A stretch of 64,000 bases of DNA from Corynebacterium hindlerae. GTDB lineage: Bacteria > Actinomycetota > Actinomycetes > Mycobacteriales > Mycobacteriaceae. Below the pieces are notes generated by a model, which had not been told where the DNA came from, made no database searches, and saw nothing but the letters and a program-made list of their open reading frames with translations. The stretch is from positions 310,001-374,000 of the forward strand of contig NZ_CP059833.1 in the NCBI RefSeq assembly GCF_014117265.1. Direction: 5' to 3'. The translations under genes and the position numbers were made by a program. Below are positions 1 to 64,000 of this stretch, piece by piece (the first letter of the stretch is position 1; the number at the start of each line of letters is the position of its first letter).

Positions 1-1
1 C

Positions 2-31
2 GAACCCCCTACCATCATCGACCACGACTAA
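2..31 (+). other. Possible last codons of an upstream CDS
   Basis: One forward frame stays open from the window edge and ends in TAA at 29-31, 12 bases before the methyltransferase start. Only nine codons (EPPTIIDHD) are visible, so neither product nor reality of the gene can be judged. The spacing fits an operon neighbour of the methyltransferase gene. Confidence 0.25.
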
Positions 32-43
32 TCAGGAACCCTA

Positions 44-1534
44 GTGACCTTTTCCCCTTCTAACCTCGCCAGCATTGCCCCTAACCTGCGCGAGCTGTTT
101 CGCACGCACAATTTCACGGTGAGCGGCATCTCGGATTACCTGGGCCCGGCAGCTACCGACGCGTGGCGGCGCGGCGAACCGGAAGCAGTGCGCCGCAAAC
201 TCGGTTCAGACCCACTCGGGGTGTTGATCGCTGCATTTATCCTGAAAGATCCTGTCACCGCGGCCACGGCTCAGCTAGTGGGTGAGGACGTTCTAGCGCA
301 GCTCACAGATAACGGACGCGTGGCAGCGGACATCATGCCGCACGTCATTAATGACACCGACCACTGGGTGTTCTCCGACGTGGATGCCTCCCTCATTCAG
401 CATGTGCCGGGCCCAGATCATGTTCTCGGGGTGGGGGCAGCGTCGTTGTCGTTGCTGGGTACGGTCCCACTCACTCCGGTTCAGACCTTGTTGGATTTAG
501 GGACCGGGTCCGGGGTTCAGGTATTGGGGCAGCTGGGCGTCGTGAAGCAGCTCACCGGCACCGACGTTCATGGCCGCGCCCTCGACTACGCCCGGGCCAC
601 CCTCGCGGGCCACTCACATGTTGAGCTGTTGCAAGGGTCGTGGTTTGAGCCGGTTGCGGGACGACGCTTCGACCGCATCGTCGCCAACCCACCATTCGTG
701 GTGGGCCTTCCCGAGGTCGGGCACGTGTACCGCGATTCCGGCCTCAACCTCGATGGGGCGAGCGAGCTGGTGATTTCGCAGCTCGTCGATCATTTGGAAC
801 CCGGAGGCACTGCTCACGTGCTGGCGGCGTGGGTTCATACCGATTCCGAGCGTTGGCAGCAGCGGGTAGCCAGCTGGTTACCCGATAACGGGGTGTGCGC
901 TTGGGTCATCCAACGCGACGTGGTTGACCCCGAGATGTATGTGGGCACCTGGCTACGAGATGAGTCGATCGACCCCCGCTCCGAAGAAGCAGCGCAGCGC
1001 ACCCGCGTGTGGCTCGACCACTTCGACCGGCACGGCGTGACCGGCATTGGCTTCGGCTACGTCGCCGTGCAACGCCTTGACGACGCCACCCCCTCCGATA
1101 TCGTGGCCGAAGAAATGCCCCAGGCGTTCACCGACCCTCTCCGCGACGAAGTCACCGAGCATTTCCTTCGCTCCGAGTGGCTACGAACCGTATCCCCGCA
1201 GGACATCCTTGATTCTTTCTATCTGCTGCGACCGTCGGTGGCTACCGAATCCGTTGCCGTTGCCAACACAGACAGCGGTATGGGGCTCACAGACACCGTT
1301 CTTCGGCTGGTCCGCATGGACGGGCCGCGGTGGAGCCACGAAATTGACCAGCACTTGCTCACCATCATCTCCGGATTGCACCCCGCAGGCCTCAGCCTGG
1401 GCGACGTGATTGGCCTGTACTGTATGGCTAATGACCTGGATGAGGGGACTCTCACCCCGGCCGCACTGGGAGCGTGCATAGATTTGATTCGCCACGGGTT
1501 CCTCATCCCCGCCGCACTCATAGAAACGGAGTAA
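44..1534 (+). CDS. SAM-dependent methyltransferase (class I, N-DPPY type)
   Basis: A 496-residue class I methyltransferase. The SAM-binding glycine loop DLGTGSG is at residues 151-157, and an NPPF motif at 215-218 is the signature of enzymes that methylate amino groups on nucleic acids or proteins. Residues 1-140 form an all-alpha N-terminal region. The C-terminal ~150 residues are not part of the catalytic fold, so the protein is longer than simple RsmC/PrmC types. The substrate cannot be read from sequence. The GTG start follows a short gap after a possible upstream reading frame. The gene stops 2 bp before dtd, so the two are probably co-transcribed. Orthologues sit upstream of dtd and sigB in other corynebacteria (from memory). 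Confidence 0.85.
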
Positions 1535-1536
1535 CG

Positions 1537-1971
1537 ATGAAAGCAGTGCTCACCCGCGTGACATCCGCCAGCGTCACCGTGGACGGCGATGTCGTCGGTG
1601 CCATCGACTGCCCCGAGACCGGCGGGTTGTTGGCGCTGGTAGGCGTCGGGCGGGACGACGCCCCGGATGCCTGGGAGACGATGGTACGCAAAATCGCGGA
1701 GCTACGGATCCTTGCCGGCGAAACCTCCGTCGAGGATGCGGGAGCCCCTGTGCTGCTCGTCAGCCAATTCACACTGCACGGCCGGACCGCGAAGGGGCGC
1801 CGGCCGTCGTGGTCGGACGCCGCGCCGGGCGATATTGCGGAGCCGGTGATCCAGAAGATTGCCGCGGGTTTGCGGGCGCGGGGCATCACTGTTCAGGAAG
1901 GCAAGTTTGGGGCAATGATGCAGGTAGCAAGTGTTAACGACGGCCCGTTCACCGTTTTGGTCGAAACATAA
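1537..1971 (+). CDS. dtd: D-aminoacyl-tRNA deacylase
   Basis: A 144-residue DTD-family protein, the usual length. It hydrolyses D-amino acids wrongly attached to tRNA, and also glycine from tRNA-Ala, protecting translation. The N-terminus [17 protein letters not shown] and the SQFTLHG block around residue 80 are family hallmarks. The C-terminal NDGPFTV block carries the conserved Gly-Pro region near the active site. The ATG at 1537 lies 2 bp after the methyltransferase stop, within ggagtaacg, which supplies the ribosome site. A longer in-frame opening upstream overlaps the methyltransferase and is rejected because dtd proteins begin at this methionine. Confidence 0.95.
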
Positions 1972-1990
1972 AAAACTTTTTTAGCGATTC

Positions 1991-2019
1991 GGGAACTATC
2001 CCGCAGCCTCGGCCGTTAG
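1991..2019 (+). promoter_or_regulatory. SigH-type promoter of sigB (candidate)
   Basis: GGGAAC at 1991-1996 and CGTTAG at 2014-2019 are separated by 17 bp. This resembles the actinobacterial ECF sigma H consensus (GGAA about 16-20 bp from GTT). sigB of C. glutamicum is known to be driven by SigH, which supports the match. The predicted transcript would carry the strong AGGAGG site just before the sigB ATG. Confidence 0.5.
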
Positions 2020-2053
2020 GAAGGATAGAACCTACGACGAGCAGGAGGCACTT

Positions 2054-3043
2054 ATGACTCAAGCGTCCGCAGACTTTATGGATGACACGGAAGTTGACCG
2101 CGGTAGCCGTCGTGGTCATACGAATGATAATCCGTCCGCGGACTTGGTTCGCGTGTACCTGAACGGTATCGGCAAAACCCCACTGCTCAACGCGGAGGAA
2201 GAAGTCGCCCTCGCTCAAGATATTGAAGTGGGCCTGTATGCGGAGTATCTGCTTAAGCACGAGGCTGATTCCCTCACCCGCGCCAAGAAGCGTGACCTGA
2301 AGGTCCTCGCCAAGGAAGGTAAAAAGGCTCGCGCTCACCTGCTTGAGGCCAACCTACGCCTGGTGGTGTCCCTAGCCAAGCGCTACACCGGTCGGGGCAT
2401 GCCACTGCTCGACCTCATCCAGGAAGGCAATCTTGGACTCATCCGCGCGATGGAAAAGTTCGACTACTCCAAGGGCTTTAAGTTCTCCACCTACGCCACC
2501 TGGTGGATTCGTCAGGCCATCACCCGCGGTATGGCCGACCAGTCCCGCACCATTCGTCTCCCAGTGCATCTCGTAGAACAGGTGAACAAGCTCTCCCGCA
2601 TTAAGCGTGAGTTGTATCAGAACCTGGGACGTGAGGCGACTAATGAAGAGTTGGCAGCCGAGTCCGGTATCGACGAAGCAAAAATCGAAATGCTACTACG
2701 CCAGTCTCGTGATCCAGTGAGCCTGGATATGCCAGTCGGCGCAGACGAGGAAGCCCCGTTGGGCGACTTCATTGAGGACTCTGAAGCCACTGACGCAGAG
2801 ACTGCCGTCGTTGCCTCATTGCGTCATTCTGATATCCGCTCCGTGTTGGACACCCTTGAGCAGCGGGAACAGGATGTTATCTGTCTGCGTTATGGCCTCG
2901 ATGATGGCGTGCCACGCACGTTGGATCAGATTGGCCGCAAGTTCGGGCTCTCCCGTGAGCGTGTCCGGCAGATAGAGCGTGAAGTGATGGCAAAGCTCCG
3001 TGATGGTGAGCGTGCCGACAAGCTTCGCGACTACTCTCTGTAG
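2054..3043 (+). CDS. sigB: Primary-like RNA polymerase sigma factor SigB
   Basis: A 329-residue group 2 sigma-70 factor. Region 1.2 is at about residues 28-60. Regions 2.1-2.4 are at about 95-165, including the core-binding LIQEGNLGL and the -10-reading [10 protein letters not shown]. Region 3 is at about 168-245. Region 4.2 is a helix-turn-helix at about 289-312 ([19 protein letters not shown]) that reads -35 boxes. The length matches C. glutamicum SigB, which replaces SigA in transition phase and stress. The adjacent dtxR confirms the locus. The start has a strong AGGAGG at 2043-2048. A SigH-like promoter lies upstream and a hairpin terminator lies downstream. Confidence 0.96.
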
Positions 3044-3056
3044 CCCAACTCTTCCA

Positions 3057-3094
3057 GCCCCTTGTGGTGCCAGTTCCGCGCACGCACAAGGGGC
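3057..3094 (+). terminator. Intrinsic terminator after sigB
   Basis: GCCCCTTGTG (3057-3066) pairs perfectly with CACAAGGGGC (3085-3094). The stem continues inward as GTGC/GCAC with one bulged base. It lies 14 bp after the sigB stop. The downstream U-run is weak (gtgttta), so termination may be partial. Confidence 0.65.
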
Positions 3095-3220
3095 ATCAGT
3101 GTTTAGTGACTCACAATCGAAAATCATGCGCTAGGATAAGCCTACTGACGACCGGCACATTTCCTGGATCGCCGTGTGATACTGGCCACTTTCTGGGCCC
3201 TCAAAGAAAGGTCATCGTTC

Positions 3221-3901
3221 GTGAAGGACTTGGTTGATACCACCGAGATGTACTTGCGTACCATCTACGAACTGGAAGAGGAGGGTATCGTTCCGCTGCG
3301 TGCCCGTATCGCAGAACGACTCGAACAGTCCGGTCCTACCGTAAGCCAGACCGTCGCCCGCATGGAACGCGACGGCCTCGTCGTCGTCGCTAGCGACCGC
3401 AGCTTGCAGATGACTCCCAAAGGACGATCCCTCGCCATCGCCGTGATGCGCAAGCACCGTCTCGCGGAACGCCTCCTCACTGACATCATTGGCTTAGACA
3501 TTGAAAAGGTCCATGCCGAGGCCTGCCGGTGGGAGCACGTGATGAGTGATGAGGTCGAGCGTCGCCTGGTGGAGGTGCTTGGCGAATCCACCACGTCCCC
3601 GTTCGGCAACCCCATTCCCGGCCTCGCGGAACTGGGCGTTTCTGATCCGGATGCTCCGCTGGGCCAACGTCTCATTGACCTTCCACGTGACCTCACCGTC
3701 ACAGCGCGCGTGACCCAGATCAACGAAATCATCCAGGTCGAGGAAGAACAGATTGTTCGCCTGCGCGAGGCCGGGATCCGGCTAGGCGCGGAGGTCGTGG
3801 TAACTAACCGTGCCGACGGCGCCCACATCATTCACGGCGATCACGAGCTCACCCTTCCAGAGGACATCAGCCACGCGATCCGCGTGGAAGTCCACAAGTA
3901 A
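3221..3901 (+). CDS. dtxR: Iron-dependent repressor DtxR
   Basis: A 226-residue metalloregulator. With Fe(II) bound it dimerises on palindromic operators and represses iron uptake and storage genes. The N-terminal winged helix (about 1-72) has [18 protein letters not shown] as recognition segment. Every metal ligand of C. diphtheriae DtxR is at the same number: Met10, Cys102, Glu105 and His106 in the primary site, and His79, Glu83 and His98 in the ancillary site. An SH3-like C-terminal domain follows. The GTG at 3221 gives exactly the known protein length and has aaagaaag 11 bases upstream. An in-frame start 45 bp earlier would add residues absent from the family. galE follows after 25 bp. 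Confidence 0.97.
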
Positions 3902-3926
3902 CCCACAGTTGAGAAGGAAAATACCG

Positions 3927-4910
3927 ATGAAGGTTTTGGTGACCGGCGGTGCCGGTTATGTCGGCAGTGTCTGCGCCCATGTTCTTGTGGAACAGGGGCA
4001 TGACGTTACTATCCTGGACAACCTCACCACTGGTAACCGCGAGGCCATCGCGTCCGGAGCGCAGTTTGTGGAAGGCGACGTCAAAGACATGATCGACTCC
4101 GTACTCGCGGCTGACAGCTTTGACGCAGTGCTGCATTTCGCGGCTCGTTCGCTCGTCGGAGAATCCGTGGAAAAGCCCGACGAGTACTGGCACGACAACT
4201 TCGTCACCTCATTGGCGCTTCTCGACGCCATGCGCGCGCACGGCGTGAACAACCTGGTGTTCTCCTCAACCGCAGCCACCTATGGCGAGCCTGAGGTAGT
4301 CCCCATCACCGAAGACATGCCCACCTCCCCCACCAACCCCTATGGAGCCACTAAGCTCGCCATCGACTACGCGATTACTTCCTACGCCAACGCCTACGGT
4401 CTCGCTGCGACGAGCTTGCGCTACTTCAACGTCGCTGGCGCCTACGGCTTGGTCGGCGAAAACCGCGAAGTGGAAACACACCTCATTCCCCTCGTACTCC
4501 AGGTTGCTCTTGGGCACCGCGACAAGATCATGATCTTCGGCGATGACTGGCCCACCCCGGACGGCACTCCGGTACGCGACTACATTCATATCCGCGACCT
4601 CGCCGACGCGCACCTGTTGGCTATGGAAGCAAATGTTGCTGGCCAGCACCGCATCTTCAATCTTGGCTCCGGGGATGGCTACAGCGTTCGCCAAGTCATC
4701 GACGTCTGCCGTGAAGTCACCGGTCATCCGATCCCCGCTGAAGTTGCCCCACGCCGTGCCGGCGACCCCGCGACGCTGATCGCGTCCTCCCGCAAGGCAC
4801 AGGAGGAGTTGGGCTGGCAGCCGCAGCGCACAGACCTAAAGACGATCGTGTCTGATGCGTGGGCATTCACCTCTCAGCTTGGTGATGCGGCGCATAGCGC
4901 GCGCCGTTAA
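3927..4910 (+). CDS. galE: UDP-glucose 4-epimerase
   Basis: A 327-residue extended short-chain dehydrogenase that interconverts UDP-glucose and UDP-galactose, the precursor of arabinogalactan in the corynebacterial wall. The NAD-binding TGGAGYVGS is at residues 6-14. The catalytic set is Ser113/114, Tyr139 and Lys143 in PYGATK. The substrate-binding C-terminal part contains HIRDLADAH. The ATG at 3927 has gagaagga upstream. A longer frame opening overlaps dtxR and is rejected. The gene sits 25 bp behind dtxR, as in C. glutamicum, and converges on the DUF4192 gene with a 7-bp gap. Confidence 0.96.
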
Positions 4911-4917
4911 GAGCTTG

Positions 4918-6018
4918 TCACGGGTTTTTCAGCGCCGCCAAGGCAAGCTCGGATCCCTCCCGGCAAGCCTGGTGGACCAGCTGCAGCCCGCCGCACTGCA
5001 AAGCTTGCATCATCAGATGGGAAAGCCGGTGGGCTGGATCTTCCTCGAACGCACACTGTAGCGCCTGTGGCACCCGGTGGCCCCGTTCCGAGAAGGACGC
5101 CGCCAAAGCTGCACAACACAACGCATTCACCCTGGTGACCCCAATGGTTGCGCGTGCAACAGCCACGCACAGCCGGAAGAACCCTTCGGCGTTATCTGAC
5201 ACTGCGAACTCAAGCAACGGATCGCGCAAGGCGGACCGCGCGAAAAATGGCGCTATTTGTTCGACGTGTTCCAGCTCGGCCACGAGATCCCGCACCGAAA
5301 TGTCCTCGACTAGGATCTGGTCAACCAGTTCAAAGAGATCGTCATAGAGGTTGTCCACCAGGGTCTCTGCTTCCGCCGGCCCACTATTGGAGATCGCCCG
5401 CAGCAAAGAATCGGCGTGTTGTGTCGCGGCGGCTCCCAGCTGAGCGGCTTCCTCCACACTCACCAGCTTGTCATCGCGGGCGAAGAACTCCAACGCGTCA
5501 TCCCTGCTGGCGTCGGGGAGCTCACCACGGCGTCGGAAAGCTGCCATGGCTGGTGCGGCAACAATCTCCCCGATGGTGCCCTCGTCCCAAAACGCCTTGC
5601 CACTGGTGTACGGCCCAAGGCTATCGGCGGATTCCCCACCAATTCGCACGTAACGAGCACCTGAGTACAGCTCCGGGACATGCCACATCGCCACCAGCGG
5701 AACTTCCAACTCGCAGCATTGCCGTTCGAATTCCAGAGCAGTGGCTTTGGTCCTCTCATCACCAATGACTGCTGCCATCACCAGATCAGGGTCCCAAGCG
5801 GCAATATATTCAGCGAATTCTGAAATAGCTTGCAGGTCTGGCATGTCCACCCGGAACATCGGGCCGAGGTGATACTCGCCTCGGCATTCGTCGGCGCAGT
5901 GGAGCTCGAGGAGGAACACCACCAGGCAATCGTCGGGATGGTATCCCAGAGCGCCGGGAATGTTGGACATCAGGAAACCTGGACTTACTTGTTGCATATT
6001 TTTTTGAGTGTTGGTCAT
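4918..6018 (-). CDS. DUF4192 family protein
   Basis: A 366-residue soluble actinobacterial protein of the DUF4192 family. The family start is recognisable: a leader to residue 16, then LMSNIPGALGYHPDDCLVVFLL (the di-proline/aspartate block of the family, here split by the text) and a domain of about 350 residues. Its biochemical role is unknown. The frame stays open a further 381 bp upstream, but that stretch lies across the divergent PAC2 gene. The ATG at 6018 just before the family signature is therefore chosen, although no good ribosome site is seen. It converges with galE with 7 bp between stops. Confidence 0.8.
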   Translation of the reverse strand: MTNTQKNMQQVSPGFLMSNIPGALGYHPDDCLVVFLLELHCADECRGEYHLGPMFRVDMPDLQAISEFAEYIAAWDPDLVMAAVIGDERTKATALEFERQCCELEVPLVAMWHVPELYSGARYVRIGGESADSLGPYTSGKAFWDEGTIGEIVAAPAMAAFRRRGELPDASRDDALEFFARDDKLVSVEEAAQLGAAATQHADSLLRAISNSGPAEAETLVDNLYDDLFELVDQILVEDISVRDLVAELEHVEQIAPFFARSALRDPLLEFAVSDNAEGFFRLCVAVARATIGVTRVNALCCAALAASFSERGHRVPQALQCAFEEDPAHRLSHLMMQALQCGGLQLVHQACREGSELALAALKNP

Positions 6019-6234
6019 GGCGCACAGTATGAAAGGCACATCCTCTGGCTGCACCAGGCGTATTTCGGATGTGGGCAAAAACTGTGGAATTTGCCAGTTA
6101 TCCACAACCTGATCCGCGTCTTGCCACACAGCAACAGCAGAACATGGAATAATCGGGAACCTATACCTGTTGGAAGCAGTACGCGGAACATAGTCCGTAT
6201 CCTGCTCCGCAGCAGTAATGAGGAGGTTAAAGAG

Positions 6235-7173
6235 ATGAATCGCCGCGAAGCATCCATGTACGAACTTGAGTACCCGGCTCCCGAAGTCTCTCAAGAAGGG
6301 CCCCACGGTCCCACCCTCGTCGTTGCTTTGCAAGGCTACGCCGACGCCGGTCAAGCAGTAGAATCCGGTGCCCGGCACCTCCTTCAGGCCCTCGACCACC
6401 GCCCCCTGGCGACGTTTAACACCGATGAGTTGATCGACTACCGCTCACGTCGCCCCGTAGTGACCATCGAACACAGCGAGGTCATCGACGCGGACGAGCT
6501 CGAACTCAACCTCAACGTACTACGCGACAGCGCCGGCACCGCTTTCCTGCTGTTGTCCGGTCCAGAACCAGACCTGCGCTGGGAGGCCTTCACCACCTCC
6601 GTCGCTGACCTGGTGGAGCGGTTCGGGGTGCAACAAACCATCTGCCTCTACGCGGCGCCCATGGCAGTTCCCCACACCCGCCCCCTCGTGGTATCCGGGC
6701 ATGGTAATTCGAAAGAGCTGCTCAGCCACCTGTTTTCCATTGATTCCCGGATTAATGTCCCTGGGTCTGCATCATTGCACCTTGAGCGGTTACTCAACAA
6801 GCAGGGGCGCAACGTGGCTGGCTTTACTGCCCACGTGCCCCACTATTTGGCGGCCTCGGACTACCCGGAGGCTACGTTCCGGCTGCTGGACGCGGTAGCA
6901 CACGCAGCCGGGCTGCAACTGCCACTCGCAGCATTGGAAGCCGATGCGGAAAAGGTGCGCGAGCAAATCGAAGAACAAATCCAGGACTCGCACGAAATCC
7001 AAGCGGTGGTGCACGCCCTGGAAGGGCAATACGACGCAGAAATGGAGCGTTACCGCACCGAACATCGGGGCGAGATCCTCCCAGGGGAATCCAGCATTCC
7101 TTCCGGTGAAGAACTGGGCGCCGAGTTCGAACGTTTCCTCGCGGACTTAGACAGCGACCAAGAAGAGGACTAA
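6235..7173 (+). CDS. PAC2 family protein (proteasome-assembly-chaperone fold)
   Basis: A 312-residue PAC2-family protein. The family shares the fold of eukaryotic proteasome assembly chaperone 2, but its role in corynebacteria, which lack a 20S proteasome, is not known. The recognisable core runs from LYPAPEVS-like N-terminus through VVALQGYADAGQAVESGARHL (split here: residues 29-49) to GHGNSKELL in the middle. The C-terminal 70 residues are acidic and probably helical. The ATG at 6235 has a textbook AGGAGG at 6221-6226. The gene diverges from DUF4192 and precedes the helicase by 62 bp. Confidence 0.82.
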   Translation: MNRREASMYELEYPAPEVSQEGPHGPTLVVALQGYADAGQAVESGARHLLQALDHRPLATFNTDELIDYRSRRPVVTIEHSEVIDADELELNLNVLRDSAGTAFLLLSGPEPDLRWEAFTTSVADLVERFGVQQTICLYAAPMAVPHTRPLVVSGHGNSKELLSHLFSIDSRINVPGSASLHLERLLNKQGRNVAGFTAHVPHYLAASDYPEATFRLLDAVAHAAGLQLPLAALEADAEKVREQIEEQIQDSHEIQAVVHALEGQYDAEMERYRTEHRGEILPGESSIPSGEELGAEFERFLADLDSDQEED

Positions 7174-7235
7174 CAACTACCCCGGCGGGACCGTTTCCCA
7201 CCCCTGATGGCGTGGCGCCTACTACTGTGGAGTAG

Positions 7236-9776
7236 GTGAACCTTAGCCAGATGTTGCCTGACCTTAGTGAAGTACCAGAGTCCCTATTTGACGAGTCGAT
7301 CTTCGATTCTTTCCTGTCCTGGACTCGTGACAAGGGGATCTCCCTCTATCCGGCTCAGGAAGAGGCAGCTCTCGGGATTCTTGCTGGCGACAACGTCATT
7401 TTGGCCACGCCCACTGGGTCTGGAAAGTCCATGGTGGCCATTGCGGCGCATTTCATCGCTATGGCCCGTGGGCAACGCTCGTTCTACACCGCCCCAATTA
7501 AGGCGCTGGTGAGCGAAAAGTTCTTCTCGTTGTGCGAGATCTTCGGCCCGGAAAACGTTGGGATGATGACGGGCGACGCCACAGTCAATGGTCGCGCGCC
7601 AATCATCTGCGCTACCGCTGAGATCGTAGCGAACATTGCGCTCCGCGACGGCGCAGAATCGGACATTGACCAGGTGGTGATGGACGAATTCCATTACTAC
7701 TCCGAGCCGGATCGCGGCTGGGCGTGGCAGGTTCCCCTCCTCGAGCTACCCAAAGCGCAATTCCTACTCATGTCCGCAACGTTGGGCGATACGACGTTCT
7801 TGGAAAAGGATCTGCACCGACGAACTGGACGAACCAGCAACGTCGTCTCAGGGGCCGAGCGCCCGGTTCCCCTTGAATTTTCTTACGTCTACTCCCCTGT
7901 GCATGAGACCATTGAGGATCTTCTTAAGTCCGGGAAGGCGCCCATCTACGTGGTGCACTTTACGCAGCGTGAAGCGACGGAACGCGCTCAGGCACTCACC
8001 TCCATGACGTTCCTCAACGCCGAGGAAAAAGAACGCATTGCTGCAGAAATCGGAGATTTCCGCTTCACCACGGCGTTCGGTAAAACCCTCTCCCGCCTGG
8101 TGCGGAAAGGAATCGGTGTGCACCACGCGGGCATGCTGCCTAAGTACCGGCGCCTGGTGGAAAAGCTGGCGCAAACCGGCTTACTCAAAGTCATTTGTGG
8201 CACGGACACGTTGGGCGTTGGTATTAACGTCCCGATCCGTACCGTCCTCATGACCGGCCTGACCAAGTTCGATGGTGCGAAAATGCGCATGCTCAAGTCC
8301 CGCGAATTCCATCAGATTGCGGGCCGCGCCGGTCGAGCTGGCTTTGATACCGTGGGGACCGTCGTCATCGAGGCCCCTGAGCATGAAATCGAAAACTACC
8401 GGCTCCGGCAAAAGGCGGGAACTGACCCGGCGAAGTTGAAGAAAATTCGCAAGAAAGTCGCGCGCCAGGGTGAGGTCACGTGGACCGCGAGCACCTACGA
8501 GCGACTCATCTCGGCAGATCCGGAACCAATGGTGTCGCAGTTCCGGGTCAGCACATCCATGCTGCTCAACGTGCTCTCCCGGCCTGGTGATGGATACGAG
8601 CACATGCACAAGTTGCTGCGTGACAATCACGACACCCGGGCCAAGCAGAACAAGGATATTCTCACCGCTATCGAGTTGTTCCGCGGATTGATGGCAGCGG
8701 GGATCGTCGAAAAGGCGCCTGCAGGGCGGGACGACGCCGGCCGCCGCTATCACCTGACCCAGGAGTTGCAGCGGGATTTTGCACTCAACCAGCCGCTCGC
8801 TCCCTTCGCGCTCGCCGCATTGGAGCTGCTGGACAAAGAGTCCGAAACCTTCGCCTTGGACGTGGTCAGTGTTTTTGAGGCGATTTTGGACGATCCGCGG
8901 CAGATCCTCATTGCGCAGCAAAAGGCCGCGCGAGGTGAGGAAATCGCGGCGCTAAAGGCCGAAGGAGTCGATTACACCGAACGCATGGCCATCGTTGAGG
9001 ACATCACCTGGCCTAAACCTTTGGAAGATTTGCTGGAGGACGCGTACGAGACGTATGCCCAAGGCCATCCGTGGGTCCTTGAGTTCCAGCTGTCGCCGAA
9101 GTCCGTGGTGCGCGACATGATCGAGCATGCCATGACGTTCTCCGACCTCGTGTCCACCTATGGCGTGGGCCGTAGTGAAGGCGTGGCGCTGCGCTATCTC
9201 ACTGACGCTTGGCGTACCCTGCAGCATTCCGTACCGCGGGAATACCTCACCGAGGAGCTTGAGGACATCATCGTCTGGCTTGGCGAGCTCGTGCGCCAGA
9301 TCGATTCCTCGCTAGTGGATGAGTGGGCGCAGCTGGCAGATCCTGATGCCCCGATTTCGGCTGATACCGTTGCCCGGGAGCTGGCCTTCGGTGTGGAAGA
9401 TCCTACTGCGCTGTCCGCCAACCCGCGGGCGCTGAAGATCATGATTCGCAATGCCATGTTCCGACTGGTGGAGCTGTTTGCGTACGAGAAGGAAGATGAA
9501 CTCGCGGAGTTGACGTCCTATCTGGATGAGGTGCCAGATTTCGGCGCCGCGATGGACGATTACTTTGATGAGTACGCGGACCTGGATGTGGGCCCGGCCG
9601 CCCGCGGGCCCCAATATTTCACCTTGCGTACCACGGGACGGATGTGGCAAGCGGAACAAATCATCAAGGATCCAAATGATGACAATGCTTTCGCATTCGA
9701 GGCGACAATCGACCTCGATGAGTCTGACAAGGACGGTGAAATTCGCTTCGCAACTCTGAACATCCGTCAGAGTTAA
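7236..9776 (+). CDS. Superfamily II RNA helicase with DUF3516 C-terminal region
   Basis: An 846-residue Ski2/Mtr4-like DExH-box helicase. Walker A TPTGSGKS is at residues 58-65 and Walker B DEFH at 150-153. SAT (MSATLGD) and motif VI (QIAGRAGRAGFD) follow. The last ~400 residues match the actinobacterial DUF3516 arrangement. It probably unwinds structured RNA during turnover or ribosome maturation (inference). The GTG at 7236 follows ggagta at only 3 bp. An ATG at 7251 is an alternative start that would remove five residues. The gene lies between PAC2 and oxyR, as in relatives. Confidence 0.88.
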   Translation: MNLSQMLPDLSEVPESLFDESIFDSFLSWTRDKGISLYPAQEEAALGILAGDNVILATPTGSGKSMVAIAAHFIAMARGQRSFYTAPIKALVSEKFFSLCEIFGPENVGMMTGDATVNGRAPIICATAEIVANIALRDGAESDIDQVVMDEFHYYSEPDRGWAWQVPLLELPKAQFLLMSATLGDTTFLEKDLHRRTGRTSNVVSGAERPVPLEFSYVYSPVHETIEDLLKSGKAPIYVVHFTQREATERAQALTSMTFLNAEEKERIAAEIGDFRFTTAFGKTLSRLVRKGIGVHHAGMLPKYRRLVEKLAQTGLLKVICGTDTLGVGINVPIRTVLMTGLTKFDGAKMRMLKSREFHQIAGRAGRAGFDTVGTVVIEAPEHEIENYRLRQKAGTDPAKLKKIRKKVARQGEVTWTASTYERLISADPEPMVSQFRVSTSMLLNVLSRPGDGYEHMHKLLRDNHDTRAKQNKDILTAIELFRGLMAAGIVEKAPAGRDDAGRRYHLTQELQRDFALNQPLAPFALAALELLDKESETFALDVVSVFEAILDDPRQILIAQQKAARGEEIAALKAEGVDYTERMAIVEDITWPKPLEDLLEDAYETYAQGHPWVLEFQLSPKSVVRDMIEHAMTFSDLVSTYGVGRSEGVALRYLTDAWRTLQHSVPREYLTEELEDIIVWLGELVRQIDSSLVDEWAQLADPDAPISADTVARELAFGVEDPTALSANPRALKIMIRNAMFRLVELFAYEKEDELAELTSYLDEVPDFGAAMDDYFDEYADLDVGPAARGPQYFTLRTTGRMWQAEQIIKDPNDDNAFAFEATIDLDESDKDGEIRFATLNIRQS

Positions 9777-10024
9777 CCGTAAATTAATTCAATAGGCAGT
9801 TATAAAATCCGAGGTAGAACGCTATAAAACTGCAGTTACCCCCGGTTAGAGGGCATTCCTATGTGACTAGTAACTTAAAAAATGTTTAAATTGCAAAAGG
9901 AAACTCTGTAACTGAATCGTTATATATGAGAGTTCCGTGGGGTGGAGGTCACCCCTGTGTTCGATCATTTTCGGCAGGAAACCTCCCATCCACTGACCAC
10001 CATAAGTTTGATGAGGAATACACC
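9777..10024 (+). promoter_or_regulatory. oxyR upstream region
   Basis: This AT-rich 248-bp gap contains no gene. It holds TATATA at 9921-9926 as a possible -10, and a short palindrome GGGGTG/CACCCC at 9939-9944 and 9950-9955 near the likely transcript start. Corynebacterial OxyR is known to bind its own promoter, so an operator is expected here, but no clean T-N11-A dyad can be singled out by eye. Confidence 0.35.
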
Positions 10025-10954
10025 ATGGCATCTCGCGGATACCGCCCTACCCTGGCACAGCTGCGAACCTTTGTAACGATCGCTGAAACCAAGCACTTTG
10101 GCACTGCGGCAGCAAAACTGTCGATTTCACAGCCTTCGCTGTCTCAGGCTCTTGTTGCTTTGGAGTCCGGTCTGGGAGTCCAGCTCATCGAACGCTCCAC
10201 CCGTCGCGTCATCGTCACCCCGGTGGGTGAAATGCTGCTGCCTGAGGCAAAGGCCACGCTCGACGCCGCTGACAAGTTCCTCATGCACGCCCAGGGCGCG
10301 GACGGTTCCCTCTCTGGTCCCCTCACCATCGGCATGATCCCCACGGTTGCCCCATACATCCTCCCGAACTTCCTTCGGCTCATGAAGGAGCAGTTCACCG
10401 ATCTTGAGCCCCGCATCGTTGAGGCTCAAACCGAGCAGCTCGTCGCCCAGCTCCGCGACGGCCACCTGGACGTCATCCTGTTCGCCATCCCATCCGGCAA
10501 GCAAGGGTTGGTTGAGGTGCCGCTCTACACCGAAAAGTTCGTCATCGCGCTACAGGAAGGCCACCCGCTCGCTGGCCGCACTGATCTCGACCTGAACGCA
10601 TTGAAAGAGCTCAACCTGCTGCTCCTTGACGACGGCCACTGCCTCCGCGACCAAGTTGTGGACCTGTGCCGATTGGCTGACGTTCACCCCACCACCACTC
10701 GGTCTGCCGTGGCACAGGCCTCCAGCCTGGCCACCGTCATGCAGTGCGTGGCCGGTGGCATGGGCGCCACACTCATCCCAGAATCCGCGGTGGAGTGGGA
10801 AGCTCACCGTCCGGGGATCGCGATCGCAGAATTTTCCCCTAAGGTGCAGGCCGAACGCACGATTGGCCTTGCGTTCCGTTCTTCTTCGCACCGTGCGGAG
10901 GAGTTCAAGGAATTCGGCAGCGTGATTGCCAAGGCCTTCGAAGCAGCGCGCTAG
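10025..10954 (+). CDS. oxyR: Hydrogen-peroxide-sensing LysR regulator OxyR
   Basis: A 309-residue LysR-type regulator. The helix-turn-helix is at about residues 10-65 (LRTFVTIAETKHFGTAAAKL). The effector domain carries Cys206 and Cys215 in the GHCLRDQ...C context, the peroxide-reactive pair of OxyR. In corynebacteria OxyR represses catalase, dps and ferritin genes and releases them on oxidation. The ATG at 10025 has gatgagga at 10-17 bp upstream. Earlier in-frame codons extend into the promoter region and are rejected. hrpA follows after 29 bp with its own -10 box (TACACT at 10966-10971). Confidence 0.95.
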   Translation: MASRGYRPTLAQLRTFVTIAETKHFGTAAAKLSISQPSLSQALVALESGLGVQLIERSTRRVIVTPVGEMLLPEAKATLDAADKFLMHAQGADGSLSGPLTIGMIPTVAPYILPNFLRLMKEQFTDLEPRIVEAQTEQLVAQLRDGHLDVILFAIPSGKQGLVEVPLYTEKFVIALQEGHPLAGRTDLDLNALKELNLLLLDDGHCLRDQVVDLCRLADVHPTTTRSAVAQASSLATVMQCVAGGMGATLIPESAVEWEAHRPGIAIAEFSPKVQAERTIGLAFRSSSHRAEEFKEFGSVIAKAFEAAR

Positions 10955-10983
10955 TCACCTAGTACTACACTGGTGGGTTAGCT

Positions 10984-13900
10984 ATGAATACCCCACAGTC
11001 CCCCACCAAGCGAGAGCTGTACGAGCGCCTCAGTGAGGTCTCTCTCACCGCCGAAGCAGCTTTCCGACGCCGCTTAGCCAAAGCTAAGTCGCCACGCGCT
11101 TTCACAGCCATTGCCCGCGATATCGATGAGGCTCAGATTGCGGTGGCAATGCGTCGTGAAGCTGTGCCCACTATCACCTACCCAGAGCAGCTTCCCGTTA
11201 GCGCACGTCGCGACGACATTATCTCAGCGATCCGCGACCACCAAGTGGTGATCATCGCTGGTGAAACCGGGTCTGGCAAAACCACGCAGATCCCGAAGAT
11301 GTGTCTGGAACTCGGTCGCGGCACGCGGGGACTCATTGGGCATACTCAACCCCGCAGGCTCGCCGCGCGCACGGTTGCGGAACGCATCGCCGAGGAACTG
11401 GATCAAAAGATCGGCGAGAGCGTTGGCTACGCCATCCGCTTTGATGATCGTGTCTCCGACACCACTTCCGTCAAGTTGATGACAGACGGCATTCTGCTTG
11501 CCGAAATGCAGCGCGACCGCCTACTTCGCGCTTATGACACCATCATTATCGATGAGGCGCACGAACGCTCCCTGAACATCGACTTCCTGCTGGGATACCT
11601 TAAGGCGCTGCTTCCAAAGCGTCCGGACCTCAAGGTCATCATCACCTCCGCGACGATCGACCCGGAGCGCTTCGCGGAACACTTCACCGAAGCCGATGGC
11701 TCCCCTGCTCCCATCATCGAGGTGTCCGGGCGCACCTATCCGGTAGAAATTCGCTATCGGCCGCTGGAAGTCGTGCATGGTGATCGCGTCACGGACATCG
11801 ACCCCATTGACGGCGTCATCATGGCGCTGGAAGAACTGATGAGCGAAGGCGACGGCGACATCCTCTGTTTCTTCTCCGGCGAACGCGACATCAGGGACGC
11901 CATGGAGGCCCTCGACAAGCGTCGCTTCTCCGGGGTCGAGGTCATGCCCCTGTTTGGCCGGCTTTCTAACGAGGAACAGCATCGGGTGTTTGCCCCGCAT
12001 TCCCGACGACGCATTGTCTTAGCCACCAACATCGCAGAGACCTCGCTGACCGTGCCCGGGATCCACTACGTGGTGGACACGGGCCTGGCCCGCATCTCCC
12101 GCTACTCCACCCGGACCAAGGTGCAACGTCTGCCGATCGAGCCCATCTCGCAGGCCAGCGCCAATCAGCGCTCTGGCCGATGTGGCCGTGTCGCTGACGG
12201 CATCGCCATTCGGTTGTACTCCGAGGAGGACTTTCTCTCACGGCCGGAGTTCACCGATCCGGAAATTTTGCGTACCAACCTCGCCAGCGTCATCCTGCAC
12301 ATGGCGTCGTTACGCCTGGGCGATATTTCCGAATTCCCCTTTATCCAGCCGCCGGACCCGAAAGCGATCCGTGATGGCCTGCTGCTACTCCACGAATTGG
12401 GCGCGATGTCCCAACAAGAGAAGAATGCAGCGCCGGTGTTGACTGATATCGGACGCAAGCTCGCCCGCATTCCCGTCGATCCGCGGTTAGCACGAATGCT
12501 GGTGGAGGCGGATCGCAATGGCTGCTTGGACAAGGCGCTGATCATCGTCGCAGCCCTCACCATCCAGGACGTGCGCGAACGCCCTCTCGAACACCAGGCA
12601 CAAGCTGACCAACTGCACGCCCGCTTTAAAGACACCACCAGCGATTTCCTTAGCTACCTCAAGCTCTGGGACTATCTTTCGGAGCAATCCCGAGACTTAT
12701 CTGGTAACGCCTTCCGCAAACTGGTTCGCAAGGAATACCTGCACTACCTACGTATCCGGGAATGGCAGGATCTCGTCCGGCAACTCCGCGGGATCACGAA
12801 GGATCTCGGCTGGGCAACAGAGACCACACCTATCAACAGTGATGCTCTCCACCAGTCCCTTCTTGCTGGTTTGCTCTCCCACATTGGACAACGGGAAGGT
12901 GACTCCAAGGAATTCATGGGTGCCCGCGGCGCTAGGTTCATGGTGTTCCCGGGCTCAGCCCTGGCAAAGAAGCCACCCCAGTTCGTCATGGCTGCGGAGC
13001 TGGTGGATACGTCGCGGCTGTGGGCCCGCGACGTGGCAGCGATTGACCCTGCGTGGGTAGAAAAACTCGCCGGTGATCTGCTCCGCCATCAGTATTCGGA
13101 ACCCCATTGGTCAACGAAGCGTGGCGCTGCCATGGTGTATCAAAAGTCCACGTTGTTCGGGGTGACGATTGTCGTCGATAAGCTTGTGCCCTATCACCGC
13201 GTGGACCCGGTGGCCGCGCGAGAGATGTTCATCCGCAACGCGCTCATCGAAGGCCAGTGGAACACCCACCACACGTTCTTCCACCACAATGCACAACAGC
13301 TCGCAGAGGCCGCGCGGCTGGAGGAAAAGGCACGCCGTCGCGACCTGGTCGTAGATGAGAACACCTTGTTTGATTTCTACGACAAGAAACTGCCGGAACG
13401 CATAACGACGGCCCGTCACTTTGATTCCTGGTGGAAAAGCGAGCGCCAGCGCAACCCCGAACTTCTCAACTTTGATCCAGCGAAACTGCTCAGCGCAGAG
13501 GCCGACACTATCGCCGAGGAGCAATTCCCGGACGTTTGGCGCCAGGGCTCACTCGAGTACGAGCTCAAGTACCACTTCGAGCCGGGGCACAAATTCGATG
13601 GCGTCACAGTCCATATTCCTATCCCGCTACTCGCAGGCATCACCGATGAAGGCTTCGATTGGCTGGTGCCCGGGCTTCGCCACGAACTGGTCACGGAATT
13701 GATCCGCAGTCTGCCAAAACCACTCCGCAGAACCGTTATCCCCGCGCCGGATTTCGCGGCGCGGGCCCTTCCGGAGCTCAAGCCTCACTTTGGGGATCTG
13801 CTGCAGCAACTCGCCACAGTCTTGCGTGGATTTGGAGCGATAGGAATTGATCCGAGCGATTTTGCAATCGACAAACTCCCACCGCACCTGCGCATCACCT

Positions 13901-14883
13901 ACGCTGCGATTGACCGACGCGGGAAGATCGTCGACTCCGACAAATCTTTGGCGGCGCTCAAGAGCCGTAGTACGGAGAAAGTTAAGGCCTCCGTCAACAA
14001 GGCGGTACGACGTGGAAAGCAAGTGAGCGACACCGCGTTGACGTGGGATAACGACGCTCTTGGGAGCCTCCCTACAGAGGTAGTGACTAAGGTCGATGGT
14101 CAGGACATTGTGGCCTACCCTGCCTTAGTGGTGAGCTCGGATGGCGTTGCCGTGCATGCGCTACCAACCCAGGCGGAAGCCGACGCTGCGATGCTCACCG
14201 CCACCCTTGCTTTACTGCTCAAGGAGATTCCGACGCCAGGCAAGAACATGCTCAATGGTCTGCCACTGAAACAACGCGTGGGAGTAGAGCACTATCCGCA
14301 CGGGAAAATGACCGGCCTGTTGGAGGACGCAAAGGTTGCGGCGGTGCGCGATCTGCTGCTGGCCCACGGCGGCCCCGTTCGTTCACCGGAGGCTTTTGCT
14401 GACCTGGTAACGAAGATCAAGCCGGAGGTGCCCGGAAAAGTCCGTGCGACAGTGGTCACGCTGGCACCGGCGCTGGTGGATTATTTGGCGGTAAAAGATG
14501 AGCTAGACCAGTGGACTGGCGAGGCTATCGACGACATGCGAGAGCAGCTAGCGTTCTTGCTGCCGCAGCACGCCATTAGCATTCATGGGATGGACCATCT
14601 GCGTCACTTGCCCCGGTATCTGCGGGCGATGCTTATTCGTCTGGATGCGATGGACAGGGATCCCGACCGGGATGCGGATCTGCAGGATGAAGTCACTGCC
14701 TGCCAGGACTTGCTGAAGCAGAAGCTCCGTAGTTTGCCTCGAGGCAGGGAAAAGACTGCTGCAGTCAAGGATATTAATTGGCAGCTGCAGGAGTTGCGGG
14801 TTAGCTTGTTCGCTCAGCAACTGGGAACCGCGCATTCGGTGTCGGTGCGCCGGATCGAGAAGGCGATCGCTAAGTTACGGTAG
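10984..14883 (+). CDS. hrpA: ATP-dependent RNA helicase HrpA (DEAH box)
   Basis: At 1299 residues this is full length for HrpA. Walker A GETGSGKT is at 93-100 and the DEAH box at 190-193. The helicase motif SATIDPERF, the HA2 domain and the OB-fold follow. The long C-terminal DUF3418-like region, typical of bacterial HrpA, completes the protein. HrpA rescues stalled or collided ribosomes in E. coli. A TACACT -10 box ends 12 bp before the ATG and no ribosome site is seen, so the mRNA leader is very short. The gene converges on nrdR with a 6-bp gap. Confidence 0.95.
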   Translation: MNTPQSPTKRELYERLSEVSLTAEAAFRRRLAKAKSPRAFTAIARDIDEAQIAVAMRREAVPTITYPEQLPVSARRDDIISAIRDHQVVIIAGETGSGKTTQIPKMCLELGRGTRGLIGHTQPRRLAARTVAERIAEELDQKIGESVGYAIRFDDRVSDTTSVKLMTDGILLAEMQRDRLLRAYDTIIIDEAHERSLNIDFLLGYLKALLPKRPDLKVIITSATIDPERFAEHFTEADGSPAPIIEVSGRTYPVEIRYRPLEVVHGDRVTDIDPIDGVIMALEELMSEGDGDILCFFSGERDIRDAMEALDKRRFSGVEVMPLFGRLSNEEQHRVFAPHSRRRIVLATNIAETSLTVPGIHYVVDTGLARISRYSTRTKVQRLPIEPISQASANQRSGRCGRVADGIAIRLYSEEDFLSRPEFTDPEILRTNLASVILHMASLRLGDISEFPFIQPPDPKAIRDGLLLLHELGAMSQQEKNAAPVLTDIGRKLARIPVDPRLARMLVEADRNGCLDKALIIVAALTIQDVRERPLEHQAQADQLHARFKDTTSDFLSYLKLWDYLSEQSRDLSGNAFRKLVRKEYLHYLRIREWQDLVRQLRGITKDLGWATETTPINSDALHQSLLAGLLSHIGQREGDSKEFMGARGARFMVFPGSALAKKPPQFVMAAELVDTSRLWARDVAAIDPAWVEKLAGDLLRHQYSEPHWSTKRGAAMVYQKSTLFGVTIVVDKLVPYHRVDPVAAREMFIRNALIEGQWNTHHTFFHHNAQQLAEAARLEEKARRRDLVVDENTLFDFYDKKLPERITTARHFDSWWKSERQRNPELLNFDPAKLLSAEADTIAEEQFPDVWRQGSLEYELKYHFEPGHKFDGVTVHIPIPLLAGITDEGFDWLVPGLRHELVTELIRSLPKPLRRTVIPAPDFAARALPELKPHFGDLLQQLATVLRGFGAIGIDPSDFAIDKLPPHLRITYAAIDRRGKIVDSDKSLAALKSRSTEKVKASVNKAVRRGKQVSDTALTWDNDALGSLPTEVVTKVDGQDIVAYPALVVSSDGVAVHALPTQAEADAAMLTATLALLLKEIPTPGKNMLNGLPLKQRVGVEHYPHGKMTGLLEDAKVAAVRDLLLAHGGPVRSPEAFADLVTKIKPEVPGKVRATVVTLAPALVDYLAVKDELDQWTGEAIDDMREQLAFLLPQHAISIHGMDHLRHLPRYLRAMLIRLDAMDRDPDRDADLQDEVTACQDLLKQKLRSLPRGREKTAAVKDINWQLQELRVSLFAQQLGTAHSVSVRRIEKAIAKLR

Positions 14884-14889
14884 CGGGAG

Positions 14890-15345
14890 CTAAGCGTTTC
14901 GGGCTCGACGACGCATGAGACGAATTTCGGACTCAAAATCGTCTGCGCTTTCGAAGGACTTATACACCGAGGCGAAGCGCAGGTAGGCCACCTCGTCCAG
15001 TTCTCGGAGCGGTTCCAAGATGGCTAGGCCAATGTCGTTAGCGTTGATTTGACTGCTGCCGTGGCTGCGTACCGACTCTTCTACTTCTTGAGCTAGTCGC
15101 TTAAGGGCATCGTCGGACACGTCGCGTCCCTGGCATGCTCGTCTCACACCAGTGATGACTTTTTCACGACTAAACGGTTCCGTCACACCGTTTCGCTTAA
15201 CAACCAAGAGCACCGCCTTTTCTACGGTGGTGAACCGGCCCTCGCATTGAGAGCATTCTCTTCTACGCCGAATTGCGGCGCCGCCATCGATGACGCGGGA
15301 ATCAATCACGCGGGATGTCGTGTGATGGCAAAAAGGACAGTACAT
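14890..15345 (-). CDS. nrdR: Ribonucleotide reductase regulator NrdR
   Basis: A 151-residue zinc-ribbon plus ATP-cone repressor of ribonucleotide reductase operons. Zinc ligands are Cys3, Cys6, Cys31 and Cys34. The ATP-cone spans about residues 49-139 and senses ATP versus dATP. Length and layout are standard. The gene is upstream of divS on the same strand with a 58-bp gap. This order next to lexA is the same in C. glutamicum. Confidence 0.97.
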
Positions 15346-15403
15346 AGGATCAGGTACGCTCCGGGCAATAGTCGTGGCGGGAACGTTTCTGATTCTAGTG
15401 CCC

Positions 15404-15730
15404 TTACTTCACATTCATGGAAGCGAAGTGCGTGGTGCCCGTGGCTGGCGTTACTACGTCATCAGCCGGATCTACCGCCAGCATTCCAATCACAGCGGTG
15501 AGCCCTAAGACCGCGCCCATTGCTAGCTGCCCAAGAGCAAACCGACGCGGGGAAGCGCTGCGCCGAGTGCTAGTCACTCCCTGTGGCAGTAGCGCGCGCC
15601 CTTGAACAACGCGAGTATGGCTCGCTGTAAACCGGGAATCTCCCCCATTCCAGGTTGCCGCAGGAGGTACTACCGCGTGAGACGCGAAGCTGTTGTGAGC
15701 GTAAGAGCGTGGAGTGCTGACGGTGGTCAT
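15404..15730 (-). CDS. divS: SOS-induced cell-division suppressor DivS-like
   Basis: A 108-residue protein with one predicted membrane helix (about residues 68-88, [19 protein letters not shown]) and a basic segment before it. It sits divergently from lexA across a LexA-operator cluster, exactly where C. glutamicum has divS, the SOS-induced inhibitor of septum formation (YneA-like role). Sequence identity is low in this family, so the call rests mainly on topology, size and position. The extracellular tail after the helix is only about 20 residues, with no LysM domain visible. Confidence 0.75.
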
Positions 15731-15816
15731 CGGGTCTACCTTCCTTTCTTAGTGGACTGGTTGTGCACTCTAGGAGATCGTGCCGACACGGCAGCCCTCC
15801 CTCGAAGCATTTTTCA

Positions 15817-16032
15817 TAGCCCACATGTTCGAAATTCGTTGCTATGTTCGATTTGTAGCACGATCATTTTCGAATGTCTAGCGTTGGCCCACATTTTCGA
15901 AAGAAATTTTTTCTCAACACTCGAAAATTAACATGACACCACGTGTTTTAGCTGGTACTGTGTGTGGCAACAACACAGCCACTACCATTATTCGAAAACA
16001 ACAACGTCCGTTCCTAAGTTAATTTTCGAACA
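15817..16032. promoter_or_regulatory. LexA operator cluster between divS and lexA
   Basis: The 322-bp divergent gap 15731-16052 is full of LexA half-sites. Three 16-mers have an exact or near-exact right half: 15817-15832 (ends TGTTCGA), 15836-15851 (ends TGTTCGA) and 15885-15900 (ends TTTTCGA). Exact left halves TCGAAAA or TCGAACA occur at 15922, 15992 and 16026. The corynebacterial SOS box is TCGAA(A/C)A, two bases, then TGTTCGA. None is a perfect palindrome, so affinity may be graded. Control of both divS and lexA is inferred. Confidence 0.7.
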
Positions 16033-16052
16033 AGCACCATAAGGGACTTACC

Positions 16053-16748
16053 ATGTCACCAGCTAAGAAAAATTCGCCACAGCCGAAGCTCACCGAACGC
16101 CAGCGACGAATCCTAGAAGTTATCCGCGATGCCGTGGTACTTCGGGGCTACCCTCCGAGCATTCGCGAGATTGGCGACGCCGTAGATCTGCAGTCCACCT
16201 CCTCTGTGGCATATCAGCTACGCCAGCTTGAGGAAAAAGGCTTCTTGCGCCGAGACCCCAACAAGCCACGCGCGGTAGATGTCCGCCACCTACCGGAGGT
16301 CACTAAGTCAAAGGCCGGTCCAAAGCCTGGGCGAAAGAAGCAAGTGGAAACCCCGGCCCCTTCGGAGGCGGTAGCTACCAACTTTATCCCGGTTGTGGGC
16401 AGCATTGCCGCCGGCAATCCCATTCTTGCCGAGCAGAACATCGAGGAGTACTACCCGCTGCCCGCCGACATTGTTGGCGACGGCGAGCTGTTTATGCTGC
16501 AAGTGGTCGGCGAATCCATGCGAGATGCAGGCATCCTCAACGGAGACTGGGTTGTTGTCCGTTCCCAACCAGTTGCAGAGGAGGGTGAATTTGTTGCAGC
16601 CATGATCGACGGCGAGGCAACGGTCAAAGAGTTCCACTCAGACTCCACTGGTGTCTGGCTCCTTCCCCACAACGATGCCTTCTCCCCAATCCCTGCCGAG
16701 CATGCGGAAATCATGGGAAAGGTGGTCTCCGTCCTGCGCAAGTTGTAG
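16053..16748 (+). CDS. lexA: SOS repressor LexA
   Basis: A 231-residue repressor. The winged helix spans about residues 12-75 ([21 protein letters not shown] region). An Ala120-Gly121 cleavage bond is followed by the serine-lysine dyad Ser155 ([10 protein letters not shown]) and Lys192. RecA filaments trigger self-cleavage, releasing divS, recA and lexA itself. The linker between domains is long and basic (residues 82-100), as in other corynebacteria. The ATG at 16053 has aaggga 7-12 bp upstream. Confidence 0.97.
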
Positions 16749-16851
16749 CTAGGGGCCTGCTATGGGGTAACCACAACCAGGCATTGTTTCCATTACAAAA
16801 CTTTCCTCCTCCCAAATCGGGGGTAGTTTCGGTAGCTTTTGCGACACATTT

Positions 16852-16857
16852 TGTTTG
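16852..16857 (+). promoter_or_regulatory. Possible SugR motif upstream of sugR
   Basis: The 252-bp lexA-sugR gap contains TGTTTG at 16852-16857, the core reported for SugR binding in C. glutamicum. A single hexamer is weak evidence. Nothing else in the gap is convincing apart from the aggagt ribosome site at 16991-16996. Confidence 0.25.
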
Positions 16858-17000
16858 CTTTGCCCGATCGGACACCAACTTTGTGGGATACTGGACTGGA
16901 TTTATTCAGATACTCTGCAACAACAGTGACTCCAGTTATAACCGAATGCTGGGGTCACGTTTTAGTGTGGTACACCGCTGCTTTATCCCTAGGAGTATGA

Positions 17001-17780
17001 ATGTACGCAGAAGAACGCCGCCGCCAGATTGCGTCCCTCACCGCTATTGAAGGCCGCGTCAATGTCACCGACCTGGCGCAACGTTTCGATGTCACCGCCG
17101 AGACGGTACGACGCGACCTCGCCGTACTCGCTCACGAAGGAATCATCCACCGCGTCCACGGTGGTGCAGTAGCCACCCAAAGCTTCCTCACCACCGAGTT
17201 CACCCTTGACACGCGTTCAAAGTCCGCCTCTGGCGCCAAAAGCGCTATTGCTCGAGGGGCGCTGGAGTTCCTTCCAGATCGGCACGGTGGTATTTTCCTC
17301 GATGCTGGCACAACGGTCGCGGCATTGGCAGATATGTTGGCTGAAGATCCACAGGCGCACCACTGGTCCATCGTTACCAACTGCCTGTCTATCGCACTGA
17401 GCTTGGCCAACGCCGGACTAGACGAGGTTCAGCTGCTGGGAGGCACGGTCCGCGCTATCACCCAGGCGGTAGTCGGCGATACCGCATTACGCACCTTGGC
17501 CCTGATGCGTGCGGAAGTCGCGTTCATCGGTACCAATGCTCTCACCCTGGACCACGGCCTGTCTACCGCCGATTCCCAGGAGGCCGCGGTGAAGCGCGCC
17601 ATGATCACCAATGCTCAGAAAGTGGTCGTGCTGTGTGACTCCACCAAGCTCGGCAATGACTACCTGGTGAGCTTCGCCGGGATCGACGACATCGACGTGG
17701 TAGTCACTGATGCGGGCGCCCCAGAATCCATCGTCGAAGCCCTGCGCGAACGCGAGATCCAGGTAGTTATCGCATCATGA
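17001..17780 (+). CDS. sugR: DeoR-family PTS regulator SugR
   Basis: A 259-residue DeoR-type repressor, the same length as C. glutamicum SugR, which represses ptsI, ptsH, ptsF, ptsG and glycolytic genes in the absence of sugar phosphates. The N-terminal helix-turn-helix (about 20-42, VTDLAQRFDVTAETVRRDL) and the sugar-phosphate-sensing domain with LDAGTT and IGTNAL motifs are clear. Start has AGGAGT at the right distance. Its stop overlaps the next kinase gene in ATGA, so the pair is translationally coupled. Confidence 0.95.
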   Translation: MYAEERRRQIASLTAIEGRVNVTDLAQRFDVTAETVRRDLAVLAHEGIIHRVHGGAVATQSFLTTEFTLDTRSKSASGAKSAIARGALEFLPDRHGGIFLDAGTTVAALADMLAEDPQAHHWSIVTNCLSIALSLANAGLDEVQLLGGTVRAITQAVVGDTALRTLALMRAEVAFIGTNALTLDHGLSTADSQEAAVKRAMITNAQKVVVLCDSTKLGNDYLVSFAGIDDIDVVVTDAGAPESIVEALREREIQVVIAS

Positions 17781-18685
17781 TCCTTAACGTCGCAACCACG
17801 CCCGAGCTGTTCCGCACCTCGCGGCTGTCCGAGGAACTGTCCTGGGAGCACACCAACGCCCTGTCCGAAGTAGCCGTGGTACCAGCAGGAGGCGGGGTCA
17901 ATGTAGCCCAAATGCTCTACTGCGCAGGCCAGGATACCCGCGTGCTGGTCCCAGCCCCCGAGGTCAGCCAGTTCATCCGCATGCTATCGCTGCAGGGGCT
18001 GCCCTACGAGATTGTTGACGTCCCCGGCCCCATCCCCGTGCGGTACCTCATTGATTCGCCCGCTGGTCGCCAGCTGCAATTTGTTGACCCTCCGATGGAA
18101 TTGAAAGTGTCGGAACTGGCGATCCTGCGGGATATGTGCGTAGCGGCAGCAGAAACCGCCGAATGGGTCGTCCTCGCCGGTGTGCTTCCTGACATCGCTC
18201 ATGCCTCCTGGTACGTCGATGTCATGCGCGCACTTCGCCTCTACCACCCAGGTGTGAAGATCGCGGTCTCTACGTCGGGCCAGCCCCTTGGCGCGGTGCT
18301 ACGTCAGGTGTACACCACCAAACCAGATGTGCTCGTGATTGACACCGCAGAGTTCGACAGCACCGAGCAGCGCGACACAGCGATAAGCACGCTTACCGAC
18401 GCAGCAGTCCCCCACATCTTGGTGTGCCACAGCAGAACCCATTTTGAGCTGTTTTCCGGCGCCACTGGCGCAAGTTACTCCGCTGAGTTCGTCGGTGATC
18501 CAGGCAAACAGTGGTTGCCCTGGCAGGATGCTGCCCTCGCGGGACTGCTCCTAGCGGACGTGGCAGCTGATCCTCAAGCTGCGCTGATCTCGGCGCTTGC
18601 GTATGCCAACGCCCCGATCGGCGATCCGGCCCGTGCCGTTCCGACTCCAGATGTTCTGCAGCCGGAACTGGTTCAGGTTCGTTAG
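17777..18685 (+). CDS. PfkB-family kinase paralogue, degenerate active site
   Basis: A 302-residue protein with the overall PfkB/1-phosphofructokinase fold and the same position behind a DeoR regulator as fruK. Key motifs are altered compared with the fruK product of this window. GGKGIN becomes GGGVNV near residue 38. The KPN-x-E substrate/ATP block is absent. The catalytic GAGD becomes PWQD, with only Asp251 kept, so the anion-hole glycines are lost. It may be inactive, regulatory or changed in substrate. It overlaps sugR by 4 bp (ATGA) and ptsI by 4 bp at its convergent end. Confidence 0.8.
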   Translation: MILNVATTPELFRTSRLSEELSWEHTNALSEVAVVPAGGGVNVAQMLYCAGQDTRVLVPAPEVSQFIRMLSLQGLPYEIVDVPGPIPVRYLIDSPAGRQLQFVDPPMELKVSELAILRDMCVAAAETAEWVVLAGVLPDIAHASWYVDVMRALRLYHPGVKIAVSTSGQPLGAVLRQVYTTKPDVLVIDTAEFDSTEQRDTAISTLTDAAVPHILVCHSRTHFELFSGATGASYSAEFVGDPGKQWLPWQDAALAGLLLADVAADPQAALISALAYANAPIGDPARAVPTPDVLQPELVQVR

Positions 18686-20379
18686 GACTGGGCGTCGAAA
18701 AGCGCCTGTACGGCGGCCCGGGCTTCCTGAGCCCCGGAAGCGCACATCGCAGCGTCGGCCGCTGCCAGGCAGAAATTAATGTCCACCTCAGCCAAGTGCG
18801 CACCCACTGCGGCTACGGAGTTCGACGCCGCAGACAACGAAGACACGCCCAGCCCAGTCAACACGATAGCCAGGTTTGGATCTGCTGCGGCTTCGCCACA
18901 CACGCCGACTGGAGTTTGCGTGGTCTTGGCTACTTCACAGGTGTGCTGGATCAGACGCAGCACTGCAGGCTGCCATGGATCCGTGAGGTAAGCCAGCTCT
19001 GGGGAGAGTCGGTCGGCAGCCATCGTGTACTGGGTGAGGTCGTTGGTGCCGATAGACACAAAGTCGAGGTGAGGCAGCAGGTGGTCAGCCATGAGTGCCG
19101 CGGCTGGCACCTCGATCATGGCACCAGCGGTGAGTCCGCGTTCGCGACACAAGCCTGCGAACCACTGGGCCTCGTACGCCGTTGCCACCATCGGGGCCAT
19201 CACCCAAGTTGGGACGTCTGGTCCGCGACCTGCTTGCTTGGATGCCAGTGCAATAGCGTCGAGCTGACGGGTGAGTAACTCTTCGTTTTGTCGAGCAATG
19301 CGCAGACCACGCACACCCAAGGCAGGATTGTCCTCGTGCGCGAGCGAGGCGAATGGGACGGGTTTATCCGAGCCGGCGTCCAGGGTACGCACCACCACTT
19401 TGGAGTCCGGGAAGGCTTCAAATACCTTTTGGTACACCTCAGCTTGGTTTTCCACCGAAGGTTCTGACGTTGCGGACAGGAAGCACAATTCCGTGCGGAA
19501 CAAACCGATGCCTTCCGCCTGGGTTTCCGCTGCTTTCTTTGCCGCGTTACCGTCCTGCACATTGGCGAGGAGTTGCACGCGGTGGCCGTCCTTGGTTTGG
19601 GAAGGCCCGCGCCAGCTCTTGATCTTCTCTGCCTTGGCGCGCGAGTCTGCCACCAGCCGACCAGCTTGCTCTGGGTCTACCCCGGTGGTTACGGTGCCGG
19701 CGCCACCGTCGACGAGGACTGCGGTGCCTTCGCTGATGGTCTCAAGTTGTGAGCCAGCTGCTACGATGCACGGCACGCCGAGCTGTCGCGCGATGATCGC
19801 AGTATGGCTGGTGGGCCCACCAAGGCGGGTGACGAGCGCCGTGAAGATGGAAGTATCCAGGACTGCGGTGTCGGCGGGAGAGAGATCGTCGGCGAGCAGA
19901 ACAACTTCACGGTCGGCCTGTGGCAGCCCTGGTTCCGGTTCGCCTCGCAGTTCAGCGATAACGCGGTCACGAATATCGCGCAGGTCAGTGACGCGTTCCG
20001 CCATGAGTCCGCCAGCCTTTTCGAACATGGCGATGAAGCTGCCCGTAGCTTCGACCACAGCGAATTCTGCGGTATGGCCGGCATTGGTAGCCTTGCGTAC
20101 TGCCTTGCGCCAACCACGGTCGCGCACCATTCCTGCGGTGGCTTTGAGCACCTCCGCAGCATTGCCCGTGACAGCGGCTGACCGCTCTTCCAGCCGGACT
20201 GCAACGGCATCGGCGGCGACGGTAAAGCGCTCTAATTCTTCGGGTCGTTTGTCCTCCGGTAACGGTGTGGAGGAGGTGGGCAGTGTTGGGCGCGGAGCCA
20301 CCCACACGGCCGGGGCGAATCGGACACCATCTACCACCGCGGTGCCTTTAACTGTCACTGATTGTGCTGCGTCGGTCAC
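18682..20379 (-). CDS. ptsI: PTS enzyme I
   Basis: A 565-residue phosphoenolpyruvate-protein phosphotransferase that moves phosphate from PEP to HPr, the first step for all PTS sugars. The phosphorylated His192 lies in LGGPTSHTAIIARQ, and the C-terminal TIM-barrel carries the PEP site (GTNDLTQYTMAADR). The start is GTG at 20379 with gtgagaag upstream. It diverges from fruR, with which it shares a 199-bp regulatory region. Confidence 0.96.
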   Translation of the reverse strand: MTDAAQSVTVKGTAVVDGVRFAPAVWVAPRPTLPTSSTPLPEDKRPEELERFTVAADAVAVRLEERSAAVTGNAAEVLKATAGMVRDRGWRKAVRKATNAGHTAEFAVVEATGSFIAMFEKAGGLMAERVTDLRDIRDRVIAELRGEPEPGLPQADREVVLLADDLSPADTAVLDTSIFTALVTRLGGPTSHTAIIARQLGVPCIVAAGSQLETISEGTAVLVDGGAGTVTTGVDPEQAGRLVADSRAKAEKIKSWRGPSQTKDGHRVQLLANVQDGNAAKKAAETQAEGIGLFRTELCFLSATSEPSVENQAEVYQKVFEAFPDSKVVVRTLDAGSDKPVPFASLAHEDNPALGVRGLRIARQNEELLTRQLDAIALASKQAGRGPDVPTWVMAPMVATAYEAQWFAGLCRERGLTAGAMIEVPAAALMADHLLPHLDFVSIGTNDLTQYTMAADRLSPELAYLTDPWQPAVLRLIQHTCEVAKTTQTPVGVCGEAAADPNLAIVLTGLGVSSLSAASNSVAAVGAHLAEVDINFCLAAADAAMCASGAQEARAAVQALFDAQS

Positions 20380-20470
20380 TACTTCTCACCCGTCTTTACG
20401 ATTGCGATTGAGCTTACTTAAAGCCTAACACCTCGATGTTGTTTTATGTCTGGAATCCTGGTCACACCTG

Positions 20471-20530
20471 TTGACATTCCAACACCGCGTGGTATTAAGC
20501 TGTTACTTAGTACTAGCTGGTAACAGCTTA
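20471..20530 (+). promoter_or_regulatory. fruR promoter and operator-like palindrome
   Basis: TTGACA at 20471-20476 and TATTAA at 20493-20498 (16-bp spacing) form a good housekeeping promoter towards fruR. An 11-bp perfect inverted repeat, TAAGCTGTTAC at 20496-20506 and GTAACAGCTTA at 20520-20530, overlaps the -10 and start region. It is a plausible FruR autorepression operator and could also affect divergent ptsI. The regulator assignment is inferred. Confidence 0.5.
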
Positions 20531-20578
20531 TAGCTTAAGTCACTTTATTTCCTTCACTAGCAGTCAGAGCGAGGCATC

Positions 20579-21373
20579 ATGCTTTCTGCACTTGAACGCC
20601 AAGCAGAAATTGCGCAGACCACACAATCGGCTGGTCATGTGAGCGTTTCTCAGCTGTCATCACACTTTAATGTCACGCCAGAGACAATCCGGCGCGATCT
20701 TAAAGCGTTGGAGAAAAGAGGGCGGCTGGTCCGGGTACACGGTGGCGCGGTGTCTGTTTCTCCCAACCACAACGTGGAGATGGAGTATGACTCCAACACC
20801 ATGGTGAACATCGACAAGAAAAAACGGATCGCGGCGGCGGCGTGGAACCGGCTGCAACAGTTACCACAGCTCAATGCCATCACCATCGATTCTGGCACCA
20901 CCACGTTGGAATTCGTTCGCGCGCTGGCCAGTGGCGGTAAGACATCCCACACGTCATCCATGACGATGATCACCAACTCTCTTCCGGTGGCAAACCTCAC
21001 CACTGATTACGGGCTCACGGGGGTTCACCTGGTGGGTGGACGGATCCGACCGATCACCCGAGCTATCGTCGGGGACCAAACCGTTCGCGAGCTGCAACAG
21101 CTTCGTGCCGACGTGGCCGTGCTGGGGGCAAACGGGTTGTCCCTTAATCACGGTTGTTCCACCCCTGACCCGTCAGAAGCCGCGGTGAAAGCAGCGATGG
21201 TTCAGAGCGCGCACAAGGTAATGGTGCTGTGTGATTCCACCAAGTTCAAAAAGGACTTTTTGGTTACTTTCGCCCCGCTGGATTCGATAGACATTGTGGT
21301 CACGGATTCCGGGGTGATCCCGCAGCATTATGAGATCTTGGAGTCGTTGGGGATCGAGGTAGTGGTCGCATGA
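20579..21373 (+). CDS. fruR: DeoR-family fructose regulator FruR
   Basis: A 264-residue DeoR-type regulator paralogous to the sugR product, with helix-turn-helix at about residues 20-42 and a sugar-phosphate domain including the DSGTTTLE and CDSTKFKKDF motifs. In C. glutamicum FruR attenuates the fructose-PTS genes. The ATG at 20579 follows gagcgagg. It overlaps fruK by ATGA, mirroring the sugR-kinase pair on the other side of ptsI. Confidence 0.92.
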   Translation: MLSALERQAEIAQTTQSAGHVSVSQLSSHFNVTPETIRRDLKALEKRGRLVRVHGGAVSVSPNHNVEMEYDSNTMVNIDKKKRIAAAAWNRLQQLPQLNAITIDSGTTTLEFVRALASGGKTSHTSSMTMITNSLPVANLTTDYGLTGVHLVGGRIRPITRAIVGDQTVRELQQLRADVAVLGANGLSLNHGCSTPDPSEAAVKAAMVQSAHKVMVLCDSTKFKKDFLVTFAPLDSIDIVVTDSGVIPQHYEILESLGIEVVVA

Positions 21374-22335
21374 TTTTGACCTTCACCCCCAACCCGAGCA
21401 TCGACTGCACGATGGACCTGTCAACTCAGCTCCGCCGGGGCGCAGTCCACCGCCTGAACACCGTCACTCGCGCGGCTGGTGGCAAAGGCATCAATGTTAG
21501 TGTCGCGGCTCATCTGGCGCGCCGACCGACGCTCGCAGTGTTCCCTGCCCCGCACAATGATCCGTTCATCCGGTTGCTGCTTAAGAAGGACGTCAACTAC
21601 GAGTTCGTCACGAATGACGACGCAGTACGCACGAACGTCACCATCACGGAGCCTGACGGCACTACCACAAAGTTAAATGGTCCGGGCCCTCAGCTCACGG
21701 AATCGGCCCTGCAACAGTGCGAGCAGCTCCTTGTGTCTAAAGCCAAAGGCGCATCCTGGGCGGTTCTCGCGGGGTCTTTGCCGCCGGGGGCACCAGTCGA
21801 TTGGTATTCGCACCTGGCAGAGCTGCTGCACACCGAGAACCCCGAACTGCGCATTGCTATTGATACCTCTGACGCTCCCCTGCGCGCTGTGTTAGAAAAC
21901 ATCGATCGTGCCCGCCCGGCTCTGATCAAACCCAACGGCGAGGAACTGGGGCAGGCCGTTGGTGTGGATGGAGCGGCCTTGGAAGCGGAGGCCAAAAGTG
22001 GCGACGTTACGGCCGTCGTTAAGGCAGCGCGTCAACTGCAGGAACGCGGTGTGGACAATGTGCTGGTGACGCTGGGCGCTGCCGGCGCAGTCCTGGTGCG
22101 CGCCGATGGCGCCTGGTCTGCATGCCCGCCTCCTATCACCGCAGTGTCCACGGTGGGCGCGGGAGATAGCTCCCTCGCGGGCTTCGTCATGGCATCGTGC
22201 ACTGATGTTTCCCCTGCTGAAGCGCTGCGTCACGCCGTGGCATACGGCTCCGCCGCTGCTTCCCTGCCCGGCACCCAATTACCGACCCCCGAACAACTCC
22301 AACTCAGCAACGTCACTGTTAAGGACATTTCATGA
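21370..22335 (+). CDS. fruK: 1-phosphofructokinase
   Basis: A 321-residue PfkB-family kinase turning fructose 1-phosphate into fructose 1,6-bisphosphate. All motifs are present: GGKGINV at 37-43, IKPNGEEL at about 186-193 and GAGDSSLAG with catalytic Asp266. It overlaps fruR upstream and ptsF downstream by 4 bp each (ATGA), so fruR-fruK-ptsF form one coupled operon. Confidence 0.95.
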   Translation: MILTFTPNPSIDCTMDLSTQLRRGAVHRLNTVTRAAGGKGINVSVAAHLARRPTLAVFPAPHNDPFIRLLLKKDVNYEFVTNDDAVRTNVTITEPDGTTTKLNGPGPQLTESALQQCEQLLVSKAKGASWAVLAGSLPPGAPVDWYSHLAELLHTENPELRIAIDTSDAPLRAVLENIDRARPALIKPNGEELGQAVGVDGAALEAEAKSGDVTAVVKAARQLQERGVDNVLVTLGAAGAVLVRADGAWSACPPPITAVSTVGAGDSSLAGFVMASCTDVSPAEALRHAVAYGSAAASLPGTQLPTPEQLQLSNVTVKDIS

Positions 22336-24329
22336 GTACTCCCGTCATCACTCCGGAGCTCGTCAGTCTCGACCGCAATCTCGGCCACAGCTCCAGTGAG
22401 GTCATTGAACGTCTCGCCGCGCTGCTCGCCGAGGCCGGCCGTACCAGCGACCCCACGCAATTGCTTCACGACGCCAAAGCCCGCGAAGCCACCTCCCCCA
22501 CCGGTTTCAAGGGACGCATTGCCATTCCGCACTGTCGCACCGCCGCTGTCGAGGATCCGACACTGGGATTTGCGCGGCTGGAACCAGCCGCTGATTTCGG
22601 TGGCCCCGACGGGGACGCTGACTTGGTGTTCCTTATCGCGGCCCCGGAAGGAAGTGGCAAGGCACACCTAAAGATCCTGTCAACGCTGGCCCGCGCGCTG
22701 GTTAAGGATGAGTTCGCGTCAGCGTTGCGCGCTGCCACTAGCGAACAAGAAATCGTCGACCTCGTCCAAGGCATTCTTAATCCAGCACCGAAACAAGCCA
22801 CAGCGGCCGAAGAAAAGAACAACGGGGCCGTCAGTATCGTCGCCGTCACCGCCTGCCCGACCGGAATCGCCCACACCTACATGGCCGCTGATTCCCTCAC
22901 CCAAGCAGCCGGGAAGCGCGATGACGTGACCATCCAGGTGGAAACCCAAGGTTCCTCGGCAGTCACCCCGCTTCCATCGGCTACGATTGCCGCGGCGGAC
23001 GCCGTTATCTTCGCCACCGACGTGGGAGTGAAGGAACGCGAACGCTTCGCCGGTAAACCTGTGATCGAATCCGGGGTCAAACGCGCGATTAACGAGCCAG
23101 ACAAAATGCTGGACGAAGCCATCAAGGCGGCCCACAACCCACACGCCCACCGGGTCTCCGGAACCGCCGCGGCCACGGATACGGAAGAAGAAAAAGGCCA
23201 ACTTGGTTGGGGCAAGCGGATTCAACAAGCTGTAATGACCGGCGTGTCCTACATGATCCCCTTCGTCGCGGCTGGCGGTTTGTTGCTCGCCCTCGGATTC
23301 CTCTTCGGCGGCTATGACATGGCCAATGGGTGGGAAAACATTGCCACGGAGTACTCGCTGACCAACCTGCCGGGCAACACTATCTCTGTCGATGGCGCTG
23401 AAGTTACGTTCGAACGCGCTGGACTGCTCCTGTATCTGGGCGCTGTGTTCTTCGCCATTGGACAAGCTGCGATGGGATTCATCGTCGCCGCACTCTCCGG
23501 CTACATCGCCTACGCTCTCGCCGGTCGCCCTGGTATCGCCCCAGGTTTCGCCGGTGGCGCTATCGCAGTGACCCTCGGCGCGGGCTTCATTGGTGGCCTG
23601 GTCACCGGCATCCTGGCCGGTTTGATTGCCTACTGGATTAGTAACTGGAAGGTCCCGCGCGTGGTGGCATCGCTCATGCCTGTGGTGATCATCCCGCTGG
23701 TGACCACCTTGCTTGTTGGCGTGTTGATGTTCCTGGTGCTCGGACGCCCGCTGGCCGCGATCATGATGGGGCTACAGGACTGGCTGACCGGAATGAGCGG
23801 GTCTTCCTCCATCCTGCTCGGCATCATTCTTGGCCTGATGATGTGCTTCGACCTCGGTGGCCCGGTGAACAAGGCAGCGTACTTGTTTGCCACCGCTGGC
23901 CTGTCCACCGGCGACGAAGCCTCGATGAAGGTGATGGCCGCTGTCATGGCTGCCGGTATGGTGCCACCGATCGCGCTGTCCATCGCTACCTTCCTGCGCA
24001 AGCAGCTGTTTACCCCTGCAGAGCAGGAAAACGGCAAATCGGCCTGGCTGCTGGGGCTTTCCTTCATCTCCGAAGGCGCCATCCCATTCGCCGCAGCAGA
24101 CCCGTTCCGTGTCATCCCGTCAATGATGCTCGGCGGCGCAGTAACCGGTGCAATTTCGATGGCGTTCGGCGCCGGGTCCCGCGCGCCACACGGTGGTCTA
24201 TTCGTATTCTTCGCTATCAGCCCGTTCTGGGCATGGTTGGTGGCCATCGTCGCCGGGTCGCTGGTGTCTGCTTTCGCTGTCATCGCGGTCAAGCAACTGT
24301 GGCCAAACAAGACCCTTCACACCGTCTAA
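22332..24329 (+). CDS. ptsF: Fructose PTS transporter, fused EIIABC
   Basis: A 665-residue membrane permease that imports fructose as fructose 1-phosphate. EIIA occupies about residues 1-148 with phospho-His67 (PHCRT). EIIB occupies about 165-265 with phospho-Cys175 (TACPTGIAHTYMAAD). EIIC occupies about 300-660 with about nine hydrophobic helices. Domain order and length match C. glutamicum PtsF. ptsH follows 57 bp later with its own TACACT -10 box at 24343-24348. Confidence 0.96.
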   Translation: MSTPVITPELVSLDRNLGHSSSEVIERLAALLAEAGRTSDPTQLLHDAKAREATSPTGFKGRIAIPHCRTAAVEDPTLGFARLEPAADFGGPDGDADLVFLIAAPEGSGKAHLKILSTLARALVKDEFASALRAATSEQEIVDLVQGILNPAPKQATAAEEKNNGAVSIVAVTACPTGIAHTYMAADSLTQAAGKRDDVTIQVETQGSSAVTPLPSATIAAADAVIFATDVGVKERERFAGKPVIESGVKRAINEPDKMLDEAIKAAHNPHAHRVSGTAAATDTEEEKGQLGWGKRIQQAVMTGVSYMIPFVAAGGLLLALGFLFGGYDMANGWENIATEYSLTNLPGNTISVDGAEVTFERAGLLLYLGAVFFAIGQAAMGFIVAALSGYIAYALAGRPGIAPGFAGGAIAVTLGAGFIGGLVTGILAGLIAYWISNWKVPRVVASLMPVVIIPLVTTLLVGVLMFLVLGRPLAAIMMGLQDWLTGMSGSSSILLGIILGLMMCFDLGGPVNKAAYLFATAGLSTGDEASMKVMAAVMAAGMVPPIALSIATFLRKQLFTPAEQENGKSAWLLGLSFISEGAIPFAAADPFRVIPSMMLGGAVTGAISMAFGAGSRAPHGGLFVFFAISPFWAWLVAIVAGSLVSAFAVIAVKQLWPNKTLHTV

Positions 24330-24386
24330 GCACAGTTTTCACTACACTGGGACACTACGTTCCACCAACAGAAAAGGATTGATCTT

Positions 24387-24653
24387 ATGTTCTCCACCAC
24401 CGTCACCGTAGGTTCCGCAGTCGGCCTGCACGCTCGCCCGGCAACCATCATCGCAGAGGCTGCAGCAGAGTACGACGAGGACATCTACCTCGCTCTCGTT
24501 GGTGAGGAAGACGACGAGCCTACCGACGCCGCCTCGTCCCTGATGATCATGGCGCTCGGCGCAGAAAAGGACGACCAGGTTGTGGTCTCCTCCGAAAACG
24601 AGGCCGCAATGAAGAAGATCGCCGAGCTCATTGAGAAGGATCTCGACGCTTAA
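24387..24653 (+). CDS. ptsH: PTS phosphocarrier protein HPr
   Basis: An 88-residue HPr. The catalytic His15 is in GLHARPAT. It relays phosphate from enzyme I to the EIIA domains. The Ser46-equivalent region (DAASSLMIM) is present, but regulation by an HPr kinase is not known in actinobacteria. The start is preceded by aaaagga. A strong bidirectional terminator follows. Confidence 0.97.
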   Translation: MFSTTVTVGSAVGLHARPATIIAEAAAEYDEDIYLALVGEEDDEPTDAASSLMIMALGAEKDDQVVVSSENEAAMKKIAELIEKDLDA

Positions 24654-24669
24654 GGTCTCTTAACCAAAA

Positions 24670-24701
24670 ATGGCCGGCAGGTATCAACCCCTGCCGGCCA
24701 T
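24670..24701. terminator. Bidirectional terminator between ptsH and uraA
   Basis: TGGCCGGCAGG (24671-24681) and CCTGCCGGCCA (24690-24700) form a perfect 11-bp stem, extended by A24670/T24701, with an 8-base loop. An A-run lies upstream and a T-rich stretch downstream (gcgtttt), so it can serve both convergent genes. Confidence 0.85.
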
Positions 24702-24710
24702 TAGTGCGTT

Positions 24711-25997
24711 TTAAAACTTTCCAGCCAAACGTCCTTCACCAACGTGCGTGTACAACCACCGCAGGATCGGATACACCACGATGATGCCTGCTGAACCCCA
24801 GGCGATGCCTTCCAGCTCCACTCCGAATACGGTGAGCGTCAGGTTGCCGATACCCGCAACCAGGGCCACCGCTGCTGCGGTGAGGTTCACTGGGTCATTG
24901 AAATTGATGTTGTTGTCTTGCCAGATGCGCACGCCGAGCATACCGATCAAGCCATAAAGCACGATCGTCGCTCCGCCCAGCACCCCGGTAGGAATGGTGA
25001 GGATCAAGGCGCCAAACTTAGGGATAAACGCAAGCGCAATCGCGGTGCACGCTGCGACCCAGTAGGCCGCCGTCGAGTAGACCTTGGTTGCAGCCATCAC
25101 GCCCACGTTCTCGGCATAGGTGGTAGTGCCGGAGCCACCAAAACCACCGGCCAGTGTCGTAGCCAGACCATCCGCGATCAAGGCGTCGCCGGCGAGATCA
25201 TCGAGGTTACGGCCCGTCATCGCGGACACCGCCTTCACGTGCCCGACGTTTTCCGCCACCAGCACAATAATCACCGGCAGGGTGACCAGGATGACCGAGA
25301 GTTTAAACTCCGGAGCGTGGAAGGTCGGGAAACCAATCCAGGCAGCCTGTGCGATGGTGTCAGCCGCACCTTCCTTCAAATTGCCCGTCACGGCAGCAAA
25401 CACCCAACCAACGATAACGCCGATGAGGATCCCCAGACGTGCCACCATCCCGCGCCCGGCAACAGTGGCCACCAGGATCGCAGCCAACGTCACGCATGCC
25501 ACCAGCGGCTGGGTGGCAAAGTTCGAGGCGGCCACTGGGGACAGATTCAGACCGATCAGGGCGACGATTGCACCAGTGACCGTCGGTGGCATCACCGCAT
25601 CGATCACGCGACGCCCCGCCACCTTGACCACCACACCGATGAGTGCCAACACCAGGCCGGCGACAACAATGCCGCCCAACTGGGTGCTGATACCTTCGCC
25701 TTGGGTGGCGACGAGCGGTGCGATGAACGCAAAAGAACTGCCCAGGTAGGACGGCAACCGGTTCCGAGTCAGCAGCAGGAACAACATGGTTCCGAGCCCG
25801 GAGAACAACAGTGTGGTGTTCACCGGGAAACCGGTCAGGGTGGGGACCAGCAACGTCGCACCAAACATAGCGATGACGTGCTGCATACCGATGCCAATGG
25901 TCCGGCCCCAGCTCAAGCGCTCTTCCGGAGCAACAACCGCCCCAGGCTTAATAGTTTTACCGTCTCCGTGGACAGTCCAGCTCATGCTTTTGATCAC
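24711..25997 (-). CDS. uraA: Uracil/xanthine permease (NCS2 family)
   Basis: A 428-residue NCS2 nucleobase symporter with about 13-14 hydrophobic helices. Signature stretches include QHVIAMFGATLLVP near residue 40 and the AENVGHVKAVS segment near 245, which match uracil permeases. It imports uracil with protons. The GTG at 25997 is 6 bp after a TAATGA box on the minus strand and lacks a ribosome site. An ATG at 25985 is the alternative start. It lies downstream of hflX, as a separate unit after a 40-bp gap. Confidence 0.88.
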   Translation of the reverse strand: MIKSMSWTVHGDGKTIKPGAVVAPEERLSWGRTIGIGMQHVIAMFGATLLVPTLTGFPVNTTLLFSGLGTMLFLLLTRNRLPSYLGSSFAFIAPLVATQGEGISTQLGGIVVAGLVLALIGVVVKVAGRRVIDAVMPPTVTGAIVALIGLNLSPVAASNFATQPLVACVTLAAILVATVAGRGMVARLGILIGVIVGWVFAAVTGNLKEGAADTIAQAAWIGFPTFHAPEFKLSVILVTLPVIIVLVAENVGHVKAVSAMTGRNLDDLAGDALIADGLATTLAGGFGGSGTTTYAENVGVMAATKVYSTAAYWVAACTAIALAFIPKFGALILTIPTGVLGGATIVLYGLIGMLGVRIWQDNNINFNDPVNLTAAAVALVAGIGNLTLTVFGVELEGIAWGSAGIIVVYPILRWLYTHVGEGRLAGKF

Positions 25998-26037
25998 GGT
26001 TAATCATTATCCGTGCCCAGGCCCTACACACCAAACG

Positions 26038-27576
26038 CTAGACGTCAGGCTCTACCACAAATTCGGCCAATTCCGCGGCCAGGGATCCGGGCAGTCGGAC
26101 GTCGAGAAGCGTGCCGTGCTCGTTGTACTTCTCCGACAACACCGTGGCGTGGCTGTGCAGGCGTGCCACCACGTCGCCGCGCGTGAATGGAATAAGCATG
26201 TGGACGTGCGCATCGAGGGAATTGAGGAACAGCTCGATGCGGGCTTCCAGCTCCGGAATACCCTCGAGGGTGTGAGCGGAGACGAACACCGCATCATCGA
26301 GCGCGTGACGCAGTTCCGCGAGGGTGAGCGGATCAGCTTTATCGATCTTGTTCACCACGATGATCTCCGGTGGCGCCTCCTCGCCGGTTTCCCGGACGAT
26401 CTCCAGGATGACCTTGTTCACCGCCTCGATCTGCTTGAGCGGGAACGGGTCGGAACCGTCCACTACATGCAGCACCAAGTCCGCATCCACCACTTCTTCC
26501 AGGGTCGAGCGGAACGCTTCCACGAAGGAGGTCGGTAGGTGGCGCACGAACCCGACGGTGTCGGTGAAGGTCACAGCACGGCCATCAGCGAGTTCCGCGC
26601 GGCGTGTCGTGGGATCCAGGGTGGCAAATAGCGCGTTTTCCACCAGCACACCCGCGCCAGTCATCGCGTTAATCAGCGAGGACTTGCCCGCGTTGGTGTA
26701 GCCGGCAATGGCGATCTGTGGTGTGGTGGAGGCGCGTCGCTTCGCGCGTTTGGTTTCACGCGTCGTCTTCATCCCTGCGATCTCTTTGCGCAGCCGAGCC
26801 ATGTCGGCGCGGAGACGACGTCGATCCGCCTCGATCTTCGTTTCACCGGGGCCACGCAGGCCTACACCACCATTAGAACCGGCACGGCCGCCCGCCTGGC
26901 GGGAGAGATTGCCACCCCAACCACGAACGCGGTTGAAGAGGTACTCCATCTGCGCTAATGCGACCTGAGCTTTACCTTCTTTGGATTTGGCGTGCTGGGC
27001 GAAGATATCCAGAATCAGCATAGTCCGGTCAATAACCTTGACTCTAAGGGCTTCTTCCAGCGCGATCATCTGGCTGGGGGTCAGCTCACCGTCACAGACG
27101 ACCGTGTCCGAGTCGGTCGCTGCGATGATGTCCGCCAGCTCCCGGACTTTGCCCGACCCAATGTAGGTACCGGGATCTGGTTTGTCGCGCTTTTGGTACA
27201 GCACTTCCGTCACTTCCGAACCGGCGGTCTCCGCTAGCGCTTGGAGCTCGGCCATGTTCGCTTCAATTTCGGCGGTGGTCCCTTCCGTCCACACACCTAC
27301 CAACACAACACGCTCCAGACGTAGCTTGCGGTATTCGACCTCGTAACCTTCGCGGTGCTCGGTGTCACGCACGGTACCGCCACGGCTGAGTTTACGCAGC
27401 GAGGACCGCGCCTCCAGGTCAAGTTCGCCGACTGTCGGAGCGTCTTCTGAAGGGGCGAGCAGCCCCGATTGATCGATCCCGTTTGAGTTAGCAGCAGGTG
27501 CTGATGTGTGATCCTTAAAAACCTCAGAAAGGAGGTCATCATGATTGTTTTTCGTCATTAGCTGCCATTGTGTCAT
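26038..27576 (-). CDS. hflX: GTPase HflX
   Basis: A 512-residue ribosome-binding GTPase that splits stalled or hibernating 70S ribosomes. The HflX N-terminal domain with the GxG-rich linker (LRGPGETKIEADRRRL) precedes the G domain with G1 GYTNAGKSS, G3 DTVGF and G4 NKID. An N-terminal extension of about 90 residues is typical of actinobacteria. The ATG at 27576 has gtggaagcggtgag just upstream. A second ATG at 27558 is possible. It diverges from the 27644 gene. Confidence 0.92.
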   Translation of the reverse strand: MTQWQLMTKNNHDDLLSEVFKDHTSAPAANSNGIDQSGLLAPSEDAPTVGELDLEARSSLRKLSRGGTVRDTEHREGYEVEYRKLRLERVVLVGVWTEGTTAEIEANMAELQALAETAGSEVTEVLYQKRDKPDPGTYIGSGKVRELADIIAATDSDTVVCDGELTPSQMIALEEALRVKVIDRTMLILDIFAQHAKSKEGKAQVALAQMEYLFNRVRGWGGNLSRQAGGRAGSNGGVGLRGPGETKIEADRRRLRADMARLRKEIAGMKTTRETKRAKRRASTTPQIAIAGYTNAGKSSLINAMTGAGVLVENALFATLDPTTRRAELADGRAVTFTDTVGFVRHLPTSFVEAFRSTLEEVVDADLVLHVVDGSDPFPLKQIEAVNKVILEIVRETGEEAPPEIIVVNKIDKADPLTLAELRHALDDAVFVSAHTLEGIPELEARIELFLNSLDAHVHMLIPFTRGDVVARLHSHATVLSEKYNEHGTLLDVRLPGSLAAELAEFVVEPDV

Positions 27577-27629
27577 GCTCACCGCTTCCACCACTAATAA
27601 CGCGATTATTCTTAGCTCCAGCACCGCAC

Positions 27630-27635
27630 TAAACT
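27630..27635 (+). promoter_or_regulatory. -10 box, leaderless promoter candidate
   Basis: TAAACT ends 8 bp before the ATG at 27644, and there is no Shine-Dalgarno. Transcription would start at or next to the initiation codon. Confidence 0.45.
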
Positions 27636-27643
27636 AAGAAACC

Positions 27644-28399
27644 ATGACTGAAATCATGACCCGGGATTTGCTCAGCATTGGCATGAATTTTCCGCGATGG
27701 CAGGACGCCGTGGAGGCCGCTATCGCTTCAGAAAAGCTCCAGGTGATTGGAGAGGTGCGCGGCGGGCAGCTCATCGAATTCACCGATCCTTCCGGCGCAC
27801 AGATGTTCATTTTGGCAGCTGAACCCTTCACCACGTTCGCCGGTTTCAATTCCAGTACGGTCCATGACGCCCACGTCAGCATGATCAACGACGTATTAGC
27901 GCTGTGTGACCTGGTCAATGATGAAGGCTTCCACGTGGCTTCTGTGGCCGCCAACTTGGCGCAGGGCCCCCTGCTCGTCGATGAGCCGACGCAGCAGTGG
28001 CAGCACCTCAAGCTCAGCGCTATCAGCATCGACTCCCAGGTGTTCGACAACGCCGCGCAGGCAGAGGCCGCTGGTCTGACAGTGGGAACTCTGGTGAGCC
28101 ACGGCGAGCGGATCGTCAACTCCGGCGCCGCCCAGACCCCTGACGCCTCTGCCACACTGGCCGTAGAAATCCACGACGCCACCGTGCTCACCAACGAGCT
28201 GACCGGCACCAAGTTCATCCGCACCCGCGTCAACGCACCCGTTGCTTTGGATTTGTGCCTGCCGCTTACCGACGCCGTCCCCGCCGATGGTGCCGTCGTC
28301 GCCGGCACTTTCCTGCTCGCCGCGGAAATCAAACCACCCGCAGGTTGCGGTGGCGATGGCGGCTGCGGTTGCGGGTCCGGCGGCTGCGGTGGCCACTAA
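27644..28399 (+). CDS. Unknown protein with Gly/Cys-rich C-terminus
   Basis: A 251-residue soluble protein that I cannot assign to a named family. Residues 1-230 look like a compact alpha/beta domain with no signal peptide or membrane helix. The last 17 residues, CGGDGGCGCGSGGCGGH, contain Cys235, 241, 243 and 248 plus a terminal His, a spacing that could bind metal (inference). It sits between hflX and miaA, where relatives carry dapF nearby. The start is probably leaderless. A 54-bp gap separates it from the next gene on the same strand. Confidence 0.78.
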   Translation: MTEIMTRDLLSIGMNFPRWQDAVEAAIASEKLQVIGEVRGGQLIEFTDPSGAQMFILAAEPFTTFAGFNSSTVHDAHVSMINDVLALCDLVNDEGFHVASVAANLAQGPLLVDEPTQQWQHLKLSAISIDSQVFDNAAQAEAAGLTVGTLVSHGERIVNSGAAQTPDASATLAVEIHDATVLTNELTGTKFIRTRVNAPVALDLCLPLTDAVPADGAVVAGTFLLAAEIKPPAGCGGDGGCGCGSGGCGGH

Positions 28400-28453
28400 A
28401 GTGATTCTCGCTACACTAGGCTGTAAAAATTCGAGGAGGTGAGCGCGCTCAGT

Positions 28454-28987
28454 ATGCCGGAGTACCCAGATTTTTCAGTGCCGCGTCGCAACTCGTCACT
28501 GCCGTGGTGGCTCATCGCGCTCTCCCTTCTCGGCTGCATGTGGCTGATATTCACCCTCAAAACCGTGGGTTTGCTGCTCAGCCTCGGTATCATCGGCATG
28601 CTGATGGTGGCGAGCAGGCGTCGCCCGGACGCGGTCGAGATCGATGCGCTTCGCGCCTCCATTTTGCTCAGTGCCCAAGACATCACCGATGTGTTGGACG
28701 AATTCGACCAGTTTTGCACCAGCCCCGACGCCCAGCACCTGGAAGACCGGACGCTTCTTCGACCAGCGTTGCTGGAGCGCGACAGCGTCAATCCTGACAT
28801 TGCTGGCTTCCACGAAGACTGTGCGAACGCCCAACGTTTCCTGCACCGGCTTCCCGCGAGGATCAACGCTCCCCTGTCGGTGTCTCAGGCTGAACGGCTC
28901 CTCGCCATTACCGATGACCGGGCCGCGAGTTTGCGGGAGAGCTGGATTACGGCTCGTCGTGTCGCTCGCGGGCTGCCAGGATCTTAA
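28454..28987 (+). CDS. Small membrane-anchored protein of unknown function
   Basis: A 177-residue protein with two closely spaced hydrophobic helices (about residues 16-33 and 36-52, [16 protein letters not shown] then [15 protein letters not shown]). A cytoplasmic helical domain of about 120 residues follows. The function is unknown. A GTG at 28439 is in frame but lies inside the GAGGAGGT ribosome site, so the ATG at 28454 is preferred although its spacing is long (14 bp). Its last 41 bp overlap the 3' end of miaA on the other strand. Confidence 0.75.
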
Positions 28988-29867
28988 GCGCCTGGGCTAG
29001 CGTGTCACCCGCAGCATCAATCCAGTGGATGCGCGGGTCTCGGTTGAACCATGCCCGCTGTCGGCGCACGTAACGACGCGTCCCAGTGATCGTGCGTTCC
29101 ACGGCTTCGTCCCACGTGAGCTCCCCCGCCTGCGCAGCGAGCACCTGGGCATAGCCGATCGCCCGTCCAGCGGTGGAATCAGCGACAAGCCCCTGCTGTT
29201 GCAGGGCCGTCACCTCCTCTACCAGTCCACGTTCAAACATCAGCTTTGTGCGCAGTTCGATTCGGGGGTTCAGCCAGTCACTGGTTGTGCGCAGCCCTAG
29301 CAGCGTGGCTCCCCACCGTGGGGGCTGGTTAATCGGTGGTTGGCTCGCCGCGTATGGCTTACCGGTCAGTTCGATGACTTCCAACGCCCGCACGGTACGA
29401 CGCGGATCTGCGTCTTCGATGATCGCTGCGGCTGCTGGATCGATCTCCGCCAATTCGGCGTGCAACGCCGCAACTCCGATCTGAGCCAAGCGGTCTTCGT
29501 ACTTGGCCCGCACCTCGGGTGATGTCGGCGGAAATTGCCAATCGTCCACTAAGGATTGCACATACAGCATGGAGCCGCCTACGAGGATCGGCACATTACC
29601 GCGCGTCATGATCGCTTCGACATCAGCCACCGCATCCCGCTGGTAGCGCGCCACTGACGCAGTTTCGGTCACATCCCACACATCCAACTGGTGATGTGGA
29701 ATCCCCTCCCGTTCCGCTATCGTCAGCTTCGCGGTGCCGATGTCCATCCCCCGATAGAGCTGCATGGAATCGACGTTGACGATCTCCCCACCAAAGTGGT
29801 GCGCCAATGCCACTCCCAGCGCAGACTTGCCCGAAGCCGTGGGCCCCACAACCGCGATCGGTCGCAT
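28947..29867 (-). CDS. miaA: tRNA dimethylallyltransferase
   Basis: A 306-residue enzyme that adds a dimethylallyl group to A37 of tRNAs reading UNN codons. The P-loop [11 protein letters not shown] lies near the N-terminus, followed by the [16 protein letters not shown] block that binds the tRNA loop. The ATG at 29867 is right for the family. It shares its A with the stop of the upstream gene (TGATG), implying translational coupling. MiaB, which acts next on the same base, is encoded at 34.1-35.6 kb. No dapF follows, unlike in relatives. Confidence 0.95.
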
Positions 29868-30502
29868 CAGTGCATTTCCTTCCATTGGGCAACATATCGC
29901 CCTACTCCGTGTTCTTCTTCCACTGCCACCAGCTCGGCACCGACTACCTTCGATCCTCGCAAGGCCCACCAGGGGTCGGGGTCGATGATGCCGTCGATAC
30001 GCAGCTGTTTCAGGTCAGCTGGCCAGTGGACGTCTTCGCCGCGCAGCAGTTGCTGGCACCATTGGTGCCGCAAAGGGGCCCCGGGAACCTTGGCGAGTGG
30101 AGCCTTATCAATCAGTCCCGCTGGACCGTCGAGCGGATAAATCACTAGTTCGCCATCATACGGTGGGTGCCAGGTTCCCGAGGTGATGGGCAGGGGGCAC
30201 GATCCGAGCAGGTAGCGTGCCACCAATTCAGGAAGGTGATTGCCGCCTCCTACTGAGACATCCGCACCCCATGCGCGAAAGCTCCCTGTGTGAGCGGTGT
30301 ACGAGTCAGGATCGGTGCTGCCCACTATGGTGACCTGGGGGCAACGCGGATCGGACAGGGCAGCGTCGATGAGCGAGCGCGCCGCGTCGCGCAGCCGTAC
30401 GCTCGACGCGTCACCTATCCCAAGTTCTGGGACGAGCGCTGGAGAAGCTGGAATAAAAATCACGGGCACGCGCTTAACTCTAGCCTGGGATAGTGCCCAC
30501 AC
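29867..30502 (-). CDS. LigB-like (class III extradiol dioxygenase fold) protein
   Basis: A 211-residue protein related to the conserved actinobacterial gene between miaA and the DUF349 gene (Rv2728c in M. tuberculosis, from memory), classed with the LigB catalytic-subunit fold. [11 protein letters not shown] near the N-terminus and [10 protein letters not shown] are family-like. The true substrate is unknown and dioxygenase activity is not established. The GTG at 30502 has ggatgagt just upstream. GTG at 30469 is another possible start. It is coupled to miaA by a 1-bp overlap. Confidence 0.72.
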
Positions 30503-30606
30503 TCATCCAGTGTTCCGGCTAGAATGTCTGTTTAGCGTTCATTCACCGTGAACCGCAGCTTTTATTGGCAGCCGTGTCGCGCGGCACAACACCCGAAGGA
30601 CGTCCC

Positions 30607-31935
30607 ATGACCACTCCAACTCCGAAGCCAGGCCCACGCCCAGGACCTCGTCCGGGACCTCGACCAGGAGCGCAAGGTATCAAGCCAGTTGTGCCGGCCG
30701 CAGCACATGCGGTGCACAATGACCCAGCACAATGGGGCCGGGTCGCGGACAACGGTGACGTTTTTGTCAAGACCGCTGACGGTGAACGACTCATCGGTTC
30801 CTGGCAGGCCGGAACCCACGCGGAGGGTCTCGCCCACTACGGTGCCCGCTTCGACGACCTGGCTACCGAGGTTGAGCTTCTCGAATCCCGCCTGGTCGCC
30901 CACCCGGAAGATTCTGGCAACATCCGCCTCTCCGCTGTTGACCTGAAGAAATCTCTTACTGAAGCCGCGGTTATTGGCGACCTCGCCAGCCTGGAGCAGC
31001 GCCTGGACGGCATTATCAACTCGTCCGAGCAGGCCGGCCTGGCCGTCAAGGAAGCCAAAGCAAGGGCGCGTGCCGAAGCAGTGGCCCGAAAGGAAGCCCT
31101 GGCCGCCGAAGCCGAAACCATCGGCGAATCCTCCACTGATTGGAAGGCTGCCGGCGACAGGTTGCGCGCCATCTTGGATGAGTGGAAAACCATCCGGGGC
31201 ATCGACCGCAAGACTGACGACGCCCTGTGGAAGCGCTACTCCCGCGCCCGGGATGCCTTCAACCGTCGTCGTGGCTCCCACTTTGCTGAGCTCGATCGTG
31301 GCCGCGCAGCAGCCCGCAAGGCGAAGGAAGCCCTGGTTGCCCGCGCCGAGGAACTCAAGGATTCTACCGACTGGGCGGAAACCGCCCGCGCCTTCCGTGA
31401 TCTGATGACGGAGTGGAAGGCCGCCGGCCGCGCCCCACGCGAGATCGACGACAAGCTGTGGGCAGCGTTCAAAGCAGCTCAGGACTTCTTCTTCGACGCC
31501 CGCACCGCCGTCAATAACGAACGTGACCGCGAGTTCCAGGGCAACGCGGAGGCGAAGGAAGCGCTCATCGCCGAGTACACCCCGCTGATCGACCCAGACA
31601 AGGACCTCGACGGCGCCCGCCGTAAGCTCCACGAGCTGCAGGAAAAGTGGGAAGAGATCGGCTTCGTTCCGAAGAACCGCGTCCGCGAATTTGAGAACAA
31701 GATTGGTGCGCTGGAGAAGCTCGTCGCTGACGCCACCGACGCGCAATGGCGCCGCACCGACCCCGAAGCTCAGGCCCGCGCCGCCCAGTTCACCGCGCGA
31801 GTAAAAGACTTCACCGAGCAAGCGGAAGCTGCGGAGGCAGCGGGTAAGAACAAGCAAGCAGAGGAGCTTCGCGCCCAGGCCGCCCAGTGGCAGGAATGGG
31901 CAGACGCAGCGCTGGGTGCGGTGGAAGACCTGTAA
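30607..31935 (+). CDS. DUF349 domain protein
   Basis: A 442-residue highly helical protein with at least three DUF349 repeats, each built around a W-K/E-x-A-G-R/D...W pattern (for example TDWKAAGDRLRAILDEW and TDWAETARAFRDLMTEW), between about residues 120 and 350. The N-terminus is a proline/arginine/glycine repeat (PGPRPGPRPGPRPG). The last 60 residues are an Ala/Glu-rich coiled coil. The molecular role is unknown. The ATG at 30607 has gaaggacg upstream. The acetyltransferase ATG follows directly after its stop. Confidence 0.85.
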   Translation: MTTPTPKPGPRPGPRPGPRPGAQGIKPVVPAAAHAVHNDPAQWGRVADNGDVFVKTADGERLIGSWQAGTHAEGLAHYGARFDDLATEVELLESRLVAHPEDSGNIRLSAVDLKKSLTEAAVIGDLASLEQRLDGIINSSEQAGLAVKEAKARARAEAVARKEALAAEAETIGESSTDWKAAGDRLRAILDEWKTIRGIDRKTDDALWKRYSRARDAFNRRRGSHFAELDRGRAAARKAKEALVARAEELKDSTDWAETARAFRDLMTEWKAAGRAPREIDDKLWAAFKAAQDFFFDARTAVNNERDREFQGNAEAKEALIAEYTPLIDPDKDLDGARRKLHELQEKWEEIGFVPKNRVREFENKIGALEKLVADATDAQWRRTDPEAQARAAQFTARVKDFTEQAEAAEAAGKNKQAEELRAQAAQWQEWADAALGAVEDL

Positions 31936-33021
31936 ATGTTTGTTTATCAGTGTGCGGGGCCCGTCGTCGGTGAGGAACCATCAGACGCGCTCCGCACGTT
32001 GGTCTTTATGGCCAACCTCGCCGCGCAGGAAACCACCGGCAGTGCCGACGCCTCACGGGGGATTACTGAGCTTATCGACGCCCTAGCCACCCCGTCCCCC
32101 ACTGCCCACACTCACATCTTCGCCGTCACCACCGATCCGTGGGCCGGTGCCCTCGGCGACTCCCAGTTCGGGTATCCCCAATTCTCCGCCACCGGGGATG
32201 AAGCAGAACCGCCCGCTGTCGGGTGGCTCATCGTGACGCAACCGCTCGCTGACAACATCCATAGCCTCGATATTTCCCTCGTCCTGGATGCCGACTTCCA
32301 ACCCATCCCAGGCACCCCGCCAAGCGATGCTGCCCGGGAACTGGTCGTCGATATGCTCGGCATCAGCGACGACATCGCCCGTCGCTTTGGCCGCAGCGTC
32401 ATCCACCTATGGGACCAGCACGCCCTCGGCGCCGCCTCCCCGTTTGCAGCCACCTTCCGGGACGCCGGCTACACCCGCGCCCTCGCACAAACCGAATACG
32501 TTATCCCCGCGCGCCTGGCAGACCTCCTCGCCCGCCCCGACATCGAGGTATTCGCCAACACCGACTTCCCCGAGGATCTCCTTCCCGGCGTTGCCGAACT
32601 CTACACCGCGGCCTCACTAGACCAACCACTCGGCGCCCTCGACATTCGACGCGCCGAATGGGACACTGCCCGATTGGCAGAAAGCACCGCACACTTCCGG
32701 GCCCTGGGCACCGAAAACTACCACGCCATCGCCACCACAGACACGGGCGACGTTGTCGGAATCTCCGAGATTTGGATCCACGAGGGATTCTCCCCAAAAG
32801 TCGCCATCCAAGGACTAACCTACGTCCGCTCTGAACACCGGCACCGCGGCCTCGGCACAGCCCTCAAATCACACGCGCACAACGCAGCGCTCACTGCACA
32901 CCCCGAACTAGCACGCATCTATACCAGCGTCGCTGACGACAACACCGCCATGATCGCCCTGAACAAAGAACTAGGTGCCACCGCTATCAGCCACGTCACC
33001 GCCTGGCAAAAGCAGGTGTAG
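31936..33021 (+). CDS. GNAT-family acetyltransferase
   Basis: A 361-residue protein with two GNAT-like halves. The C-terminal half carries the acetyl-CoA-binding motif VRSEHRHRGLGTALK (about residues 297-311) and is the likely active one. The N-terminal half is diverged. It resembles the two-domain acetyltransferases of actinobacteria, whose substrate is not inferable. Its ATG begins immediately after the DUF349 stop (TAA-ATG), so the two are expressed together. Confidence 0.82.
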   Translation: MFVYQCAGPVVGEEPSDALRTLVFMANLAAQETTGSADASRGITELIDALATPSPTAHTHIFAVTTDPWAGALGDSQFGYPQFSATGDEAEPPAVGWLIVTQPLADNIHSLDISLVLDADFQPIPGTPPSDAARELVVDMLGISDDIARRFGRSVIHLWDQHALGAASPFAATFRDAGYTRALAQTEYVIPARLADLLARPDIEVFANTDFPEDLLPGVAELYTAASLDQPLGALDIRRAEWDTARLAESTAHFRALGTENYHAIATTDTGDVVGISEIWIHEGFSPKVAIQGLTYVRSEHRHRGLGTALKSHAHNAALTAHPELARIYTSVADDNTAMIALNKELGATAISHVTAWQKQV

Positions 33022-33097
33022 GTTTTTCGGAAGGCCGCGGCATTGACCTTGTACTGCCGCATAGGTTTCTAAGGCAAGGTAACCGCCCGCGTTTTCT

Positions 33098-33184
33098 CCC
33101 CGACATTACCCTCCCGAAGTTCGGGGTTTTTGGGGTGATTTTGGGGTGATTTTGGTGCATTGTCGGGGGCATAATGTCGGGGGG
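33098..33184. repeat. Intergenic repeat unit 1 (GACATTAC family)
   Basis: The 387-bp gap 33022-33408 between convergent genes contains two copies of a unit of about 87 bp and no gene. Unit 1 opens with a 30-bp block (33098-33127) that recurs exactly in unit 2. The block begins CCCCGACATTAC and contains CCCGAAGTTCGGG. Unit 1 closes with TAATGTCGGGG at 33172-33182, the inverse complement of the opening, so each unit can fold into a long hairpin. Confidence 0.75.
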
Positions 33185-33273
33185 CGTAATGCTTACCATC
33201 GCAGCATTCTCAACTGCCTCACTGGTCTCAAAGGTCGCTTTATCGCAACGTGGCCGGAGCCGTCCCACGTTCA

Positions 33274-33360
33274 CCCCGACATTACCCTCCCGAAGTTCGG
33301 GGTCAACAGGGCATTTTTGGGGCAACCTCGGGGGCGTAATGTCGGGGGCGTAATGTCGGG
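33274..33360. repeat. Intergenic repeat unit 2 (GACATTAC family)
   Basis: This is the second copy. The 30-bp block at 33274-33303 is identical to 33098-33127. The interior has diverged. The closing arm TAATGTCGGGG is at 33337-33347, with a tandem partial copy at 33351-33360. Both units have the same orientation, 176 bp apart. Confidence 0.75.
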
Positions 33361-33408
33361 CCAAAGCCCACCAGTCCCTCACCGCGGGAATCGGGGTCAC
33401 CCTGTTGC

Positions 33409-34056
33409 TTAGGAGTCTTGCTGCCGCTGCTGGGCGCGACGCTGCGCATTTCGGGCGCGACGGTCGTCGATAGGCCCGCGTTCATCGGCGCTGTGGGCAT
33501 TCTTGCCTTCGAAAGCCTCAGCCTGTTGCTGCGCCACCGGGTCGAGGTACACCTCTTTGCGGCGCAGTTCGGCGATTTCTTCCTGTTCTTCGGTGCGCAT
33601 GGTCACCACGTTGTACAGGCCATACACCACGAACAGAACTGCGATGGCTGCGAGGATGAGGCCGACGCCGGCCCCGGAGCCTTGGTCGCGGGTTTGTCGC
33701 ATCCAGATGGCGAAGATGGAAAAGAACATCGCGATGCCGGACAGCGCCCAGGCCAGCTGCGCAAGCATGGTGGACTTTCGGAAGTAGGCGATGAGGGTGA
33801 GGGCTACGGGGCCGAGGACGCACAGCCAAACGAAGATGCGTTCTGGAGTGGAGATTCCGTAGTCGAAGGATCGCTCGGTGAGGAAGGCGATGTCCAAGGC
33901 CGTCATGTTCCCGGTGTAGGGCAGCAGCCAGCTTGCCACGATAGCGAGAGCACCTCCGATGAGCGGGGCTCGGTAGCCGGACATGTCGATTCGGCGGGCC
34001 GCGTGTCGTTCGCGTTGGGCTAGCTCGTGGGCGGTGTGCTGGGATGTTTCACTCAC
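33409..34056 (-). CDS. Four-helix membrane protein (Rv2732c-like)
   Basis: A 215-residue protein with four predicted membrane helices (about residues 31-47, 72-90, 97-115 and 126-148) and a charged cytoplasmic C-terminus ending in Arg/Gln-rich repeats. Position directly behind miaB is conserved with the mycobacterial Rv2732c gene (from memory). Function is unknown. The gap to miaB is 45 bp, so co-transcription is likely. Confidence 0.75.
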   Translation of the reverse strand: MSETSQHTAHELAQRERHAARRIDMSGYRAPLIGGALAIVASWLLPYTGNMTALDIAFLTERSFDYGISTPERIFVWLCVLGPVALTLIAYFRKSTMLAQLAWALSGIAMFFSIFAIWMRQTRDQGSGAGVGLILAAIAVLFVVYGLYNVVTMRTEEQEEIAELRRKEVYLDPVAQQQAEAFEGKNAHSADERGPIDDRRARNAQRRAQQRQQDS

Positions 34057-34101
34057 GGTCTGTCGTTCTTCCTTGGGGCTCGCTAAGTTCTTTCACCTAA
34101 T

Positions 34102-35622
34102 CTAGTGGGTCGTGCAGCAGCCGTCGGTATTGGCTGCCGGTGCCCCCACGGAAAGGGTCGGTTTGCCGATCTTTGGCAGGCCAAGGCCAACGCCGATCGG
34201 TGCGGTCGTAGGCACCTTGCCGATTTCGGACATGTCTCCTGCCTTGGTGCGTCGGTGGGTACCGACGCCGGAATCAGCGAGGAGGAAGAAGGGTGCGGCT
34301 GCGGTGATGGTGACGGTGATGACGTCGCCAGGCCGAATGTGTTGGTCAATGTTTCCGGTAGGGGCGAAGTGGACCAGACGGCCATCGCGGGCGCGACCGG
34401 TCATCCGGTGGGTCTTGTCGTTCTTGCGTCCGCCACCCGCCTGGACGAGCAACTCAACCTCAGTACCGACTAACTTGTTGTTTTCCTCCAGGCAGATGCG
34501 TTCTTGCAGCGCGAGAAGGCGATCGTAGCGCTCTTGGACAACTTCCTTTGGAATTTGGTTGTCGTAATCTGCGGCCGGCGTGCCTGGGCGCGGGCTGTAC
34601 TGGAAGGTATAGGCGCTGGTGAAACGCGCTTTTTCCACCACGTCGAGGGTGGCTTGGAAGTCTTCTTCGGTTTCACCCGGGAAGCCGACGATGATGTCAG
34701 TGGTGATCGCTGCATGAGGGATTTTCGCCCGCACTTCGTCGAGGATGCGAAGGAATTTTGCGGACCGGTAGGAGCGCTTCATTTCTTTGAGCACTTTGTC
34801 TGAACCAGATTGCAGTGGCATGTGCAGCTGCGGGCAGATGTTTGGGGTTTCCGCCATGGCGTCGATGACGTCGGAAGTAAATTCCGCTGGGTGTGGGCTG
34901 GTGAAACGCACACGCTCGAGGCCTTCTATGGTGCCGCAGGCGCGCAGCAGCTTAGAGAAAGCGCTGCGGTCGCGTTCGAGTTCCGGATCGGCAAAGTTCA
35001 CGCCGTAAGCATTAACGTTCTGACCGAGTAGCGTCACCTCAGACACGCCCTGATCGACGAGGGCCTGCACCTCAGCGAGGATGTCGCCAGGCCGGCGGTC
35101 GACTTCCTTGCCGCGTAACGACGGCACAATGCAGAAAGTACACGTGTTGTTGCAGCCCACGGACACACTAACCCATCCGGCGTAGGCTGATTCTCGCTTC
35201 GCCGGCAGGACGGACGGGAATTGCTCCAGGGAGTCAACGATTTCCACCTGGGCTTTCTTGTTGTGCGAAGCGCGGTCAAGCAGGGCAGGCAGCGACCCGA
35301 TGTTGTGGGTGCCGAACACAACGTCCACCCAGGGCGCTTTCTTAACGACAGCGTCCTTGTCTTTCTGGGCGAGGCAGCCGCCAACAGCAATTTGTAGGTT
35401 CGGGCGCTGCTCTTTCACGCTCCGCAGGTTCCCGAGGGTGCCGTAGAGACGCTGATCTGCGTTGTCGCGGACTGCGCACGTGTTGAAGACAATGAGGTCT
35501 GGTTCCCCGTTTTCGGGCACAGGTGAGTATCCGGCTTCCTCTAAGAGACCGGAGAGTCGTTCGGAATCGTGCACGTTCATTTGGCAACCGAATGTGCGAA
35601 CTTCGTACGTCTTGTTTTTCAT
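34102..35622 (-). CDS. miaB: tRNA-2-methylthio-N6-dimethylallyladenosine synthase
   Basis: A 506-residue radical-SAM methylthiotransferase that completes the A37 modification begun by MiaA. The N-terminal UPF0004 domain has its three cluster cysteines ([25 protein letters not shown]). The radical-[11 protein letters not shown] motif and a C-terminal TRAM domain follow. The ATG at 35622 has gaggaa upstream and fits the family. A longer frame opening has no support. The C-terminus carries an extra tail of about 60 residues ending in Gly-Cys-Cys. Confidence 0.95.
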
Positions 35623-35734
35623 TTTTTCCTCGACCACGATTGCACAGTCTATCCCCCTCATTTGCGGTTCCTAAATCGTGCCTCTTCGCATTATTCGCAT
35701 CACAACTTTGCAAATTTAGACTGAGAGTTTTAAA

Positions 35735-35757
35735 TGTGACCCTGGTTACCTTATAGT
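35735..35757 (+). promoter_or_regulatory. gluA promoter with GlxR-like site
   Basis: TATAGT at 35752-35757 is a good -10 box, 6 bp before the ATG at 35764. Directly upstream, TGTGACCCTGGTTACC (35735-35750) matches the GlxR (cAMP receptor) consensus TGTGA-N6-TCACA in its left half and 3 of 5 bases in its right half. GlxR control of the glutamate importer is known in C. glutamicum, which supports the reading. Confidence 0.45.
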
Positions 35758-35763
35758 GTGCTT

Positions 35764-36516
35764 ATGACTAGTGACGCGAACCACACCATGATTTCGATTC
35801 ACGGCGTGAACAAGTACTTTGATGACTTCCATGCTCTCAAGAACATCAACCTGGATATCCCTAAGGGCCAGGTCGTTGTAGTTTTGGGCCCATCCGGCTC
35901 CGGCAAATCAACCCTGTGCCGAACCATCAACCGCCTCGAGACCATCGACGAGGGCACCATCCACATCGACGGCAAGCTGCTCCCAGAGGAAGGCAAGGAT
36001 CTTGCCAGCCTCCGGGCCGACGTTGGCATGTGTTTCCAATCTTTCAACCTCTTCCCTCACCTGACCATTAAACAAAATGTGACGTTGGCTCCGATCAAGG
36101 TTCGCAAGCTTTCCAAAGCCGAGGCAGACAAGCGCGCCATGGAACTGCTCGACCGCGTCGGCATCGCGAACCAGGCCGATAAGTACCCAGCACAGCTGTC
36201 TGGTGGTCAGCAACAGCGCGTCGCCATCGCCCGCGCCTTGGCCATGAACCCCAAGGTCATGCTGTTCGACGAGCCAACCTCCGCACTGGACCCGGAAATG
36301 GTCAACGAAGTGCTCGACGTCATGACCAGCCTGGCTAAGGAAGGCATGACCATGGTCTGTGTTACTCACGAAATGGGCTTCGCCCGCAAGGCAGCTGACC
36401 GCATCCTGTTCATGGCTGACGGCGAACTCGTCGAAGATACCGATCCAGAGTCCTTCTTCACCAACCCACAGTCCGATCGTGCCCGCGACTTCCTGGGCAA
36501 GATCCTGGGCCACTAG
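35764..36516 (+). CDS. gluA: Glutamate ABC transporter, ATP-binding protein
   Basis: An ABC ATPase with Walker [10 protein letters not shown], signature LSGGQQQR, Walker B MLFDEP and the H-loop VCVTHEM. It powers glutamate import by gluBCD. Two starts are possible. ATG 35788 gives 242 residues, the length of C. glutamicum GluA, but has no ribosome site. ATG 35764 gives 250 residues and lies 6 bp from the -10 box, as expected for a leaderless mRNA. The second is listed here. The operon continues directly into gluB. Confidence 0.93.
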
Positions 36517-36525
36517 GGGGACGCC

Positions 36526-37404
36526 ATGAAGAAAGCTCTAAAGAAGATCGCGGCAGCGGTCCTGGTTTCGGCGGGCGTGGCGTCGTTAAGCGCCTGCGGA
36601 AGCAGCGAACCCCGCAGCCTCCTCGACAGCATCGAATCTGGCGAGGTTATCCTCGGCACCAAATATGACCAGCCGGGCCTCGGGCTGCGACACCCGGACA
36701 AATCCATGGCCGGCCTCGACGTGGACGTTGCCACATATGTGGTGAATTTCATCGCCGAGGAAAACGGCTGGGCCTCCCCTAAGATCAAGTGGCGCGAGAC
36801 GCCCTCTGCGCAGCGCGAAACGCTGATCAAAAACGGCGAGGTGGACATGATCACCGCGACGTACTCGATCAACGCGAGCCGCGCGAAGTCTGTGAACTTC
36901 GCCGGCCCCTACCTCGTTACTCACCAGGCGTTGTTGGTGCGCCAGGATGACACCACCCTGCAACAACTCTCCGACCTGGAAAACGGCCGCAAGCTGTGCT
37001 CGGTGACCGGCTCTACCCCAGCACAGAAAATCAAGAAGGAACTGCCTGGCGTACAGCTCCAGGAATACGACTCTTACTCTTCCTGCGTGGAAGCCCTTCA
37101 CCAGAAGAAAGTCGACGCCATGACCACCGACGCCACCATTCTCTACGGCTTCGCATCCCAGTACGAGGGTGAGTTTAAGGTTGTCGAGATGACCAAATCC
37201 GACGGCAAACCGTTCACCAACGAACGCTACGGCATCGGCCACGCCAAGGGAGACACCGAATCCACCGAGGCTATCAACCGCGCCCTGGAAAAGATGTACT
37301 CCGACGGCTCATTTGAACAATTCCTCACCGCAAACCTTGGCGACGACGCCCAAGTTGTGGAACAGGGAACTCCCGGCGATTTGTCCTTCCTGGACGCGAA
37401 GTAG
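36526..37404 (+). CDS. gluB: Glutamate-binding lipoprotein
   Basis: A 292-residue periplasmic-type binding protein (SBP family 3), anchored by lipidation at Cys24 in the lipobox LSAC after a short lysine-rich signal. It captures extracellular glutamate for the GluCD permease. Two further cysteines (LCSVTG and YSSCVEAL) may form the conserved disulphide of this family. The ATG has aggggg upstream. Confidence 0.95.
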   Translation: MKKALKKIAAAVLVSAGVASLSACGSSEPRSLLDSIESGEVILGTKYDQPGLGLRHPDKSMAGLDVDVATYVVNFIAEENGWASPKIKWRETPSAQRETLIKNGEVDMITATYSINASRAKSVNFAGPYLVTHQALLVRQDDTTLQQLSDLENGRKLCSVTGSTPAQKIKKELPGVQLQEYDSYSSCVEALHQKKVDAMTTDATILYGFASQYEGEFKVVEMTKSDGKPFTNERYGIGHAKGDTESTEAINRALEKMYSDGSFEQFLTANLGDDAQVVEQGTPGDLSFLDAK

Positions 37405-37419
37405 AAACGGAGCATTCCC

Positions 37420-38103
37420 ATGAACGAAATGTGGACTGAACTACAACCCGACCTCCTGGGCGCGTTCTGGGTCACCATCAAGCTGACCTTCTTCTCCGCG
37501 CTCGGTGCAATGATCCTCGGCACCATCCTCACCGCGATGCGTGTCTCCCCGGTGGCGTTCTTGCGCAGCGTAGCGACGCTGTACATCAACACCGTCCGCA
37601 ACACTCCCCTGACGCTGATTATCCTGTTCTGCTCGGTGGGTCTGTACCAGAACCTGGGGTTGACCCTGGCACCTGAGAACGACAACTTCATCAAGAACAA
37701 CAACTTCTGGATCGCCGTCCTCGGCTTCGTGCTCTACACCTCCACCTTCGTGGCGGAGTCCCTGCGCTCCGGTATCAACACGGTGCACTTCGGACAGGCA
37801 GAGGCCGCCCGATCCCTGGGCCTAAGCTTCCCACAGATCTTCGGCAACATCATTTTCCCGCAGGCATTCCGCGCCGCGATCGTGCCACTGGGCAACACCC
37901 TGATCGCACTTACCAAGAACACCACCATTGCATCCGTGATTGGTGTGGCGGAAGCGTCCCTGCTGATGAAGTCCACCATCGAAAACAACGCCAACGAGCT
38001 CTTCCTCGTCTTCGGCATCTTCGCCCTGGGCTTTGTCATCCTCACCCTGCCGATGGGCCTCGCCCTCGGCTCACTGGCTAACCGATTGGCGGTGAAGAAG
38101 TAA
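37420..38103 (+). CDS. gluC: Glutamate ABC transporter, permease GluC
   Basis: A 227-residue inner-membrane permease with about five helices and the EAA loop ([26 protein letters not shown], residues about 126-151), which contacts GluA. It belongs to the HisMQ/polar amino acid family. Its stop overlaps the gluD start by 1 bp (TAATG). Confidence 0.95.
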
Positions 38104-39044
38104 TGTCCGCAGTACGCGCAACAGTACTTTATGATGCTCCCGGCCCGAAGGGTCGACAGTTCAACACCATCGTCACGGTGGTCTCCCTGCTCATTGCTGC
38201 GCTCGCCGTGTTCTGGGCAGTGAAAATCCTCGGAGACAACGGCCAGCTGGTCGCTGATAAATGGACCCCATTCTTAAAGGGCACCACCTGGACCACGTAC
38301 CTCCTGCCGGGCCTATTCGGCACGCTGAAAGCTGCTGTGTTCTCCGTGATTCTGGCACTGGTGATGGGTGTGGCGCTTGGCCTGGGCCGCCTGTCCGAAA
38401 TCGCGCCCGTGCGCTGGGTGTGCGGCGTGATCGTCGAGTTTTTCCGCGCCATCCCGGTGCTGATCCTGATGATCTTCGCGTACCAGATGTTCGCCCAATA
38501 CGCGGTGTTCCCGTCCTCTCAGCTGGCGTTCGCCGCGGTGGTGTTCGGACTCACGATGTACAACGGTTCGGTGATCGCCGAGATTCTGCGTTCTGGTATT
38601 AACTCCCTGCCGAAGGGACAGGTAGAGGCCGCCCGTGCACTGGGTATGACGCACCGTCAGACGATGTGGTCGATTTTGCTGCCGCAGTCGATCGCAGCAA
38701 TGCTCCCGGCTCTGATCTCTCAGATGGTAATCGCGCTGAAGGACTCCGCTTTGGGGTACCAGCTGGGTTATATCGAAGTGGTCCGCAGTGGCATGCAGTC
38801 TGCGTCGTACTACCGCAACTTCTTGGCTGCGCTGGTGGTTACCGCGATCATCATGATCATCATCAACTACGCGCTCACTGCATTAGCTGAGCGTATTGAG
38901 CGTCAGCTCCGTGCTGGCCGCGCCCGGAAGAACATCTTGGCGAAGGTTCCTGAGCACCGCGATCAGGGCCTGGAGACCAAGGACCAGGTTAACGTTGACT
39001 GGCACGATCCTTACCACAAGGATCTGCGTTCTACGGCGGAGTAA
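38103..39044 (+). CDS. gluD: Glutamate ABC transporter, permease GluD
   Basis: A 313-residue partner permease. It has an extended N-terminus with one extra helix (residues about 22-42), an EAA loop ([16 protein letters not shown]) and a basic C-terminal tail. It forms the translocation path with GluC. A strong terminator follows the stop. Confidence 0.95.
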
Positions 39045-39054
39045 TCCTTTAGAT

Positions 39055-39095
39055 AAGGGCCTGACACCGAGCTTTGTACTCGGCGCCAGGCCCTT
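39055..39095. terminator. Bidirectional terminator gluD / recX
   Basis: AAGGGCCTGACACCGAG (39055-39071) pairs with CTCGGCGCCAGGCCCTT (39079-39095) over 15 of 17 positions, with a 7-base loop. It sits between the convergent gluD and recX stops. Confidence 0.8.
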
Positions 39096-39100
39096 TCGCG

Positions 39101-39694
39101 TTAGAGCTGGCTGATGCGCTGGTCTAGCGCCTGCTTTGCGACGCCATAGCTCATCGATTCCCCGTACCCTCGCCGGGCTAGCACTCCCACTACTTTCCGG
39201 AGCATTTTGGTGTATTCCGAGTAGTTGGCCGGTGCGTGTGTGATGGTGCGGGCTTTCTTTTCCGCTAGCGCGGTGGCTTGCGACTCTTCCGATTCGGCGC
39301 TGATGCTCGCCAGTGCGTCGGCGGAGACTGCTGAGCTTATTCCTTTTTCCCGGAGTTCGTGCTCCAAGGCCCTGCGGGATTTTCCGCGGTGGGTGTGCCG
39401 TTGGCGGACCCATTCGGCGGCGAAGGTTGCGTCATCAATGAGGTCACAGCGCTTGAGGTCCGCCACAACGTCCGCCACGATGGGTGGCTCGAAATCGGCG
39501 TCGAGCAATCTGGTGGTGATTTCGTGTTCGGAGCGAGCACGCTGGTCCAGGAGTAGGAGCGCCCGGTGGCGGACTTTGGCTTTGCGTTTTTCGTACTCCA
39601 CATCGATTTGGGGCGCTGCGTCGAGGCTCGCGAGGCTTTCGCGCAGCGCCGCGATCTTTGTGGCTCGGATGGAGTCAGGGGCCGGGGTGGCCAC
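39101..39694 (-). CDS. recX: RecA modulator RecX
   Basis: A 197-residue RecX protein that caps and disassembles RecA filaments. The three tandem helical repeats include ALLLLDQRARSEHEI and CDLIDDATFAAEWVRQR. Start is GTG at 39694, overlapping the recA stop by 1 bp (TAGTG), so its translation depends on recA. Confidence 0.93.
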   Translation of the reverse strand: MATPAPDSIRATKIAALRESLASLDAAPQIDVEYEKRKAKVRHRALLLLDQRARSEHEITTRLLDADFEPPIVADVVADLKRCDLIDDATFAAEWVRQRHTHRGKSRRALEHELREKGISSAVSADALASISAESEESQATALAEKKARTITHAPANYSEYTKMLRKVVGVLARRGYGESMSYGVAKQALDQRISQL

Positions 39695-40803
39695 TACTTT
39701 TCATCCAGGTCGATGTCGTCGAAGTCGACGTTCGGTATCACGTCGATGGGTTCGTCGGGTAGCTCCGTGTCCTTGTTGGCGTATTTGCCAAACCCGATCT
39801 TTTGGTAGATCTTGTCTTCCAGTTCGTCAGCCAGGTCAGGGTTTTCTTTCAGGTTGATGCGGACCTTCTCCTTGCCCTGGCCCAGCTGTTCCCCTTCGTA
39901 GGTGAACCAGGAGCCCGATTTCTTCACCACACCGTTTTCTACCGCGAGGTCAATGAGGGAGGATTCGCGGGAGATACCTTCGCCGTAGATGATGTCGAAT
40001 TCTGCGACCTTGAATGGTGGGGAGACTTTGTTCTTGACCACTTTGAGGCGGGTGCGGTTGCCGATCGCGTCCTGGCCGTCTTTCAGGGTTTGGATGCGAC
40101 GCACATCGCAGCGCACGGAAGCGTAGAACTTCAGCGCTTTACCACCGGTGGTGGTTTCTGGGGAGCCGAACATGACGCCGATCTTTTCGCGCAGCTGGTT
40201 GATGAAGATCGCGGTGGTGCCAGAGTTGTACAGTGCACCGGTCATCTTGCGTAGCGCCTGAGACATCAGTCTCGCCTGGAGGCCGACGTGAGAGTCACCC
40301 ATTTCACCCTCGATTTCTGCCTTCGGGGTGAGGGCAGCGACGGAGTCGATCACGATGATGTCGATGGCCCCGGAACGCACCAGCATGTCGGCGATTTCCA
40401 GTGCCTGTTCGCCGGTGTCAGGCTGGGACACCAGGAGTTGGTCGGTATCGACACCGAGTTTGCGGGCGTAGTCCGGATCGAGGGCATGTTCGGCGTCGAT
40501 AAATGCAGCAATGCCGCCGTTGCGCTGCGCCTGCGCGATAGCGTGCAGAGCAACGGTTGTTTTACCGGAGGATTCCGGTCCGTACACTTCCACGATGCGG
40601 CCGCGTGGGAAACCACCGAGGCCGAGGGCGATGTCGATCGCGGTGTTGCCGGAGGAAATGACCTGGATAGGTGGGCGGGTATCGTCGCCCAGCCGCATAA
40701 TCGCGCCCTTGCCAAAGTCCTTTTCGATCATGGACATGGCGGCTTCAAGGGCCTTCTCCCGATCGTTGCCAGCGGTGGCTGTCTTTGATTTCTTGGTTGC
40801 CAT
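39694..40803 (-). CDS. recA: Recombinase RecA
   Basis: A 369-residue recombinase with Walker A GPESSGKT at 75-82, Walker [11 protein letters not shown] and an acidic C-terminus. It forms the filament that triggers LexA cleavage and performs strand exchange. No intein is present. Expression is expected from the SOS operator at 40918-40955. The DUF3046 gene normally just upstream has been pushed 1.3 kb away by an insertion element. Confidence 0.98.
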
Positions 40804-40917
40804 TGTTGATCTTCCTTGAGCTAAATAACTGAAAGGGGTCTATTAAGTTAGACTGGCGAACCCGCCCAAAAGGTTGCACCTAAAGCGGAAGTTCTTGGTT
40901 GCCACACTAACTGGCAC

Positions 40918-40955
40918 ACCCGACACTGTTCGATAATACACAAACAACTGTTCGA
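40918..40955 (-). promoter_or_regulatory. SOS operators upstream of recA
   Basis: On the recA strand, TCGAACAGTTGTTTGT (40955 to 40940) has a perfect left LexA half and 5 of 7 in the right half. A second TCGAACA half-site starts at 40933. The IS3 left end begins only 9 bp beyond the distal operator, so the regulatory region proper appears intact. Confidence 0.6.
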
Positions 40956-41015
40956 TAGCTGAGCTGTCATGATTCTTGTTGACGGTGAAACCCTCAACGA
41001 CAAGGATGTGTGATT

Positions 41016-41303
41016 ATGCCGAAGGCTTATCCAAAAGAATTTCAACAGCAGTGCGTGGATGCGGTTCTCGTGTTGGGCAAGACACGCGAGGAAGTCGCTG
41101 CCGAGTACGGGATCTCCTCCTCAGCTCTGGGCCGGTGGGTGGCCAAAGCCAAAGGCACCCAAGGCACCGGCCGCGGCTCTCACCTGCGCAAAGCAGACCC
41201 CAACTCCCAAGACCCAGCTGAAATGACCAAATGAATCCGGGAGCTGGAGCTTGAAAACGAGTTCTTAAAAAAAGTCAGCGCCTTCTTTGCCAAGGAGCAG
41301 TAG
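41016..41303 (+). pseudogene. IS3 transposase orfA, interrupted by in-frame TGA
   Basis: The OrfA DNA-binding subunit begins MPKAYPKEFQQQCVDAVL with the usual helix-turn-helix. It should run to TAG 41301-41303 (95 residues), ending IRELELENEFLKKVSAFFAK. A TGA at 41232-41234, where family members have Arg (CGA), cuts it at residue 72. It lies 32 bp before the A7 run (41267-41273), which would normally allow a -1 shift into orfB. The fusion transposase could therefore be made only by readthrough. Confidence 0.75.
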
Positions 41304-41374
41304 AAGACGACTTCTTCCGCGTCATCTACCACTTCGACAAAGAAGGCACGACCAAGCCCAGATACTCGGTCACC

Positions 41375-42241
41375 ATGATGGCACGCGTCCTTAACGTCAG
41401 CAGAGCCGGCTACTACGCCTGGAAGAAACGCCACCACACCCCTGTGGCTGCATCTTCTCCCAGGGGGCGCAGGCTTGCCATCAGTGCCCGCGTCACAGAG
41501 CTTTTCACGACCAAGCACAAAGGGTTTGCCGGTGCTCGCACCATTTTTGCTGACCTGGTCGCTGAAGGTATTGACACCACGTTGTACGCGGTGCGCACCA
41601 TCATGGCGCAGAACAATTTAGTCACGAAGTACCGACGCAAGAAGGTACGCACCACCATTGCGGATCCTGACGCTGACCTGCGCAAAGACTACCTGCGGCG
41701 GATGTTTTATCCCCCAGTGCCCACCACGGTCTTGTGCGGAGATATTACGTACCTGCGCACCCGTGAAGGCTGGATGTACCTGGCCACAGTCATGGATCTG
41801 GGCACCCGGATGGTGGTGGGCTGGTCGATGGCCGATTCCATGCGCTCGAAGCTTGTGGTGGATGCCTTGACCATGGCCCATGATCGAGGCTTCGTTGCTG
41901 GTGATGCGATATTCCACTCGGATAGAGGCAGTCAGTACACCTCAAAGGTGTTCGCTGACTGCGCCGAAGAACTCGACGTTCGCTTGTCTGTCGGCTCTGT
42001 TGGCGTGTGCTTGGACAATGCGGTGGCGGAATCCTTCTTTTCCACGCTGAAACTTCACCTGCTGCATGAGCGCAAACAATTCGATTCCAAGCAGCACGCC
42101 CGCCTAGAGACACTGTCGTGGATTGAGACGTATTACAACCGACAGCGCCGCCATAGTGCGACCGGCCTCATTCCCGCTGAGGCGATGGCCGATTTCCTGA
42201 CCCCCAGCCCCGAATTACTCCCCGAGGCCCTTGCAGCCTAA
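41375..42241 (+). CDS. IS3 transposase orfB (rve/DDE integrase)
   Basis: The 288-residue part from ATG 41375 holds an HTH_21-like segment (VSRAGYYAWKKR) and the integrase catalytic core. The core has Asp in CGDITYL, Asp in FHSDRGSQY and Glu in NAVAESFFSTLK, so all three catalytic acids are present. The same frame is open back to the A7 run at about 41270, reading VEDDFFRVIYHFDKEG upstream, as expected for an OrfAB frameshift product. It looks intact, unlike orfA. Confidence 0.85.
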   Translation: MMARVLNVSRAGYYAWKKRHHTPVAASSPRGRRLAISARVTELFTTKHKGFAGARTIFADLVAEGIDTTLYAVRTIMAQNNLVTKYRRKKVRTTIADPDADLRKDYLRRMFYPPVPTTVLCGDITYLRTREGWMYLATVMDLGTRMVVGWSMADSMRSKLVVDALTMAHDRGFVAGDAIFHSDRGSQYTSKVFADCAEELDVRLSVGSVGVCLDNAVAESFFSTLKLHLLHERKQFDSKQHARLETLSWIETYYNRQRRHSATGLIPAEAMADFLTPSPELLPEALAA

Positions 42242-42316
42242 CCAAAACAAACGGGTCTAACCGTCAACAAAACTTGACACAGCCCAAGCAGTACGAAACG
42301 CAGTTACGGGGAAATT

Positions 42317-42523
42317 TTAGTAATCCTCACCCAACCAGCGACTTTCTGGCACGTCAAAGTCACGACATAGCTGCCACCATACCTCCCGAACATCAACCCC
42401 CTGTTCGATTAGTTCGGCGGGGGTCTTTCCAAAGCCCGTCAGCACGTGTGATTCGATGTGCATCCGCCCCAACGCGGGACCGAATTCGTCGCTGACCAAC
42501 TGGTGAAACTGTGCTAACCGCAT
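42317..42523 (-). CDS. DUF3046 protein
   Basis: A 68-residue DUF3046 protein (MRLAQFHQLVSDEFG...WWQLCRDFDVPESRWLGEDY, shown in part). In mycobacteria and corynebacteria it lies immediately upstream of recA. Here the IS separates the two. It is small, acidic and soluble, of unknown function. Confidence 0.88.
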   Translation of the reverse strand: MRLAQFHQLVSDEFGPALGRMHIESHVLTGFGKTPAELIEQGVDVREVWWQLCRDFDVPESRWLGEDY

Positions 42524-42589
42524 GTCTTCCTACCCTAGCGAACGCCCCCATTTTGGAAGCGTTAGCAACGCCATATCCTTTCCAGGGAT

Positions 42590-42625
42590 TTGCCAGTGTT
42601 AAGGTGAAGTCCTAAACATTGTTCA
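42590..42625 (+). promoter_or_regulatory. bioY promoter with BioQ-like operator
   Basis: TTGCCA (42590-42595) and TAAACA (42613-42618) are 17 bp apart. The -10 is part of TAAAC-ATT-GTTCA (42613-42625), the inverse of TGAAC-N3-GTTTA, close to the corynebacterial BioQ operator TGAAC-N3-GTTAC. Repressor binding here would block the polymerase, fitting biotin-limited induction. Confidence 0.5.
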
Positions 42626-42655
42626 TTCTCCCTGCTTGAAGGAGCACCTGTTCCC

Positions 42656-43219
42656 GTGTCTGCTACCTCTGCCCACAATCCCATGCGCGATGTGGCCTAT
42701 GTTGCGGTGTTCGCCGCTTTGATCATCGTGTTCGCATTTTTCACCATTCCTGGTGCCGCGGGCGTGCCGATTGTGCTGCAAAACGCCATCGTCATTCTGA
42801 CGGGCTTGGTGTTGGGCCCAAAGCGTGGCACTGCAGCTGCCGTGTTGTTCCTGCTGCTGGGGTTGTTAGGCTTCCCGGTTTTGGCTGGTGGGCGTTCGCT
42901 GCTGTCTGCGCTCGCCGGACCTACCGTGGGCTACATAGTCGGGTATGTGATCAGCGCTTTTGTTGCCGGCGCGATTGCTTACCAGGCTAAATCCGCAAGT
43001 TCTCGTTACTTACTACTGATTGTCGGAGCGTTCGCTGGCCTTGCGGTTCAATATGCATGCGGCGTGGTGGGTCTGATGTTGGTGGCGTCCATGGATTTGG
43101 TAGGGGCGCTCGGCGTGCAGGTGCCGTTTTTGATCCCTGATGCGGTTAAGGTGGCGATCATGGTGGCCATCGCTTCTGGCGTACACGCTGCGTTCCCCGA
43201 TTTGATGCAGCGCAAGTAG
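42656..43219 (+). CDS. bioY: Biotin ECF transporter, substrate-binding BioY
   Basis: A 187-residue integral membrane S-component with about six helices that binds biotin. GTAAAVLFLLLGLLGFPVLAG (given as residues 61-81) and the GPTVGYIVGY block are diagnostic for BioY. Start is GTG at 42656 with gaaggag 11 bp upstream. bioM starts 3 bp after its stop. Confidence 0.95.
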   Translation: MSATSAHNPMRDVAYVAVFAALIIVFAFFTIPGAAGVPIVLQNAIVILTGLVLGPKRGTAAAVLFLLLGLLGFPVLAGGRSLLSALAGPTVGYIVGYVISAFVAGAIAYQAKSASSRYLLLIVGAFAGLAVQYACGVVGLMLVASMDLVGALGVQVPFLIPDAVKVAIMVAIASGVHAAFPDLMQRK

Positions 43220-43222
43220 CCG

Positions 43223-43912
43223 ATGTCTCGTATCCAGTTTGACCAGGTCGCGGTGGAGTTCGGCGACCGCACCGTCCTCCGAGACATTTCCCTCACCCTC
43301 ACCGAGCGCCGCATCGGCATCATCGGTGCAAATGGTGGTGGCAAGTCGAGTTTGATTAGGCTGATCAACGGCCTGGGCGCTCCCACCTCGGGGCGCGTGC
43401 TTATCGACGACCTGGACGTCGATAAGCACGCCCGAGCCGTGCGCCGAAAAGTCGGGTTCGTCTTTTCTGATGCGGAAAATCAGATTGTGATGCCAACGGT
43501 CGCGGAAGACGTCGCATTTTCGTTGCGACGATTGAAGCTGTCCAAAGCGGAGCGCGAGCGCCGAGTAACTGAGATGCTCGAGCGCTTCGACCTTGCCGGC
43601 CACCGCGATGCCTCGCCGCACACACTGTCGGGCGGGCAGAAGCAACTGCTGGCACTCGCCGCAGTCCTTGTCATGGAACCCGAGGTGATCATTGCAGACG
43701 AGCCCACGACCCTGCTCGACTTGCGCAATCGCCTCAAGATCGCCGAGGTGTTCCGCAAGCTGGAGCAGCAACTGATAGTGGTCACGCACGACCTCGACTT
43801 CGTGCGTGACTTCGACAGGGTGCTGTGCCTGGATGGGGGCGCCGTCGTCGCCGATGGAGACCCAGCCACAGTGATCGACCACTACACCGCATTGATGTTG
43901 GAGCAGCCCTGA
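43223..43912 (+). CDS. bioM: Biotin ECF transporter, ATPase BioM
   Basis: A 229-residue ECF-type ABC ATPase with Walker A GANGGGKS at 35-42, signature LSGGQKQLLALA and Walker B VIIADEPTT. It drives BioY-dependent uptake with BioN. The stop overlaps the bioN start (TGATG). Confidence 0.95.
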   Translation: MSRIQFDQVAVEFGDRTVLRDISLTLTERRIGIIGANGGGKSSLIRLINGLGAPTSGRVLIDDLDVDKHARAVRRKVGFVFSDAENQIVMPTVAEDVAFSLRRLKLSKAERERRVTEMLERFDLAGHRDASPHTLSGGQKQLLALAAVLVMEPEVIIADEPTTLLDLRNRLKIAEVFRKLEQQLIVVTHDLDFVRDFDRVLCLDGGAVVADGDPATVIDHYTALMLEQP

Positions 43913-44523
43913 TGCTCGCTGTCCCCCTCGGTACCTACGTGCCTGGCACCACTGTGCTCCACAGAATCCGACCAAGCTGGAAGCTCAGTTTCCTCGTCGT
44001 GTTCATCATCGGCACCTCAATGCTCGTAGACACCGTGCCAGGTGCCCTTGTGACCTTGTGCGTCCCCCTCATCGGTTACGTGATCGCCCGGGTCCCGATT
44101 CGCATCGCTTGGCAACAGCTCTGGCCAGCAGCCCCCGTGCTGTTGGCGTTATTTGCCTTCCAATGGTGGCAGCTCGGCCTCACCCGAGCAACAGTCATCG
44201 TGTTGGTAATCTACGCAGCCATCGCCGCCGCTACCCTTCTCACCCTGACCACCCAGATCAGCGAAATGATGGACTCCCTAGAACGAGGCCTGGCACCCAC
44301 CCGCCGCTTCGGAGTCCCCGTAGACACCATCGTGCTGGCCATCAGCCTCACCATCCGCCTGATCCCCCTCCAACTAGCCACAGTTTCCGAAGTCCTGGAC
44401 GCCAGAAAAGCCCGAGGCGTGGATTTTTCCATCCAAGCCCTCGGCACACCAGTACTCATTCGTTCCATCAAGCGCGCCCGCAACATCGGCGATGCCTTAG
44501 TCGCTCGAGGCGTGGGAGATTAG
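43912..44523 (+). CDS. bioN: Biotin ECF transporter, transmembrane BioN
   Basis: A 203-residue coupling protein with four to five helices and the Ala-Arg-Gly ECF-T motif ARKARGVDF near residue 165. A second ARG at the C-terminus (LVARGVGD) is the other coupling helix signature. It is co-translated with bioM. The frame opens earlier but inside bioM, so the ATG at 43912 is preferred. Confidence 0.93.
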   Translation: MLAVPLGTYVPGTTVLHRIRPSWKLSFLVVFIIGTSMLVDTVPGALVTLCVPLIGYVIARVPIRIAWQQLWPAAPVLLALFAFQWWQLGLTRATVIVLVIYAAIAAATLLTLTTQISEMMDSLERGLAPTRRFGVPVDTIVLAISLTIRLIPLQLATVSEVLDARKARGVDFSIQALGTPVLIRSIKRARNIGDALVARGVGD

Positions 44524-44547
44524 GCGTGACCTAGGTGCCTTTTACTG

Positions 44548-44653
44548 AGAAACCCGGGAAGCATTCCCCGGGTCTCGGCGCAAAAACACCCACAACCCAC
44601 CCGGAAAGCCTATTTCTCACCCGAGACCCGGATTTCACTTCCCGGGGATCCGC
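44548..44653. repeat. Nested inverted-repeat element, copy A
   Basis: This 106-bp intergenic element has two concentric arms: outer CCCGGGAAG (44553-44561) / CTTCCCGGG (44638-44646), and inner CCGGGTCTCGG (44568-44578) / CCGAGACCCGG (44621-44631). The centre holds GCAAAAACACCC. It is related to copies at 51.5 and 59.4-59.6 kb. It lies between the convergent ends of bioN and pspA. Confidence 0.8.
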
Positions 44654-44671
44654 ACAGCCCCAACCAAAAAT

Positions 44672-44698
44672 CCCCGAGCACCAACGTGGTGCTCGGGG
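44672..44698 (-). terminator. Intrinsic terminator of pspA
   Basis: CCCCGAGCACC (44672-44682) and GGTGCTCGGGG (44688-44698) form an 11-bp stem with a 5-base loop. On the minus strand it is followed by ATTTTTGG, an ordinary U-tract, 18 bp after the pspA stop. Confidence 0.88.
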
Positions 44699-44716
44699 AC
44701 GAATGGCTACAGGTGG

Positions 44717-45547
44717 TTACTCGCCACGCAGTTCGCGCATTTTCTGCGCGACGGCGTCGTCAGCTGCGGCGGATGGAGCTCCGGAGCCAGCTTCCAGGGA
44801 CTGTTGTGGGTTGCCGCTGGTCAGTTCGCCGGACATTTGGGCACGGATTTGTTCGAGGCGGGAGTGGCCGGCCATTTGGATTCCGGCTTGCTCGATTTCT
44901 ACCATGCGACCCTCGACAGAGTTTTGTGCGAGTTCTGCTTGGCCGAGGGCGTTGGCGTAGCGGCGTTCGATCTTTTCGCGCACCTGGTCCAGGTTCGGGG
45001 TGTTGCCGGAGGCGGTCAGGGAGTTCATGGACTTGATGGACTCGGAGACCTTTTCCTGCATCTTGGCCTGTTCCAGCTGGGACAGCAGCTTGGTGCGCTC
45101 GGCTACCTTCTGCTGCAGGGACATGGCGTTGCGTTCCACAGCCTGCTTGGCCTGTGCGGCCTGCTGGAGGGCTTGGTCGTGGAGCTGCTTGGTGTCTTCG
45201 ACGGACTGCTCTGCGGTAACGAGCTGCGCTGCGAACGCTTCGGCAGCGTTTTCGTATTCGACTGCCTTGGCGTTGTCGCCGGCGGCGCGGGCCTTGTCGG
45301 CAAGCTGCAGCGCCTGGCGGGTGTTGCCCTGGAGCTTTTCGATATCGGCGAGGCGACGGTTGAGCTGCATTTCTAGCTGGCGCTGGTTGCCGATAACCGC
45401 TGCTGCCTGTTGGGACAGCTCTTGGTGCTGGCGTTGTGCGTCCTCAATTGCCTGCTGGATTTGGACCTTTGGGTCGGCGTTTTCTTCGATCTTTGAGTCG
45501 AAGAGAGCCATCAGGTACTTCCATGCCTTGACAAATGGATTAGCCAT
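44717..45547 (-). CDS. PspA/IM30-family membrane stress protein
   Basis: A 276-residue PspA/Vipp1 protein, equivalent to mycobacterial PspA (Rv2744c, the 35-kDa antigen). Almost the whole chain is coiled coil (residues about 20-215), beginning with the amphipathic [19 protein letters not shown]. It supports membrane integrity. The Ala/Gly/Ser-rich C-terminus ends [14 protein letters not shown]. It lies next to clgR, which controls it in mycobacteria. Confidence 0.92.
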
Positions 45548-45636
45548 CGTGAATTAACCTTCCAAGTTTTGTTGTGTCAGCGGCCGCTAACTTTTTCAAT
45601 ACTCCCAGTGTACAGGTGACGCGTGGAAGTGCAGGG

Positions 45637-45936
45637 CTAAAAGTGTACGAACTCTTGATCGGCGGACTGGATTGCCATGGATCCGGCAGCTTCGATGAGG
45701 ACATCGGCGACGCTCACGCCAAGTGCGTGACACACTGAGGCGAGGAGTTCGGAGGACACTTCCTTCCGGCCGCGTTCCAGTTCGGAGAGGTAGCCGGGGG
45801 AAACGCTCGATTTTTCAGCCAGTTCGCGCAGCGTAATGCCACGGTCGGCACGGAAGGCGCGAAGTGCGGCGCCGAGGGCCTCGCGCAGTAGCGGTTCAGC
45901 TACTGGCTTTTCTAGTAGTGCAGTTTGAGTAGCCAT
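45637..45936 (-). CDS. clgR: Transcriptional activator ClgR
   Basis: A 99-residue XRE-type regulator with helix-turn-helix at about residues 33-55 (TLRELAEKSSVSPGYLSELERG). It activates clp protease and stress genes in corynebacteria and is itself a Clp substrate. The ATG at 45936 lies 5 bp after a TATAAA box (45947 to 45942 on the minus strand), without ribosome site, suggesting a leaderless mRNA. A GTG one codon upstream is less likely. Confidence 0.92.
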   Translation of the reverse strand: MATQTALLEKPVAEPLLREALGAALRAFRADRGITLRELAEKSSVSPGYLSELERGRKEVSSELLASVCHALGVSVADVLIEAAGSMAIQSADQEFVHF

Positions 45937-45941
45937 CACTG

Positions 45942-45947
45942 TTTATA
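45942..45947 (-). promoter_or_regulatory. -10 box of clgR, leaderless candidate
   Basis: TATAAA on the minus strand ends 5 bp before the clgR ATG, inside the 28-bp gap to cinA. clgR can thus be transcribed independently of pgsA-cinA. Confidence 0.5.
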
Positions 45948-45964
45948 ACGCGTGGGGGACGTTT

Positions 45965-46483
45965 TTAGTTCCCGGCGAGGATATTTTCCAGCGTTTCGAT
46001 CGCAAAATTGGCGCTGTGCTGGCAAATTTCTACTCGATCCCCGTCCACGACCTCTTCTGGTTCTGTGGCTCCAGGGCGCAGCGCCCAGCGAGTGTGTCCT
46101 TCTGGGAGCACCCGAATGCTTTTGGATCCCTCGGGCCCTGCAATGCCAAGCCACACGACACCCACCGGGTTGTCTTCCTGCAGTGCTGGCCCCGCCACAC
46201 CCGTCAGGGCGAGTGCCCAGTCAGTGCCGAGCTTTTCTCGCGTCCCCACTGCCATGGCTTCGGCACACTCCGGGGAAACGGCGCCATGGTCGTCGATAAG
46301 CTGCGCTGGCACGCCCGCCAGCTGCGTCTTCAGCTCGCTGGAGTAGGTGACGAAGCCGCCGACGAACAGCTCGCTGGCGCCGGGCTGCGCCGCAATTAAC
46401 GACGCCAACCTGCCCGCCGTCAAGGACTCACAGGTGGAAAGCGTTTGCCTGCGTTCGGTCAAAGTGGTGAGGAAATTAGCCAC
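45965..46483 (-). CDS. cinA: CinA C-terminal-domain nicotinamide-nucleotide amidase
   Basis: A 172-residue protein containing only the CinA C-terminal (PncC, nicotinamide-nucleotide amidase) domain, which deamidates NMN in the salvage pathway. STCESLTAGRLAS and ALTGVAGP are the active-site blocks. The N-terminal domain of long CinA proteins is absent, as is usual in actinobacteria. Its start overlaps the pgsA end by 8 bp. Confidence 0.92.
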   Translation of the reverse strand: MANFLTTLTERRQTLSTCESLTAGRLASLIAAQPGASELFVGGFVTYSSELKTQLAGVPAQLIDDHGAVSPECAEAMAVGTREKLGTDWALALTGVAGPALQEDNPVGVVWLGIAGPEGSKSIRVLPEGHTRWALRPGATEPEEVVDGDRVEICQHSANFAIETLENILAGN

Positions 46484-47039
46484 GGTTTTCCTTTCGCGAG
46501 TCCAACAAGTACTGCACGCCGGTCACCACGGTGACCGCCACTGCTGCCAGCATAACCAACCACACCGGCAGATCGGCCCACGAAGGTAGCGGCATGAGGT
46601 ACAACGCGATAGCGAGCGTTTGCAGGGTCGTCTTGATTTTCCCACCCTTGGACGCCGGAACCACCTTGCCATGGCGCAGCTGGATCATCCGCCAGAAGGT
46701 GATGCCAAGCTCTCGGAAGATGATCACGACGGTGACCCACACGGGCAGTGCCCCGACGATGTTCAGCGACACGAAGGCGGCGATCATCAGGGCTTTGTCC
46801 GCGATCGGGTCGGCGATCTTGCCGAAGTCGGTGATCAGGTTGTGTTTGCGGGCAATATCGCCATCCAGTTTGTCCGTGATCATCAACGCGACGAAGCACC
46901 CGAAAGACCACCACATCCATTTGTGGTCTGTGTTATCAGCGCGCAGAACTAGCCATACAAATACCGGCACCGCGATAATGCGCAGGCTGGTTAGCACATT
47001 GGGCACATTCCAATTGGACGTCTTTTGATCACCACTCAC
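46476..47039 (-). CDS. pgsA: CDP-diacylglycerol-glycerol-3-phosphate phosphatidyltransferase
   Basis: A 187-residue integral-membrane enzyme making phosphatidylglycerol phosphate. The CDP-alcohol transferase signature D-x2-DG-x2-AR-x8-G-x3-D-x3-D is complete at Asp56, Asp59, Gly60, Ala63, Arg64, Gly73, Asp77 and Asp81. Four or five helices surround it. It heads the pgsA-cinA unit. Confidence 0.95.
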   Translation of the reverse strand: MSGDQKTSNWNVPNVLTSLRIIAVPVFVWLVLRADNTDHKWMWWSFGCFVALMITDKLDGDIARKHNLITDFGKIADPIADKALMIAAFVSLNIVGALPVWVTVVIIFRELGITFWRMIQLRHGKVVPASKGGKIKTTLQTLAIALYLMPLPSWADLPVWLVMLAAVAVTVVTGVQYLLDSRKENRG

Positions 47040-47069
47040 AAGGCAACACCATACACGGGTTATTCCACC

Positions 47070-47075
47070 TAGACT
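47070..47075 (+). promoter_or_regulatory. -10 box of the YCII gene, leaderless candidate
   Basis: TAGACT ends 7 bp before the ATG at 47083. The only purine run (aaggg) is too close to the ATG to act as a ribosome site. Confidence 0.4.
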
Positions 47076-47082
47076 AAGGGCT

Positions 47083-47373
47083 ATGAAATACTTTGCCGTT
47101 CACTACCGCTACCCCGCCGACTCCGAAGACATCGCCCGCGTGCGTCCCGTCCATCGGGAATTCCTCGCTACGTTGAAAGAGCAAGGCGCTCTCGTTGGCT
47201 CGGGCCCCTTCCTCGACAATACTGGTGGCGCGTTGATCATCATCCGGCTCCCGGAGCCAGCTACCTGCGCCGACGCCGAGCAGCTCATGGATAAGGACCC
47301 CTTCACATTGGAAGGGGTCCTTGATGGGCGCGAGATCCGGGAGTGGAACCCGGTTCTCAATGTGTTTAGCTAA
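47083..47373 (+). CDS. YCII-family protein
   Basis: A 96-residue YCII (dimeric ferredoxin-like) protein. The family pattern is seen in MKYFAVHYRYP, the conserved His of VRPVHREFL and the GPFLDNTGGALII block. Family members may be enzymes or chaperone-like, and the role here is unknown. Its end overlaps the TerC gene by 4 bp convergently. Confidence 0.85.
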   Translation: MKYFAVHYRYPADSEDIARVRPVHREFLATLKEQGALVGSGPFLDNTGGALIIIRLPEPATCADAEQLMDKDPFTLEGVLDGREIREWNPVLNVFS

Positions 47374-48419
47374 CGCTCGTCCTCGTAAACCTGCTTTGCC
47401 GGGTTCCAGTTTGGCATGACGCCACCTTGGGCTTCGTCACGCTTCGTCTTGAGGATGGAGGCGCCCGCGGTGATCGCGAGGACGCTGACGATTACCAGCA
47501 ATGACGCCAGCGTTGGAATTTCTGGCACGTGCACGTTTTCGCCACCGTTGATGAACGGCAGGTTGTTTTCGTGCAGCGCGTGCAGGACAAGCTTGACGCC
47601 AATGAAGCCGAGGATGATGGCCAAGCCGTACGGCAGGTACACCAGGCGGTCGATGAGGCCATCGAGGAGGAAGTACATCTGACGCAGGCCGAGCAACGCG
47701 AAAGCATTGGCCGTGAACACAATGTACGCCTCCTGGGTGATGCCGTAGATAGCTGGGATGGAGTCTAGCGCGAACATCACGTCGACCATGCCGATAGCAA
47801 CGAGGCAGACAAACAGCGGGGTGAGGGCACGCTTTCCGTTGACCCGGACAGACAACTTGTCGCTCTCGTAGCTTGGGGTGACATGGATGACCTTGCGCAG
47901 GGTTTTGATCACCCACATATCGGAAGGGTCCGTCTCTGGCTGATCAGACATCTCATCGATGATCAGCTTCACGGCCGTGTACAGGATGAACAGACCAAAC
48001 AGGTAGAACACGTCCGACCACGCGTTGATTACCGCGGCACCCAGCAGGATGAACACCAGGCGGAAAATCAGCGCCAACACGATACCGATCAGCAGCACCT
48101 TCTGCTGGAACTTACGGGGCACCTTGAACGAGCCCATGATGAGAGCGAACATGAACAGGTTATCCACACTGAGCGCCAGTTCCGTGACGTAGCCGGTGAA
48201 GAATTCCATGCCGTGCTGATGCGGGTTGCCCGGTTCGCTCCAGGTGAACCACAAGAAAATGCCAAAGATGGTAGACAGCGCCATGTAGAACGCCATCCAG
48301 TAGGCGGACTCTTTCATCGTCGGCTCGTGCGGCTTGCGCACGTGTGAATAAAAGTCGAATACGAATAGCCCAAGCACCACCAGTCCGGTGATGCTCCAGG
48401 TAAGCAAATTAACTTCCAT
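47370..48419 (-). CDS. TerC-family membrane protein (probable Mn2+ exporter)
   Basis: A 349-residue TerC/Alx-type protein with about nine helices. The acidic metal-site helices GYVTELALSVDNLFMFALI and GMVDVMFALDSIPAIYG are typical. Such proteins export manganese, fitting the yybP-ykoY-type riboswitch in the leader. The ATG at 48419 has GGAGG in the terminator stem 13 bp upstream. The longer frame opening reads through the leader RNA and is rejected. Confidence 0.92.
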   Translation of the reverse strand: MEVNLLTWSITGLVVLGLFVFDFYSHVRKPHEPTMKESAYWMAFYMALSTIFGIFLWFTWSEPGNPHQHGMEFFTGYVTELALSVDNLFMFALIMGSFKVPRKFQQKVLLIGIVLALIFRLVFILLGAAVINAWSDVFYLFGLFILYTAVKLIIDEMSDQPETDPSDMWVIKTLRKVIHVTPSYESDKLSVRVNGKRALTPLFVCLVAIGMVDVMFALDSIPAIYGITQEAYIVFTANAFALLGLRQMYFLLDGLIDRLVYLPYGLAIILGFIGVKLVLHALHENNLPFINGGENVHVPEIPTLASLLVIVSVLAITAGASILKTKRDEAQGGVMPNWNPAKQVYEDER

Positions 48420-48424
48420 GCAAA

Positions 48425-48467
48425 AGACCTCCGGTCTTATCGGTTGAACGAAAATGACCGGAGGTCT
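48425..48467 (-). terminator. Riboswitch terminator before terC
   Basis: On the minus strand AGACCTCCGGTC (48467 to 48456) and GACCGGAGGTCT (48436 to 48425) form a perfect 12-bp stem with a 19-base loop, followed by TTT. The GGAGG that would serve as ribosome site lies inside the 3' arm. Confidence 0.85.
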
Positions 48468-48573
48468 CCCCCGCCCGCTCAGCGCGCTGTAGCGGGTGGC
48501 ACGACCGGGAGCCCGCGAGAGGGGCTGCCGTGCTGACGATCTGTGCCGACTAGGGTGGGGTACTCCCCTCCAA
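48460..48573 (-). promoter_or_regulatory. yybP-ykoY (manganese) riboswitch aptamer
   Basis: On the minus strand the leader shows GGAGGGGAGTA (48571 to 48561) and CGTCAGCACG (48538 to 48529), the two most conserved stretches of the yybP-ykoY class. Helices GCACG/CGTGC, AGCCC/GGGCT and AGCGGG/CCCGCT follow. The closing GGAGG (48571-48567) can pair with CCTCC (48464-48460), which is also the 5' arm of the terminator. Mn2+ would favour the aptamer and allow terC expression. Class assignment is by motif and context only. Confidence 0.78.
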
Positions 48574-48623
48574 GACAAAGCCCTACTTTAGCCTATTGAG
48601 GGTCCCAGAGCACAACACACGCT

Positions 48624-51404
48624 CTAGAACACGCCACCGTTAGGGTTTGCCTCGACCACGGTGACGTCGTCCTCCTCCTTCGGGGCTTCTGCCGGGTCGG
48701 CGCCCTTGAGCATCCAGAGAATAGTGTCCAGCTCTTCCGGTTTCACCAGAACCTCACGGGCCTTGGAACCTTCGGATGGGCCAACCACGCCACGGGTTTC
48801 CATGAGGTCCATCAGGCGGCCCGCCTTGGCAAAGCCGATGCGCAGCTTGCGCTGCAGCATGGAGGTGGATCCGTGCTGCGAGGTGACCACAATTTCCACT
48901 GCTGCCAGGAGGTCTTCCAGATCGTTGCCGATTTCCTCGTCGATCTCCTTCTTCTCGCCTGCCTTCTCCTCAGTCACGCCTTCGGTGTAGTTCGGCTCCG
49001 CTTGGTCCTTAGCCGCTTCAACCACCGCTTGCACTTCTTCATCCGTGACGAAGGCACCCTGCATGCGCACCGGGCGGCCACCCTGTGGGATGAACAGCCC
49101 GTCGCCCATGCCGATGAGTTTCTCTGCGCCACCCTGGTCCAGGATGACTCGGGAGTCCGTGAGGGATGAAGTGGCGAAGGCGAGACGGGAAGGCACGTTG
49201 GTCTTAATCAGACCGGTAACCACATCCACAGATGGGCGCTGGGTTGCCAGCACCAGGTGAATACCGGCTGCACGCGCCTTCTGGGTGATGCGGACGATGG
49301 ATTCTTCAATTTCCTTCGGTGCCGTCATCATCAGGTCGGCGAGCTCGTCTACCACACACACGATGAATGGGTACGGACGGTATTCCCGCTCAGAGCCTGG
49401 AGGTGCGGTGATCTCACCCGAAGCGACCTTGCGGTTGTAGTCCTTAATGTGGCGCACACGCGCGGACTTCATGTCCATGTAGCGCTGTTCCATCTCCTCC
49501 ACCAGCCAGTTCAGTGCGGCAGCGGCTTTCTTTGGCTGGGTGATGATCGGCGTGATCAGGTGCGGGATGCCTTCGTATGGGGTCAGTTCCACCATCTTCG
49601 GGTCCACTAGGATCAGGCGCACTTCGTCCGGGGTAGCGCGGGTGAGCAGCGACACGAGCAGAGAGTTGACGAAGGCGGACTTACCGGAACCCGTGGAACC
49701 TGCGACGAGTAGGTGTGGCATTTTCTGCACGGAGTGGGAAATGAAATCGCCTTCAATGTCCTTACCGAGGCCAATGAGCATCGGATCATGGTTGGCCACG
49801 GTTTCAGGCGCATTGAGGACGTCGGCAAGCCGCACCAGTTCGCGGTCGGAGTTCGGCACCTCGATGCCGACGGCCGATTTACCGGGGATCGGTGCGAGCA
49901 GGCGCACGTTGTCGGTCGCCGCTGCGTAGGCCAGGTTGGACTGCAGGTTCGTGATCTTCGAAACCTTCACGCCAGGCCCGAGCTCGACCTCGTAGCGGGT
50001 CACTGTCGGGCCACGCGAGAAGCCCGTGACGACGGCGTCAACATTGAATTCCCGGAACACGTCAGTGATCGCTTCGATCATGCGATCGTTCGCAGCGGAC
50101 CTCGTCTTCGGCGGCTCGCCACCAATAAGCAACTCTGCAGCATTCGGGAGGACGTAGTTGGAGTCCACCTCACGTGGCGCCGGCGGCGGAACGTCCTTCT
50201 TCAGCTCGCTCTTAGGTACGCTGGCCTGCACCTTCGCGGGGTCAATGCCGGAGCGGGCGATGATGGCTTCGCGCATGGCCTCCCGGCTGGCGGCGACGGC
50301 ATCGGGCGCCTTATCGACGGCTGATGGCACCGAACGAAGCTGGACAGTAGCTTCGGGCTCCGGCTCGTCCACAACCGCGGGGAACTCGTCGGTATCGGCT
50401 GGCGCTGGTTCGTCGTAGAGATTTGCAGCGCGTGCGGGCTTCTTTGGTTTGCTAAACAGCGATGGCTGCGGATCGTCCTCTGGTTCTTCGTCCAGCGGGT
50501 AGTTATCGATCGGACGCGACGGACGGGGTTGGCGTGGCCGCGGGCTGCGCGCCATGGACTCGATTTCCTGGTCGGCGGAGCTGTAAATATCGTCGTCATC
50601 GTCGTCTTCTACGTCCACGTTGTCGCGGAATCCGACCGCGCCGATGATGTAGTCCACGAATTCCCGCACTGCAACGCCCGTGACCTGCAGTGCGCCGTAG
50701 ATAATGACGAGTGCCAAGATCGGGATAGCCAGGTAAGCACTAAAACCGGCTGCCAGCGGACCACCGACGATATAGCCCAACGCACCGCCAGCGGTCTTTC
50801 GGGCAGCCCAGTCAACAGGAGTTCCCGCGAAGATGTGCACGAGGCCGAGCATGCTCAGCACGATCAGCAGCGTGCCCACCACGACGCCGGTTTCCCGTTC
50901 TGGTTCTGGCTTGACACCCAGCATCAGGGTGATGGCCAAGGCAAACAGCGCGACCGGAAGCACTAAGGCACCTGCGCCAATGGTCAAGTGGGCGACATTG
51001 GCAATCCACTCCCCGACGGGCCCCGCGATATCGAACCAGACCGTCGCACCGAGCACCACAGAAAGCCCAATAAGGGTGAGGCCGATGCCGTCGGCGTGCT
51101 CCTCAATCCCCAGACGCCGTGGCGATTGCTCCTGAAGTTGAGGTGCGTCTTGATCGGGATCTTTCCGAGCAATCATTCGCGCTGTACCTCCAATGCCTTT
51201 AGCCGTAGCGCCGAACATCGCTCCCAGACCCGAACCCACAGCACGAAATGCGCTGCCGGTGCGTTCGTGGGACGTATCGGCAGCGCGGGAAGCGGTTCGC
51301 GAGGAAAGGTTCGCTGAGGATGGTCCTCTTCGCGAACCAGACTGCGGACCAGTGTTCTTCCGGCGCGCCCGGTTAGACGACTTCGGCTTGCTAGAGACAG
51401 ACAT
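48624..51404 (-). CDS. ftsK: DNA translocase FtsK
   Basis: A 926-residue septal DNA pump. An N-terminal basic segment is followed by four membrane helices between about residues 105 and 245, then an Asp/Pro-rich linker (262-400). The motor domain has Walker A GSTGSGKS at 569-576 and the RecA-like core (VVDELADLMM). A C-terminal winged-helix gamma domain (residues about 850-905) reads KOPS-type polar sequences. It clears the chromosome through the closing septum. Confidence 0.95.
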   Translation of the reverse strand: MSVSSKPKSSNRARRKNTGPQSGSRRGPSSANLSSRTASRAADTSHERTGSAFRAVGSGLGAMFGATAKGIGGTARMIARKDPDQDAPQLQEQSPRRLGIEEHADGIGLTLIGLSVVLGATVWFDIAGPVGEWIANVAHLTIGAGALVLPVALFALAITLMLGVKPEPERETGVVVGTLLIVLSMLGLVHIFAGTPVDWAARKTAGGALGYIVGGPLAAGFSAYLAIPILALVIIYGALQVTGVAVREFVDYIIGAVGFRDNVDVEDDDDDDIYSSADQEIESMARSPRPRQPRPSRPIDNYPLDEEPEDDPQPSLFSKPKKPARAANLYDEPAPADTDEFPAVVDEPEPEATVQLRSVPSAVDKAPDAVAASREAMREAIIARSGIDPAKVQASVPKSELKKDVPPPAPREVDSNYVLPNAAELLIGGEPPKTRSAANDRMIEAITDVFREFNVDAVVTGFSRGPTVTRYEVELGPGVKVSKITNLQSNLAYAAATDNVRLLAPIPGKSAVGIEVPNSDRELVRLADVLNAPETVANHDPMLIGLGKDIEGDFISHSVQKMPHLLVAGSTGSGKSAFVNSLLVSLLTRATPDEVRLILVDPKMVELTPYEGIPHLITPIITQPKKAAAALNWLVEEMEQRYMDMKSARVRHIKDYNRKVASGEITAPPGSEREYRPYPFIVCVVDELADLMMTAPKEIEESIVRITQKARAAGIHLVLATQRPSVDVVTGLIKTNVPSRLAFATSSLTDSRVILDQGGAEKLIGMGDGLFIPQGGRPVRMQGAFVTDEEVQAVVEAAKDQAEPNYTEGVTEEKAGEKKEIDEEIGNDLEDLLAAVEIVVTSQHGSTSMLQRKLRIGFAKAGRLMDLMETRGVVGPSEGSKAREVLVKPEELDTILWMLKGADPAEAPKEEDDVTVVEANPNGGVF

Positions 51405-51483
51405 GCCTCAAACTCTAGTCGCTATTAGCACTCCAGTCACATGCGCCACACCGATACCAGGCGGGTTTTGTGGCACTCCTGCC

Positions 51484-51589
51484 GAAACCCGGGAAGTGAA
51501 ACCCGTATCTCGGCACAAAAACACCCAAAAAGCACTTCTGCAGCCCTATTTCCACCCGAGATCCGGGAAATGCTTCCCGGGGATTCGCC
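51484..51589. repeat. Nested inverted-repeat element, copy B
   Basis: It has the same architecture as copy A: outer CCCGGGAAG (51488-51496) / CTTCCCGGG (51573-51581), inner CCGTATCTCGG (51503-51513) / CCGAGATCCGG (51556-51566). The inner G-C pair of copy A is an A-T pair here, a compensatory change. It lies between the stop of the TIGR03085 gene and the ftsK start. Confidence 0.8.
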
Positions 51590-51644
51590 CGATAGGAAAC
51601 CTACTGTGCACTACCCAACTAGAGGCACAAGAACGTAGCCACCC

Positions 51645-52244
51645 CTATAAGGAAGTGAGTTTGATCTTCTCCACATCACCCACAAAATCAAGCCCCTGAG
51701 CTGGACGCCCGTAGAGGTAAAGGAGGATCTCTCCCACCTGGCCACTTATCACCACGCGTTCCTCACTATCACGCTGACCAGCGGCAATAGCCGGGAACCC
51801 TTCGGGGCGCAGTTCTACAGCCACCCGACTAGCACGCAGCAAAACTTTAAGGTTCCGAAGAGCGTCATAGAGTTCGCGGGATTCGGCCGTCGTGAAGCTG
51901 CGTGGGCCAAGGCCCTGCGCCCGCCTAACGTCCTCGTGGTGCACGAAATGCTCGGCCACATTTGCCTTACGGTCCAGCAGGCGCCACAGCCCGCGCGGTC
52001 CCCTCCCCCACTGCGCCACAACCTCCGCAAAGGGCCGGTCGAGCTGGCGCTGCATCGCTTTGTCGGTCACCCCAGCAAGCGGCGATAAGAACATGCCTGC
52101 TGTCGCAAGCGGTGAGGTTTCCCGCAACAACAGGTGCGCGGCCAGGTGGTGCGCCGTCCACCCTTCGCACTCAGTCGGGGCGTGCGGCCCCACTTCACGG
52201 AAAGTGTCAACCAGGCGGGCGCGTTCTGTGCGTGAAAAAGACAT
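51645..52244 (-). CDS. TIGR03085-family (DinB-like, mycothiol-associated) protein
   Basis: A 199-residue four-helix protein of the DinB/maleylpyruvate-isomerase superfamily. CEGWTAHHLAAHLLLRET and the EHFVHHEDVRRAQ segment hold the histidines of the metal site. It is conserved between ftsK and rnj in corynebacteria. Substrate is unknown. Mycothiol dependence is inferred from the family only. Confidence 0.82.
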   Translation of the reverse strand: MSFSRTERARLVDTFREVGPHAPTECEGWTAHHLAAHLLLRETSPLATAGMFLSPLAGVTDKAMQRQLDRPFAEVVAQWGRGPRGLWRLLDRKANVAEHFVHHEDVRRAQGLGPRSFTTAESRELYDALRNLKVLLRASRVAVELRPEGFPAIAAGQRDSEERVVISGQVGEILLYLYGRPAQGLDFVGDVEKIKLTSL

Positions 52245-52289
52245 AAGCCCAAGTGTAGGAGAAATGTCCTACCCTTGGGCTCGTGGTGG

Positions 52290-54308
52290 TTACAGGCTTG
52301 GGCGCGTGTTCTCGACGTCCGTGTCTTCCACCGGCTGGGTCTCCGCCGTCATCGGGACCACCGTCGGCATGACCAGCGGCTTACGACGCCACTTCTGCTC
52401 CACGAAGCGCGCCACCTTACGACGCACCTGCTGCGCAATACGGTACGGATCATTCTCACCCTCACCGGCCTGCTCGATCATGATGTTCTCCACCAGGTCG
52501 GCAACCTCAGGCATCATCGCGACGGCATCCTCGGAGAAACCGAGCGCACGTGCCGTCGGGCGCTCCAGCAGGCGTCCGGTGCGGTTGTCGATGACCGCGG
52601 TGATGTCAATGACGCCGCCTTCGCCCATGGAGGTACGATCCTCCAGGACCTTCGCATCAATGTCGCCCATGGTGACACCGTCCACGTACAGGTTACCCAC
52701 TGGGATCTGGCCCACGACCTGCGCGCGACCATTGACCAGTTCGACCACCACACCGTTCTGTGCCAGCACGACGCGGTCACGCTGAACACCAGTGGAGATC
52801 GCCAGTTCCTTGTTCGCACGCAGGTGACGCCACTCGCCGTGCACCGGCATCGCGTTGCGCGGGCGCACCGCGTTGTAGAGGAACAGCAGCTCACCGGAGT
52901 AACCGTGGCCGGAGGTGTGGACCTTGGCGTCGCGGCCGGTGATCACGGTGGCACCAATCTGGGCCAGCATGTTGATCACGCCAAAGACAGCTTCTTCGTT
53001 ACCTGGGACCAGTGAGGAGGACAGGACGATCAGGTCGCCATCGCGCACCGTGATCTGGCGGTGCTCGCGACGCGCCATGCGGGACAGCGCAGCCATCGGT
53101 TCACCCTGTGTACCCGTGGTGATCAGCAGCACCTTGTGTGGCGCGAGCTTCGCAGCCTCATCCATCTGCACAATCGTGCCACGAGGCGCCTTCAACAGGC
53201 CCATCTTCTCCGCGATCTCCATGTTACGGATCATGGAACGGCCGTTGAATGCGACCTTACGGCCAGAGGCCACGGCGGCATCGATGGCAGCCTGGACGCG
53301 GTACACGTTTGAGGCGAAGCAAGCGATGATGACGCGCTGCTTAGCGTCCATGACCAGGCGCTTGAGCGTCGGGCCGATCTCGGATTCAGAGCTGGATACA
53401 CCAGGGGTGGTGGCGTTGGTGGAATCGCACAGGAACAGGTCAACGCCTTCGTCACCCAGACGAGACATCGCAGGCAGGTCAGTTGGTCGACCGTCCGTTG
53501 GGGTCTGATCCAGCTTGATGTCGCCGGTGTGAACAACCAGGCCAGCTCCGGTCTTGATCGCGATGCCGAGGCACTCAGGGATGGAGTGGTTCACGGCGAA
53601 GAACCGCAGGTTGAATGGGCCGTGATTGACATCGGACTTTTCGTTAACCTCGATCAGCTTCGGGCGCTGACGGTGCTCCTTGGTCTTGGCCGCGATGAGG
53701 GCCAGGGTGAAGCGGGACGCCAGAATCGGAATGTCATGGCGCTGCTTGAGCAGCCATGGGATGGCACCGATGTGGTCTTCGTGGCCGTGGGTGACCACGA
53801 GAGCCTCAACCTTGTCCCATTTGCCTTCCATGTAGGAAAAGTCTGGAAGGATCAGGTCGACGCCTGGTTCGCCGGAGGATGGGAATAGGACACCGCAGTC
53901 GACAATGAGCAACCTGCCCTTGTATTCGAACACGGTCATGTTGCGGCCGATTTCGGAGATACCGCCCAGGGCGACGATACGGAGGCCGTCCTTCGGTGCC
54001 TTCGGTGGCTCTGGGAGACGCTCGGTCAGGTCGGCGCCCTGCATGGACTTCACGACGTTGCGGCGCCCCCGGTTGTTACCGCCGTTGCCGCCGTTTCCGC
54101 CTCGGCCGCGTCCACGGTTGCTGCGTCGGCTATTCCCCGAACGACCGCGGGAGCGCTGTTCGCCCTCACCGCTGTCGTTGCTGCGCTGCGCCGGCGCGGA
54201 ATCGCTGTCCGCGGTAACCTCTGGGGCTTGGAATTTCATTGCTTCCACGGTCTCTGGTGGGCCAGCCTTACGAGTTACCTTGCGGGCACGATTGCGTGGT
54301 TCGGTCAT
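52290..54308 (-). CDS. rnj: Ribonuclease J
   Basis: A 672-residue metallo-beta-lactamase/beta-CASP nuclease with 5'-exonuclease and endonuclease activity. The metal motif T-H-G-H-E-D-H is at His174, His176, Asp178 and His179. The N-terminal ~100 residues are an unusual Arg/Gly-rich disordered extension. It is the last gene of dapB-thyX-dapA-rnj, starting 2 bp after dapA. Confidence 0.95.
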   Translation of the reverse strand: MTEPRNRARKVTRKAGPPETVEAMKFQAPEVTADSDSAPAQRSNDSGEGEQRSRGRSGNSRRSNRGRGRGGNGGNGGNNRGRRNVVKSMQGADLTERLPEPPKAPKDGLRIVALGGISEIGRNMTVFEYKGRLLIVDCGVLFPSSGEPGVDLILPDFSYMEGKWDKVEALVVTHGHEDHIGAIPWLLKQRHDIPILASRFTLALIAAKTKEHRQRPKLIEVNEKSDVNHGPFNLRFFAVNHSIPECLGIAIKTGAGLVVHTGDIKLDQTPTDGRPTDLPAMSRLGDEGVDLFLCDSTNATTPGVSSSESEIGPTLKRLVMDAKQRVIIACFASNVYRVQAAIDAAVASGRKVAFNGRSMIRNMEIAEKMGLLKAPRGTIVQMDEAAKLAPHKVLLITTGTQGEPMAALSRMARREHRQITVRDGDLIVLSSSLVPGNEEAVFGVINMLAQIGATVITGRDAKVHTSGHGYSGELLFLYNAVRPRNAMPVHGEWRHLRANKELAISTGVQRDRVVLAQNGVVVELVNGRAQVVGQIPVGNLYVDGVTMGDIDAKVLEDRTSMGEGGVIDITAVIDNRTGRLLERPTARALGFSEDAVAMMPEVADLVENIMIEQAGEGENDPYRIAQQVRRKVARFVEQKWRRKPLVMPTVVPMTAETQPVEDTDVENTRPSL

Positions 54309-54310
54309 AT

Positions 54311-55207
54311 CTAAAGGACTCCAGCCTTCTCTAAGTCGGTACGGAGTTCCTCCACCTGGGCAGCGTCTGCTGCTACTTGTGGCAGGCGGGGATCTCCTAC
54401 ATCTATGCCCTGCAGTCGCAGAGCAGCCTTACTCATGCTGACCCCACCGAGTCGAGCTTGTGCTTGAAACAGCGGGAACAGCGTGGCGTTGATTTCCCGC
54501 GCGCGGGCGAGGTCGCCTTCCTCGAAGCTTGTGTAGAGCTCACGCAAAGCGCGTGGAGCTGCATGTCCTACCACTGAGATGAAACCGGAGGCGCCGAGGG
54601 TGAGCCACGGCAGGTTCAGGGGATCATCTCCCGAATACCAGGCGAGACCGGTTTGAGCGATCAAATCGGTGGCGGCACAAAGGTTGCCCTTGGCGTCCTT
54701 CATCGCATGGATATTCTTATGGTCGGCTAGACGTCTGATCGTATCAGAACTCATCTCAATCGACGATCTACCTGGAATATCATACAGGCACACGGGAAGG
54801 TCTGTCGCGTCGGCAACAGCATTGGCGTGTTGCACCACACCTTCCTGTGATGGCTTGGAGTAGTACGGAGTGACTAGCAGCAGTGCGTCGGCCCCAGCTT
54901 TTGCGGCGTCTCGGGCGAGCTGAATAGAGGCGCGGGTGTTGTTGGTTCCGCAGCCGGCGACGAGCTTCGCACGGTCCCCTACCTCGGCGCGCACCTCAGT
55001 GATCAGGGTGCTCTTTTCTTCGTTTGTGGTGGTGGGGGCTTCGCCGGTGGTTCCGGAAAGAATCAGGCTGTCAATGCCGTTTTCTACCAGGTAGGCTGCC
55101 AGCTGGCGCACAGAGGCTACATCTAGATCCCCGTTGGCGTCGAACGGCGTCACCATGGCGACGCCCACTGTGCCGAACATGTTGGCACCAAGTTTGGTTA
55201 CGTTCAT
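54311..55207 (-). CDS. dapA: 4-hydroxy-tetrahydrodipicolinate synthase
   Basis: A 298-residue TIM-barrel aldolase condensing pyruvate with aspartate semialdehyde, the entry to lysine and diaminopimelate synthesis. The Schiff-base lysine is Lys170 (HAMKDAKGN), and the GTTGE block near 52-56 binds pyruvate. It lies 17 bp after thyX and 2 bp before rnj. Confidence 0.97.
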
Positions 55208-55224
55208 GACTACTCCTTGTTTAG

Positions 55225-55977
55225 TTAAAAGTCTGTGACGTAGGGACTCGTGGCCATCTGCGTACCATCATGCAGCGTGGCGATGTCAAAGTCACCGAAC
55301 ACGACGGGAGCTTGCTGCTGCAGTACCTTCAAGCATTCCACTGCAACCCGCCGGATTTCCACATCGGCGTGTTCGGTGGCACGCATCCCGATGAAGTGTC
55401 GCCAGCTCCGGAAGTTTCCCGTGACTACGATGCGGGATTCGGTGGCGTTCGGTAGGACGGCGCGGGCGGCCTGGCGGGCTTGTTTTTTCCGCAGCAGTGC
55501 GTTCGGTTCACCCGCGAGTTTTTCTTCGAGTGCGTCGAGCAGTTCGTCGAAAGCGAAGCGGGCTTCGTCGATGCTGCGGTTGAACAGTCGCAGCAGGTCT
55601 TCATCTTCGGCGATGAGGCCGGGCACCACCACGTTGGATTCTTCGGGGTGGACGAACCGTTGGGACAGTTGCGAGAAGGAGAAATGACGGTGGCGAACCA
55701 GCTCGTGAGTGGCGCTGCGGGAGATGCCACGAAGGTACAGCGTGGCGGTGGCGTGCTCAAGCAGCGCGGTGTGCCCCACTTCCAAGATGTGCCGCAGGTA
55801 GGCAGCATTGGTAGCGGTGCGCGGGTTGGGCTTGTCAAAGCTTTCGTAGCAGGCACGACCAGCGAACTCGATCAGGGCTTCCCCACCGCGAGCATCGGTG
55901 TCCCATTCAATGTCGCTGGGCGCATGAAATTGCGAGCACGCAATCAGCGTGACACTTAAGGGTACGGCTTTCGCCAT
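55225..55977 (-). CDS. thyX: FAD-dependent thymidylate synthase ThyX
   Basis: A 250-residue flavin-dependent enzyme converting dUMP to dTMP with methylene-tetrahydrofolate. The ThyX motif R-H-R-x7-S is at Arg95 to Ser105 ([13 protein letters not shown]). It lies between dapB and dapA, as in C. glutamicum. Confidence 0.96.
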
Positions 55978-55998
55978 GACATTCTCCGCTTCTAATTG

Positions 55999-56970
<972 letters not shown>

Positions 56971-56975
56971 CTAAA

Positions 56976-56999
56976 CACCCCGCAACACTGTGCGGGGTG
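56976..56999 (-). terminator. Intrinsic terminator of pnp
   Basis: CACCCCGCA (56976-56984) and TGCGGGGTG (56991-56999) form a 9-bp stem with a 6-base loop. On the minus strand TTTAGTTTTC follows, 19 bp after the pnp stop. Confidence 0.85.
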
Positions 57000-57018
57000 C
57001 TTAAGCAACGGCTGGAGC

Positions 57019-59247
57019 TTAGGCTTCGTCGCCTACTGGGACCAGGGAGATCTTGCCACGGTTGTCGATGTCGGAGATTTCGACCTGGATCTTGTCACCA
57101 ACACTCACCACGTCCTCAACCTTTTCGATGCGCTTGTTGCCACCGAGCTTGGAGATGTGGACCAGACCGTCGCGGCCTGGCAGCAGCGAGACGAATGCAC
57201 CGAAGGCGGTGGTCTTGACCACGGTGCCCAGGTAGCGCTCGCCTACCTTTGGAAGCTGTGGGTTTGCGATCGCGTTGACCTTTTCCAGTGCGGCTTCTGC
57301 TGCTTCGCCGGTACCGGAGACGTAGACGGTTCCGTCTTCCTCGATGGAGATGTCTGCGCCGGTTTCCTCGGTGATGGCGTTGATGGTCTTACCCTTAGGA
57401 CCGATCAGCTCGCCGATCTTGGACACTGGCACCTTCACGGAGGTAATGCGTGGTGCCAGTGAGTTCATCTCGTCTGGGGCGTCGATGACCTCTGCCATGG
57501 TGTCCAGGATGGTGATACGGGCGTCGCGGGCCTGTTCCAGAGCTGCGGCGAGTACCTCGGATGGGATGCCGTCAAGCTTGGTGTCTAGCTGCAGCGCGGT
57601 GACCAGTTCGCGGGTGCCGGCGACCTTGAAGTCCATGTCGCCGAAGGCATCTTCTGCACCGAGGATGTCGGTGAGAGCAACGTAGCGGGTTTCGCCGTCG
57701 ATCTCATCGGAGACCAGGCCCATGGCGATACCAGCAACAGGGGCCTTCAGTGGCACGCCGGCGTTGTACAGGGACAGCGTCGATGCGCACACCGAGCCCA
57801 TGGAGGTGGAGCCGTTGGAGCCCAGCGCCTCGGAGACCTGACGGATGGCATATGGGAAGTCCTCGCGGGAGGGGATCACTGGGACCAGTGCGCGCTCAGC
57901 AAGGGCGCCGTGGCCAATTTCACGACGCTTCGGGGAACCAACCCGGCCGGTTTCACCGGTGGAGTATGGCGGGAAGTTGTAGTGGTGGATGTAACGCTTC
58001 GACTTCTCTGGGGTCAGAGAGTCAATCTGCTGCTCCATCTTGAGCATGTCCAGGGTGGTCACGCCCATAATTTGGGTTTCGCCGCGCTCGAACAAGGAGG
58101 AGCCGTGCGCGCGTGGGATCAGGTCGACCTCAACGCCCAGGTCACGGATGTCGGTGACACCGCGGCCGTCGATACGGAAGTGGTCGGTGAGAATGCGGTG
58201 GCGGACCACAGACTTCATCACGGCGTTGTAGGCCGCGCGCACTTCCTTTGCCTCGTCCTCGTCGAACTTCTCCACGATCTCTTCCATGTGGGAGTTCGTG
58301 GCCTCTTCGCGTTCCTGCTTGCCCTTAATGGACATCAGCTTCTGGATCTTTTTCGAGGCCATCTTCTCAACATCCTTGTAGATGTCGTCCGAATAGGCCG
58401 GGAACAATGGAAACTCTTGGGTTTCCTTGGCAACGGCGTCGGCAAGCTTGGCCTGGGCGCGGCAGAGCACCTCAATAAACGGCTTGGCTGCCTCAAGGCC
58501 CTCAGCGACGACAGCCTCCGTCGGAGCCGGAGCGCCCGCCTTGACGCGGTCGATGACGCCCTCGGTGGCGCCTGCCTCAACCATCATGATGGCGACATCG
58601 TCGACGGTCTTGCGGCCGACCTTCTTGGACACGATGCGACCAGCGACAACGATCTCAAACAGCGCCTGCTCGTGCTGCTCATGGGTTGGGAATGCCACCC
58701 ACTGGCCCTTCGGATGCGCCTCGTCCGCGATCAGCGCCATGCGCACACCACCGACCGCACCGGAAACTGGCAGGCCGGACAGCTGAGTCGCGGCGGAAGC
58801 GCCGTTGATGGCGAGGACGTCGTACATGTCCTTCGGATCCATCGACAGCACCGTCACCACAACCTGAACCTCGTTACGCAGGCCCTTGACAAAGGTCGGG
58901 CGCAGCGGGCGGTCAATCAGTCGGCAGGCCAAAATTGCCTCGGTAGAAGGCCGGCCTTCACGACGGAAGAATGAGCCCGGAATGCGACCCGCAGCATACA
59001 TCCGCTCTTCCACATCCACGGTCAGCGGGAAGAAATCGAAACCTTCCCGAGGCTGATTCGACGCCGTCGTCGTCGCAAGCAGCATGGTTTCTTCATCAAG
59101 GAAAGCAGTGACCGCGCCATCAGCCTGACGAGCAAGCTGGCCAGTCTCCAGGCGAATCGTGCGGGTACCGAAATCGCCGTTATCAATGGTGGCAGTTACG
59201 CCGTAGACGCCATAGTCAGGTTCAGAATAAAATGCAACATCGCTCAT
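57019..59247 (-). CDS. pnp: Polynucleotide phosphorylase
   Basis: A 742-residue trimeric 3'-exonuclease that degrades RNA to nucleoside diphosphates, also able to polymerise. Two RNase PH cores flank a helical domain. A KH domain (about 600-660, [19 protein letters not shown]) and an S1 domain (about 672-740) follow. The start has the minus-strand gaggagaa just upstream. It is separated from rpsO by two repeat copies and a terminator. Confidence 0.97.
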
Positions 59248-59392
59248 CTAAGCGAGTTCTCCTCAAATACTTCTTTGTTTAGCGACGGTCGTCGGTGCCG
59301 TCATCTCGAGGTCCAGTTGTCAGACTGTGCTACATAATATCAGATCTGCGCACGTCAACATCGGTGTCACCGGGATTGTGATGGGGTTGCTC

Positions 59393-59492
59393 GCAAACTC
59401 GAGACCTGGAACTCGAGTCTCGGTGAATAAAACCCACTTTTTGCCCGAAACGAGCCCGCTCTACTCCCAGTCTCGAATTCCAGGACTCGCAC
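59393..59492. repeat. Nested inverted-repeat element, copy C
   Basis: A 100-bp unit. Outer arms GAGACCTGGAA (59401-59411) and TTCCAGGACTC match 10 of 11, and inner arms around TCGAGTCTCGG and CCCAGTCTCGA match 9 of 11. The AATAAAACCC centre corresponds to the CAAAAACACCC of copies A and B. With copy D it fills the pnp leader side of the 486-bp gap 59248-59733, where no gene is seen. Confidence 0.78.
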
Positions 59493-59550
59493 TTATGAGA
59501 AAACCCGCCCGTACCCCACCCCTCAGATGCCACAGCCACCCACTTCCCCC

Positions 59551-59650
59551 GCAAACTCGAGACCTGGAACTCGAGTCTCGGTGAATAAAACCCCCAAAAC
59601 CCCCGAAACTAGCCCGCACTACTCCCAGTATCGAATTCCAGGACTCGCAC
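59551..59650. repeat. Nested inverted-repeat element, copy D
   Basis: It is a direct repeat of copy C, 158 bp away, identical over the first 43 bases and nearly so at the end. The differences are in the central loop, while both arms are kept. Such loop divergence with arm conservation suggests selection on the folded form or recent duplication. Confidence 0.78.
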
Positions 59651-59684
59651 TCAACCCCAAAACCCAGGCCCCGCAAACACAACG

Positions 59685-59718
59685 AACCCCACCTGCCAAT
59701 AAATCAGCAGGTGGGGTT
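59685..59718 (-). terminator. Intrinsic terminator of rpsO
   Basis: AACCCCACCTGC (59685-59696) and GCAGGTGGGGTT (59707-59718) form a perfect 12-bp stem with a 10-base loop, 15 bp after the rpsO stop. The following minus-strand run is TTCGTTGTG, so partial read-through to pnp is possible. Confidence 0.82.
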
Positions 59719-59733
59719 TGCCGTGAAAAAGTC

Positions 59734-60003
59734 TTATCGACGCAGGCCGAGGCGACCGATCAGGTCACGGTAACGCTCGACGTTGTTGTCAGCGAGGTAC
59801 TTCAGCAGGCCCTTGCGGCGACCAACGAGAAGCAGCAGGCCACGACGGGAGTGGTGGTCGTGCTTGTGGAACTTCAGGTGCTCGGTCAGGATCTGGATGC
59901 GCTTGGTCAGCATTGCAACCTGAGCCTCTGGGGAGCCGGTGTCGGTCTCGTGCAGGCCGTACTCGGCCAGGATTTCCTTCTTCTGCTCAGTGGTAAGAGC
60001 CAT
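59734..60003 (-). CDS. rpsO: 30S ribosomal protein S15
   Basis: An 89-residue S15 that binds 16S rRNA and the central domain of the small subunit. [28 protein letters not shown] (residues 43-70 in part) is the conserved RNA-binding block. rpsO lies upstream of pnp, as in most bacteria. Confidence 0.98.
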
Positions 60004-60134
60004 GGAGTGTTCTCCTCGTAGTTATTTCAGTCCGCATGAAAAATCGCCTTGCTGCTCAGAAAGCCAAGACGGGTTGAACTGCTGCGAACCGCAGTACAGA
60101 CCACGGTGCAATCTACCACGTGCAGGCCGGAAAA

Positions 60135-61070
60135 TTAAAATCCCGCCACTAAATTTCGGAGACGAGTTACGAAGGTGGTGTGGAATCGCTCTGATTCTAC
60201 GCCGACGGCAACGCGCGAGGTGGCCCCTTCTGGCCCTACTCGATCCCCAGCGCCGATGGTGCGTCCTCGGGTGGGTTCAGTGAGATCCACTGTCAGGTGA
60301 AGTGGCAGGCACATGACCAGGGTGGGGTCTACTGCTACTGCTGCTGCGAGGGGATCGTGCAGCGCGCAGCCTCCGAGGTGGGGCGCGGTGGTTGCGTAGG
60401 CGCCGATGTAGTAATCGGCGATGTCTGCGAGCAGGTCACCTGGAGTTGATAGCCCACGCCACTCTGCGGTGTCTGCGCGGGTGAGCACGGCTTGGTGAGT
60501 GACGTCGTGGCCGATCATGGTCACATCCATTTCGGATCGGAAGACTATGTCAGCGGCTTCTGGGTCTTGGTAGATGTTGGCCTCACTCCACGGGGTGACG
60601 TTTCCGGGGACGGTGAGTGCTCCTCCCATGACTACTACTTGAGCGCGGGTGAAGTCGGGCGCGAGCTGTACCGCGTCAGCGATGTTGGTCAGGGGCCCTG
60701 TGGCGACGATGATCAGGTCCGGGTGCTCGCGCGCCGCCTCGACCAGGAATGGGGCGGCCTCCCCCGCTGCGTCGGATTCGGCTGGTGGCAGGACGACGCC
60801 GCCGACGCCGTTGTCGCCGTGGATGAAGCGGGAAATCGGTAGCACCTCAAACGAGGTTGCGGTCAGGGCATGGGGCCTGCCGGCGTACACCGGGATGTCG
60901 CTGCGCCCAAGCATTGCGAGCAATGCCCGGGTATTGGCCACGCCTTCTTCGACCGTCACATTGCCAAATGTGCCAGTGACAGCGAGAAGTTCCACTTCCG
61001 GTGAGGCCAGAATGTAGGCAAGGGCGAGGGCGTCGTCAATGCCGGTGTCGAGGTCGAGGATTACTTTCAT
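60135..61070 (-). CDS. Inosine/uridine-preferring nucleoside hydrolase
   Basis: A 311-residue nucleoside hydrolase that splits ribonucleosides to base and ribose. The Ca2+-binding N-terminal DLDTGIDDAL (Asp6, Asp8, Asp12, Asp13) and the VVMGGALTVPGN loop are diagnostic. Substrate preference is not readable. Its start overlaps the ribF stop by 4 bp (ATGA), placing it in the ribF transcript. Confidence 0.92.
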   Translation of the reverse strand: MKVILDLDTGIDDALALAYILASPEVELLAVTGTFGNVTVEEGVANTRALLAMLGRSDIPVYAGRPHALTATSFEVLPISRFIHGDNGVGGVVLPPAESDAAGEAAPFLVEAAREHPDLIIVATGPLTNIADAVQLAPDFTRAQVVVMGGALTVPGNVTPWSEANIYQDPEAADIVFRSEMDVTMIGHDVTHQAVLTRADTAEWRGLSTPGDLLADIADYYIGAYATTAPHLGGCALHDPLAAAVAVDPTLVMCLPLHLTVDLTEPTRGRTIGAGDRVGPEGATSRVAVGVESERFHTTFVTRLRNLVAGF

Positions 61071-62023
61071 TTCAGGATCTCGCGGGTCCGGGCGACGTCG
61101 TTATGCATTGCCGCTAACAGTTCATCAACAGACTCGAACTTCTTCATTCCTCGCACGCGCTCCACAAAGAGCACGGTGCAGTCGTGTCCGTAAAGGTCAG
61201 CGTGTTGGTCGAGGATGTAGGTCTCCACGCTGCGTCGGGTGTCGCCGAAGGTAGGGTTGGTCCCCACCGAAATTGCGGCTGGGTAGCGGACTCCGCGTTC
61301 CATGTCCCCTTGGATCGGCGCGGTGGAGCCGATAACAAACCAACCTGCGTACACACCGTCCGTGGGCAGCGCTCGCTTTTGTGGGAAATACATGTTGGCC
61401 GTCGGAAAGCCCAGCTCTTTGCCGCCGCGACCGGCGCCACGCACGACAGTTTCGGTGACAGAGTACGGCCGGCCGAGCACCTTGGCAGCTGCGGCGACGT
61501 TGCCTTCGGACAGGAAGCGGCGCACGGTGCTGGAAGAACAGCGAACTCCAGAGTCCGTCAGCAATGGCATAACAACCACGTCAACGCCGTACTTCGCGCC
61601 CAGCTCCTGCAGGGTATCCGTGTTACCGGCGGCGCGCTGGCCAAAGGTGAAATTAGCACCGACGATCACGACGGCCGCCTTCAGAGTATCCACGAGCACG
61701 GAGGTAAAGAACTCTTCCGGGGTGAGCTGCGCTAGGTCGCGGGTGAATGGCAGGGCCAGCATGGCGTCAATGCCGAGGTCGGAGACCATCGCTGCCCGTT
61801 CTTCCATGGTGCCGAGCATCGGTGGCATCTTGTCAGGGCGAATCACAGCCGCCGGGTGCGGGTCGAAGGTCATGAGCACGCTCGGCAGGTTCAGCTCCCG
61901 GGCCCGCGCGGTTGCCTCCGTGATCAGGCTTTGGTGCCCACGGTGTACGCCGTCGAACACGCCGATGGTGACCACGCTGCGGGTCGCTACTGACACTTGC
62001 TCTAGTCCTTGCCAAATATCCAC
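61067..62023 (-). CDS. ribF: Bifunctional riboflavin kinase / FAD synthetase
   Basis: A 318-residue enzyme making FMN and then FAD. The N-terminal nucleotidyltransferase carries GVFDGVHRGHQSLI at residues 22-35, and the C-terminal kinase domain carries GKELGFPTANM. It diverges from truB with a 29-bp gap, the same order as in C. glutamicum. Confidence 0.96.
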   Translation of the reverse strand: MDIWQGLEQVSVATRSVVTIGVFDGVHRGHQSLITEATARARELNLPSVLMTFDPHPAAVIRPDKMPPMLGTMEERAAMVSDLGIDAMLALPFTRDLAQLTPEEFFTSVLVDTLKAAVVIVGANFTFGQRAAGNTDTLQELGAKYGVDVVVMPLLTDSGVRCSSSTVRRFLSEGNVAAAAKVLGRPYSVTETVVRGAGRGGKELGFPTANMYFPQKRALPTDGVYAGWFVIGSTAPIQGDMERGVRYPAAISVGTNPTFGDTRRSVETYILDQHADLYGHDCTVLFVERVRGMKKFESVDELLAAMHNDVARTREILK

Positions 62024-62040
62024 TGCACTAGATTACGTCA

Positions 62041-62046
62041 TATGCT
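62041..62046 (+). promoter_or_regulatory. -10 box of truB, leaderless candidate
   Basis: TATGCT ends 6 bp before the truB ATG, in the narrow gap to the divergent ribF. No Shine-Dalgarno is present. Confidence 0.4.
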
Positions 62047-62052
62047 TGAGCA

Positions 62053-62943
62053 ATGACTGACTTGCTCGACCGTTCTGGACTTGTGATCGTGGATAAGCCC
62101 GCGGGGATGACATCGCATGATGTGATCGCGCGGCTGCGGCGCTTCTTTGGCACCCGGAAAGTGGGCCACTCCGGCACCTTGGATCCGATGGCTACTGGTG
62201 TGCTTGTGGTCGGCTTGGAACGTGGCACCAAATTCCTGGCGCACCTGGTGACGGACACCAAAACGTATCAGGCGACGATCCGCCTCGGCCAGTCCACAAC
62301 GACTGATGACAAGGAAGGCGAGGTCCTTACCACTACCCCATCCCACGCCAGCGTCGAGGATATTACGGCCGAGGTGGCGAAACTGACGGGCGAGATCATG
62401 CAGCGCCCCAGCTCGGTGAGCGCGATCAAGATCAACGGCAAGCGCGCCCACGAGCTGGTACGCGCCGGTGAGAAGGTGGAGATCCCGGAGCGTCCCGTGA
62501 CGGTGCATCGCTTTGACATTCTGGATATCCGCCAGGAGGGCGACTTCCAAGATATTGATGTGGAGGTGTTCTGCTCCTCGGGCACGTACATCCGTTCGCT
62601 CGCCCGCGATCTGGGGGCGGCGCTGGGCGTCGGTGGGCACCTGACGGCGCTGCGTCGCACGACGGTGGGTCCGTACACCTTGGACGACGCACAGACGTTA
62701 GAGCAGCTGGAGGACACTCCCCGCCTGTCGCTGTCCCTGGATCAGGCGTTGGCGAAAGGGTTCCCGGTGCTTGAAGTGACGCAGCAGGAGGGCGCGGATT
62801 TGGCGATGGGTAAATGGCTCGCCCCGCGTGGTGTGAAGGGGGTGCATGCGGCGGTCACGCCGGAGGGGCATGCGGTGGCGTTGGTGAAAGAAAAAGGCAA
62901 GCGCTTATCGACGGTCTTTGTCGCCCGACCCTCGACCCTCTAA
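62053..62943 (+). CDS. truB: tRNA pseudouridine-55 synthase
   Basis: A 296-residue enzyme that isomerises U55 in the T-loop of tRNAs. The catalytic aspartate is Asp44 in HSGTLDPMATG, followed by the RRTTVGPYTL block. A C-terminal PUA-like region is short. Its 3' end overlaps the phosphopantetheinyl transferase gene by 4 bp, convergent. Confidence 0.96.
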   Translation: MTDLLDRSGLVIVDKPAGMTSHDVIARLRRFFGTRKVGHSGTLDPMATGVLVVGLERGTKFLAHLVTDTKTYQATIRLGQSTTTDDKEGEVLTTTPSHASVEDITAEVAKLTGEIMQRPSSVSAIKINGKRAHELVRAGEKVEIPERPVTVHRFDILDIRQEGDFQDIDVEVFCSSGTYIRSLARDLGAALGVGGHLTALRRTTVGPYTLDDAQTLEQLEDTPRLSLSLDQALAKGFPVLEVTQQEGADLAMGKWLAPRGVKGVHAAVTPEGHAVALVKEKGKRLSTVFVARPSTL

Positions 62944-63596
62944 GACACCGCGGTGGTGGCGATCACGTAGCCGTCCTTGATCGCCCAACGCCCGGAGATA
63001 AATGGCACCGGTGTCGGCCTGACCAGCAGGTATGAGACGAAAGTACCGTCGTCCCGCAGGTCAATCTCGGCCTGCTCAAAGCCGAGCCAACGGTGCGTCA
63101 ACGGGAACCACGCTTTGTAGGTGGCTTCCTTGGCGCAGAACAGCAGGCGATCGGCGCAGTCCACGCCGTTGCCTTTCAGCCGTTCGAGTTGGGCGTGTTC
63201 CCCATCGCGCGCGATCGAGCCCAGCACCCCGGTGGGTAGGGGTTCGGCGGGTTCGGCGTCGAGTCCCATGGAACGCACCAGCAGCCGCGGTGCGACGACG
63301 GCCGCCCGGAATCCATCGGTGTGGGTCAGAGATCCGCTGACTGAGGCCGGCCACAGCGGCATTCCACGTTCACCGCGCAGGATCGGCGCGCCGGTATCAC
63401 GACCGAGCTCTTTGAGGGCTTGGTGGGCGCACCAGCGGGCATCGCCAAATTCAGCTTTCCGCACGTCCAGGGAGTGCGCCACCAGCGCGCGCTCCAGCGG
63501 GTGCAGGTGGTGGAAGTGATCCAGGGCGTGTTCCGGTTCCCCGGTGCGGAACGTGCAGAATTTCGCCGATGGTGGAAACAGGGAGCTATCCAGCAT
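62940..63596 (-). CDS. 4'-Phosphopantetheinyl transferase (PptT/EntD type)
   Basis: A 218-residue enzyme that attaches the phosphopantetheine arm to acyl-carrier domains of fatty acid and mycolate synthases. The Mg2+-site GLDAEPAEPL and the FCAKEATYKAW motif (K-E-x3-Y-K) are present. The ATG at 63596 fits the family. The open frame upstream overlaps the phosphoesterase gene. Overlap with that gene is 11 bp, so they are coupled. Confidence 0.93.
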   Translation of the reverse strand: MLDSSLFPPSAKFCTFRTGEPEHALDHFHHLHPLERALVAHSLDVRKAEFGDARWCAHQALKELGRDTGAPILRGERGMPLWPASVSGSLTHTDGFRAAVVAPRLLVRSMGLDAEPAEPLPTGVLGSIARDGEHAQLERLKGNGVDCADRLLFCAKEATYKAWFPLTHRWLGFEQAEIDLRDDGTFVSYLLVRPTPVPFISGRWAIKDGYVIATTAVS

Positions 63597-64000
63597 GTTC
63601 CACCTCCAGCACTGGGTATGGCCACGGGCGGTCCGGCGGGTAGGACTCCCATTCCCGCGGATAGCCGAGGGAGACCTCAATGTGGGGAATCCCAGCGACT
63701 TCGGTGATGCCCGGCATGTGCAGGTGCCCGAAAATGACCTGTTCAGCGCCGTAGCGCTGCGCCCAGGTTCTGGTGTGGCGGGTACCGCACCACAACCCGA
63801 TTTCCGGCCACGGCATCTTCCCAATCGGTTCGTACACCAACGGCCAGTGGTTAATCAGAATGGTGGGTCCACTGACGCGACCGAGTCGCTTGATGGAATA
63901 CGCGAGCCGGTCCCAGCACCAGGCCCGCACATCCACGAAGGGTTTGATGGCAAACTCGTCCGTCATCACCACTTGGACGTCGTGGGCGGCCTGGACGGCC
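63586..64000 (-). CDS. Metallophosphoesterase, C-terminal part (cut by window)
   Basis: The last ~137 residues of a calcineurin-like phosphoesterase. INHWPLV and GHLHMPG (the terminal His-metal motif) are visible. The frame is still open at the window edge. In other actinobacteria this gene precedes the phosphopantetheinyl transferase and truB. The catalytic N-terminal half is outside the window. Confidence 0.85.
   Translation of the reverse strand, partial: AVQAAHDVQVVMTDEFAIKPFVDVRAWCWDRLAYSIKRLGRVSGPTILINHWPLVYEPIGKMPWPEIGLWCGTRHTRTWAQRYGAEQVIFGHLHMPGITEVAGIPHIEVSLGYPREWESYPPDRPWPYPVLEVEHAG

Follow-up and report, generated by a model that had tools for sequence, protein, structure and literature searches.

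A 94-bp palindromic repeat family with two arm classes and a fixed geometry in Corynebacterium hindlerae

The genome of Corynebacterium hindlerae contains a family of 72 full-length palindromic repeats, each made up of two inverted 26-bp arms flanking a 42-bp centre, which together form a core of 94 bp. The length of the core is fixed, the arms fall into two classes and a motif in the centre occupies slots 10 bp apart, while changes in the arms are not driven by pairing. The copies lie between genes with a bias towards gene 3' ends, and no member was recognised in congeners. We infer mobility, a protein and a DNA-bending role for this family, and see the chances as about evenly balanced that it represents a non-autonomous MITE/REPIN-like palindromic element, the arms of which would be read as duplex DNA by a putative protein acting in trans.

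Two of the copies, A and B, had been described in an initial annotation of the window (the whole analysed stretch of 64,000 nucleotides) as a nested double inverted repeat, and both sit where they had been placed (Table 1). All the reported parts were found again, from the outer arms CCCGGGAAG/CTTCCCGGG and the inner arms to the common AAAAACACCC, and so was the difference between a G-C pair in copy A and an A-T pair in copy B. Each core is extended by about 4 bp at both ends. Aligned with each other, A and B match over 105 nt with an identity of 71%. Across the two copies, complementarity amounts to 92% between the A left arm and the B right arm and to 82% (34 nt) between the A right arm and the B left arm, as against only 77% between the arms of one and the same copy; the arm variants thus stand on opposite sides in the two copies. 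The neighbours of copy A are a CbiQ-like and a pspA-like gene in convergent orientation, those of copy B are ftsK and a gene for 199 amino acids upstream of ftsK. The centre motif is degenerate in copy A, where no match was found at up to 2 mismatches.

Table 1. Coordinates of the repeat copies in the window and of their parts
Feature	Position	Strand	Remarks
Copy A, type I element with 4-bp ends	44549..44650	+	core 44553-44646
Copy A left arm, type I	44553..44578	+	
Copy A centre, 42 bp	44579..44620	+	AAAAACACCC in common with copy B
Copy A right arm, type I, inverted	44621..44646	-	
Copy B, type I element with 4-bp ends	51484..51585	+	core 51488-51581
Copy B left arm, type I	51488..51513	+	
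Copy B centre motif AAAAAGCACTTCTGCAGC	51527..51544	+	family AAATAGCANNTNTGCAGC, 1 mismatch, core offset 39
Copy B right arm, type I, inverted	51556..51581	-	
Type II element, core	59398..59491	+	same geometry, other arm sequence
Second type II element, core	59556..59649	+	158 bp downstream of the first

With 72 copies in the host genome, the claim of a dispersed repeat family of palindromic or MITE-like form is borne out, and A and B are not its only members. Copy A as a query gave 74 matches in its own genome at E<=0.01, and a covariance model built from 35 copies gave 105 matches over both strands, which were reduced to 56 places. A scan for arm pairs over 677 kb of the genome yielded the 72 like pairs, at 84-95 bp. 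The core measures exactly 94 bp in 65 of these, 93 or 95 bp in six and 84 bp in one. Both arms are of type I in 48 copies and of type II in 24, without a single hybrid; two loose type I/II candidates were dropped, with pairing at just 11 and 9 of 26 positions. Arms are nearly always paired, solitary ones being found at 289822 and 2640105. The centres, by contrast, have diverged in sequence (mean identity 0.60 in type I and 0.42 in type II, with a minimum of 0.17). Local tandem copies and flank-sharing copies occur, and the same genome holds several unrelated palindromic families.

The 17 copies that have flanks in common allow substitutions and gaps to be compared. Substitutions per bp amount to 0.117 in the 75-bp flank, 0.087 in the core and 0.116 in the 54 inner bases, and gaps per 100 bp to 3.71, 0.30 and 0.71, respectively. 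In the same copies, gaps are therefore about 12-fold rarer in the core than in the flanks. The constrained property looks like duplex geometry, not hairpin base pairing.

The initial annotation had proposed a repeat held by structure, with the G-C to A-T difference as a compensatory change, and this part of it did not survive the larger sample. At that pair (alignment columns 24/90) 19 of 35 copies have a non-standard combination, the others being G-C (10), G-U (4) and A-U (2). When right arms were dealt to other copies of the same arm class in 1000 shuffles, the 29 non-redundant type I copies showed Watson-Crick pairs at 82.9% of arm positions against 82.6% +- 1.1 after shuffling (417 of 1000 as high), and the 15 type II copies 79.0% against 81.3% +- 1.4. 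One sub-region of type I, arm positions 10-14, did lie above the shuffles, with pairing of 58.6% versus 50.7% +- 4.5 (54 of 1000 as high). In the 35-copy alignment, which includes related copies, the covariation score was 0.094 versus 0.083 +- 0.006 in the shuffles (20 of 500 as high), and counts of two-sided changes were not above those in the shuffles. Compensatory pairing as the driving force of the repeat is thus ruled out within each arm class, where copies do differ without keeping their pairing. Each arm is thus conserved on its own, as a sequence motif, and not through pairing with its partner. Between the classes both arms change together, which is a matching of motif type and not base-by-base compensation.

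These results also bear on the possibility that the repeats are RNA elements, either bidirectional terminators or stabilisers of mRNA 3' ends, that act as hairpins in transcripts. Stable single-strand folds would fit such a role: as single-stranded DNA, the two strands of copies A and B and of a type II copy all have better folds than shuffled sequences (z -3.3 to -5.0), with 0 or 1 of 200 shuffles folding as well, and many copies end in CCCGGGTTTT. An excess of convergent neighbours and of gene 3' ends would fit it too. Restriction to intergenic regions, a point that the initial annotation had raised for checking, was confirmed for 71 of the 72 places, which overlap no called ORF. The flanking genes are convergent in 38 cases, tandem in 28 and divergent in 3, against 10.0, 35.9 and 23.1 expected by intergenic length, so that convergent gaps are favoured and divergent gaps avoided; 107 gene 3' ends face the elements versus 34 gene 5' ends. 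On the other hand, pairing is not kept beyond what the make-up of the columns gives, wobble pairs show no strand preference (52 G-T, 58 A-C) and the 94-bp repeats lack the covarying base pairs of a structured RNA. A scan for terminator-like signals (a GC-rich hairpin with a short loop, followed by a T run) found nothing inside A or B, and copy A has a separate terminator-like hairpin at 44670-44700; nor does a terminator need an exact length or 10-bp slots. In line with the earlier remark that no named family could be recognised, no Rfam family reached its gathering score; four further loci, searched at E<=0.1, gave three miRNA families, all of which remained under their own gathering scores. 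We regard an RNA function as quite improbable.

The slots in question are those of the centre motif, which was recognised in 54 of 72 copies as compared to 2 of 72 with shuffled centres. It stands at offsets 39/37 from the two ends in 45 copies, and in 3 more but for a 1-bp indel. In the other six the displacement is always 10 bp: two copies each have 29/47 and 49/27, a 93-bp copy has 48/27 and the 84-bp copy 29/37. The evidence for 10-bp slots comes from these six copies, and those at 1184703 and 1923583, with a common double inverted centre, may represent one event. Another way to read the spacing is that two of the three slots adjoin an arm. The motif was not recognisable in 18 of the 72 copies, which, at up to 3 mismatches, include 14 of the 20 type II copies with a 94-bp core.

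In the reading that we prefer, the mobile element read as duplex, the two inverted arms would serve as the ends that a DNA-binding protein recognises, and this protein would probably be a trans-acting transposase or recombinase. If they are recognised in the double helix, the arms have to keep a constant distance in helical turns. The centre motif would probably be bound by a protein that is accessory or bends the DNA and so helps to bring the ends together. Two arm classes on one geometry, with partly common centres, suggest two related specificities. A bolder version, which we consider rather unlikely, is that these repeats form a class of mobile repeats set by duplex-DNA geometry, in which both ends switch specificity together, in matched form, on the constant 94-bp frame and the accessory-protein site may lie at any of three positions exactly one helical turn apart. 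Such a class would imply that a paired-end complex is assembled over a very short stretch of DNA, and that the enzyme which mobilises the repeats in trans belongs to a family with no known link to repeats of this kind.

Direct signs of movement were sought at the ends of 51 non-redundant copies, where no target-site duplication was seen for duplicates of 3-10 bp at offsets 0-24; the best offsets had just 3-5 copies, about as expected from testing so many. An autonomous partner or transposase with the same ends was not seen among the arm sites listed, nor in the genes between two close pairs of copies. Likeness to integron attC sites, with boxes round a variable spacer in each arm, was considered and set aside, as the ends have no conserved cleavage motif and the copies are dispersed. 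The RAYT domain PF01797 has no match in the genome, while the same search was positive in 5 of 14 control genomes, which speaks against a RAYT/REP system. We also weighed true REPINs that move via single-stranded DNA, with a RAYT (IS200/IS605-like) transposase that either is no longer present or goes undetected. Inverted doublets at fixed spacing, rare singlets and an intergenic position are all as described for REPINs in PMC3116915, but in addition to the lack of PF01797 the type I consensus arms carry neither GTAG nor CGTC, pairing is not maintained and the 10-bp slots point to duplex DNA, which leaves this origin very doubtful.

Among the congeneric genomes searched no family member was recognised. 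With up to 2 mismatches allowed, the arm pattern of type I occurs in 36 of 241 other congeneric genomes at 1-3 sites each, against 3 of 242 genomes for a reversed-pattern control that is not neutral, since reversal alters the CpG content. The partner arm was absent at all eight congener arm sites examined (best 13-16 of 26 pairs; 40 random places gave a maximum of 17 and a mean of 15.05 of 26), and two exact centre-motif matches in congeners were without arms. Beyond the genus, the arm pattern gave two single matches in wider genome contigs, one in Kribbella and one in an uncultured Clostridia bacterium, and none in viral contigs; plasmids and phages searched with copy B gave no match. Literature searches listed no description of the present family. 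At the copy B locus the closest relative is 83% identical over part of ftsK and its intergenic region is syntenic, with the element absent. The junction is not clean, the C. hindlerae stretch being about 176 bp longer by our reading of the alignment, so the relative may instead have lost the element.

The copies might instead be owned by the host, as binding sites for a chromosomal protein that acts in topology, bending or domain organisation; they would then be retained for their usefulness and would have spread in ancient times or by gene conversion. Fixed helical geometry, 10-bp motif slots and independent conservation of the arms are what a protein-DNA complex would lead one to expect, the copies are found round the whole chromosome, and the BIME/RIP of E. 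coli offer a precedent, for which PMC2267715 states binding of gyrase and IHF to BIMEs. GC skew of genome segments places the origin at around 1.45-1.5 Mb and the terminus at around 0.1-0.2 Mb. A role in chromosome organisation was set aside, as neither orientation nor density of the elements showed a replichore or ori-ter pattern by eye; type II copies cluster asymmetrically at 369-451 kb and 1.92-2.13 Mb. Spreading repeats fit better with this lack of pattern, with the lack of recognised members in congeners, with local tandem and flank-sharing copies, and with the occurrence of several unrelated palindromic families in the genome. Host-owned sites therefore seem unlikely to us.

Most short palindromic repeats of bacteria are explained as single-stranded DNA hairpins moved by RAYTs or as RNA elements. 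The 94-bp repeats do not pass the pairing test, yet they keep their length, arm class and motif slot, and no RAYT domain was found in the genome. Should movement be shown, they would be mobile repeats recognised in double-stranded form, on which helical phasing could be tested cleanly; otherwise, the same geometry would suggest a chromosomal protein that is specific to the species and has some 70 sites. In both cases, the many other palindromic families make this genome well suited to studying how such repeats spread in Actinobacteria.

Among known systems, the REPINs of Pseudomonas fluorescens SBW25, as described in PMC3116915, likewise are intergenic inverted repeats at a fixed spacing (71 or 110 bp, here a 94-bp core), with a spacer length that is conserved above its sequence, doublets far in excess of singlets and at least two classes per genome. 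According to PMC3116915, REPINs are associated with RAYT genes and often show compensatory changes, whereas here the RAYT domain and a pairing signal are absent and the centre bears a conserved motif in 10-bp slots. The GTAG- and CGTC-tagged REPs, including RPE-4 and RPE-6 of Rickettsia (PMC3733652), resemble the present family as short palindromic units in inverted dimers, of which a genome holds several families and which lie between genes that converge or run in one direction; the CGTC families have no dedicated transposase, and the main text mentions neither Actinobacteria nor Corynebacterium. The tag at the foot of the palindrome is lacking in the type I consensus, judged by eye, and in some type II centres GTAG adjoins the inner arm, apparently not at the hairpin foot. 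Dispersed stem-loop repeats are described within the genus, in C. diphtheriae, in PMC2267715 (Cod-1, 140 bp, 17 copies; Cod-3, 170 bp, 23 copies; Cod-5, 74 bp, 35 copies), Cod-1 and Cod-5 being marked as intergenic; as described, their lengths differ from 94 bp, and no analysis of arm classes or spacing was found for them. In form the repeats of our family resemble MITEs, being short, non-coding and present in many copies with terminal inverted repeats, but differ in that neither target duplication nor autonomous partner was found and in having two end classes while parts of the centre are common. Finally, in the BIME/RIP of E. coli two inverted palindromic units surround the site of a bending protein. 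This is the arrangement that we propose here, with a putative protein and a putative site.

Copies A and B, the two palindromic repeats reported for the window in the initial annotation, are present as described and belong to a larger family. With copy A as the query 74 matches were found in the genome of C. hindlerae, the window representing positions 310001-374000 of its 2.68-Mb chromosome. A covariance model derived from 35 copies yielded 105 matches over both strands, which could be reduced to 56 places. Some of these carry other arms, here called type II, whereas A and B are type I; a pattern search of the same genome recovered 50 sites matching type II arms, mostly paired. The final set comprises 72 copies of full length, of which 48 belong to type I and 24 to type II; it leaves out fragments and solitary arms at 2477216, 2640105, 289822, 2175378 and 2093990. 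The arm classes are never mixed: pairs are always I/I or II/II.

The element consists of a 26-bp arm, a 42-bp centre and the inverted 26-bp arm. This core measures 94 bp in 65 of the 72 copies (93 bp in four, 95 bp in two and 84 bp in one), and is followed some 3-4 bp further out by AAA/TTT-like ends, beyond which no conservation was found. The arm reads CCCGGGAAG N5 CCCGGR TYTCGG in type I and GCGAGACCTGGAATTCGAGWCTCGG in type II, where TTTTT is among the variants found in mid-arm. In both classes, as judged by eye, a box recurs 14 bp on in direct orientation (CCCGGG/CCCGGR in type I, CGAGAC/CGAGWC in type II). The type I centre motif, AAATAGCANNTNTGCAGC, is also found in some type II centres, while others bear TGAATAAAA at 27 bp from one end.

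The initial annotation had proposed that the family is held by structure, which was not borne out: the compensatory pair it described is broken in 19 of 35 copies. Among the 35 aligned copies neither pairs with two-sided changes (7, versus 7.8 +- 1.3 in shuffled alignments) nor further pair types (25 versus 25.1) were raised. The covariation score was slightly raised and was equalled in 20 of 500 shuffles, a rise that relatedness of the copies can cause. When arms were re-dealt among 94-bp copies, with flank-sharing and duplicate copies removed (29 type I, 15 type II), the observed pairing matched that of the re-dealt arms. Since, in addition, wobbles showed no strand preference, every arm is kept as its own sequence. 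An RNA function remains as an alternative explanation.

The geometry itself is fixed. Among 17 type I copies with a common long flank, located in composite repeats of up to ~580 bp, gaps per 100 bp amounted to 3.71 in the flank versus 0.30 in the core, at similar substitution levels (136 pairs). The centre motif is present in 54 of 72 copies, versus 2 of 72 shuffled centres. It occupies one usual place in 48 copies, three of which deviate from it through a 1-bp indel. In the remaining six the displacement is always 10 bp; total length is unchanged in five of the six, the sixth being shorter by 10 bp. Given ~25 possible positions, the two non-usual slots would be hit with a chance of ~2/24 per independent event, so that the observed slots have a probability in the order of 0.001 to 0.00005 at three to four events, a count that is a matter of judgement. 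A host binding-site system remains as a second alternative. We favour a non-autonomous element: a protein binding duplex DNA would mobilise it in trans, and the centre would serve as an accessory site. The data show the geometry, copy number and location of the element and, among the genomes searched, its confinement to this one; movement, enzyme and bending are what we infer.

All but one of 72 listed places lack overlap with any ORF called by a custom ORF caller; 22 of these places are type II and 50 are type I, the latter including two partial entries. The neighbouring genes are convergent in 38 cases, tandem in 28, divergent in three and undetermined in three, versus 10.0, 35.9 and 23.1 expected for the first three classes by intergenic length (464 kb of background: the window and 20 stretches away from known copies). 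Without flank-sharing and duplicate copies the numbers are 22, 21 and 3, versus 6.7, 23.9 and 15.4. Copy A lies between CbiQ-like and pspA-like genes, copy B between ftsK and a gene of 199 aa without Pfam match. A single convergent intergenic stretch (405095-406031) contains three copies of type II along with one of type I, and two type II copies are found 12 kb past it (418084-418502), with common flanks at ~325-bp steps.

Among the genomes searched the family is restricted to C. hindlerae. The covariance model, with stricter filters and 33 candidates scored per genome, gave no match when run against 120 further Corynebacterium genomes. In 241 other genomes the exact centre motif occurs at two sites, both without arms. 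At up to two mismatches, type II arms have no site in these 241 versus 37 in C. hindlerae; type I arms have 102 sites in C. hindlerae and 1-3 each in 36 of the 241, and none of eight such sites examined had a partner arm. In G091, the closest relative at ftsK (83%), the syntenic region upstream of ftsK lacks the element.

C. hindlerae carries further palindromic families (see table): 400 kb free of type I and II copies contained 35 palindromes (8.8 per 100 kb), compared to five in 240 kb of G091 (2.1), eight in 80 kb of G238 (10.0) and four in 80 kb of G048 (5.0), the latter two being further genomes scanned for comparison. Since several palindromes in G238 and G048 look, by eye, less like repeats than like hairpins from coding sequence or terminators, and G+C is higher in both, the density contrast applies to C. 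hindlerae and G091 only. Three 59-60-bp palindromes with unrelated arms (stretches L166, L173 and L175) suggest that G091 possesses its own small families of palindromes. In one small C. hindlerae family the arms are built from the box GTTGGTAGAGA, which recurs at 14 bp. The composite start also occurs without a type I core, twice with this GTTGGTAGAGA family. Stretches with the common terminus TTAATTGTCAGACTACTTGTG directly adjoin the type I copies at 195110 and 305770. The tyrosine recombinase is probably a chance neighbour.

Repeats and recombination-related features in C. hindlerae (window positions where indicated, otherwise genome coordinates)
Feature	Location	Remarks
Copy A, core	window 44553-44646	type I
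Copy B, core	window 51488-51581	type I
Family of palindromes whose arms include CCCCGACATTA and TAATGTCGGGG	window 33098-33182, 33272-33349	22 members in sequence examined, mostly 72-88 bp
Palindromic family, arms around GCGTACGGATGGGA	window 56891-56960	51-62 bp; 13 members in sequence examined
Further small families of palindromes (five or more), unrelated arms	e.g. 306104, 550242, 405269, 2046582, 1676500	2-5 members each in sequence examined
Mosaic composite repeats, start GGGTTAAGTAGCAAAATGTGTGTCCGG	e.g. 576490, 641371, 1374511	up to ~580 bp; enclose 17 type I copies
CRISPR array	1797310 onward	29-base repeat GTTTTCCCCGCACCTGCGGGGATGAGCC every 61 bp; contains at least 43 palindrome matches
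Transposase with rve integrase core	window 41375-42241	IS3-like, from domains
Phage-integrase-type tyrosine recombinase, 281 aa	stretch L097 1849-2694 (~2131648-2132493)	a type I copy lies ~160 bp away

Finally, that the copies are true REPINs remains a third alternative. Known relatives of the element are the REPINs (PMC3116915), the tagged REPs (PMC3733652) and the Cod families of C. diphtheriae (PMC2267715), the last being set beside it by description and not by sequence.
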